Shown piece by piece: positions 1 through 35,227 of a DNA stretch of 35,227 nt. Positions within the stretch are counted from its first letter, which is position 1. Every line of letters begins with the position of its first letter. The notes below the pieces were generated by a model that was given only the letters and a program-made list of their open reading frames with translations, had not been told where the DNA came from and did no database searches. The stretch comes from a virus: positions 1 to 35,227 of the IMG/VR virus record IMGVR_UViG_3300024518_002645; one strand, written 5' to 3'. A program made the translations under genes and the position numbers.

Positions 1-272
1 GGATGCGGCGGATTTATCGTTTGCGTGATGTATACCAGATTTGCTGATGTTAGCGTTGGCTTTGGCTTATGGTGATGCGGGTTGGTAATCCGTATTTGCT
101 GTGCGCTTGTTCCCATCAGTGCGTAATTAGGCGCGGAAATTGGTTTCATTATGGCTGGCATTGTGATTGCGCGATGCGGTGTGATGTGGATTGTGAGGCT
201 TGCGAGTCTCCTCTAGGTGCGGATTTTCTGAATCCCACGACCCGCGAAGCAAACCGCAAGTGAAGGTGTCAG

Positions 273-287
273 GGATGACTTGTCTCC
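273..287 (+). repeat. 15-bp direct repeat, copy 1
   Basis: GGATGACTTGTCTCC occurs here and again at 430-444, 157 bp apart, inside DNA that does not look coding. A 10-base core (ACTTGTCTCC) recurs at 22194-22203 in a late intergenic gap. It could be a phage promoter or a protein-binding site; the sequence does not say which. Confidence 0.7.
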
Positions 288-429
288 CCTTTGGTCATAC
301 TGGTGACAAATCTGGTGCAGAGTAGCACAATTTACATCACGATCAGCCCCGACTACGGGGGGTTGCTCTCTATCGGCAATGCGGTGTCAGGCGATACATA
401 TTTGACACTTGCGCTAGATAGGGTGAAGC

Positions 430-444
430 GGATGACTTGTCTCC
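430..444 (+). repeat. 15-bp direct repeat, copy 2
   Basis: Identical over 15 bases to 273-287. It lies 110 bp upstream of the block that carries the terminator at 571-607. Flanking bases differ between the copies, so the match is limited to the 15-mer. Confidence 0.7.
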
Positions 445-570
445 GCGCCATGATTTTTTGACTTCATGGAGTTGGGTACTTGTGCGGGTGATGCCCGCCC
501 TGTGCCATGCAAACAACTAGGTGAAGTTTAGGTCTTGGAGGTTGTCTTATGCGTACCATAAATAACCCAC

Positions 571-607
571 CCGCACGGGAGTTCGCCGCTCCCGTGCGGT
601 CTTTTTC
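571..607 (+). terminator. Strong intrinsic terminator before the first gene
   Basis: An 11-bp perfect GC-rich stem (CCGCACGGGAG at 571-581, CTCCCGTGCGG at 589-599) with a 7-base loop is followed by TCTTTTTC. This is a textbook rho-independent terminator. It ends transcripts arriving from the left, so the genes from 684 on need a promoter downstream of it or antitermination. Confidence 0.9.
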
Positions 608-624
608 AACATCTTCAATAACGG

Positions 625-644
625 GGCTGCCTTGTCAGGTAGCC
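625..644 (+). promoter_or_regulatory. Leader hairpin upstream of first gene
   Basis: GGCTGCC (625-631) pairs with GGTAGCC (638-644) around a 6-base loop with one G-U pair. It is followed by an A/C-rich unstructured stretch and then the SD of the gene at 684. The same order of hairpin, CAA-rich spacer and SD recurs before the genes at 1664 and 4027. It is probably a 5' untranslated-region element. Confidence 0.4.
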
Positions 645-683
645 GTACACATCAACCCATTAACATCCAACAAAGGAATAGTT

Positions 684-905
684 ATGACAGAAAAAATGAA
701 ACCTAATTGCTGCCTTGTCACTCATGGCAATAGCCACGGGGATGCCCCCCTTTACTGGCTCGTGCCAACAGGTGACGCCGAAACCGCGCTGGAAATCGCG
801 GAGGATTACCACCCGCAAGAGGTGCGAGCCTTGTCCGGTTACTGGGAAGCAATCCCCATCACCCACCCGCATCCGGAAACAATAAAGCAAATCTCTGGCT
901 TATGA
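684..905 (+). CDS. Small hypothetical protein, 73 aa
   Basis: First convincing gene of the window. The start was set at 684 because AAAGGA sits about 6 bases upstream; a longer frame from 549 would read through the terminator hairpin and has no SD. The protein is acidic, with a Cys pair near residues 9-10 and a YWLVPTGDAETA segment, and looks like a small globular fold. No family was recognised. The stop overlaps the next start by four bases (ATGA), so the two are probably translationally coupled. Confidence 0.6.
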   Translation: MTEKMKPNCCLVTHGNSHGDAPLYWLVPTGDAETALEIAEDYHPQEVRALSGYWEAIPITHPHPETIKQISGL

Positions 906-1081
906 ACCAGCACTATCTCAAGGGCGTGTTCTCCACGTCTGGCCGTAAGAGATCTCGATACCAGGGACGTCCGCGCAAGCGTGGCTCTGGTGAACGAGTC
1001 CGTACCTTTGCCCAACGCAAGGTCACGGGCAAAATGAAACCCATGGGACGTTGGCCCACCAGCATAGGCTTCTATGAATGA
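902..1081 (+). CDS. Very basic 59-aa protein
   Basis: A 59-residue frame that begins in the ATGA overlap with the preceding gene and ends 8 bases inside the next gene. It is extremely rich in Arg, Lys and Gly (for example SGRKRSRYQGRPRKRGSGER), so nucleic-acid binding is plausible. There is no separate SD: translation would depend on coupling to the upstream gene. It fills exactly the gap between two genes, which is the main argument that it is real. No family recognised. Confidence 0.55.
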   Translation: MNQHYLKGVFSTSGRKRSRYQGRPRKRGSGERVRTFAQRKVTGKMKPMGRWPTSIGFYE

Positions 1082-1520
1082 GTACCAGTTAAGCACCGAT
1101 GTGGTGATAGACATCACACCGGAGAAGAAACGCGCCATGCCGCTCGACGGCAAGGTGTTCCCCGTGAAGTACCTCAAGGCAGCAGGTGTGGCTCGGTACA
1201 AGCTCACAAAGTGCATTGGCAGGAACGTGTACGTCATATTCGACAAGCCATTGGATGACTGCCGTCAGCGTGGCGTGTATCTGGCACTTGTCGGGGGGTT
1301 CATGGTGGACGTAGCCAAGATTGAGCGTGAAACCAAGGACGGAAAGGTGGTCAAGGTTAAGAAGGTGGTCAAGGTTGAGATGAACAAGTGCTGGCTATGG
1401 GTCAACGCTGGGCCACTCAAGGGGCCTCGAAGCATTGATGACGTGCCTTACGGTGATGAGCCGAAGTATTTCAAGGTCATCAGCCGCATCGTGCGGGCTG
1501 AACACCTCAAGAAAAAGTGA
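1074..1520 (+). CDS. Hypothetical protein, 148 aa
   Basis: Begins inside the end of the 59-aa gene. It is a Lys- and Val-rich protein with a repeated basic stretch near residues 90-101 (KVVKVKKVVKVE), one WLWV segment and a charged C-terminus ending in three lysines. No enzyme motif is visible and I do not recognise a family. Its place in a run of small orphan genes suggests an early phage function such as modifying the host. Confidence 0.65.
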   Translation: MNEYQLSTDVVIDITPEKKRAMPLDGKVFPVKYLKAAGVARYKLTKCIGRNVYVIFDKPLDDCRQRGVYLALVGGFMVDVAKIERETKDGKVVKVKKVVKVEMNKCWLWVNAGPLKGPRSIDDVPYGDEPKYFKVISRIVRAEHLKKK

Positions 1521-1539
1521 GTACCGTTACCCTGTTACC

Positions 1540-1578
1540 CCTTAACCCCTATCTCTGCAACAATGCGCAGAGTTAAGG
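1540..1578 (+). other. Bulged stem-loop between genes
   Basis: CCTTAA (1540-1545) pairs with TTAAGG (1573-1578), and inside it CTCTGC (1553-1558) pairs with GCAGAG (1567-1572). A 7-base bulge lies on the left and an 8-base loop at the tip. No T-run follows, so it is not a classical terminator. It could be an mRNA processing or stability element. Confidence 0.45.
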
Positions 1579-1617
1579 CATACAGGTCTTATTCACGCTT
1601 CCCACAATTTCCCCATC

Positions 1618-1656
1618 CCGCTGGGGGTAATCAGCGGATAACAACAAACAACAAGG
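1618..1656 (+). promoter_or_regulatory. Hairpin plus CAA-rich leader before 1664
   Basis: CCGCTG (1618-1623) and CAGCGG (1632-1637) form a 6-bp perfect stem. It is followed by TAACAACAAACAACAAGG, which supplies a weak SD for the start at 1664. A closely similar CAA-rich leader occurs before 4027. A phage 5' untranslated-region design is likely. Confidence 0.45.
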
Positions 1657-1663
1657 ACAAACA

Positions 1664-1852
1664 ATGATGGTTCATCTATCTGATGAAGAAAAGCGCGTAG
1701 CTGCCAAGCTAGATGTGGCACTGCGCGGAGAGGACGCCAAGATAGTTATCAACGTCTTGCGTATACGCCAGCAACGTCTGGAAAACAAACACAACCTGAA
1801 CAATGGGCTCAAACAAATAGAGTTGCTCATGCTTGGAGGGAACAAGTCATGA
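1664..1852 (+). CDS. Small hypothetical protein, 62 aa
   Basis: A short, probably all-helical protein with alternating charged residues (LSDEEKRVAAKLDVALRGED) and a predicted amphipathic helix from about residue 30 to 55. It is preceded by AAGGAC at SD distance. The last codons contain GGAGGG, which serves as SD for the next gene, and its stop overlaps that start (ATGA). No family recognised. Confidence 0.6.
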   Translation: MMVHLSDEEKRVAAKLDVALRGEDAKIVINVLRIRQQRLENKHNLNNGLKQIELLMLGGNKS

Positions 1853-2385
1853 TGAGGAAACTGATGAGTAAAGACATCAAGCACAATGCGTTTAAGTACG
1901 TCGAGCCCAATGCACCCACTGAGTCGGGGCTTTATTGGCCCGAACAGAACGGGGTAACAGGAGACATATGGGAATACTCCTACTACCTCGGGAGCGTTGA
2001 GATAGACGGAAGAAAGCTAGACCTCGGCGTCTATGTTGGGCCGTTTGAGGACGAGCGCACGTGGGGAGAGCCTGACATGGAGCGGGAATATGGGTATCAG
2101 GAGGTGTACGATGCCACCTGTTATGGCCCTGACGGGGGCGACTACATCAGTGGGCCTATGTTTCCACCATTCTGCCTGACAGGCAGTGTCCTGCCGGTAA
2201 AGAAAGACGATCTTCAGGCACATAAAGAACTGTGCTTTCATAGACTGAGGCACTTTGGGTTGCCCTACCACGAAAATCGTGATGCATGGGCGAACCTAAA
2301 AACTACTGCCGATTCGATTGCTCGATACAGCAAAGCAGATGAGCTCCACAGGAAGATGTATCCCCGTAAGGAGGACAAGTCATGA
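1849..2385 (+). CDS. Hypothetical protein, 178 aa
   Basis: Two starts are possible: 1849, coupled to the upstream stop with GGAGGG in front, or 1864 (MSKDIKH), with GAGGA six bases upstream. The second start gives an N-terminus almost identical in DNA to that of the next gene (MSKDINH). The protein is rich in Tyr, Trp, Gly and acidic residues, with phrases such as ESGLYWPEQNG and DLGVYVGPFED, which resembles a beta-rich fold. Its C-terminus EDKS contains the SD for the following gene. No family recognised. Confidence 0.65.
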   Translation: MMRKLMSKDIKHNAFKYVEPNAPTESGLYWPEQNGVTGDIWEYSYYLGSVEIDGRKLDLGVYVGPFEDERTWGEPDMEREYGYQEVYDATCYGPDGGDYISGPMFPPFCLTGSVLPVKKDDLQAHKELCFHRLRHFGLPYHENRDAWANLKTTADSIARYSKADELHRKMYPRKEDKS

Positions 2386-2816
2386 GTAAAGACATTAACC
2401 ACAGGGAGTGCATGCTGGCATTAGCCGAAGCGTTGCGACTCATAGCAGCAGGGATCGAACAGAACCCTGAAGAACCCCTCGGCGAGAAGGGGGGAGGGAC
2501 ATCACTGGTGATCAAGTCCGTGAGAGTGCCTTCTGTGCGTGTGGACGGGGACGTGGACTATGCGAACGTGAGTTGTTCCTACACGGTGGACGACGACATG
2601 GACTCATCCAATACATCCACCGTGAAACACCACACCGATGATGCGCTGGGCAGCAGTCACCTCAATCCGTTTATCACCGAGGTTCACGATATGCTCTGGG
2701 GGTACTTGATGGGTGAGCTGCCGGAACAGCTGGCAATCGCAGCAGGGGAGCAGCCCCTCGATGAGCAGTGGCAGAGCCAATTCATAACTCACCCCGCCAC
2801 GGAGGACGAATCATGA
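2382..2816 (+). CDS. Hypothetical acidic protein, 144 aa
   Basis: Starts in an ATGA overlap behind AAGGAGGAC. The N-terminus (MSKDINH) repeats that of the preceding gene. The rest is acidic with many Asp, Ser and Thr residues (VDDDMDSSNTST) and a more helical C-terminal half (LWGYLMGELPEQLAIAAGEQ). It ends in TEDES, whose codons again form a GGAGGAC SD for the next gene. No function can be read from the sequence. Confidence 0.65.
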   Translation: MSKDINHRECMLALAEALRLIAAGIEQNPEEPLGEKGGGTSLVIKSVRVPSVRVDGDVDYANVSCSYTVDDDMDSSNTSTVKHHTDDALGSSHLNPFITEVHDMLWGYLMGELPEQLAIAAGEQPLDEQWQSQFITHPATEDES

Positions 2817-3040
2817 GTAAACGCACCCTTCAGTATCGGCGCAGGCAATTAGCCCGTGCCAAGTACAAGGCCCTCAGAAAGGCCTTGCAATGGGAGTCAG
2901 ACCATCCGTTAGCCTATAATTCGAGATGGCTTGGCGTCCAAGCCAGCACTCATAGCCGCCCCTGCTCATGCTTTCTCTGCAAGAGCCGAGGGGGGCCGTC
3001 CATGCAGGAACGCCGTGCTGCTAAGGAGGACGAGTCATGA
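2813..3040 (+). CDS. Small Cys-motif protein (CSCxxC), 75 aa
   Basis: Start set at 2813, in the ATGA overlap behind GGAGGAC; an upstream frame from 2768 lacks an SD. The N-terminus is strongly basic (QYRRRQLARAKYKALRKAL). Residues near 47-62 read STHSRPCSCFLCKSRGG, followed by SMQERRA. From memory, this resembles a small widespread bacterial and phage protein type with a PCSCWMCGNPRR-like motif followed by TxQEKR; I infer relationship, perhaps metal or nucleic-acid binding. The function of that group is not known to me. It ends in KEDES with the embedded SD for the next gene. Confidence 0.65.
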   Translation: MSKRTLQYRRRQLARAKYKALRKALQWESDHPLAYNSRWLGVQASTHSRPCSCFLCKSRGGPSMQERRAAKEDES

Positions 3041-3915
3041 CCAGAGCGGAAGAGCTGCGCGGTCTTGACAAGAAGGTTCATGTCGAACTGTCCAAGAAGT
3101 TCACCCCTTCAGCCGTGGCGTATCGTGGCATTGCGAAGATCAACCAAGACACGGAGTGGACGGAGTCATGGATATTCCCGATTGAGGGGTACGAGTGCCT
3201 GAGGTTCCACCTTGTCTTGGACAACAGGATAACGGTGCAGATGGATGATATGTCCAGCCTGAACTCCATCTTGCCACCGCTGGACCCTCGCCATCAGACC
3301 GGCGCAAAGTCAATGGGCATCGTTGAGGAAAGCACGGGCCTCTTCGTTCACAAGCTGGAGGAGTTGGGGGCTGCTGCTTTTGGGGCTGCTGTTCATGACA
3401 TCAATAAAAAAACCAACCCTGAAGCTCTGTTCAAGCTGGTCATGCACCACCTAGATAGAACGGGTGGCACAAATGCCTGTGGTGGCTTGGGCAGGCCGAA
3501 GCAAGCGCCAAGTCAATGGGACTTTAAGGAAAAGTTTGATGTCTCGTACCCGTTTGATGACGCTGACTACCATCGACGCACCGGACAGACACCTAACCAT
3601 CATGGCTTTGATGATTACCTCAAGAAGGTTGACTGCTTCGGGGAGCTGGAGATGAACATACCACCGTGGGTCACGCGCCCGTTCTATGGTCATTACTTGC
3701 GCAACACAGAGTGGCGTGAGCTATGGTGGGATCGCGTGCCGGCAGCCGGTAAGGGCATGTTGATGATGCTTCTCTGTAACAACTCCGCACCATGGAGGCC
3801 CAGCGATTACTTCCTTGGGCCCCGTGACCACGAGGTATTGTTTGACGACAGGGTCGGCGCTGGCTGGCGCAGGACTCGCCTCACGTGGCAGAAGGAATAC
3901 GAAAAGAATTTATGA
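3037..3915 (+). CDS. Hypothetical protein, 292 aa
   Basis: Last member of the chained block, preceded by AAGGAGGAC and an ATGA overlap. It is a soluble protein of mixed composition with many aromatic and His residues, for example LFKLVMHHLDRTGG and PPWVTRPFYGHYLR, and no membrane segment or signal peptide. No Walker, HExxH or nuclease motif stands out. A structured intergenic leader begins just after its stop. I do not recognise the family. Confidence 0.7.
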   Translation: MTRAEELRGLDKKVHVELSKKFTPSAVAYRGIAKINQDTEWTESWIFPIEGYECLRFHLVLDNRITVQMDDMSSLNSILPPLDPRHQTGAKSMGIVEESTGLFVHKLEELGAAAFGAAVHDINKKTNPEALFKLVMHHLDRTGGTNACGGLGRPKQAPSQWDFKEKFDVSYPFDDADYHRRTGQTPNHHGFDDYLKKVDCFGELEMNIPPWVTRPFYGHYLRNTEWRELWWDRVPAAGKGMLMMLLCNNSAPWRPSDYFLGPRDHEVLFDDRVGAGWRRTRLTWQKEYEKNL

Positions 3916-3917
3916 AT

Positions 3918-3997
3918 CTACAGTAAGGCTACGCTGTAGGATAGCAGATGGGTCACCTGGTTCCAGTCCGGAGCTGGGTGGCCCATCTTGGGTAGCC
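3918..3997 (+). promoter_or_regulatory. Structured leader upstream of 4027
   Basis: Two hairpins lie in a 111-base gap: CTACAG/CTGTAG (3918-3923, 3934-3939) and an 11-bp stem with one G-U pair (3947-3957 with 3977-3987, loop 19 bases). GGCTAC (3927-3932) could instead pair with GTAGCC (3992-3997), enclosing the large hairpin, so two mutually exclusive folds exist. There is no T-run. A CAA-rich stretch and GGGAAAGGA follow, leading into the gene at 4027. It may be a regulatory RNA leader or a processing site. Confidence 0.5.
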
Positions 3998-4026
3998 GTT
4001 AACAACAACAAGGGAAAGGACTTGCT

Positions 4027-4461
4027 ATGGAAGCAAGAGAAACACGCCTAGCCGAATGGCAGGCGATTAAGGCACTGGTTGGCCTCAGCCACACGTTCCA
4101 GATAATACCTGTCATGGGCAAGGACGGTACACCCGTACTTGACGAGACGGGGGGCTGGGTGATTGATGAAGTTAAATACTTCGACAAGCCAAACCAACGC
4201 AAGAAGAGGAAGCAGGAGTGGGCCTCATATCGACAGGCCCATCTGCTTGAACAGGACACGTACTACATGGAACAGGGCTGGCTGTTACTTGCCCGCCTAA
4301 GGAGCGGCGACATAACTAACGCCTTGTTTCGTGACTACATGGACAGGATGAAAGAAACGGCGATCAACCGCCAGATGAAAGGGATAAAGGAATATGAAGA
4401 AAACATTGGTGTTCCTACTGATGCTAAGTTCGCTGAACACAGGCGCTCAAGGGCGGCCTGA
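4027..4461 (+). CDS. Hypothetical protein, 144 aa
   Basis: Preceded by GGAAAGGA. It is a charged, largely helical protein. The segment VMGKDGTPVLDETGGWVIDE (about residues 29-48) resembles a beta-hairpin, and a Lys/Arg-rich patch follows (NQRKKRKQEW). It overlaps the lysin gene by 68 bases. No family recognised; because of the overlap it is probably co-expressed with the lysin. Confidence 0.65.
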   Translation: MEARETRLAEWQAIKALVGLSHTFQIIPVMGKDGTPVLDETGGWVIDEVKYFDKPNQRKKRKQEWASYRQAHLLEQDTYYMEQGWLLLARLRSGDITNALFRDYMDRMKETAINRQMKGIKEYEENIGVPTDAKFAEHRRSRAA

Positions 4462-4900
4462 CAAACCCACTCGGGAACAGATCGTGGCCGTCACGCTGTT
4501 GGCCGAGGCTCGTGGAGGTGGCTTCATTGCCATGCTCAACGTGGCCTGCGTCATTCAGCAGAGGGCAATCAACCGTAACCTGGAGCCGTACCAGATATGT
4601 CTCCAACGCAAGCAGTTTAGCTGCTGGAATAACAAGACCTATAAAGATCTTGAGGACCTGCTCTGCACACGCCACGCTCCCAGCGCCAAGTCCCTGGCCC
4701 TGGACCTACAGCGGGGCGTTAAGCTGGGCAGGGATAAGCGGGGCTACCCTGACCACTACTTCGCCAAGTCGATGAAGGTGTGGCCACGTTGGGGCTACAA
4801 AGGTGGCAGTCGTGCCAACCCAAAACTCAAGCCTGTCTATGACGATGGGCATCACCTGTTCTTCAGGCTCCGGCCTGCCAAGAGAGACGGGAATAAGTAA
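4394..4900 (+). CDS. SleB-like cell wall hydrolase (endolysin)
   Basis: A 168-residue protein matching the SleB/Hydrolase_2 type of peptidoglycan hydrolase. LLAEARGGGFIAMLNVACVI (about residues 35-54) carries the Glu (E38) expected to be catalytic, and QRKQFSCWNN (71-80) is the usual second signature. Residues 1-18 (MKKTLVFLLMLSSLNTGA) form a Sec-type signal peptide with a possible cleavage after GA, so the enzyme probably reaches the periplasm without a holin. An SD (AAAGGA) lies just upstream. The gene sits far from the structural block, among early-looking genes, and overlaps the previous gene. The most likely job is host lysis; a role in entry is less likely given the signal peptide. Confidence 0.85.
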   Translation: MKKTLVFLLMLSSLNTGAQGRPDKPTREQIVAVTLLAEARGGGFIAMLNVACVIQQRAINRNLEPYQICLQRKQFSCWNNKTYKDLEDLLCTRHAPSAKSLALDLQRGVKLGRDKRGYPDHYFAKSMKVWPRWGYKGGSRANPKLKPVYDDGHHLFFRLRPAKRDGNK

Positions 4901-4973
4901 GTGTGTATAAACCTTGCACACTGGTATCGGGCATCTATGATTGCCCCCTGCCACTGCAAGAGATCGGAAAAAT

Positions 4974-6047
4974 ATGTCAGACGATAAACTAATAACTGTT
5001 TCCCCTGAAGAGCTCATAAAGGAGCTTGGGGATTGTGTTGAACTCAAGATTGCTGGTGGAGCTGTTGGCCCTCCCGGTGTTGGTAAGACGGACATAGTAA
5101 TCCAGCTTGCAAAGAAGCTGGGGTACGACTTGCTCATCACTCATCCCGTGTGTGATGATGCCATCGACTACAAGGGCTTGCCCGCCATCATTGATGGCCC
5201 CGATGGCGAGAAGGTTGGGAAGTTCCTGCCTTACGGTCACCTCAAGGATATGATCAACGCTACCAAGCCTTTGATTGTGTTCATCGACGACATGGGCCAA
5301 GCCTTAAGGCTCGTGCAAGCTGCCATCATGCAGCTCTTATGGAACCGTGCCATCAATGGCGTACCCGTGTCCGAACACGTGTCGTTCTTGTGGGCCTCAA
5401 ACCGTGCGGGCGATCGTGCCGGAGCGGATGCCGGAATGCTTGAGCCACTGAAGTCCAGAAGCTACATCTTTCAGGTGGAAGCTGATGTGAATGCGTGGAT
5501 CAAGTGGGCTGGCAAGAAGGAGAGCGAGGGAGGTGGTGACATGCCTCCCTGCCTGACTGCGTTCATGCGCTTCAAGCCGGAACTGTTAAACGACTTCACG
5601 CCCACGCGTGACATGGTTAACAGCCCGAACCCCCGTAACTGGGCGAACCTCGGGAAAGCGTTCCGCTATGGAATGAGCAAGGACGGCAAGAAAGGTGGAC
5701 CTATGGCTACAGCGGCCAAGTACGCTGGTGCTGTCGGGGACGGCGCAGCCGCAGTGTTCTCTGGATTCGAGCGCACGTGGGGAGACCTACCTGACATGAA
5801 GCGGGTCATGCTCAACCCTGACAGCGAGCCGGTTCCGGAGAAGCTGGAGGTTCTCTATGCCTTGTCCGGAGCACTGTCATACTACGCCACCCCGAACAAC
5901 CTGGACGGGCTGCTCAAGTATGTTGCTCGCATGCCTCAGGAGTTCCAGGTGACCACACTGAAAGACATGCTTGTGCGTACGCCCAAGCTCAGCGAAACGA
6001 AAGCGGTCCAGAACTGGATCGACGACAATGTAGATGTCGTATTCTAG
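4974..6047 (+). CDS. MoxR/CobS-like AAA+ ATPase
   Basis: A 357-residue AAA+ protein. Walker A is GPPGVGKT (about 32-39), Walker B is LIVFIDD (about 100-106), with Asp where Glu is more usual, and a sensor-1 Asn lies in WASNR (about 140-144). LEPLKSRSYIFQVEAD and the following W-x-K-W-A region match the MoxR type. A TTG frame from 4941 is possible, but ATG 4974 was chosen as the natural N-terminus even though its SD is weak. MoxR ATPases typically work with a VWA protein as chaperones or metal-insertion machines, and such a partner follows 12 bases downstream. The substrate is unknown. Confidence 0.85.
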   Translation: MSDDKLITVSPEELIKELGDCVELKIAGGAVGPPGVGKTDIVIQLAKKLGYDLLITHPVCDDAIDYKGLPAIIDGPDGEKVGKFLPYGHLKDMINATKPLIVFIDDMGQALRLVQAAIMQLLWNRAINGVPVSEHVSFLWASNRAGDRAGADAGMLEPLKSRSYIFQVEADVNAWIKWAGKKESEGGGDMPPCLTAFMRFKPELLNDFTPTRDMVNSPNPRNWANLGKAFRYGMSKDGKKGGPMATAAKYAGAVGDGAAAVFSGFERTWGDLPDMKRVMLNPDSEPVPEKLEVLYALSGALSYYATPNNLDGLLKYVARMPQEFQVTTLKDMLVRTPKLSETKAVQNWIDDNVDVVF

Positions 6048-6059
6048 GAGAAACAAACC

Positions 6060-7262
6060 ATGAATGTAATGACACCGCCAACCATAGACAGGGAGGCCGA
6101 GGTGCTCGTCAACAAGATGATCTCAAGGATCGCATTTGACGAGCCGTTCTTCTCGGTAATCCTTAGCAAACAGATACGCGTTCAGGACCCCACGTGCAAA
6201 ACCATGTGGGTTGACGGGATGCGCCTTGGCTACAACCCCGACTTCGTCAAGGAGCTTGACCGGGATGAGCTAAAGGGAGTGCTGATCCATGAGGTCATGC
6301 ACTTGGTACACCTACACCACTTAAGGCGTGGGAACAGGCATCCATTCAAGTGGAATGTTGCGGGGGACTTCGTCATCAACTGGAGCCTCGTGAAGCCATC
6401 GGACCCGAGGAACAGTTACAAGCTGCCCGAGGGCTGTCTACTGGACGCCCAGTACGAGGGCATGAGTACTGACCAAGTCTATTCCACGTTGCCGGAGTTT
6501 CCGCCGGGAGGCAATGGCAATGGGGATGGAGACGGTGACGGAGACGGCAGGCCCAACCCCCTCGGGGAAGTGCGTGACCAGAAGAACGGTGACGGCACAG
6601 CCATGAGTGAGCATGAGAAAAAGGTGGCCGGACATGAAATGAAGGTCACCGTCAACCAAGCCTATGATGCTGCGAAGAGACAGGGCAACTGTCCCGCTGG
6701 TATCGAGAGGCTTGTCGAGGACATGAACGACCCGAAGCTCCCGTGGAAGGAGATCCTCTCCAGGTTCACCGGAGAGAAGGCTAAGACGGACCTGTCCTGG
6801 TCAGTGCCCAATCGGCGCTGGCTTCAGCAGAACATCATCCTGCCGGGGCCTGATGGCGAGACGTTTGGCAAGCCTGTTATGGTTTGCGATACGTCCTGCT
6901 CCATCGACTCCAAGATGTTGCAGGAAGTCGTCTCTGAGATGATGGGCTGCCTGTCCATGTTCGACGAGGAGGGCATGGATGTCACGCTGACCTGCATGTC
7001 GTGCGACACCAAGGTCACCGTGCAGGAGGTCAGCATGGGTGAAACGTTCAATCCGGTCGGAGGAGGAGGCACCATGTTCACGCCTGTCTTTGACCACATC
7101 GAGGAGGAGGATCTCCAGCCCGTGTTCATGGTCTATATCACGGACGGGTACTGTGATGACTTCCCAGAGACGCCACCGGCCTACCCGGTGCTGTGGGGAA
7201 TCGTCGGAGATAACAAAGGGTTCAACCCTCCGTTTGGAGAGGTGATGTATGTCAGCGAATGA
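6060..7262 (+). CDS. HExxH metallopeptidase-like / VWA domain protein
   Basis: A 400-residue protein of the DUF2201 type. The N-terminal half contains LIHEVMHLVHLHH with HEVMH at about 77-81, followed by AGDFVIN, a zincin-like arrangement. A Gly/Asp linker (GNGNGDGDGDGDG, about 151-163) leads to a C-terminal VWA-like domain with the metal-site motif DTSCS (277-281), GGGGTMF (335-341) and TDG (361-363). This pairs classically with a MoxR ATPase, which is encoded directly upstream. An AGGAG site lies before the start. The likely role is as adaptor or effector of the ATPase; protease activity is possible but unproven. Confidence 0.85.
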   Translation: MNVMTPPTIDREAEVLVNKMISRIAFDEPFFSVILSKQIRVQDPTCKTMWVDGMRLGYNPDFVKELDRDELKGVLIHEVMHLVHLHHLRRGNRHPFKWNVAGDFVINWSLVKPSDPRNSYKLPEGCLLDAQYEGMSTDQVYSTLPEFPPGGNGNGDGDGDGDGRPNPLGEVRDQKNGDGTAMSEHEKKVAGHEMKVTVNQAYDAAKRQGNCPAGIERLVEDMNDPKLPWKEILSRFTGEKAKTDLSWSVPNRRWLQQNIILPGPDGETFGKPVMVCDTSCSIDSKMLQEVVSEMMGCLSMFDEEGMDVTLTCMSCDTKVTVQEVSMGETFNPVGGGGTMFTPVFDHIEEEDLQPVFMVYITDGYCDDFPETPPAYPVLWGIVGDNKGFNPPFGEVMYVSE

Positions 7263-7488
7263 CAAAATCATATGCGGCCCTGCGTACTTGAGGGATAACC
7301 TGAACGCTCGGCTTAGTATGCTGGGCGACAGGGTTCTGACCCTTGATCCAGAGAGATTGCATAACCGACTGCTGTCCGGAGAAGAGGATGCAGCTAAAGA
7401 AGTAATGGGAATCCTTTGCGAGTTGGAAGATGTGAGCGGAATGCTCCATGAACTCAATGAGGGTGAGGAAAGAGCCATGCGCAATTAG
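7249..7488 (+). CDS. Small hypothetical protein, 79 aa
   Basis: Overlaps the VWA gene by 14 bases and is preceded by GAGAGGTGA. The C-terminal half is helical and acidic (LCELEDVSGMLHELNEGEER). It lies inside the ATPase/VWA cassette between its known members, so it may be an accessory subunit. No family recognised. Confidence 0.6.
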   Translation: MSANDKIICGPAYLRDNLNARLSMLGDRVLTLDPERLHNRLLSGEEDAAKEVMGILCELEDVSGMLHELNEGEERAMRN

Positions 7489-7508
7489 CATGGGGAAAGG
7501 AAGCCATC

Positions 7509-8471
7509 GTGGAAAATACGAACACACATATAACCCCGATCAACCTTAGGATGATGGAAGCTAACCTATCCATCGGTGCCTGGGGCGGGGAGAAGATAGA
7601 CCGCAGCACCTCCAAAGAGGTGGCGAAACAGAAGGGTGCCAAGGACGGACGTGCCAAGGTCACCAAGAAACTTGTGCCAGATGAGGCGCTTAAGCCAATC
7701 AAAACTTGCATCAAGCACATCCGTGCGGTGCACGAGTCCCACACAATCCCCATCGGGAAGGGGCGCTCGGTGATCCCGGCCGTTTCTTGGATGGACTTCA
7801 GGAAGGTGATGAACAAGATGTTCGATGAGTACGATGCAGCCGTGGATGACTTCGTCAGGAGGGTGTACCCTGAGATATTGTCCAAGGCTGAGGCCGACAT
7901 GGGTGCTCTGTACGATGCGACCGAGTTCCCGGAGCCGCACGAGCTGTCCTCGAGGTTTCACCGTGAGGTGTCCCTTGCACCGATGCCGGACAACGACAGG
8001 TTGCTCGACCTGTGCGACATCCCGAAGGAAGAGCTGGACAACATCTACAATGATGCCCAGAAGGACGCTGAGGAACAGGTGACGAACATTCGTCGTGATG
8101 CCTACCTCAAGATACTCGACCCCGTCAAGCATCTGGCAGATGTCTGCCTTAAATCTGAGCGGTTGTACGAGTCATCGTTCGACAAGGTGCACGACATGCT
8201 GGACAAGGCTGAGTGCTTCAACCTCGCCGGCTCGGATGAGTTCACGTCAATGATCGGCACTCTCAGGTATCAGTTGACAGGATACACTGTGGACGACTGC
8301 CGCAAGGACAAGGACCTCAAGAAATCCTACGGTCGCAAGGCTGAGGAATGTGCCAAGGTCGTTGAGGAAGCCATGGTTGCAGCGGGAGTGCTCGAGTCGG
8401 ACGCATCGAAGGATGCAGACGAAATGATGGACGCTGCGGAAATGTGCTTCGGCCCAGCGCCAACCCACTAA
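7509..8471 (+). CDS. Possible DUF3150-like partner of the MoxR/VWA pair
   Basis: A 320-residue protein starting with GTG behind GGAAAGGAAG. It is mostly helical and acidic. A segment running from VSWMDFRKVMNKMFDEYD (about 91-108) through FVRRVYPEILSKAEADMGAL to the phrase LLDLCDIPKEELDN has the look of DUF3150 proteins, which are known next to MoxR/CobS ATPases and VWA proteins in phages and plasmids. The assignment rests on this and on gene context, so it is tentative. The C-terminus (about 220-320) is helical, Lys/Glu rich, and possibly coiled coil. Confidence 0.6.
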   Translation: MENTNTHITPINLRMMEANLSIGAWGGEKIDRSTSKEVAKQKGAKDGRAKVTKKLVPDEALKPIKTCIKHIRAVHESHTIPIGKGRSVIPAVSWMDFRKVMNKMFDEYDAAVDDFVRRVYPEILSKAEADMGALYDATEFPEPHELSSRFHREVSLAPMPDNDRLLDLCDIPKEELDNIYNDAQKDAEEQVTNIRRDAYLKILDPVKHLADVCLKSERLYESSFDKVHDMLDKAECFNLAGSDEFTSMIGTLRYQLTGYTVDDCRKDKDLKKSYGRKAEECAKVVEEAMVAAGVLESDASKDADEMMDAAEMCFGPAPTH

Positions 8472-8475
8472 TGAC

Positions 8476-9180
8476 ATGAAGTACAAGAAGGCAAAGGAAA
8501 AGAAAAAGCGCAAGCGCCTCAAGAAGGTGTACTCTGCGCGGACACTGCTACACGTCTACCTCGAGGGAAAGATTCCCGAGGGGTGGACTAGGGATGGCAG
8601 CCAATCCATGGAAGGCAGACATTACTATGCCGGACGTGGACCTGAGAGAGTAAAGATAGCAAGCAAGTTCCAGGGATTCCTGTGGGTGCATCCGGTTTCA
8701 CGGTACCTTAGGAATTATCCGGACTTCGAGTACTGGTACCAAGAGGTCCCGACTGACGGAGACTATGGGTGCCCAGTCGCAGAGGCCGTTCTCAAGGGGT
8801 TCCTGCATAAGGATGCCGTGGACAAGCCTGTGTGGAAGAGGCGTTGGAACAACCCTCCTGTGAACAACGTGTTCGTGGTACCCCTTGTTCCGCAGAGCAC
8901 AAGCGCCCACCTGGCAAATGCCGAGTACCTTGCTGACTTGGCTCAGAGCCACAGGAACATCTCACGGCTGAAGAACAAATGGACCCTTGAAGGGAGACAC
9001 GAAGCCTTCAAGAAGGCAGTGAAGCATTTAGATGGCTACTGCGAGTTCTTTGGAGTAACCCAGCCCGAAATATTAGGGGCGGAGGAAATGATGAAAACTG
9101 TCAATGCCCGCAAGGCGTTGATGAAAATACAAAACCCAAATTCATGTGGAGGAGGCTGGAATGCGAGCACCATCGACTAA
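8476..9180 (+). CDS. Hypothetical protein with basic N-terminus, 234 aa
   Basis: Begins 4 bases after the previous stop. The first 20 residues are almost all Lys and Arg (KKAKEKKKRKRLKK). The middle is rich in Tyr, Trp and Pro (YLRNYPDFEYWYQEVP), while residues about 145-215 look helical. The SD is not obvious; translational coupling is likely. GGAGGAGG inside its 3' end is the SD of the next gene. No family recognised. Confidence 0.65.
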   Translation: MKYKKAKEKKKRKRLKKVYSARTLLHVYLEGKIPEGWTRDGSQSMEGRHYYAGRGPERVKIASKFQGFLWVHPVSRYLRNYPDFEYWYQEVPTDGDYGCPVAEAVLKGFLHKDAVDKPVWKRRWNNPPVNNVFVVPLVPQSTSAHLANAEYLADLAQSHRNISRLKNKWTLEGRHEAFKKAVKHLDGYCEFFGVTQPEILGAEEMMKTVNARKALMKIQNPNSCGGGWNASTID

Positions 9181-10291
9181 CAGAGCCAAGCAACCAAAAG
9201 ACACTGGCTCCAGCATAATACTAAAGATAGGCTTTGCCAACATGGTGGCGAAGGAACTTAAGAACACGTTCAAGACAGAGATGGTCCATGCGACCGAGTC
9301 CGTCGGAACGTCCGGCCTGAAAGGCGATTGGCCTTGTGGAATATTGAAAGACGCCGATGTTGACGGCCACTTCTACCACCTGGACAGCGCCTGCTTTGAT
9401 ACCTGTGAACGCCCGGTTGGCCACACTGAGGATCATCGTGAAGGCAAATCCAAGGTCGAGTTCGACAGTCGTGACCACTACTGGAGACAGATGTGTGTCC
9501 CGCCCGGGTTTGCCATTTCGCATAACGAAACCTATGACAACGGTGAGCTCCGTATCTATATGTACGGGACGAGCGAGAACCACTATGCCTCACGCAGGGA
9601 TTCCGAAAGGGCAGCCATGGACGAGGCGTCAGCCAAGAAGCTGGCACGTGACATGATCATCTCTCATGTGCAGCTCATTAAGCGATGGCTGCGTATGAGG
9701 ACCCATGCTCGGGACATCATAAACCTTGAGCACACCCGCCGCCGCCTGCTTGGCAACGAGGGACAGGGGGAACGCTGGTTTGTTAAAATAGCACACGATA
9801 GGGTGGAGGCGGCTGACCGCCTTACTCGGTTCGATGTCCTGTGGGGACAGCGTGGCAACAACGAAAACTGGAACATTAAATCCGACAACTACAAGAACAG
9901 GATGACTGCGAGGAACCTCACCCTTGACCAGGTGAAGTCACTCCGCTCATCCATCAGTGTTCCTGAGAAGCAGGCCCTCATAGGGAAGGAGCACCTCGAG
10001 GAATACTATACGGATAAGGGCAGGTCCGACTGGATCATGGGGTGGCCGCTTAACTATTGGGCGACCGAGAAGGAGTCGGAGCTGGAGATGGCCCACAAGG
10101 TGATGCGGTTCCCTGCTCCACACGTGCCTGAAATTCCGAGGAGGTTCAGGTCTGTGCGTGAAGACTACCGTGTACCTGACGGGAGTGACGAAGACGGCAA
10201 GTCAAGGTACGTCCCCCTGTCAGCCAAGGTGGCCGGGGAGTACACCATGCCGTGGCAACCACTGAAACCTGAAACCATTCGTGAATTATGA
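9161..10291 (+). CDS. Hypothetical protein, 376 aa
   Basis: ATG 9161 is preferred over GTG 9146 because GGAGGAGG ends six bases before it. The protein has an N-terminal half with Cys and His (FYHLDSACFDTCERP, GHTEDHREG) that could bind a metal, and an Arg-rich helical middle (IKRWLRMRTHARDIINLEHT). The C-terminus carries many Pro and Arg residues. No catalytic signature was recognised. It overlaps its neighbours on both sides, indicating one operon. Confidence 0.7.
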   Translation: MRAPSTNRAKQPKDTGSSIILKIGFANMVAKELKNTFKTEMVHATESVGTSGLKGDWPCGILKDADVDGHFYHLDSACFDTCERPVGHTEDHREGKSKVEFDSRDHYWRQMCVPPGFAISHNETYDNGELRIYMYGTSENHYASRRDSERAAMDEASAKKLARDMIISHVQLIKRWLRMRTHARDIINLEHTRRRLLGNEGQGERWFVKIAHDRVEAADRLTRFDVLWGQRGNNENWNIKSDNYKNRMTARNLTLDQVKSLRSSISVPEKQALIGKEHLEEYYTDKGRSDWIMGWPLNYWATEKESELEMAHKVMRFPAPHVPEIPRRFRSVREDYRVPDGSDEDGKSRYVPLSAKVAGEYTMPWQPLKPETIREL

Positions 10292-10551
10292 ATGCGAAAC
10301 GTAAACAAAAACTGAACGGCAAGCCTGCCGTGATTAAGCTTGTGATGAACCGGCCCACGCTTCATGCGGCCCCGGCGACACTGGCTGATCTTAAAATGAT
10401 TCTTGGCGACAAGGCCAAGGTAAAACCGTCCTCGTTCCGTGGGAACAAAAAGGAGGTACGGGTCACCCTTATGGCGACACAAAAAAACATGAGCCTTATT
10501 GGACCGGCGCTTAACCGGTCCGGCTGGCTCGTCACAAGTGCTAAGCTATGA
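10288..10551 (+). CDS. Small basic hypothetical protein, 87 aa
   Basis: Starts in an ATGA overlap with the previous gene and ends in an ATGA overlap with the next one. It is basic (MNAKRKQKLNGK) with short hydrophobic stretches, no membrane segment, and a GNKKEVRVTLMATQ segment. No family recognised; nucleic-acid binding is only a guess from the charge. Confidence 0.6.
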   Translation: MNAKRKQKLNGKPAVIKLVMNRPTLHAAPATLADLKMILGDKAKVKPSSFRGNKKEVRVTLMATQKNMSLIGPALNRSGWLVTSAKL

Positions 10552-10730
10552 ACGGAAAGTTAATCATAGTAAAACCACACCACCTCAAGGCTGCGGTGAA
10601 CCGCATGTCCAATGAGGAGAGAGAAGCATTTCGGAAGCAATTAGTTCTTGTATCCGATGAACACAACGACGTACACTGCGTTGTTGATAAGTTGTGCAGA
10701 GATAGAAAAAGAAAAAGAAGGAGTAAGTAG
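10548..10730 (+). CDS. Small hypothetical protein, 60 aa
   Basis: Coupled to the previous gene by an ATGA overlap. A helical protein with EEREAFRKQLVLVSDEHN in the middle and a very basic C-terminal tail (RDRKRKRRSK). The AAGAAGGAG inside its final codons provides the SD of the next gene. No family recognised. Confidence 0.6.
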   Translation: MNGKLIIVKPHHLKAAVNRMSNEEREAFRKQLVLVSDEHNDVHCVVDKLCRDRKRKRRSK

Positions 10731-10732
10731 TT

Positions 10733-11308
10733 ATGACGACCATACACACCACAGATAAAGACGTGAACGTGCGGCCAAAGAAGGCTGCAAGCGAACTATA
10801 CCCGACGGTCAAGCATGAGAAGCGACCCAACGGCGACCCGGTCTTCCCCTCGGAGAAGGCTCTCAACGTGCATCTGGTGGCGGCCTTTCACAAGGGCCTC
10901 ATCGCTGGGCATCGTTCCAGTGCCAGGGTGTTCTGGATCAACCTTGAGGATGCGCTGGAGTACACGGTCAGATACATAGAGTTGGCCAAGAAGAAGATGA
11001 AAGTGTTCTTCCCGACCCGTGGGACCAAGTTCCGCAAGACGAACCGCCTCGCCCTTCCGATTGAGGAGAAGCAGAAGCCGAAGGTGAAGGCAGCCCCCGT
11101 CAGCAACAACGGCGACAGCAACGGTCGCTGCCGTTACCTGGTTGAGGATAAGGATGGCGGAATGTTCATTGTGAAGGACAAGTCCTCACGGGAGATGTTC
11201 AGCACCACGGAGGATGCGGCTATCGCTGCCCTGATGCAGCTCAAGGTAACCCTCTACGAGGTTGAGCATGACGGAAGACTACAAGCAGTGGAGATCCCAT
11301 GCCTGTAA
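10733..11308 (+). CDS. Hypothetical protein, 191 aa
   Basis: Well placed behind AAGGAG. It appears to have two parts joined by a flexible basic/polar linker (about 108-130, KPKVKAAPVSNNGDSNGR): an N-terminal helical part with WINLEDALEYTVRYIELAKK, and a C-terminal small beta/alpha part. No family recognised. It overlaps the next gene by 10 bases. Confidence 0.65.
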   Translation: MTTIHTTDKDVNVRPKKAASELYPTVKHEKRPNGDPVFPSEKALNVHLVAAFHKGLIAGHRSSARVFWINLEDALEYTVRYIELAKKKMKVFFPTRGTKFRKTNRLALPIEEKQKPKVKAAPVSNNGDSNGRCRYLVEDKDGGMFIVKDKSSREMFSTTEDAAIAALMQLKVTLYEVEHDGRLQAVEIPCL

Positions 11309-11529
11309 AAATAGACAAGCCGCTCACTAGGGAGACCCATACTGAGATACATCCTTCTTGGTTTGGCCAACCCGACAGTGCAAAGCCAAGAAAGCTCATC
11401 ATCACCTTGGACCGGGGTCACCTGGAGCTAAGGGAGAAGGGCCTTCGGAGGGAGCCGATACGTGTGCCGTACGAAAAGCTGTACCGCAATGCGTACTGGG
11501 ATTCCGCTAGGAGTAAGGCCGGAATCTAA
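11299..11529 (+). CDS. Small hypothetical protein, 76 aa
   Basis: Starts within the end of the previous gene. It is basic with a short beta-like segment (KLIITLDRGHLELREKGLRR) in the middle and ends the early-looking operon; a gap of about 300 bases follows. No family recognised. Confidence 0.6.
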   Translation: MPVKIDKPLTRETHTEIHPSWFGQPDSAKPRKLIITLDRGHLELREKGLRREPIRVPYEKLYRNAYWDSARSKAGI

Positions 11530-11574
11530 CATGCGCGAATGAACGTGCGTGAGTGAGGAAAGGAGCGAGCGCAA

Positions 11575-11646
11575 ATGTTCGCTGAAATACAATGGATTGC
11601 TTGGCTGATTGTCATTGCCCTGTTCCTTTACATGGTAAATGATTAG
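11575..11646 (+). CDS. 23-aa membrane microprotein
   Basis: A short frame encoding MFAEIQWIAWLIVIALFLYM followed by VND. It is one hydrophobic helix long enough to span a membrane, with an acidic residue near each end. AAAGGAG lies about 9 bases upstream, a convincing SD. It stands alone in an otherwise gene-free gap. A single-span toxin-like, holin-like or superinfection peptide are all conceivable; nothing in the sequence chooses between them. Confidence 0.5.
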   Translation: MFAEIQWIAWLIVIALFLYMVND

Positions 11647-11662
11647 CCAGCTTTAGAGGGGT

Positions 11663-11755
11663 CGACAGCACGGTGGGGTTTTTACCCTTGTTGTTCCTGT
11701 CGGGCCAAGTCGTTTGGTGGTGTGGGGTTTCTTACTAGGTGGCCCCCACCACACC
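11663..11755 (+). other. Two hairpins in the pre-integrase gap
   Basis: CGACAG (11663-11668) pairs with CTGTCG (11697-11702), and GGTGTGG (11719-11725) pairs with CCACACC (11749-11755), the latter extended by GG/CC past a one-base bulge. There is no run of T, so these are not clear terminators. They may belong to a small RNA or to the end of the early transcript. Confidence 0.4.
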
Positions 11756-11776
11756 CTCGTCCTTGTAACTTTTCCA

Positions 11777-11818
11777 TTGACTGGCGGACCTTAATACCTA
11801 ATTATTAGGGTCTCCGCC
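11777..11818 (+). promoter_or_regulatory. Long imperfect hairpin / possible promoter before 11835
   Basis: GGCGGA (11783-11788) pairs with TCCGCC (11813-11818). Inside, CCTTAATA (11789-11796) pairs with TATTAGGG (11803-11810) through one G-T, leaving a 2-base bulge and a 6-base loop. TTGACT (11777-11782) and AATTAT (11800-11805), 17 bp apart, could be a weak sigma-70 promoter overlapping the dyad, which would make the dyad an operator. This is the best candidate control site for the recombinase block. Confidence 0.4.
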
Positions 11819-11834
11819 ACGGAGTGGAAACATT

Positions 11835-12203
11835 ATGACCTTTTACAGCAAGGCGGGCCGCTACTCGCCCATACTTTGTAGGTTACTGGCCCGTGTCAGG
11901 TATGGCCGACCACTTACATCACAGGAATTGGCTGACAGCAGCGGGCTAAGCCTGTTTCAGGTGGAGGCATTGTCACGACAAACCAACTGGGATGGCGTGG
12001 ACATAGAGACAGTACGCCGGTTCACTGAATCCTGCGGCACTGACTTTACCAGCCGTAAGGACATGCGTCGGGTGTCTGACTACATGCGGAAGGCCCCTAC
12101 CTTTGCCTACCTGAAGCGGTCACGAAACTTCCACGAATATTATCTGCCGCTTATCAGCAAGTGGCGCTCAGCCTATGCCGGAAACACGCGAAGAACTTCT
12201 TGA
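11835..12203 (+). CDS. HTH-like DNA-binding protein, 122 aa
   Basis: Starts 16 bases after a large hairpin with GGAG upstream. Residues about 27-48 (LTSQELADSSGLSLFQVEAL) have the spacing of a helix-turn-helix, followed by NWDGVDIETVRRFTESCG. The rest is basic with aromatic residues. First gene after the gap and in the same operon as the recombinase, so a regulator or a packaging accessory protein are both possible. It resembles the HTH reading frame at 15892 in order of motifs. Confidence 0.6.
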   Translation: MTFYSKAGRYSPILCRLLARVRYGRPLTSQELADSSGLSLFQVEALSRQTNWDGVDIETVRRFTESCGTDFTSRKDMRRVSDYMRKAPTFAYLKRSRNFHEYYLPLISKWRSAYAGNTRRTS

Positions 12204-12513
12204 GAAGCAGGTCCTTGCAGACGGGAAGATAAAGGAGCTACAGCAGCAGGTCGCCGACTATCGGGCCTCTGAGCATGAGCGCATCGCCAAGGTGCGCGAG
12301 GAGATGGCTGAAGTACGGGCGGAGATTAACAAGCTGAAGGGCAAGCTGTCCCACAAGAAAAGGCAAACCCTTATCAAGAAGGGTCCGATCCGGACATTGG
12401 AACGACGCATCCGCACCAGGCGCAATGCGATCTTTAACGCCGAGGAGAACAAGGAGTGGAAGGCGTACTCAGCAATGTTCAGGGCAAAGAAGAATAAAAT
12501 ATTGAGGATATGA
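12175..12513 (+). CDS. Coiled-coil protein, 112 aa
   Basis: Overlaps the previous gene by 29 bases and the recombinase by four. Residues about 5-75 are a highly charged helix with heptad-like spacing (KIKELQQQVADYRASEHERI, EVRAEINKLKGKL), and the C-terminal part is basic. It is either a small structural or a regulatory partner. No family recognised; a recombination accessory role is suggested only by its position. Confidence 0.6.
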   Translation: MPETREELLEKQVLADGKIKELQQQVADYRASEHERIAKVREEMAEVRAEINKLKGKLSHKKRQTLIKKGPIRTLERRIRTRRNAIFNAEENKEWKAYSAMFRAKKNKILRI

Positions 12514-13406
12514 CAGGAAAACAAATACAACAATCGCGCCGCTCAGGCGCATATCGGGGTGCCGTATTAACAACCGCACCGCTCATCACCACAGCCGTAG
12601 ACAAGTGGAGCACTTGGCTCAAGGGCATTGGAAGGTCAGAGAGAACCGTGGAGACCAGCACCAGCAACGTGTGGAGGTTCGTTCATGGACTGCCAGCCTT
12701 CGGGGTTGGCAAGGCAACAGTAGACAAGATAACCGAGGGCCACATCAGCCAGCACGTCAACAACCTTGACTCGGACATGAAGTACTCGTCCCGCAAGGTT
12801 ATCCTCTCATCCATACGCAGCCTGTTCTACTACTGCGTGGCGGAGGGGTGGGTGTTGCGCGACCCGTCCATGCTGGTCGAGGTCAACCTCAACGCCCTCA
12901 CCCATCAGCAGAAGGAAATTGTTTCACGTGGAACATTCACCCTTGAGGAGTATCGCAAGGTGTACCGTGAGGCGGACGGGTTCTGGAAATATGCCATTGC
13001 CCTTGCCTACTACGCCGGCCTACGTCTCTCGGACATTGCCCAGCTTGAGTGGGGCTCGTTGGCTGAGGACAATGCGGTGATCGTCTGGACCCGCAAGGGA
13101 CGCAAGCGGGTACACGTTCCCATCAACGCCACCTTAACCCGCCTGTTGAAGAAGATCCCGAAGTCTGATGCACGCTGGGTGTTTCCGAAGCAGGCAGAGA
13201 TCATGCAGGCAGTAAGCCGCCGAGCCCTCCTGTCCACCCAATTCAGGCGCATCTGTGACAAGGCCGGAGTGAAGGGCCGTGTGTTTCATGAGCTGCGTCA
13301 TACCTATGCCACCAACATGCGCAAGAAGGGAAAGACGATTCCGCATATTGCCAATTTACTGGGACATGCTAACCTTTCGACCACGCAGATTTATACTGAC
13401 CACTGA
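12510..13406 (+). CDS. int: Tyrosine recombinase / integrase
   Basis: A 298-residue, apparently intact tyrosine recombinase. The N-terminal SAM-like core-binding domain spans about 25-125. The catalytic domain shows AYYAGLRLSD (Arg172), a beta-hairpin Lys in RKGRKR (about 196), HELRHTYATNM (His260, Arg263), LLGHANLSTTQ (His286) and Tyr295 in QIYTDH, that is, the full R-K-H-R-H-Y set, ending three residues after the nucleophile. It starts in an ATGA overlap and its stop shares one base with the terminase small subunit start. It catalyses site-specific recombination, most likely phage integration. No excisionase or repressor gene was recognised nearby. Confidence 0.9.
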   Translation: MTGKQIQQSRRSGAYRGAVLTTAPLITTAVDKWSTWLKGIGRSERTVETSTSNVWRFVHGLPAFGVGKATVDKITEGHISQHVNNLDSDMKYSSRKVILSSIRSLFYYCVAEGWVLRDPSMLVEVNLNALTHQQKEIVSRGTFTLEEYRKVYREADGFWKYAIALAYYAGLRLSDIAQLEWGSLAEDNAVIVWTRKGRKRVHVPINATLTRLLKKIPKSDARWVFPKQAEIMQAVSRRALLSTQFRRICDKAGVKGRVFHELRHTYATNMRKKGKTIPHIANLLGHANLSTTQIYTDH

Positions 13407-14074
13407 TGCCAGCCGCAGCCAGAACAACCGTAGCCGAGGTAAAGGCCGCCCTGACCAGGGCAGGTTCTATAGCCGGAGCTGCCGAGTTGCTTGGCTGCCG
13501 TGAGGCTTCGCTGGCAAAGAGGATCAAGACGAGCCCCACGCTCACCAAGTTCATGAAGCCTCAGGAGGAGGCGGATACGCTGCATCGACCGAGCGGAGAG
13601 CTCACTGTCTTTGCTGAAAAAAAGGCAATCGCCAAGGCCATGGATGCGGAGGATGCCGCACTCAGGAACGGGCTTGAATCCATTGGGCTCTCAGGTCCAG
13701 CTCTCAAGGAGGCCATCGCCCTCCAGGCTTTTCACAACACCCAGTTCCAGAAGTCCTATGAGATGATCGGGGGCGGAATTACAAAAATGTTTTTTGAGCT
13801 CAAGGCCGAGGTGGTCTCGATCAATGATCGGCTGGGCGAGGGGAGCATGGACATAGAGGAGGAGAACATGCTGCGCGTCGATCGGTCCAGGCTGCTGGAC
13901 CAGATTGGCAAAACCTATGACCGTTCCCTGAAGGCAGCCATGACGCAGGCCGTTATCAATCACCGTCTGTCCGAGAAGACACAGCAGGGGCCAACTACCA
14001 AGCCCGGCTTCAAGCCCATCACCAACCTCATTGCCATCAAAGCTGACGGGAACATATCCGTGGAAGGCCAGTGA
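13406..14074 (+). CDS. terS: Terminase small subunit (probable)
   Basis: A 222-residue protein placed directly before the large terminase, with a helix-turn-helix-like N-terminus at about 21-41 (SIAGAAELLGCREASLAKRI), a helical middle and a basic C-terminal tail. This layout fits small terminase subunits, which bind the packaging site and feed DNA to the motor. There is no SD; the start is TGATG-linked to the recombinase stop, so it probably depends on reinitiation. Assignment rests mainly on position and architecture. Confidence 0.7.
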   Translation: MPAAARTTVAEVKAALTRAGSIAGAAELLGCREASLAKRIKTSPTLTKFMKPQEEADTLHRPSGELTVFAEKKAIAKAMDAEDAALRNGLESIGLSGPALKEAIALQAFHNTQFQKSYEMIGGGITKMFFELKAEVVSINDRLGEGSMDIEEENMLRVDRSRLLDQIGKTYDRSLKAAMTQAVINHRLSEKTQQGPTTKPGFKPITNLIAIKADGNISVEGQ

Positions 14075-15591
14075 AGAATCCCATCAACGAGATTGATGCC
14101 ATTGCCGAGGCGATGCTGTCCGAGTCTGAACCCGAGGCTCCCCCCGCTCCCTCGGAGGCTGGTGACTGGCACCCCAACCTGAACGAGACGCAGAAGACAA
14201 TCTTCGATGACCCCGCCCCGTTCCTTCTTGCCTACGGGGAGAAAGGCTCGGGCAAGACCGTGGGCCTGCTCTATAAGCTGGTCCGGCATTGTTATGAGAA
14301 CAAGAATGCCCTTGCCCTCATTGTCTCCCCCAGCATTCGTACCGGCAAGGAGGGCGTCCTCTTTGACCTGGAGAACCTCGTGCTTCCTGACTGGGAGAGA
14401 GGGATAGGTCTCCACCACACCTCCGCCAAGCTCGACCCGAACACCAAGGATCGCCACCTTTGGATTGCAAACATTCATGGTGGCTGGTCCAAGGTCCTGC
14501 TGGTTTCCATCCCCTTCGCCGAGGCCGTGGAGCCTCGCATCAAGGCGCTGTCGCCGTCCATGGTTTATGTGGATGAGCTGACCGAGTGTAAGGGCCGTAA
14601 CTACTTCACTTATGTGGCCGCCCAGCTCGGCCGTCGCCGGGATATTGACGGCCCGCAACAATACACCGCCTCCTGCAACCCTGAAGGGCCCAGCCACTGG
14701 GTCTACAAGGTGTTCATGGAGGAACCGCTGGACGAGGAGACCGGCGAGAGGGATAAGGACTTTTCGGTTCATCACGTTCCCATCAAGGAGAACGCAAAGA
14801 ATCTTCCCGAGCGGTACCTTGTACAGCTGGAACAGGTACTTAAGAGCGACCCTATCGAGTACCGCCGCCTGATACATGGCGAATGGGTTGACCGGCCCAC
14901 CGGTGAATCCCTCTTCCACGAATACTACATGCCCAGCATCCACCTCAAGGGCGACAAGGTTAAGGGAACCGGCATCCATCCGGTTCCGGGGAGCCCCATT
15001 ATAATCGGATACGACCTTGGTCAGGTCAACTCCTCAGTAACCTTCATGCAGGTGATCCCCACCCTGGATGGGAACATCTGGCTGGTGTTCGACGAGATTG
15101 ACCACATCAACGAGAAGATCCTCTATAAGCGCCTGGCCCAGGAGATCACCAATCGTATGGATTACTGGATTGATCTCAAGGATTACCCCTTCAAATTCCA
15201 GCACATCTCTGACTCCAGTGCTGTCAACCAGTGGCACCCCGGCGGTCAGGGCTCCTATGATTCATGGGACATGGAGCGCTACTCTGATGGGCGCATCAAG
15301 ATGATCGGCTGTCCCAAAGGCAAGGGGTCCGTCGAGGCCAGGGTGCGCCTACTAACCGCCAAGCTCTTCCAGGATGAGGTGTACATTTCGGCTTTGTGCG
15401 TTAACACCACCGAAATGCTGCTCCATCTCGAGTCAGATGCCAAGGCCCCAATGAAACCAAAGCGGTCGAAATGGGTTCACAAATTTGATTCATTGACATA
15501 TCCTCTATTGAAGTTAGAACTAAACGGAAACATATCGGCCCTGAACTCCGAGGTGCACCAGGCTCGACTGGTTCATTGCGGCACAGGTTAA
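14071..15591 (+). CDS. terL: Terminase large subunit
   Basis: A 506-residue packaging motor beginning with GTG inside the previous gene, behind GGAAGG. The ATPase domain shows Walker A YGEKGSGKT (55-63) and Walker B MVYVDE (164-169), followed by SCNPEGPSHW, a coupling-type motif. The C-terminal nuclease domain starts near IIGYDLGQVNSS (Asp315), with another acidic site at ISDSSAVNQW (Asp381). It would cut concatemeric DNA and drive it into the procapsid through the portal encoded downstream. Confidence 0.93.
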   Translation: MKNPINEIDAIAEAMLSESEPEAPPAPSEAGDWHPNLNETQKTIFDDPAPFLLAYGEKGSGKTVGLLYKLVRHCYENKNALALIVSPSIRTGKEGVLFDLENLVLPDWERGIGLHHTSAKLDPNTKDRHLWIANIHGGWSKVLLVSIPFAEAVEPRIKALSPSMVYVDELTECKGRNYFTYVAAQLGRRRDIDGPQQYTASCNPEGPSHWVYKVFMEEPLDEETGERDKDFSVHHVPIKENAKNLPERYLVQLEQVLKSDPIEYRRLIHGEWVDRPTGESLFHEYYMPSIHLKGDKVKGTGIHPVPGSPIIIGYDLGQVNSSVTFMQVIPTLDGNIWLVFDEIDHINEKILYKRLAQEITNRMDYWIDLKDYPFKFQHISDSSAVNQWHPGGQGSYDSWDMERYSDGRIKMIGCPKGKGSVEARVRLLTAKLFQDEVYISALCVNTTEMLLHLESDAKAPMKPKRSKWVHKFDSLTYPLLKLELNGNISALNSEVHQARLVHCGTG

Positions 15592-15604
15592 TACATTAAA
15601 TATC

Positions 15605-15898
15605 ATGGCACAGACAAGTACAGGCAAGGATAAGCTGGTGTTGGACCTGACTTATGACGATGAGCTGCGTGACTACATGCAGTCCAAGGAGGTGGGCGAC
15701 AAGTGCCTGCTGGAAATCAACGCCTCGCTTGACGAGGTGACCAACGACCAGGCGGTGCTATCCGTGGACGAGACGACTGTCATCGCCCGGTACGGCATGG
15801 AAAAAAAAATGGAATCCGAAGGTCCGGGAGACGAGATGCCGCCGGCAGCGGCAATACTCCTGACCGTGGGCAAGAAGAAAAAGGGAGGCGCATATTAA
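15605..15898 (+). CDS. Hypothetical protein, 97 aa
   Basis: A small acidic protein between terminase and portal with no SD (an A/T-rich TTAAATAT lies just upstream). A run of nine A at 15801-15809 falls within it (codons GAA AAA AAA ATG). It ends in KKKKGGAY, encoded by A-rich codons followed by an SD-like GGGAGG. An HTH-encoding frame in -1 phase follows without its own usual start, so this gene may donate its 5' part to a frameshift product. Confidence 0.65.
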   Translation: MAQTSTGKDKLVLDLTYDDELRDYMQSKEVGDKCLLEINASLDEVTNDQAVLSVDETTVIARYGMEKKMESEGPGDEMPPAAAILLTVGKKKKGGAY

Positions 15899-16161
15899 GG
15901 GACGCTGACCCAAGGCTGGAGACATACTACCGCACCCTTGGGGTCCATGACTGGGACTCTGAGCGGTTTAGAAACCTCTGCAAGTTGGCCAAGCGTACGC
16001 CACAGGAACTCTGCGACATGTTCTGTATATCAAGAGCACATGCAAACCGATGGTTAAAGGCAGATCACTTCCCGCCCTTCATAGGGTTGCACCTATCCAA
16101 CTTTGAAGCATTCATCACACAAAACCCAATACCTATCGTAAACCCAAGCCATGCCAGTTGA
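15892..16161 (+). CDS. HTH protein without ordinary start codon
   Basis: An open frame of about 89 codons fills the gap before the portal and ends 11 bases inside the portal gene. It reads ILRDADPRLETYYRTLGVHD and later a helix-turn-helix-like stretch, TPQELCDMFCISRAHANRWL, followed by HLSNFEAFI. The codon choice and gap-filling position argue that it is coding. No ATG, GTG or TTG lies near its apparent beginning; the first in-frame candidate is TTG inside the protein, and the frame stays open far back into the 97-aa gene. Coordinates give the earliest plausible codon (ATA). It may be made by -1 frameshifting at GAAAAAG (15877-15883) or by non-canonical initiation. Confidence 0.55.
   Translation: MLRDADPRLETYYRTLGVHDWDSERFRNLCKLAKRTPQELCDMFCISRAHANRWLKADHFPPFIGLHLSNFEAFITQNPIPIVNPSHAS
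15909..15942 (+). other. Stem-loop downstream of possible slip site
   Basis: CCCAAGG (15909-15915) pairs perfectly with CCTTGGG (15936-15942) around a 20-base loop. It lies about 25 bases after the A-rich stretch at 15877-15883, further than in well-known -1 frameshift sites. It may stimulate frameshifting or simply reflect codon choice. Confidence 0.35.
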
Positions 16162-18517
16162 CTTCGACATCCTCAAGGAGGCAGGCACAACCAATGAAAG
16201 GTTGCGCCAGTTCTTCACCACCCGTTCCACCGACGAAGAAGACGCTGTTGGCGAGGAAAAGAAACGCATCAAGATCGACCTCCAAAAGCTGGAGACAGTG
16301 CAGGACATGATAGGTTCACGCATGAACGAGCACATCATGTTCTCGCTCAAGAACCACCACCTGTACTCGTCGGTGGACCTGGCGTGGGATAGTGCCCCCA
16401 TCAACAAGTCTACCATCCCGCTCATTATGTATGCGCAGAAGCGCATCAACGTGAGCGACTGCGCTAGTGAGCTTGAGAATCTGGGCTGCTCCCATGGTTA
16501 CGTCAAGCGGGACGAGTCCGGCAAGATCATGGATGTCGACCTGCCCAAGTTCTTTGAGACCAACATCAACCTGGTCCGCTCCCTTATCACCCGCCGACTT
16601 GCTGCACAGTCAAACAAGTACGTCAACCTCTGGCCCTTCTTCAAGTACGAGTCCCGCACCACCGGGATGGCCGGTAAGCTACGGGCCGATGTTCTCTCCC
16701 AACGTATGGACATCATGGCCGACCAGTACAACTACCGGCACTTCCAAACCCAGGCTATGAGGGACATGTTCCTGTATGGTCACTGTGTTGCCTTCCCCAG
16801 GGCTGCCTGGGAGCGTGATGTCCAGTGGGAAAAAGAACCGGCAGCCATTGACTTTAAGCCGTCTAACAAGACTAAGATTCCCAAGCGCAGTCGCGTGGTC
16901 AAGGAGGGGGTCTGCTGGGTGAACCCACATCCATCCCGTGTCTTCTGGGATAATGCCTACCCGCTCACCAGCCTCAACAGCGATACCGGCTGCGAGTATG
17001 TCGGGTTCTGGGACGTGGTACGGTTTGGGGAAATTTCCCACAATCCCACTTATTTCAATCGGGACAAGGTCGGGTTCTCCTCAGCTTCGCTGAACTATTT
17101 CTCCCAGTTCTCCTCATACTTTAACCAGTACTACACTGTCATCAACCCGCCCACCCCCAACTCCGGTGACCTGTCCAGCCACAATGACCTCAAGAATAAT
17201 CTTGGCCGGTACAGTGGCGAGGAGGAGGACACCAGTGTAATGGTAGGCGAGTTCTACTGGAAGATGATCCCCAAGGAGTGGGGCATTGGCAGTTACCCGT
17301 TCCCACTATGGGTGCACCTGAAGGTAGCCGGGGACGATACCGTGATATTCGCCGAGATCATGCCCTCGAGCCCGGCGGCGGTGTTCAGTTACAACGAGTC
17401 TGACTCACGGCTGGCCAACATATCAATAGCCCATGAGCTCATGAGCTACCAGGATCAGCTGACCAACCTGTTCAGCCAGATGCTCGAAACCGCTAAGGCG
17501 GACCTGTTCTCCGTAGGTGTCCTTAACACCGACGTTTTCCCGGACAGCGATGAAGGCAAGCAGGTCCTGGCAGACTTCCGTGCCACCATGGAAGGCAAGA
17601 ACTTCTATGCCAACACCCATGTCCTGGAGGCATCCTTCAGACGCTTGCAGGAAATGGGGGTAGCCAATCCCGCCGAGGTGTTCACCATAGTCAGGTCCTC
17701 CCCTAGCACCGGATTGCAGGCAATCTTCGCCGCTATCACCCAGCTTCTCAACATGTCCGAGCGACTCATGGCCCTCTCCCCCCAGGAGCAGGGGCAGCCT
17801 GCCCCACGGGAGATTAGTGCCACCGAGGTTAATGTCATTAGCGGCACCACTGAATCAGTCTATTCCTTTATCTCCGATGCCATTGACGAGGGCCGCTCAG
17901 TCATGAAGCGCATTTGTTATGAGTCCCTCATCTCACAGGGGGCCGACACAGTGCTCCTCCCGGTTGTCAGCCGATACCCGAGGGAAGCTGTGGAGGACGC
18001 CGGGTTCACCATCATAGATGAGTCCCAGGAAGAGAAGATGGACGTGAATCGTCACACCGTCATGGGCAGCAAGTACAAGCTGGTGCATGACTACATCTTC
18101 AACAGCCGTGACGGTTCGGAGCGCACCTCTAATATCCAGGCTGCCAACACCCTGGTCGCCTTATTCCAGGGCATCGTGGCCCAGCCCATGATTTCCCAGG
18201 CCATAGGCAAGCGCCAGCTGTTCGAGCTGGTCAATGAGATCTTCCGCCTCAGCAACACCGGCACCCACCTGAAGCTGGAGATGGACGGCATTGAGGAAGG
18301 GCTCATGCCTGAGGAGGGCGAGGCTGCCACTGACCAGATTCAGGCCAACGCCGACGCCATCGGCCAGCTGCAACAGATTATTTCGATGCTTACCGGCGGA
18401 GGTCCCGGAGGTCCAGGAGGTCCTGGTCCCGGAGCCCCACAAGGGCCCGCAGCACCACCGCCCCAGGCACCGCCACCACAACCACAACAACCACCACAAC
18501 CACAACCCACTAGATAG
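16151..18517 (+). CDS. Portal protein
   Basis: A 788-residue protein placed between terminase and the scaffold/capsid genes, the size of podovirus-type head-to-tail connectors. The N-terminus is helical; phrases such as QTQAMRDMFLYGHCVAFPRA (about 197-216) and YQDQLTNLFSQMLETAKADL fit the portal clip and wing. The last 45 or so residues are low complexity (GGGPGGPGGPG, then Pro/Gln/Ala), encoded by a CCA- and CAA-rich tract. There is no SD; the start overlaps the end of the HTH frame. It would form the dodecameric ring through which DNA enters. Confidence 0.8.
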   Translation: MPVDFDILKEAGTTNERLRQFFTTRSTDEEDAVGEEKKRIKIDLQKLETVQDMIGSRMNEHIMFSLKNHHLYSSVDLAWDSAPINKSTIPLIMYAQKRINVSDCASELENLGCSHGYVKRDESGKIMDVDLPKFFETNINLVRSLITRRLAAQSNKYVNLWPFFKYESRTTGMAGKLRADVLSQRMDIMADQYNYRHFQTQAMRDMFLYGHCVAFPRAAWERDVQWEKEPAAIDFKPSNKTKIPKRSRVVKEGVCWVNPHPSRVFWDNAYPLTSLNSDTGCEYVGFWDVVRFGEISHNPTYFNRDKVGFSSASLNYFSQFSSYFNQYYTVINPPTPNSGDLSSHNDLKNNLGRYSGEEEDTSVMVGEFYWKMIPKEWGIGSYPFPLWVHLKVAGDDTVIFAEIMPSSPAAVFSYNESDSRLANISIAHELMSYQDQLTNLFSQMLETAKADLFSVGVLNTDVFPDSDEGKQVLADFRATMEGKNFYANTHVLEASFRRLQEMGVANPAEVFTIVRSSPSTGLQAIFAAITQLLNMSERLMALSPQEQGQPAPREISATEVNVISGTTESVYSFISDAIDEGRSVMKRICYESLISQGADTVLLPVVSRYPREAVEDAGFTIIDESQEEKMDVNRHTVMGSKYKLVHDYIFNSRDGSERTSNIQAANTLVALFQGIVAQPMISQAIGKRQLFELVNEIFRLSNTGTHLKLEMDGIEEGLMPEEGEAATDQIQANADAIGQLQQIISMLTGGGPGGPGGPGPGAPQGPAAPPPQAPPPQPQQPPQPQPTR
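18390..18514 (+). repeat. Low-complexity Gly-Pro then Pro-Gln tract in portal gene
   Basis: The 3' end of the portal gene codes for repeated GGP units, then Ala/Pro/Gln runs, from short imperfect repeats such as GGAGGTCC and CCACAA. Such tails are unusual on portals and vary easily by slippage. The tract stops just before the scaffold-like gene. Confidence 0.7.
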
Positions 18518-18519
18518 TC

Positions 18520-19914
18520 ATGGCAGAAGAAACCACCATTGAAGAAGCTCCCGCAACACGGGAGGTCACAGAAGCCCCTGAGCCCCAGGAACTCGTAGCC
18601 CCCAAGGAGGACCCCCTCCTTCAGGCCCTATGGAAGGACCTTGGGCGGGTAGAGAATGTTGTTGAGGAGGACATAACCCCGGCACCGGACGCAGAGGCAA
18701 CTACTGAGGAGAAGTTACCACTACCCCATGCTGACGAGATGCCCGCCGCCGAAGATGAGGACCGGAGCAAGGTTTCCCTGCGCCACCAGCCCATGCTTAC
18801 CGAGGATGGGGTGAGAGATATAGTCCGTGAGGAAGTGTCTGAGGTTCAGCCCACCGAGAGCGTCACCGAGCCTGTCGATGAGGAGCCCGACCCGGAGGCT
18901 GGTCTGCTTGAGGAACAGAAGGAAGAGATCGAGCTGGCCAGGCTGGCAGAAAAGAACTACCCCGACAAGTACCAGGGGTTGCCGGACAAGCTGCTCTCCT
19001 ATTACACAAAGCTGGAGGAGTACGCCAAGGAGTCTATGGAAGAGGACCCAAGCCGGTCCTTTGACGACGACGACATGGAGTACCAGGACTGGGTCCAGCG
19101 CAATCGTCCTAAATTTTCAGACCGGGACCGCAAACGGGTGGAGCGCGTTCTCATTGAGAACAATGCCTATGAGCGGGCCAAGGAGGAGGTCACGAACCAA
19201 TACTCTGAGCTGGAGAAGCGGCAGAAGGCTTTGGAAGTGAAGCCTAAAGTTGACTCGCAGATCAAGTCGTTCGAGGACTCCATCTTGAAAGCTAGTAGCA
19301 GCGATGCGGCAAAATCCATCATCAAGTCCGGATATGAATCCACTTCAGATTCGTACCCGTTGGAGACTGCCGTCCTCGAGGACACCGTAACCCGGGCCAA
19401 GCTGCTGGCTAACGAATACCTTGGCTTCGTTCATGGGCTAAAAGAGTTCGACTACAACGACCCGAACCACAAGTGGTTGCTGGAGTTCATCAACAACAAT
19501 GGCGAATGGTTCGAGAAGAACGGGGGTGACGCCAAGGACAAGGGCGGCAAGTCCTTTGTGAGTCGCGCCCGATACGCCGAGCTCCATGCAGCCGGCAAGG
19601 CAAGTACTCACTGGACCTTTGATCATGATGATATTCTTAATCTGCTCAGCACCAATGCATTGCACGAGGCTGACTTCAAGATCAAGTCCACCCTCGAAAC
19701 GGCCGAAAAATATGGGTTCACCAGGGTGGACACAAGTAATTCCGCATCCGAGCCGAACCAGCAGGAGCAAGTCCAGGAGGAAGAGCCGGACATCCAGCCG
19801 GTCTATCCGCCCAGGGCAAGCCCGTCGATAGGCCCAGGAACCGCTGATTCAGGCACCTCAGCCCAGGGACAACAGATGGGAACGGACGTGTTGAGTGCGC
19901 TGGGAATGAAGTAA
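18520..19914 (+). CDS. Scaffold-like acidic coiled-coil protein
   Basis: A 464-residue protein between portal and major capsid, the usual place of a scaffold. It is strongly acidic, with an N-terminal 120 residues of Glu/Pro/Ala low complexity, helical segments at about 125-165 and 195-245 (ERAKEEVTNQYSELEKRQKA) and a Pro/Ser/Gln-rich disordered end. It begins without an SD. It is expected to sit inside the procapsid and guide assembly. No protease-cleavage site is evident. An unrelated internal protein remains possible. Confidence 0.6.
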   Translation: MAEETTIEEAPATREVTEAPEPQELVAPKEDPLLQALWKDLGRVENVVEEDITPAPDAEATTEEKLPLPHADEMPAAEDEDRSKVSLRHQPMLTEDGVRDIVREEVSEVQPTESVTEPVDEEPDPEAGLLEEQKEEIELARLAEKNYPDKYQGLPDKLLSYYTKLEEYAKESMEEDPSRSFDDDDMEYQDWVQRNRPKFSDRDRKRVERVLIENNAYERAKEEVTNQYSELEKRQKALEVKPKVDSQIKSFEDSILKASSSDAAKSIIKSGYESTSDSYPLETAVLEDTVTRAKLLANEYLGFVHGLKEFDYNDPNHKWLLEFINNNGEWFEKNGGDAKDKGGKSFVSRARYAELHAAGKASTHWTFDHDDILNLLSTNALHEADFKIKSTLETAEKYGFTRVDTSNSASEPNQQEQVQEEEPDIQPVYPPRASPSIGPGTADSGTSAQGQQMGTDVLSALGMK

Positions 19915-19923
19915 CCTGTTTCC

Positions 19924-19976
19924 TACATGGAGCGGAATTTATTTTCCGCTCTTTTTTTTTCTTTTAATTCCATGTA
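19924..19976 (+). repeat. 8-bp inverted repeat enclosing the terminator
   Basis: TACATGGA (19924-19931) and TCCATGTA (19969-19976) are perfect reverse complements flanking the terminator hairpin and its T-run. Paired in RNA, they would enclose the terminator stem in a larger structure, which could serve in processing or in protecting the 3' end. Confidence 0.5.
19930..19960 (+). terminator. Intrinsic terminator between scaffold-like and capsid genes
   Basis: GAGCGGAA (19930-19937) and TTCCGCTC (19944-19951) form an 8-bp stem with a 6-base loop, followed by nine T. A very clear rho-independent terminator, placed immediately before the capsid gene, which implies separate transcription of the capsid or partial read-through. 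Confidence 0.9.
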
Positions 19977-20016
19977 TAGCTAGGCTTGCGGGGAAGGTGT
20001 GGGACCATAGCGGCAA

Positions 20017-20023
20017 CTAAATA
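20017..20023 (+). promoter_or_regulatory. CTAAATA element upstream of capsid start
   Basis: CTAAATA lies 10 bases before the capsid ATG, in a leader with no SD. The motif resembles the T4-type late promoter core (TATAAATA/CTAAATA), but there is no other sign of a T4-like late transcription system here, and a similar TTAAATA lies before 15605. Weak evidence only. Confidence 0.2.
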
Positions 20024-20032
20024 GTTACTGTT

Positions 20033-21694
20033 ATGCCAACTACATTCCCAACTAACAACTGCGATCCACGGTTAATTCAAGTGGATGACTCGTGCGGCTG
20101 TACGCTCACTAGAGCAAGCATCCGTGCTTTCACACGTCAGGACTTCGAGGACCAACAGTTCAAAGAAGTCGGCATGGACCGGATCATTGCCCAGACTAAG
20201 GAGGCCCGCCTGGCGGGTGTTCGGGAGCGGACGCTTTCGGATTTGCTTCTTAGCCGTCACACGGCTCTCGGTGAGAGTAAGGGTGGCGGCAGTCAAAGCG
20301 TGATTGCACCCTTTACCCTCGTTCCGCGCCGGAACGTGGTGAATGCTAACTACTTCCAGATCGAGGCTGGTACCGGCACGACCACCGTAACCCACACATC
20401 CACGCATACTGGAGTATGGGAAGTGACGGTTAACACCGGATCATCCGCGTTCAAGAGCAACCTTACAAACATTGAGAAGCACTTCATTCCCGGCATGATC
20501 GTGAATGTTGAGTTCGTCGTCGGTGGCGGCGGTAATGCGGCGGGCACCGCTCAGTACAAGATCATTGCCGCAGCCAATGCTAACGCCGGTAGCGTTGAGA
20601 AGGCTAACGTGGTTCTGGAACCCAACGTCAGCGCCTCTGGCTGGTCTGCATTGTCTGCCGCGCAGCAGGGTGTATATCAACCCGGTGGCGGGACCTTGAT
20701 GATCCTGGCCAACTCGGTGAGCGACTACGAGTCCTACTGTCAGAATCCTCCATCGAGGAACGACCTTACCCTTCTGGAGTATTGGGCCCAAACCATGAGG
20801 TGGACCCATTGCTGGAATGATGAGTACGTCAAGGCCCTTGAGGCCCCGCTCACCAGCAACTTCCTCAAGAAGTTCCGGCTCCTTCCCCTCGCCCAGCAGC
20901 GTAAGCAGCAGGAGATGGCGATGGAGAATGCGTTCTACAACACTGTGTTCTACGGACAGGAGATCAACGAGAACCAGACCGTGGAGAGCTACCAAAGCCT
21001 TCCGCAGGTTATGGACCCGTCCGATACAGACTGCGCCCTGGAATTCAAGGCCAACACATTGGGTATTCGCTCGCAGCTTACTGCTTGTGGACGCGTATCT
21101 GATTCGGCGGGTGCGGCACTCAACCTCGATACGCTTCTGGAAACTGCTTATTCCCTGAAGCGCAATCGCGAGACAACCAGTGGTAACATTGAAATCGTTG
21201 ATGCGATGACCGACCGTTTCACGGCGGCCAAGATCCGCGATCTGATGATGAAATACTACCAAGACAAGTACAGCTCGGCCTCGACGCTGTTCTTCCAGCC
21301 CGGCAACAAGATCACCTTTAATGGTGCGACGGTTCTGGAGTACAACGTGTACGACTTGCCTGATCAAGGCGTTCAGCTCGCGGTGTTTACCGATCCGTTC
21401 TTTGACGACAAGCTGGCAGCGTTTGATACTGCCAACAAGAATCGTGCACGCTGTCTGTGGCTGATTGACTGGAGCGATGTCCAGATTAACGTGATCAAGA
21501 CCCGCTCCGTCAAGCGCCAGACCAACGTGGCTGACAACCTGTACAACTGTGTCATCCAGCCCAACGTAAACCACTATTCGCTCAACTCGAAAACTTTCGA
21601 GATGCGCATTGGTGATACAAACCGGCACGCCATGATTGAGAACTTCAGCGATGCTTGCCCAACGCTGACCTCGACCACTTGCGCCTTAGCCTAA
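20033..21694 (+). CDS. Major capsid protein
   Basis: A 553-residue protein right after the scaffold-like gene, with its own terminators on both sides. It is rich in Asn, Thr, Ala and aromatic residues. Segments such as LEAPLTSNFLKKFRLLPLAQ, AMENAFYNTVFYGQEINENQ (helical, spine-like) and KARDLMMKYY-type helices, then beta-rich parts near residues 410-520, fit an HK97-fold shell protein. Four cysteines lie near residues 10-23 and the C-terminus (NNCDP, SCGC, ACPTLTSTTC). There is no SD, surprising for an abundant protein. Assignment rests on position, size and isolation; the fold itself cannot be proven here. Confidence 0.75.
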   Translation: MPTTFPTNNCDPRLIQVDDSCGCTLTRASIRAFTRQDFEDQQFKEVGMDRIIAQTKEARLAGVRERTLSDLLLSRHTALGESKGGGSQSVIAPFTLVPRRNVVNANYFQIEAGTGTTTVTHTSTHTGVWEVTVNTGSSAFKSNLTNIEKHFIPGMIVNVEFVVGGGGNAAGTAQYKIIAAANANAGSVEKANVVLEPNVSASGWSALSAAQQGVYQPGGGTLMILANSVSDYESYCQNPPSRNDLTLLEYWAQTMRWTHCWNDEYVKALEAPLTSNFLKKFRLLPLAQQRKQQEMAMENAFYNTVFYGQEINENQTVESYQSLPQVMDPSDTDCALEFKANTLGIRSQLTACGRVSDSAGAALNLDTLLETAYSLKRNRETTSGNIEIVDAMTDRFTAAKIRDLMMKYYQDKYSSASTLFFQPGNKITFNGATVLEYNVYDLPDQGVQLAVFTDPFFDDKLAAFDTANKNRARCLWLIDWSDVQINVIKTRSVKRQTNVADNLYNCVIQPNVNHYSLNSKTFEMRIGDTNRHAMIENFSDACPTLTSTTCALA

Positions 21695-21704
21695 GCTGGG
21701 GGGA

Positions 21705-21729
21705 TATAATGATGCCTGACTAGGTCAGG
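21705..21729 (+). promoter_or_regulatory. TATAAT followed by CCTGAC palindrome
   Basis: A perfect -10 hexamer TATAAT (21705-21710) lies just after the capsid stop, followed by CCTGAC-TAG-GTCAGG (21715-21729), a 6-bp dyad with a 3-base spacer. No good -35 was found 16-18 bp upstream. The dyad could be an operator, or it could merely be a small hairpin ahead of the terminator at 21748. Confidence 0.3.
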
Positions 21730-21747
21730 ATTCTGTGGTGGAAATAA

Positions 21748-21780
21748 AGGCGGGGTGGGGAAACCCATCCCGCCTATTTT
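21748..21780 (+). terminator. Terminator after the capsid gene
   Basis: A 12-bp stem with one G-T pair (21748-21759 with 21764-21775) closes on a GAAA tetraloop and is followed by ATTTT. The stem is very stable while the T-run is short, so termination may be partial. Together with the terminator at 19930 it isolates the capsid message. Confidence 0.8.
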
Positions 21781-21785
21781 GAAAC

Positions 21786-22184
21786 ATGCCAACAAAACAT
21801 TATCAGGTCCGGGGGAGCAACCGGACAATTCAATCCGAAGGAATCATCTTCCCATTTGAGCCATATCTTTTGGTTGGCGGGATGTGGTTTGGGCTGTACG
21901 CAACAGACGACAAGAAGGAGCAGAAGGCCCTCAAAAAACTTGACTGGCTCGTCAACCTCACCAAGGAGGAGTATGAGTCCGAGCTCAAAAAAAAACACCC
22001 GAGTACCAGAGATTACAATCCCTTGCAGCCCGCCAACATGCCGAAGCAAATCGCCCTACTGGGGGAGGGTGCGGAAGTTGTGCAAAGAGATCCTCAGGAG
22101 CTCTATGGTGATTCGGATGTTGGCCCGGAGCTCACCGTCGAGGACATAACGGCCCCGGCACCAGTGGAAATGAAACCTGAATAG
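21786..22184 (+). CDS. Hypothetical head-associated protein, 132 aa
   Basis: Lies directly after the capsid gene, starting 6 bases after the terminator T-run without an SD. The first half is beta-like with aromatic residues (GIIFPFEPYLLVGGMWFGLY), the second helical and acidic. No family recognised. A head completion or decoration role is inferred only from its place. Confidence 0.55.
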   Translation: MPTKHYQVRGSNRTIQSEGIIFPFEPYLLVGGMWFGLYATDDKKEQKALKKLDWLVNLTKEEYESELKKKHPSTRDYNPLQPANMPKQIALLGEGAEVVQRDPQELYGDSDVGPELTVEDITAPAPVEMKPE

Positions 22185-22193
22185 GAGAAAATA

Positions 22194-22230
22194 ACTTGTC
22201 TCCGTCGCCCAGTACCGTAATCTAACGGTA
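22194..22230 (+). promoter_or_regulatory. Leader with ACTTGTCTCC and a hairpin before 22233
   Basis: ACTTGTCTCC (22194-22203) matches the core of the two left-end direct repeats. TACCGT (22213-22218) and ACGGTA (22225-22230) form a 6-bp hairpin 3 bases before the ATG, in place of an SD. TACCGTAAT recurs about 20 bases before the start at 31968. A late control element is possible. Confidence 0.35.
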
Positions 22231-22232
22231 AC

Positions 22233-23045
22233 ATGACATGGCTAGAGTTTAAGGCAGCAGTCCGGGAATTGTTGACGGTTGATTCTGACCGCCTCAATAT
22301 CCAGACCTACATCGACCGGCAAATCAGGAACGGGGTGGTGGACATTCAGTCCTCAATCCCGTTTTATCGTGTCGGCAACACCACTACGTACTCCCTTAAC
22401 GGAGCGATCAAGGACACTGAGCCACTGGCTGTTGCCGAGAAGGCCAGCGAGGGCCTCCTGGAAGGGGACATGCGAATCCTCGACGGGTACTTCATTGATG
22501 GCCAGTATGACTATGACTGGCAGGACGACCTGAGTGAGTCGAGCGACAGCAACTCCGAGTGCTCCAGCCGCCCGCTACGCCAATGGCCCTGGGCCAACCG
22601 GCATGACATGATCTGCGGGGCCACCAAGGGATACTTCCTGATCAGCATCAGTCCTGACGGTGGGCAGTTCTACATCTACCCACAGGTCACCACCACGGAC
22701 AAGGTGAAGATCTTTTATGACGGCCTCAAGAAAACCTTTGTCGATACTGACGTGGTGACCTTCGACGAAAGCGTGGTTGAGGCCGTCGGCAATTTCGTGA
22801 AGTCCAAGGTTTCCCGGGAGGTTGACCGGGACCTCAACCTTTACAAGTCCTACATGGGCTCATACATGGACGACCGCTCCCGCCTCTGGCTTGACGCCCG
22901 TGACCGGGTGACCATTAAGTACAGCCTGGGCTCTGAGCTGCCCGACTCCATTGGGTCCTGCGGCGAGAGCTCCTCATGCGGGGTTGCCACCTCAACCGTG
23001 ACCGACACCTGCGCCGGTGAGAACCTCCAATACGTTATCCAATGA
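22233..23045 (+). CDS. Head-tail adaptor / tail tubular protein A-like
   Basis: A 270-residue protein in the slot of T7-type gp11 or P22 gp4 adaptors. The N-terminus is helical with a connector-like opening (TWLEFKAAVRELLTVDSDRL); the middle is beta-rich with SPDGGQFYIYPQ and a helix DESVVEAVGNFVKSKVSREV. The C-terminal 40 residues carry several Cys (SCGESSSCG, DTCAGE). There is no SD, and a hairpin precedes the start. The stop overlaps the next start (ATGA). It would attach the nozzle to the portal; assignment rests on position and general look. Confidence 0.55.
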   Translation: MTWLEFKAAVRELLTVDSDRLNIQTYIDRQIRNGVVDIQSSIPFYRVGNTTTYSLNGAIKDTEPLAVAEKASEGLLEGDMRILDGYFIDGQYDYDWQDDLSESSDSNSECSSRPLRQWPWANRHDMICGATKGYFLISISPDGGQFYIYPQVTTTDKVKIFYDGLKKTFVDTDVVTFDESVVEAVGNFVKSKVSREVDRDLNLYKSYMGSYMDDRSRLWLDARDRVTIKYSLGSELPDSIGSCGESSSCGVATSTVTDTCAGENLQYVIQ

Positions 23046-23347
23046 GCTGCATCCTGGTATCCAATGACAAGAGTGACGGCACCCCCAACGTGCCAGACGC
23101 CGTGACGACCACCCGCTGGAAGAGTTACCTATGGCGGCGCAACACCACAGGCTCAGATATAAACCTGTACCTATGGGACGACACGACAACCTCCGATGCC
23201 ACCTACCTTAAATGGAAGAAGATCGGGAACTTCGTACAATTCGACCAGCTCAGCGACTATGCTGATGACACCGCTGCTGCCGCCGGGGGAGTCATGGTCG
23301 GTGCCATGTATCACACCAGCGGTGTCCTTAAGATTCGCCTAACCTAA
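23042..23347 (+). CDS. Short relative of the fibre N-terminal domain, 101 aa
   Basis: Residues 1-70 closely resemble the N-terminus of the next protein: both carry a VSNDxSDGxPNVP opening, then W(K/R)SYLWRRN, then DATYLxW and IGNFV. The C-terminus (about 72-101) is unrelated and short. A gene duplication is evident. It may cap or adapt the fibre attachment site. Coupled to the previous gene by ATGA, it has no SD of its own. Confidence 0.7.
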   Translation: MSCILVSNDKSDGTPNVPDAVTTTRWKSYLWRRNTTGSDINLYLWDDTTTSDATYLKWKKIGNFVQFDQLSDYADDTAAAAGGVMVGAMYHTSGVLKIRLT

Positions 23348-25095
23348 TGTCTGCCTTTGTAGTCAGCAACGACAGGTCTGATGGTGCGCCTAACGTCCCT
23401 AACGCAACCTCCACGGCCAAGTGGCGCTCCTACCTGTGGCGGCGCAACCGTCCAGCCGGGAGCGGGACCTCCACATCGGTCTATGTCTGGGATGAATCCC
23501 TGGCATCCCCGGATGCGACCTACCTTAACTGGGTTCCCATCGGTAACTTTGTTACCACCACAGATCTCACCAACATACTGGCAGGGTCGACCAAGGTCAG
23601 CCTGCTGGTACAGGGGGGCAACCTCTATTTTGATGTTGTTGAGGCCAACATCGACATAGCAAACCTCGCCGGTACTCTTCCCCAGGCCAAGCTGCCATCC
23701 AATGTGCCGCTTACTGACGCTGCCAACACCTTCACCCTGTCCAACACCTTCTCCGGTGGCCTGTCAGGCAGTCTCACCGGCAACGCCACTACCGCCACAA
23801 CCATGGCGAACCAGCGTATCATTACCCTGACCGGGGATGCCACTGGTACTGTCTCCGGGGTGGACTGGTCGGCGAACGTGGTCATCGACACCACCGTGAC
23901 CCACCTGGCCGTGGGGTCTACGTCACCCTACTGGAACGCGTCGAAGCTCATGGGTAGGGACATCGGCAACCAGACGCCTGTAGACGGAGATGTGTATGCG
24001 TGGGATCAAGGGAATCAGATTTGGGCAGCGACTCCAACGCACCCCACCGCCCTTCCCAACCTTGTTGATGTAACCATATCGTCCCCGGCAGATGGGCAGT
24101 TCATAAAGTACGTTTCGGCCAGTTCCGACTGGGAGAACTTCTCGCCCACCACCGACAACATAACGGAAGGCACTAACCTTTACTACACGGACGAGCGAGT
24201 TGATGACAGGCTGTCCGCACTGATTCAGGAAGGCACCGGCATCAACCACGTCTATGATGACGCGGCCAACACATATACTCTTTCGGTAGATTTCGGGGAC
24301 TTCTCAACCAGTGATCTGGCGGAGGGCACTAACCTGTACTTCACAGACGCTCGCGCTCGCACCGCCCTCAGTGCGACTGGTGACCTTACCTATAACTCCA
24401 CCACGGGCGCTCTCTCTCATACTGATGCCATTCAGTCAGTGAACGCAGCTACCGGAACAGTTGTCCTTGATACTGACGACATAGCAGAGGGGTCAACGAA
24501 TCTTTATTACACGGAAACAAGAGTTGCAGCCAACACTGCTGTTGCAGCCAACACTGCTAAGGTAACTAATGTCTCAACCAATTTAAGCGTAAGCCGCGAC
24601 GGAACAAAGATCGACGTGGTTAGCAGTGATGGAACCAACGCCGTTCTACCATTAGCTGATACTAATAATTGGGGCGTAATGTCAGACGAGATGTTTGACG
24701 AGCATACGGCTAACAACGCTAAAGTCACCAACGCCAATCACACTGGCGATGTGACCGGAGCGACCTCCCTAACCATCGCAGACAACGCAGTCTCCTTAGC
24801 TAAGATGGCTGGGTTGGCGCGGGGCAGTGTGATTATCGGTGACAGCAGTGGAGACCCGGCGGCATTGGCTATCGGCACAAACACCTACGTGCTCACCTCG
24901 GATGGCACGGATATTTCGTGGGCTGCTGGCGGTAGCGGTAGCGGTGGGCACGCAATTAAAGACGAATCAGGGACGGCTCTAACAGCGCGAAGCAACCTAG
25001 ACTTCCTTGGCGAGCTGGTATCTGCGGTAGATAACTCTGGAGATGACTCGACAGACATAACAATAGATGCCAAGACAGCTTGGCTTTATGGATAA
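23347..25095 (+). CDS. Tail fibre protein
   Basis: A 582-residue fibre. The N-terminal domain (1-75) is shared with the preceding gene and probably attaches to the virion. It is followed by repeats typical of phage fibres: SGSLTGNATTATTMANQRII, and the NLYYT/NLYFT motif near residues 276, 328 and 384, each within an EG-S-N-L-Y-Y-T type context, and NHTGDVTGATSLTIADNA. An 18-bp perfect tandem repeat lies inside. It is predicted to be a trimeric beta-structured shaft carrying receptor-binding parts, though the short C-terminus suggests a partner protein provides the tip. Confidence 0.8.
   Translation: MSAFVVSNDRSDGAPNVPNATSTAKWRSYLWRRNRPAGSGTSTSVYVWDESLASPDATYLNWVPIGNFVTTTDLTNILAGSTKVSLLVQGGNLYFDVVEANIDIANLAGTLPQAKLPSNVPLTDAANTFTLSNTFSGGLSGSLTGNATTATTMANQRIITLTGDATGTVSGVDWSANVVIDTTVTHLAVGSTSPYWNASKLMGRDIGNQTPVDGDVYAWDQGNQIWAATPTHPTALPNLVDVTISSPADGQFIKYVSASSDWENFSPTTDNITEGTNLYYTDERVDDRLSALIQEGTGINHVYDDAANTYTLSVDFGDFSTSDLAEGTNLYFTDARARTALSATGDLTYNSTTGALSHTDAIQSVNAATGTVVLDTDDIAEGSTNLYYTETRVAANTAVAANTAKVTNVSTNLSVSRDGTKIDVVSSDGTNAVLPLADTNNWGVMSDEMFDEHTANNAKVTNANHTGDVTGATSLTIADNAVSLAKMAGLARGSVIIGDSSGDPAALAIGTNTYVLTSDGTDISWAAGGSGSGGHAIKDESGTALTARSNLDFLGELVSAVDNSGDDSTDITIDAKTAWLYG
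24523..24558 (+). repeat. 18-bp perfect tandem duplication in the fibre gene
   Basis: GTTGCAGCCAACACTGCT occurs twice in direct tandem (24523-24540, 24541-24558), coding for VAANTA twice in the fibre shaft. A sign of recent slippage or repeat expansion. Confidence 0.9.
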
Positions 25096-25098
25096 ATT

Positions 25099-25422
25099 AT
25101 GGCAGCAACACATAAAAAATTAGGGAGCGGACAACTGGCGGCAACGGCGGGCGACCTGTACGCGCCGGGTAGCTCGGTGACGGGGATGGTCAAGACGGTG
25201 GTGCTCCACAACACTGACACTGTTGACCGCGTGGCGACTGTGTATTTCACCGGCAGCAGCGACTCGGACAAGCTGCTGAATGTGACGTTAAATGCGGACG
25301 AGACGTTCGAGTGGAGCGTCGGTCACATGGTTGTTCTGGACGGCAGCGCCTCGGCGAAGTTGCAGGGCGAGGCCGACAGCGGGAGCAAGGTGAACTATTT
25401 CATATTTGGCGCGGAAGAGTAG
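25099..25422 (+). CDS. Small beta-rich structural protein, 107 aa
   Basis: Starts 3 bases after the fibre stop without an SD. The sequence is a string of short beta-like segments with Ser/Thr/Gly turns (VKTVVLHNTDTVDRVATVYF). It resembles small virion surface or fibre-associated proteins found next to phage fibres; exact role unknown. Confidence 0.65.
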   Translation: MAATHKKLGSGQLAATAGDLYAPGSSVTGMVKTVVLHNTDTVDRVATVYFTGSSDSDKLLNVTLNADETFEWSVGHMVVLDGSASAKLQGEADSGSKVNYFIFGAEE

Positions 25423-25435
25423 GAAAGGAATAATT

Positions 25436-26098
25436 ATGGCATTTAACAGAAGCAAGGCCGCTGGCTCGTACACTCACCCAAACCACACAGGCGACGTTAC
25501 AAGTGTCGCTGATGGCGCGACGACAATCGCGAACGACGCGGTAACGTACGCGAAGGTTCAGAACGTCACGGCGACAGATAAAATTCTCGGGCGCTCATCG
25601 TCAGGTGCGGGTGTCGTTGAGGAAATCGACTGCACATCAGCGGGTCGCGCACTAATTGACGATGCCGACGCAGCCGCGCAGAGAACCACGCTCGGCCTTG
25701 CAATCGGTACAAATGTCCAAGCCTATGACGCTGATAATGCTGTAAAGGATGTGGCACAGAACTTCACGGCTGGACAGAGTGGCGCAGTGGTTGCTGTTGG
25801 GATTAGCGGGACAGATGCCGTTGCCGACATGAGTGCCGCGAATAATTTCACGCTGACTATGCACGCCTCAACTGGATACCTTCTTTCATTCTCCAACTGG
25901 ACGGTGGGCCAATCGGGAATTATTACGATTGACCATGCGGGAGGCGCACTATCATTCTCAACAGCTATTCGGTTTGAGGGAGGGACACCTACTGTGGGAA
26001 CAACGGGAACCGACTTCTTGGCATACTATTGTGAAAATGCCGGTTCGGGAACTGAGTATGTACTAGCCACCTATTTCCTAGCACCTTCAAACCCATGA
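25436..26098 (+). CDS. Fibre-like structural protein, 220 aa
   Basis: ATG 25436 has AAGGAA in front; an upstream frame start at 25406 was discarded. The N-terminal part repeats a fibre theme also found in the 582-aa protein (NHTGDVTSVADGATTIANDA, then KILGRSSSGAG), so both derive from the same repeat stock. The C-terminal half is beta-rich and resembles small tail-tip domains. It ends in an ATGA overlap with the next gene. Probably part of the host-recognition apparatus. Confidence 0.7.
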   Translation: MAFNRSKAAGSYTHPNHTGDVTSVADGATTIANDAVTYAKVQNVTATDKILGRSSSGAGVVEEIDCTSAGRALIDDADAAAQRTTLGLAIGTNVQAYDADNAVKDVAQNFTAGQSGAVVAVGISGTDAVADMSAANNFTLTMHASTGYLLSFSNWTVGQSGIITIDHAGGALSFSTAIRFEGGTPTVGTTGTDFLAYYCENAGSGTEYVLATYFLAPSNP

Positions 26099-28422
26099 TT
26101 CCTGCTGCTGCTAATCCTCTGTTGATGAAAACAGCCGCCGATGACGAGGTAGTCACCAAGTCGTGTCGGTTTGATGGGGGTTCAAGTCTCACGCGCACCT
26201 ACACCAGTAACGCAACGTGGACATTCAGTGCGTGGGTTAAGCGGGCGGAACTGGGGGCGACGAATAACCTTCTGGGAACAGTCATTCAGTTCAACTCCTC
26301 TGACCAACTGGTTGTGCCGGGGATAACGACCACGGCGGTTTATCGTGACCCAGCCAGTTGGTATCATATATGTGTGTCAGATTCGACACTGTACATTAAC
26401 GGTGACGCGCAAAGTGGCACTGTGGCGACATCGGCATTGTCTGATGCGGCGATAGGTTCCAGCTTCGATGGCTACTTGGCGGATGTCTATCTCATCGACG
26501 GCACAGCCAAGGTGGCTACTGACTTTGCGGAGACAGACTCAAACGGGCAGTGGGTTCCAAAAGCGTACACGGGGAGCGTAGGGACGGAAGGGGTACATCT
26601 GGACTTTAAGGACAGCGCAGCTTTGGGAGCCGATGCGGCTGGTAGCAATGATTTCGGAGAGAGCGGCATCGTCGTCTCCGACCAAGTGAATGACAGACCG
26701 ACGAATAATTATGCGGTGTTGAATCCGTTGGCTGGAGGAACCACATCTACCTTCACAGAGGGCAATCTTGTCGGAACGTGTCCCCCAACTAACGGTGCGG
26801 TTATGTCCACCATAGCACTGCCCAGCACAGGCCAGTGGTACTGCGAAGTTGAATTTGACTCGATGCCCGGTTATGCGGTTGTGGGTGTCGGGCGGATGGG
26901 AATGAAGGGGTGGACAACGTCCCAACAGACTGATGCAGAGACAGCTTATATTCAAAGCTCAACCCCGTTGTTCGACGTGGCAGGGAGCGACTTTTCTTTG
27001 GCAACGCCATCGGGAACCTCAATCAGCATAGCGCAAGACACTGTTTATGGCGTGATGTGGGACGCAGACACCAAGACTTTCAAGCTATATGACGGAACTG
27101 ATACTTGGCAGTGTGTTCTAACCATTCCGTCATACGACATAGGTTTCATTTTCGGAACAAGCAGTGCCTCCCTCACAGGAACGGTGCGGGTGAACTTCGG
27201 GCAAGACCCCACCCTGTCCGGTAGCGTATCCGGTGGGGCAGGTTCAGAATTCTACCTTACAAAACCTAGCGGCTACTCAGCCCTCTCCACCGCCAACCTC
27301 CCGACCCCGACGATTGCGAAGGGTCACAAGTATTTCAACACCCTGCTGTATGATGACGGCACAGGGGCAAAGACCTTTGGCGCAGCGGACAACCTGTCGC
27401 CTGACTTGGTGTGGGTGAAGTCACGAGGAAGCTCTAATAATCACAAGCTGACAGACTCCCTTCGTGGGGTGCAGAAGTCGATGGAGAGTGACACTGTTGA
27501 CGCTGAGGTTACTGAGTCGTCTAATGTGGGGGTGACGGTCTTTGGTGTGGACGGGTTTACCATTGGGAGCAGTAGCTCCACAACTGGGCCATACGCAGAC
27601 CAGACGGGAACTGGCATGGTGGGCTGGGGGTGGAAGTCTGCTACGGCTGGGGTAGGCGGCTCAGGGGTTAACTGGGCTGAACAGTATGACGCCACCGCTG
27701 GCATCAGCATAGTGAAGTGGTCGGGCAACAGCAGTGTAAATACCTCTGGGAACGAGCAGACCATAAGCCACCACGACCACGGCGACACTGCAATGATAAT
27801 TGCGAAAGCCAGAACCGCGCACGGGGTGACAGAGTACATGGACACTGGGGGTTGGATAGTCTGGCACAAGGACTTAACCAGCGAGGATTATTTCCTGACC
27901 CTTAATACCACCAGTGCTCAGAGCTACTGGAGCTCATCGTACATGAAGGTTATTAGCGATATAACCGACACCTCTATTAAAGTGGGCAACGGTTCTGATT
28001 ACAATTCCGGAAACCCTTATGCGCTGAATTTCGATGGCTCCGGTAGTTGGACTGGTGTCGAGGACTACATCGGATATTTTTTCAGCGAGGTGGCCGGGTA
28101 CTCGAAATTCGGCAGCTATACGGGCAACGGTGTGGTAGATGGCCCGTTTGTGTGGTGTGGATTTAGACCTGCGTTTATGATGGCAAGAAGGGTCGATTAT
28201 GCTTCAAAATGGCAGGTATGGGATAACGAAAGAGATATTGATAATGTTGTAGCACGGAGGGTGACAGCAGACACTTATAATGCAGAAGACACAGGGGCTG
28301 TCGATGTAGATTTTTTGTCGAATGGTTGGAAATTAAGAAACACAGGTATTAACCAAGGCACTGGTTCTTACATATTCGCCGCCTTCGCAGAGAAACCTTT
28401 CAAATACGCAGCAGCCAGATAG
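26095..28422 (+). CDS. LamG-like tail spike / adhesin, 775 aa
   Basis: The largest adhesin. Residues about 20-170 form a concanavalin/LamG-like domain (CRFDGGSSLTRTYTSNATWT, FDGYLADVYLIDG). A SPRY-like region follows at about 230-370 (GQWYCEVEFDSM, VYGVMWDADTKTFKLYDG). The C-terminal part, about 410-775, has the PDLVWVKSRGSSNNH and WQVWDNERD signatures and ends in YIFAAFAEKPFKYA, a pattern I recall from marine phage tail proteins. It probably binds glycans on the host. Start without an SD, coupled by ATGA. The reading frame looks richer in A and T than the packaging genes. Confidence 0.75.
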   Translation: MIPAAANPLLMKTAADDEVVTKSCRFDGGSSLTRTYTSNATWTFSAWVKRAELGATNNLLGTVIQFNSSDQLVVPGITTTAVYRDPASWYHICVSDSTLYINGDAQSGTVATSALSDAAIGSSFDGYLADVYLIDGTAKVATDFAETDSNGQWVPKAYTGSVGTEGVHLDFKDSAALGADAAGSNDFGESGIVVSDQVNDRPTNNYAVLNPLAGGTTSTFTEGNLVGTCPPTNGAVMSTIALPSTGQWYCEVEFDSMPGYAVVGVGRMGMKGWTTSQQTDAETAYIQSSTPLFDVAGSDFSLATPSGTSISIAQDTVYGVMWDADTKTFKLYDGTDTWQCVLTIPSYDIGFIFGTSSASLTGTVRVNFGQDPTLSGSVSGGAGSEFYLTKPSGYSALSTANLPTPTIAKGHKYFNTLLYDDGTGAKTFGAADNLSPDLVWVKSRGSSNNHKLTDSLRGVQKSMESDTVDAEVTESSNVGVTVFGVDGFTIGSSSSTTGPYADQTGTGMVGWGWKSATAGVGGSGVNWAEQYDATAGISIVKWSGNSSVNTSGNEQTISHHDHGDTAMIIAKARTAHGVTEYMDTGGWIVWHKDLTSEDYFLTLNTTSAQSYWSSSYMKVISDITDTSIKVGNGSDYNSGNPYALNFDGSGSWTGVEDYIGYFFSEVAGYSKFGSYTGNGVVDGPFVWCGFRPAFMMARRVDYASKWQVWDNERDIDNVVARRVTADTYNAEDTGAVDVDFLSNGWKLRNTGINQGTGSYIFAAFAEKPFKYAAAR

Positions 28423-28430
28423 GAGACACT

Positions 28431-28955
28431 ATGCCATATAAACATGAATCACGAACCCTGCCGATGGATGTAGCATTCACCCTCGGCAACGAACAGTTCC
28501 CAGCCAACTGGCTACGGCTGTCCAACGCCGATGACAAGTCTGCGCGAGGCATCGTGTGGGAGAAGCCTGTCGAGCGGACATTCAAAGACAAACGCTGGTA
28601 TGACAACCGTGTTGTGGACGGTGTGGTAATCAGTACCCCGAAGGACTTGGAGGGGTTGAAGGAAAAGATGGTTGCCGATGCCAAGAAGGCGGCGCACAAC
28701 CTACTGGCTGTATCCGACTGGATGGTCATCCGCGAGGCTGACATTGACACTCCTGTGGCAGAGGACTGGGCGGAACATCGTGAGGCTGTGCGGGCTGAGT
28801 CGGATCGTCAGGGGGAGCAGATTTCACAGGCGGCTGACGTAGACGCACTGGCGGCAATCGTGTGTAACTGGCCGGAGTCACCGGATGAAAAGGCGCGGCG
28901 GGAGAAGGGGGAGGCTGAGATAGCTGCGGCAGAGGCTTTAAGAAGTGAACAATAA
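28431..28955 (+). CDS. Tail fibre assembly-like protein
   Basis: A 174-residue protein directly behind the adhesin, with AGGAGA before the start. The segment NLLAVSDWMVIREAD and the later EDWAEHREAVR and NWPESPDE match the usual layout (LL-x2-SDW, W-x-x-R/H-R-x2-V/L-R, WP-x-x-P) of phage fibre assembly chaperones and related tail assembly proteins. It would help fold or attach the fibre. The N-terminal 80 residues are not typical. Confidence 0.65.
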   Translation: MPYKHESRTLPMDVAFTLGNEQFPANWLRLSNADDKSARGIVWEKPVERTFKDKRWYDNRVVDGVVISTPKDLEGLKEKMVADAKKAAHNLLAVSDWMVIREADIDTPVAEDWAEHREAVRAESDRQGEQISQAADVDALAAIVCNWPESPDEKARREKGEAEIAAAEALRSEQ

Positions 28956-28987
28956 CAACAATAACCAAACTCGGGTGGGGGTAAACA

Positions 28988-29188
28988 ATGAAGTGGGGGA
29001 CAAGGAGGTGGGGGAGAGATTTCTGGGTAGTAGCCTGGATAACGCTGGCACTCTGGCATATTTTAACTGTAGCCTTAATGGGTAACGCGATGAATCGCCT
29101 GATAGCTGAGATCACGGAGATTGAAGAAGTGGCTATACAGCAGAGCGGCTGGGTATATTTCCCCGCCCTCGATAAAACCAAAGAGTAA
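28988..29188 (+). CDS. Small single-span membrane protein, 66 aa
   Basis: Residues about 12-32 (FWVVAWITLALWHILTVALM) form one transmembrane helix behind a short basic N-terminus, with an acidic helical tail. GGGTGGGGG lies at SD distance. Its size and place among late genes suggest a holin or spanin-like lysis helper, which would complement the lysin at 4394; an unrelated membrane function is equally possible. Confidence 0.55.
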   Translation: MKWGTRRWGRDFWVVAWITLALWHILTVALMGNAMNRLIAEITEIEEVAIQQSGWVYFPALDKTKE

Positions 29189-29190
29189 AT

Positions 29191-29367
29191 ATGGACGAAG
29201 AAATGAAACCAGAACAGGCGCTGGCCATGCTAGTCACAGCCGCGCATCGTGCACAAATGAACTACGCGGATCACATTTCCGTGGAAAGGGCCGGGGTTGT
29301 GCTGGCCGAGAAGATGGGCCTCATCGAGGCAGAGAAGGATAATGGCAAAGAAGAAGTCCAGATATAA
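29191..29367 (+). CDS. Small helical protein, 58 aa
   Basis: Starts 2 bases after the preceding stop and overlaps the nozzle gene by 26 bases. The peptide is helical (PEQALAMLVTAAHRAQMNYA) with an acidic and Lys-rich end. No SD of its own. Its frame fills the gap exactly, supporting its reality. No family recognised. Confidence 0.55.
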   Translation: MDEEMKPEQALAMLVTAAHRAQMNYADHISVERAGVVLAEKMGLIEAEKDNGKEEVQI

Positions 29368-31576
29368 GGATGTCACCATCAAGCCCGCCCAAGGCGGGAA
29401 GCTGATGTCGCGCTCCTCGGCTGCGGAGGCCGGGGCCCAGAACTACGTTACCAAGCGTGAGTTCAGGCGTGACCTTGATGTTGAGATGCGCCGTGAGGGC
29501 CATGACTGGTTCGGCGATTTCCAGGGAGTGGTCAACACTGGCGGGCAGCCGTTCCCGACATCTGACAAGATAACCCTCATCCACATGGCTCGGAGTCCTT
29601 CCGGGGCTACTGCGGTGATTGTCGGCACTGCCACCACCCTCTACCAGTTCCAGAGCCTGACCTACGATTACATAGACCAGATCACCCCCGCCAGTCCGGA
29701 CCCTGGTGGCAACTACGTGGACGGAGTGGGGAGTGATCCCTTCTTCGCCAACTATGACTGGTCGGTCATCGGCTCCGGATTCTCTGCCAGCGGGCAGAGG
29801 TGGGAAGCCGTGAACATCAATGGCTATACGGTGTTCAACAATGGCGTAGACCTGCCGGTTACATTCCGCCTCGAGTGGGGTGCCGTGGTACCCATGCACG
29901 AGCTCCGTGACCAGAACGTGTCCAGTGTAGGAACCATCGCTGCCTTTAACAATGTCCTAATGATGGCTGACATCCGTCAGATTCCAACCACCTCATTCTT
30001 GGCCTGGATGAACGGCTCTGATCCCTATGGGGTCTACACCAACGGTGATGAGTCGCGTTACCAGTACCGTATTCTCTGGTCGGCCCTGGGCGAGCCGAGC
30101 CAGTTTGACGTGACAGTGGGCTGCACCACCACCACCGGTGGCAGTGCCAGCGACATTACCCTGGACTGGCCGTCGGAATCCTTTGCTGTGGATGACTCGG
30201 TGACCATATACGGGGCCGGTATTGCGGGCGGCAACCTGTCGACCACCATAGCCTCTGTAAGCACCACGACTGTCACCCTGAACGACCCGGCCCAGACAGC
30301 CACCACCACGGCCCTCCTGGCCCGCTCCTCTGTCCCTGGGTCCATTGTTGGGTACGAGGACCTCACAGATGATGCCAGCGGTATCATTCGCATGCTTGAG
30401 CTACAGGGCCAGCTGGTCATCTACAAGGACACCAGCATATTCCTGGCTATCTACACCGGGGTGAGCTCCCTGCCTTTCCGGTTCACCCGCCTGTCCATCC
30501 CGACGGACAAGGGCCTGTTCTATCGGAACACCCTGGTCCCCGTGGAGGGGCTCTACCATGTCTACACTGGGAGGAACGCGTTCTACAGGTTCGACATCCA
30601 GAACCGCATACCGGTCCTTATGAAGGGCTTGGACCTGTGCAGCGACCTGTTCTTCGAGGACCCGAACGTGGACATATCAGCCACGAACGACATCTACTCC
30701 ACCGTAAACCCGCTTACCAAGGAGGTATGGATCTCCTTGCCCTCCCAGACAGGGGACAAGGTGCTGTGCCTGGATTATAAGCACAACACCATGTCCACCA
30801 CTGACATGTCCATCACCGCTGCTGCTGCTATTAAGCGGCCCACCCTCAACATCCAGCCGGTTGAAACCGAGGACTGGTTTGTCATGGGGACCGCAGACGG
30901 CACCCTGCTATTGTACGGGCGGGTGGACAAGCCATTACCACAATGGGGGGGTAACGTCTCGATTCATTACCAACGCTCCGAGCGGATAAACATTTCCGGA
31001 AGCACCGCCTCGAGTTCTCCTGACTTCACCCTGGCAACCTCGGGCTCCGGGTCGGTACTATCCGTAGGTGACGGGGTGACCGTGTACGGGGGCTCGGGAG
31101 GCAGTATTGACCTCATTTCACAGGTTGCATCTGTTACCAATACCGTCGTCACGCTGGCCAATAATGCCGGAGTCACCCTGTCCTCGGCCACGCTAGTCAA
31201 GCACATGCCCCTGGCCACCACCGCTACCAATTCATACGAGGGCAGGATCAAGTCCGGCCTCACGGCCTTTGGCGATCCGTTCGATGAAAAGGACCTGCGC
31301 TCCTATGTGCCACACATCACCGGCCTCAACCCATCCGGTACCCTGGGCCTCAGTGCCAACGTGTACATTACGCGTAACGAGCACGAGACCCCAGCACTGG
31401 TAGCCACCAAGGCCATTGACGACCCTAATGAAAACCTCGTGTCCATGTTCTTCAGGGGGTTCTTCTTCCAGGACGAGCTGGTTGTGGACGGCAAGGAAAA
31501 CCCAATGAGATTGCACCAACGCTCCTATGAGGTCAGCCGGGTGAACTCCAAGAGCACTTCAAGGATGGACGCATGA
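29342..31576 (+). CDS. Tail nozzle / tail tubular protein B-like
   Basis: Start set at 29342 with AAGGA in front; an upstream frame start at 29297 was discarded. A 744-residue beta-propeller-like protein resembling podovirus nozzles: GYTVFNNGVDLPVTF (about 161-175) is the usual nozzle phrase, followed by IAAFNNVLMMADIRQ and RILWSALGEPSQFD. Two insertions, at about 269-330 and 560-621, share the pattern VDDSVTIYGAG / VGDGVTVYGGS and then SV-T-TVTL, showing a duplicated beta domain. It would form the lower tail channel below the adaptor. The distance from the adaptor gene is caused by the fibre cassette between them. Confidence 0.65.
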   Translation: MAKKKSRYKDVTIKPAQGGKLMSRSSAAEAGAQNYVTKREFRRDLDVEMRREGHDWFGDFQGVVNTGGQPFPTSDKITLIHMARSPSGATAVIVGTATTLYQFQSLTYDYIDQITPASPDPGGNYVDGVGSDPFFANYDWSVIGSGFSASGQRWEAVNINGYTVFNNGVDLPVTFRLEWGAVVPMHELRDQNVSSVGTIAAFNNVLMMADIRQIPTTSFLAWMNGSDPYGVYTNGDESRYQYRILWSALGEPSQFDVTVGCTTTTGGSASDITLDWPSESFAVDDSVTIYGAGIAGGNLSTTIASVSTTTVTLNDPAQTATTTALLARSSVPGSIVGYEDLTDDASGIIRMLELQGQLVIYKDTSIFLAIYTGVSSLPFRFTRLSIPTDKGLFYRNTLVPVEGLYHVYTGRNAFYRFDIQNRIPVLMKGLDLCSDLFFEDPNVDISATNDIYSTVNPLTKEVWISLPSQTGDKVLCLDYKHNTMSTTDMSITAAAAIKRPTLNIQPVETEDWFVMGTADGTLLLYGRVDKPLPQWGGNVSIHYQRSERINISGSTASSSPDFTLATSGSGSVLSVGDGVTVYGGSGGSIDLISQVASVTNTVVTLANNAGVTLSSATLVKHMPLATTATNSYEGRIKSGLTAFGDPFDEKDLRSYVPHITGLNPSGTLGLSANVYITRNEHETPALVATKAIDDPNENLVSMFFRGFFFQDELVVDGKENPMRLHQRSYEVSRVNSKSTSRMDA

Positions 31577-31932
31577 ACCTGACCCGCAAGACAGGAAGGC
31601 TCTCAGTAGAGGAATCCGGAACCATACCGGGGCTTCCGGAGCAGCTGTCAAAGGATTCTGAAAACACCAACTGGTGGTTCGAGGTTCGGTCTGTGCTTGG
31701 ACGCCAACAGGAGGCTCTGAGCGCTGCCGTGCTACCTGACAACGTCTCGTTCTCTACCAGCACATCCTCCCCGTACGAATATGTCTACACCCATGGCCTC
31801 GGGAAATACCCCATGGTCCAGGTCCTGGACAGCTCCGAGCAGGTCATCCAACCCACCATTACGCACAACTCCATACATGATTTTACGGTCAGTCACACGT
31901 CCGCGCTGACCGGAACGCTAATTATCCACTAG
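31573..31932 (+). CDS. Beta-rich tail-associated protein, 119 aa
   Basis: ATGA overlap with the nozzle gene, AAGGA upstream. Residues about 68-118 (YVYTHGLGKYPMVQVLDSSE, then TVSHTSALTGTLII) match the small domain common at ends of phage fibre and tail proteins (HxLGk-P-VqVvD). The N-terminal 50 residues are polar. Probably a virion component attached near the nozzle. Confidence 0.65.
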   Translation: MNLTRKTGRLSVEESGTIPGLPEQLSKDSENTNWWFEVRSVLGRQQEALSAAVLPDNVSFSTSTSSPYEYVYTHGLGKYPMVQVLDSSEQVIQPTITHNSIHDFTVSHTSALTGTLIIH

Positions 31933-31967
31933 ACGGACACGAATGATACCGTAATATTCCAGTAGCC

Positions 31968-32753
31968 ATGGCTGTAACACCGCCCAACATCGTAAAGCGC
32001 CTGGTAAAACAGCAGCCGCTTGTTGCCCAGGAAATGGATGACAACCTCCAGGACATCCTGGACTACACCACCGCCGTTGAAACTACCTTTGCCAACGGGA
32101 CAGGGTTTGTCGACAACACCGTAGATGTCATCAAGCTGGTCCACCCCAACACGGCCGGGCAGTTCCTGATTGACCAGACCTCAGGAACCCCGCTTTGGGC
32201 TGCCATGTCCGGCGATGCCACCCTGGCTGCCGACGGGGCGTTGACCCTGGCCAACACAGCAGTCACGGCGAATACATACGGAGCGGCCACAACCGTTCCG
32301 GTGATTACGGTCGATACCAAGGGCAGGGTCACCGGTGTGGTGGATACCCCCATGGGAGGGATTATCCAGGTTCTGTCAACCGGAACCACGGGTGGAGCAA
32401 CCGCAGGAAACACGGGGCTGACTCTTGCAATTACGCCCGCTTCGACTTCCAGCAAAATTCTCGTTCTGGTTGGACAAAGCATGGAGACTATTCAGCAAAA
32501 CAACAGTTCCATCACTGCCTATATGCACCTAAAGGTAACAGATGCCGTAAGAACCGCCGTTACTTTGCGAACGCAGCAAAGCTCCGAGGGGATATATTTT
32601 AACTCCATGACCCAGCGGGGCGGCGGCGGGGCAGGTAATTTCTGCTACCTGGATTCGCCGGCCATCGCAACAGCCGTCACCTATTCAGTGGAACTGTCCG
32701 GCAGTGGCATAGTGGGTGGTGGCGACATGACCCTCATGGAGGTAGCAATTTAA
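31968..32753 (+). CDS. Fibre-like structural protein, 261 aa
   Basis: The N-terminal half includes AATTVPVITVDTKGRVTGV (about 106-124), a widespread phage fibre motif, and DATLAADGALTLANTAV. The C-terminal half is beta-rich and ends in MTLMEVAI, like C-terminal receptor-contact domains of fibres. There is no SD; TACCGTAAT (31947-31955) lies upstream as before 22233. Probably a second fibre or tip. Confidence 0.7.
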   Translation: MAVTPPNIVKRLVKQQPLVAQEMDDNLQDILDYTTAVETTFANGTGFVDNTVDVIKLVHPNTAGQFLIDQTSGTPLWAAMSGDATLAADGALTLANTAVTANTYGAATTVPVITVDTKGRVTGVVDTPMGGIIQVLSTGTTGGATAGNTGLTLAITPASTSSKILVLVGQSMETIQQNNSSITAYMHLKVTDAVRTAVTLRTQQSSEGIYFNSMTQRGGGGAGNFCYLDSPAIATAVTYSVELSGSGIVGGGDMTLMEVAI

Positions 32754-32762
32754 AGGATTAAC

Positions 32763-34283
32763 ATGCCCGAATACAACCCAATGCCATTCTCCTCCATGAT
32801 GGGCGCTGACCAAATGACCAACCCTGAGTCTGTGCAGGCCCAGCAGATCGCCCAGCAAGGTCGGTTTGGTGACACCGAGCTGGTGCACATGTCCATGCCG
32901 GAGATAGCGGTCATCGAGTCCGAGGTCGGCGAGCTTCCGCGCAACCCGGTTACCGGAGTAAAGGAGGCAGCCTTCTGGCTTCCGTTCATGGCCGCAACTG
33001 CGGCATCACAATTTATGCAGGGCAGAGCAGCCAATGCCCAGGCCAACGACCAGAGGGACTATGATGCGTCCGTTCAGCGGAACGCGGCAGCGAACGAGGC
33101 TGCAAGGCAGAACCAGTATGCCTCTAACCGCGCCTCCCAGTATCCGACCTACATGCGCGGGTGGGACATAGGCGTAAACCAACCGGCAGGCATCGGCCAA
33201 TCCCTGGCCATCTCGGTGTCCCCGGAGGGCCAGGCCATCGACGCCCAGCTCCTGGCAATTTCCCAGCGGGCCCAGCAGATCAGTAACGAGGTGGAGTTGT
33301 GGAAGCAGCAGAACGCGGAACCACCGCAGACAATCATGACGAAGGGATCGAGCGGCTTCTTCGGGCTCGGAGGCAAAGCGCCCCAGGAAATTCCAAACCC
33401 GAAGCACGTAGCGTGGAAGGCGCAAGAACGATCCTATGTGGGCTCACGCATGAACGAGATCATGTCCGGACAGCAAACGGCCATGAACCTGAGCTACCAG
33501 AGAACGATGGCTGACCAGTCTGCGTACCAGGGAATTTCCGACCAGTACACCCCGATGACAACAGCAGCCCGCCAACAAATTGGCGATGTATTTAATGACG
33601 AGCTGCTCGGGCGTGAGCTGGAGCACTCCGACCCGGTCCGGGCCTTCCGGACCAAGCAGGCTGAGTCAGTCATTCAGGCTCAGCGCGAGGGATATGAAAA
33701 TGCCCTGAACCAGCAGGCTGCACAGGAACAGGCCAGACGTGGATACGGTGGTGGGGGTCTGTCCGAGAAGCTGGCCAGGGCATCACTTGCCGGTGGCTCC
33801 GGAGCGGCAATAGCGAGCACCAGGCTCGGGGCTGAGGGCCAGAACATAGCTGACATTGCCGCCTCAAAGCTGAACAATGAGCAACGCAAGCTGAACCTGG
33901 GACAGCTCCCGTTCAGCCAGCTGGGAGCTGAGCTCCAGAAGAAGGCGGCTCCCATGCAGATGGCACAGGCAGGAGCCCGGGCCGGACAGGGATCAACTGC
34001 CCCATTTAATATTGGTTCAGGAACCTACATGCCGCAGCCGATGCCGGCGTTCTCCAACATCCCGAGCCCGCAGGCCATCGGGGCACGTGGGCTTTCAAAC
34101 CTGACGGATGTGTGGGGCAACCAGTTCCTTGAGAAGGGGAGCGGAGGCGACAACCCGTGGTTTGAGGGATTTGCGGCAGACCGCCAGGCAGCTGATACTA
34201 GGGCTCATGAGCGAGCCATGGAGCTGATCCAGGAGCAAAATAAAGGACGGCAGAAAAACCCCTGGGACATCTTCCGTGTTTAA
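32763..34283 (+). CDS. Putative internal virion / ejection protein, 506 aa
   Basis: Start behind AAAGGA. Gln-, Ala- and Asn-rich with long helices, as in internal virion proteins of podoviruses. DTELVHMSMPEIAVIESEVG (about 38-57) resembles a segment often seen near the N-terminus of such proteins (DT-x-LaH-x-x-pgE). A Gly-rich stretch (GGGGLSEKLARASLAGGSGA) lies near residue 328-345. It is expected to be carried in the capsid and ejected into the host. Assignment is by composition and place; no enzyme motif is visible. Confidence 0.55.
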   Translation: MPEYNPMPFSSMMGADQMTNPESVQAQQIAQQGRFGDTELVHMSMPEIAVIESEVGELPRNPVTGVKEAAFWLPFMAATAASQFMQGRAANAQANDQRDYDASVQRNAAANEAARQNQYASNRASQYPTYMRGWDIGVNQPAGIGQSLAISVSPEGQAIDAQLLAISQRAQQISNEVELWKQQNAEPPQTIMTKGSSGFFGLGGKAPQEIPNPKHVAWKAQERSYVGSRMNEIMSGQQTAMNLSYQRTMADQSAYQGISDQYTPMTTAARQQIGDVFNDELLGRELEHSDPVRAFRTKQAESVIQAQREGYENALNQQAAQEQARRGYGGGGLSEKLARASLAGGSGAAIASTRLGAEGQNIADIAASKLNNEQRKLNLGQLPFSQLGAELQKKAAPMQMAQAGARAGQGSTAPFNIGSGTYMPQPMPAFSNIPSPQAIGARGLSNLTDVWGNQFLEKGSGGDNPWFEGFAADRQAADTRAHERAMELIQEQNKGRQKNPWDIFRV

Positions 34284-34296
34284 CATTTAAAATAAT

Positions 34297-35227
34297 ATGC
34301 CAACTTACGCTGAAATAATGGGGTCCATCGGGACCGGAGGAATAAGGGAAATGTCCGGTCGCGCTGACCGGATGACAGAGCATGGCCTTGCTGCCGAAAA
34401 GGAAACGCAACGGTTCGAGCAGCAACTAGGCCTGTCCGAGTTGGGGTTTCAGCAGAAGAGGCAGCTCATGCAAGAAGAGGCCGCGCTGAAGATGGAACTC
34501 CAGAAGAGAGGCATCGCTGACACGGGTAAAGAGCAGCGAGATACTGTCCGGGTTAATGGTGAGATGGCTGAGGGCCTGGCAAACCTTAAGCACACTTTTC
34601 AACAAGATTACAATGATTTCAAAAGGGCAGAAGCCAGCGCCGCAAGTAAACGCCAGCATCAATATGCAATGCGGCAAAAGAATGCCGAGTGGGATGAGGC
34701 GAAGAGAAAGACAGGGGGCCAGTTGCTGACTCAGGTTAAAGGCTATGCATCTGTCGGCCTTGTAAGCCAAAGTGTGCAAGACGCGCTGGATGCAGGGATT
34801 AAGACCACGAAGACCCTGGATGGCGTTGACACATACAATACACAAGACATGGCCATGCTTAGGTTTGCCGTTGCTCGGGGGGCCTACCTCGATACCAGGA
34901 GAAAGGAAGCCAAGGCCTTGTGGGATTTGGGCACCAACATTGGCGTGCTTAATAAGGGGCTTTCCGAAGAAGATGCCAAGAGGAAACTAGAGCTTGAGGA
35001 GAAGAAGGCGACTTGGGAAGGCGTAGGCACCCTGGGGGACCAGGACCGTACGAGTGAATGGTTGTTCCCAGAAGAGCAGAGGTTAGTTGCTGAGCTGGAT
35101 GCTTTAAATGCAAAAGGTAAAGGCACCCCCATCTCGTTTGATGAGTTTTGGAGTTTTGACCAGGCCTCCGGGGAGATAAGAGAACCCTTCAGCAAACAGG
35201 AGGGTCAGATCAGGAAAAGCATTACGG
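34297..35227 (+). CDS. Putative internal virion protein, 3' end outside window
   Basis: An open frame of 310 codons from ATG 34297 (MPTYAEIMGSIGTGGIREMS) to the end of the window without a stop. It is strongly helical, Gln-, Lys- and Glu-rich, with coiled-coil segments (KRQLMQEEAALKMELQKRG, KRKLELEEKKATWEG). It begins without an SD, with an A/T-rich TTTAAAATAAT just upstream. Its place after the previous protein suggests a long ejection protein, such as the transglycosylase-bearing or pore-forming virion proteins, but no catalytic domain is within the visible part. Confidence 0.6.
   Translation, partial: MPTYAEIMGSIGTGGIREMSGRADRMTEHGLAAEKETQRFEQQLGLSELGFQQKRQLMQEEAALKMELQKRGIADTGKEQRDTVRVNGEMAEGLANLKHTFQQDYNDFKRAEASAASKRQHQYAMRQKNAEWDEAKRKTGGQLLTQVKGYASVGLVSQSVQDALDAGIKTTKTLDGVDTYNTQDMAMLRFAVARGAYLDTRRKEAKALWDLGTNIGVLNKGLSEEDAKRKLELEEKKATWEGVGTLGDQDRTSEWLFPEEQRLVAELDALNAKGKGTPISFDEFWSFDQASGEIREPFSKQEGQIRKSIT

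Follow-up and report, generated by a model that had tools for sequence, protein, structure and literature searches.

The window, a single virus contig of 35,227 bases (IMGVR_UViG_3300024518_002645), carries a 97-aa gene followed by a helix-turn-helix (HTH) reading frame, and we put the chance at about two in three that these are one gene recoded by a −1 shift, in which slippage at an A-run heptamer would yield a 185-aa fusion beside the 97-aa protein. The pair lies between the genes for the terminase and a presumed portal protein, in the window as in its relatives (Table 1). The portal call for the 788-aa gene is based on its position and on profile matches to portals of solved structure, which are very weak, and the stop of the HTH frame (16159-16161) overlaps the start of this gene. 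Two genes before the terminase lies an integrase-family gene (12510-13406; PHROG 1, E 9e-44); a temperate lifestyle is therefore possible.

Table 1 Coordinates of the proposed recoded gene, its candidate signals and its neighbours in the window.
Feature	Position	Strand	Remarks
Terminase large subunit	14071..15591	+	Upstream neighbour of the 97-aa gene, likewise in relatives
97-aa upstream gene (zero frame)	15605..15898	+	Small folded domain and disordered C-terminal tail (predicted)
Nine-A run	15801..15809	+	Zero-frame codons GAA AAA AAA ATG; A9 also in L002 and L004
A_AAA_AAA slippery heptamer, favoured candidate −1 recoding site	15802..15808	+	In-frame; codons K67 and K68
Two-frame overlap	15808..15894	+	Zero frame, disordered tail; −1 frame, 29-aa Gly/Arg-rich linker of the putative fusion
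A_AAG_GGA heptamer, alternative late slip site	15880..15886	+	Overlapped by GAAAAAG (15877-15883)
ATA TTA, sole non-canonical start candidates at the junction	15892..15897	+	GGAGG upstream at 15884-15888
HTH coding segment, −1 frame	15895..16161 (15895-16158 without stop)	+	Predicted five-helix domain, lambda-repressor/XRE-like arrangement
7-bp stem-loop	15909..15942	+	Folds in the window
788-aa gene, presumed portal	16151..18517	+	Position and weak profile matches; outside the recoding

The HTH lies at the end of a frame that is open from 15733 to 16161, and ATG, GTG and TTG are absent from the opening of this frame until well inside the HTH domain. Its phase relative to the 97-aa gene is −1, and no stop separates the two back to beyond the nine-A run. 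These features had been noted in an earlier, sequence-only reading and held up, as did its description of the frame as coding-like, given that relatives keep the frame and that a fold is predicted for it. The relative L002 retains the HTH frame at 69% amino-acid identity (terminase 80%, portal 81%) and likewise lacks a start. The HTH frame is coding and conserved.

The AlphaFold2 model of the HTH segment (mean pLDDT 88) has five helices; helix 1 begins at residue 6, immediately after the point where the 97-aa gene stops. Its top structural matches were the small XRE/Cro-type HTH proteins HigA2 and Aca1 (VIA Z 7.0-7.9); moderate Z values are frequent for small helical domains, and this match shows only a common arrangement, and no sequence relationship of the HTH to either protein was detected. 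A candidate assignment to XRE/Cro-like HTH proteins has this fold resemblance (Z 7-8) behind it, with Pfam matches below the cut-off. Searches of IMG/VR and GenBank phages with the HTH protein alone returned no matches, and sequence searches of PHROGs, Pfam and the PDB gave no firm function for either the 97-aa protein or the HTH. An internal TTG or ATG as the HTH start was rejected, as its use would cost the domain its first conserved helices.

Indels arise easily in A runs, and one relative (L045) has a single-base deletion that fuses the two frames, as might be expected if the split came from gene decay or from an indel in sequencing. Two related contigs, however, have the A9 run and the phase unchanged, which makes a sequencing indel very unlikely, and both frames are conserved on either side of the run. 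We regard the probability of such an artefact as negligible. The fused frame of L045 (5485-6108) was set aside, since it differs by one deleted base from the near-identical L043 and is probably an assembly error.

A codon-usage and phase analysis of homologous genomes, the check proposed by the sequence-only reading, was run; the slip codons proved to be AAA against a general AAG bias, and slip site and start codon proved nearly exclusive of each other. A heptamer of the X_XXY_YYZ type, A_AAA_AAA, is present in the zero frame inside the overlap of both frames; the close relatives share it, and other clades carry equivalents at a matching relative position. The genes of the window avoid AAA as a lysine codon (125 AAA versus 465 AAG), and both slip lysine codons are AAA in 3/3 phages of the window clade; as a control, only 1 of 41 conserved lysine columns in the portal and terminase is AAA in all three phages. 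The L102 clade has AAA at the two slip codons in 12/12 phages and at none of 30 control columns throughout. In −1-phase loci, the upstream gene has in-frame A_AAA_AA at 29 of 4,765 codon positions; in portal and terminase genes it occurs at 39 of 149,299, and the heptamer density is thus ~23 times higher in the upstream gene. Four in-frame A_AAA_AAN sites are found in the window, and solely at the A run does the −1 frame extend beyond the end of the gene that holds the site (117 aa). A second A9 run (21987-21995) also gives an in-frame A_AAA_AAA, in the ORF at 21786-22184; no fusion is implied there because the −1 frame closes at 22108, within the gene. A nine-T run was also observed (19952-19960), in the gap between the ORFs at 18520-19914 and 20033-21694.

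The extent of the −1 frame points the same way in several relatives. In L004, L085-L090 and most L102-type loci, a stop immediately before the A run closes this frame, which is open from the run onward, as expected if it were read only after the A run. Past the site, codons are more conserved in the L102 clade (column permutation p 0.012), with no such rise in a TTG-start control; for the small window clade, synonymous constraint past the site is a non-significant trend (p 0.20), and the chance of the −1 frame being open to its stop is 25-34% per locus. Taken together, these codon patterns indicate that the slip site is under selection.

Relatives were reached through terminase and portal queries, L002 first and then more than 200 further loci in larger scans; a scan of bacterial genomes added one phage-like MAG contig (L158). 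After removal of near-duplicates at 90%, 123 IMG/VR-derived junctions with homologues of both genes were available. The HTH frame is in +1 phase in 67 of these and in −1 phase in 51. Of the 67, 62 have a canonical start that precedes the upstream gene's stop or lies close to it, and one has an A_AAA_AAN heptamer. The −1-phase junctions comprise 19 with the heptamer only, 20 with a start only, 2 with both and 10 with neither (Fisher p 5e-5, a value inflated by relatedness, the independent-pairs test being without power). An earlier 48-locus set, placed on a portal tree, requires a minimum of four changes of the slip state and seven of the start state.

Where relatives have the HTH as a separate gene, it starts at an overlapping ATG or GTG, or at a TTG or GTG that overlaps the stop; the latter arrangement typifies the −1-phase group with starts (e.g., TATTGA; L101, L103, L110, L111 and L148). 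The start-less −1-phase group mostly has NTA at the overlap position (stop TAA or TAG), and in-frame A_AAA_AAA/G/C, placed in the upstream gene where the −1 frame is open, is found almost exclusively in this group. The NTGA start/stop overlap has been lost in 18/19 slip-type junctions, which end in TAG or TAA, whereas 16/20 start-type junctions end in TGA. By these comparisons, the window belongs to the slip-site group of the family. A premature TAA was noted in the 97-aa homologue of L099 (3437-3676), yet the rest of that frame is conserved to its TTG-overlapping stop.

The sequence-only reading had offered non-canonical initiation as an alternative to frameshifting. The HTH could be made alone by termination-reinitiation at the ATA (15892) or TTA (15895), both of which overlap the stop and might be aided by the GGAGG. 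The HTH fold begins right after the stop of the 97-aa gene, and homologues of other clades start at a TTG or GTG that overlaps the stop, both of which suit such a start. L002 and L004, however, have GTA in place of the window's ATA, and neither a start nor a near-cognate codon is present in L002 from −60 to +30; TTA, like CTA, is two mismatches away from ATG, and both are very weak starters. Reinitiation would also leave the retained AAA slip codons of the start-less members unexplained, and we consider it an unlikely source of the HTH in the window. It fares better elsewhere in the family, where some relatives without the heptamer, and with a blocking stop just upstream, offer near-cognates alone (CTG in L007, ATC/ATA in L124, ATT in L095 and L010). 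The alternative is thus weakened for the window and seems needed in some relatives that lack the slip site, and near-cognate initiation is likely in parts of the family (L007, L124 and L095), judging from their junctions.

Two further kinds of junction were observed. L010, L062, L094, L095 and L097 are in +1 phase and have no canonical start before the domain, their candidates being ATT (−2) and ATA (−8 and −41). On the MAG contig (L158:1744-2049), the HTH frame follows an upstream TAG in the same phase, with ATG, GTG and TTG absent near its start; readthrough and ATT initiation are candidates for its expression.

The position of a −1 shift was also considered. The sequence-only reading had offered such a shift as a possible way to join the two genes, which the comparison of relatives supports at the A run, and had favoured a late position, at GAAAAAG, which is less supported. 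GAAAAAG is not an X_XXY_YYZ site, though it contains A_AAG; a late shift would take place at the A_AAG_GGA that it overlaps, or at an A_AAG close to where the 97-aa gene ends. A heptamer of the X_XXY_YYZ kind does lie 16-28 nt ahead of the stop in each of the three close phages: the window has A_AAG_GGA, L002 has G_GGA_AAA and L004 has three kinds including A_AAA_AAG; late A-rich sites are present in L142, L143, L139 and L243. The kind and place of the late heptamer nevertheless differ among the three phages, in which the A9 site is identical, and the L085 and L102 clades possess only the early A-run site. As the biased AAA AAA codons would also be left unexplained, a late shift appears very unlikely.

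The 7-bp stem-loop that had been pointed out downstream of the junction does fold in the window (−12.8 kcal/mol), but it was rejected as a conserved element, since it does not fold in L002 (−3.2 kcal/mol) or L004 (−2.8 kcal/mol). No significant or conserved stimulatory structure was detected near the slip site in the window (z −0.6), and, hairpins in the L085 clade excepted, neither a conserved hairpin nor a Shine-Dalgarno-like element was found near the slip site.

Under the favoured reading, a −1 shift at the A run, the majority of ribosomes would read through to the 97-aa product. A fraction would slip back by one base at the A run, the likeliest route being a tandem shift of tRNA-Lys on A_AAA_AAA, and stay in the −1 frame to make a domain-linker-HTH fusion of ~185 aa. 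The outcome would be a DNA-binding-type version of the protein, in a set ratio to the short form. We infer the slippage itself, the ribosome rather than the polymerase as its agent, and the role of the fusion.

The same fusion would result from transcriptional slippage, in which extra or missing bases arise as the polymerase copies the A9 run and some of the mRNAs encode the fusion for ordinary translation; it is therefore a rival on mechanism only. Nine A's are kept in the window, L002 and L004, although GAA AAA AAG would be enough for a ribosomal heptamer, and most slip-type members have runs of eight or nine A's. Bacterial polymerases slip on runs of about nine A's (PMC5009743, PMC3711429). 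The runs of L142, L143 and L243 (six A's) and L147 (seven) suit the ribosome instead, and all four are in phase for A_AAA_AAG. Ribosomal slippage is favoured as the simplest common mechanism because of these four members, and we regard polymerase slippage as improbable. Against the proposal of a shift at the A run stand the ten −1-phase relatives that have neither start nor heptamer, and the lower shift-proneness of A_AAA_AAA in E. coli compared with A_AAA_AAG (PMC5009743).

The predicted layout of the two proteins is compatible with a junction at the A run. The AlphaFold2 model of the 97-aa protein, of moderate overall confidence (pLDDT 68), is ordered over residues ~5-62 and disordered from residue 63, and the folded domain is predicted to end just before the run, which encodes K67-K68. 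The disordered tail ends with Tyr and the stop, and relatives conserve the gene up to its own stop. A −1 shift at the heptamer would join residues 1-68 to the 29-aa linker and the 88-aa HTH, by which the folded domain would be kept and the tail replaced. The same design is found in the L102 and L085 clades, with basic linkers of 16-23 aa. In many of the loci L002-L277, the other frame of the stretch that encodes the upstream protein's acidic tail yields a Lys-/Arg-rich extension before the HTH.

Several known systems share parts of this arrangement. As in dnaX, where tau and gamma arise at A_AAA_AAG, the slippery run lies in lysine codons and two products with a common N-terminus are proposed; the dnaX shift leads to an early stop, whereas here it would lead to a longer HTH fusion, and the window differs in having no detected Shine-Dalgarno-like element or significant hairpin. 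The tail assembly chaperone genes G/GT of lambda and many tailed phages are likewise a late pair with a short product, a −1 fusion and a start-less downstream part. However, G/GT precedes the tape measure gene, while the pair described here lies between terminase and presumed portal and the added part is an HTH; unlike in G/GT, a genuine start codon is present in most relatives that lack the slip site. A G/GT identity was rejected, given the terminase/portal position and the lack of any match of the 97-aa gene or the HTH to PHROG tail families. IS3-family OrfA/OrfAB (A_AAA_AAG, A_AAG) similarly fuses overlapping −1-phase frames at an A-rich site, but there the upstream part binds DNA and a catalytic domain is what the fusion gains, whereas here the HTH is the added part. 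An additional frame is likewise opened by transcriptional slippage at A9 runs in Thermus dnaX and in type III genes of Shigella; compared with these, part of the family has only six or seven A's, which speaks for ribosomal slippage in those members.

The well-studied programmed frameshifts of tailed phages are mostly in tail chaperone genes. A literature search on frameshifting near terminase or portal genes found no matching case, and we know of no described recoding case for such a place and gene family. On balance, we favour the view that a widespread, uncultured tailed-phage lineage has an undescribed recoded gene in its packaging/head region, where slipping by −1 at an A run links a small domain to an HTH, and that the family has switched among frameshifting, start/stop-overlap reinitiation and perhaps near-cognate (CTG, ATT, ATA) initiation. 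If true, a conserved frameshift that adds a DNA-binding-type domain in the packaging/head region would be a new target of recoding, and a conserved phage gene would have been missed by gene callers that demand a start codon. The family would also supply natural replicates in which a slip site has been traded for a start codon, which would allow a direct comparison of what each strategy costs and yields.
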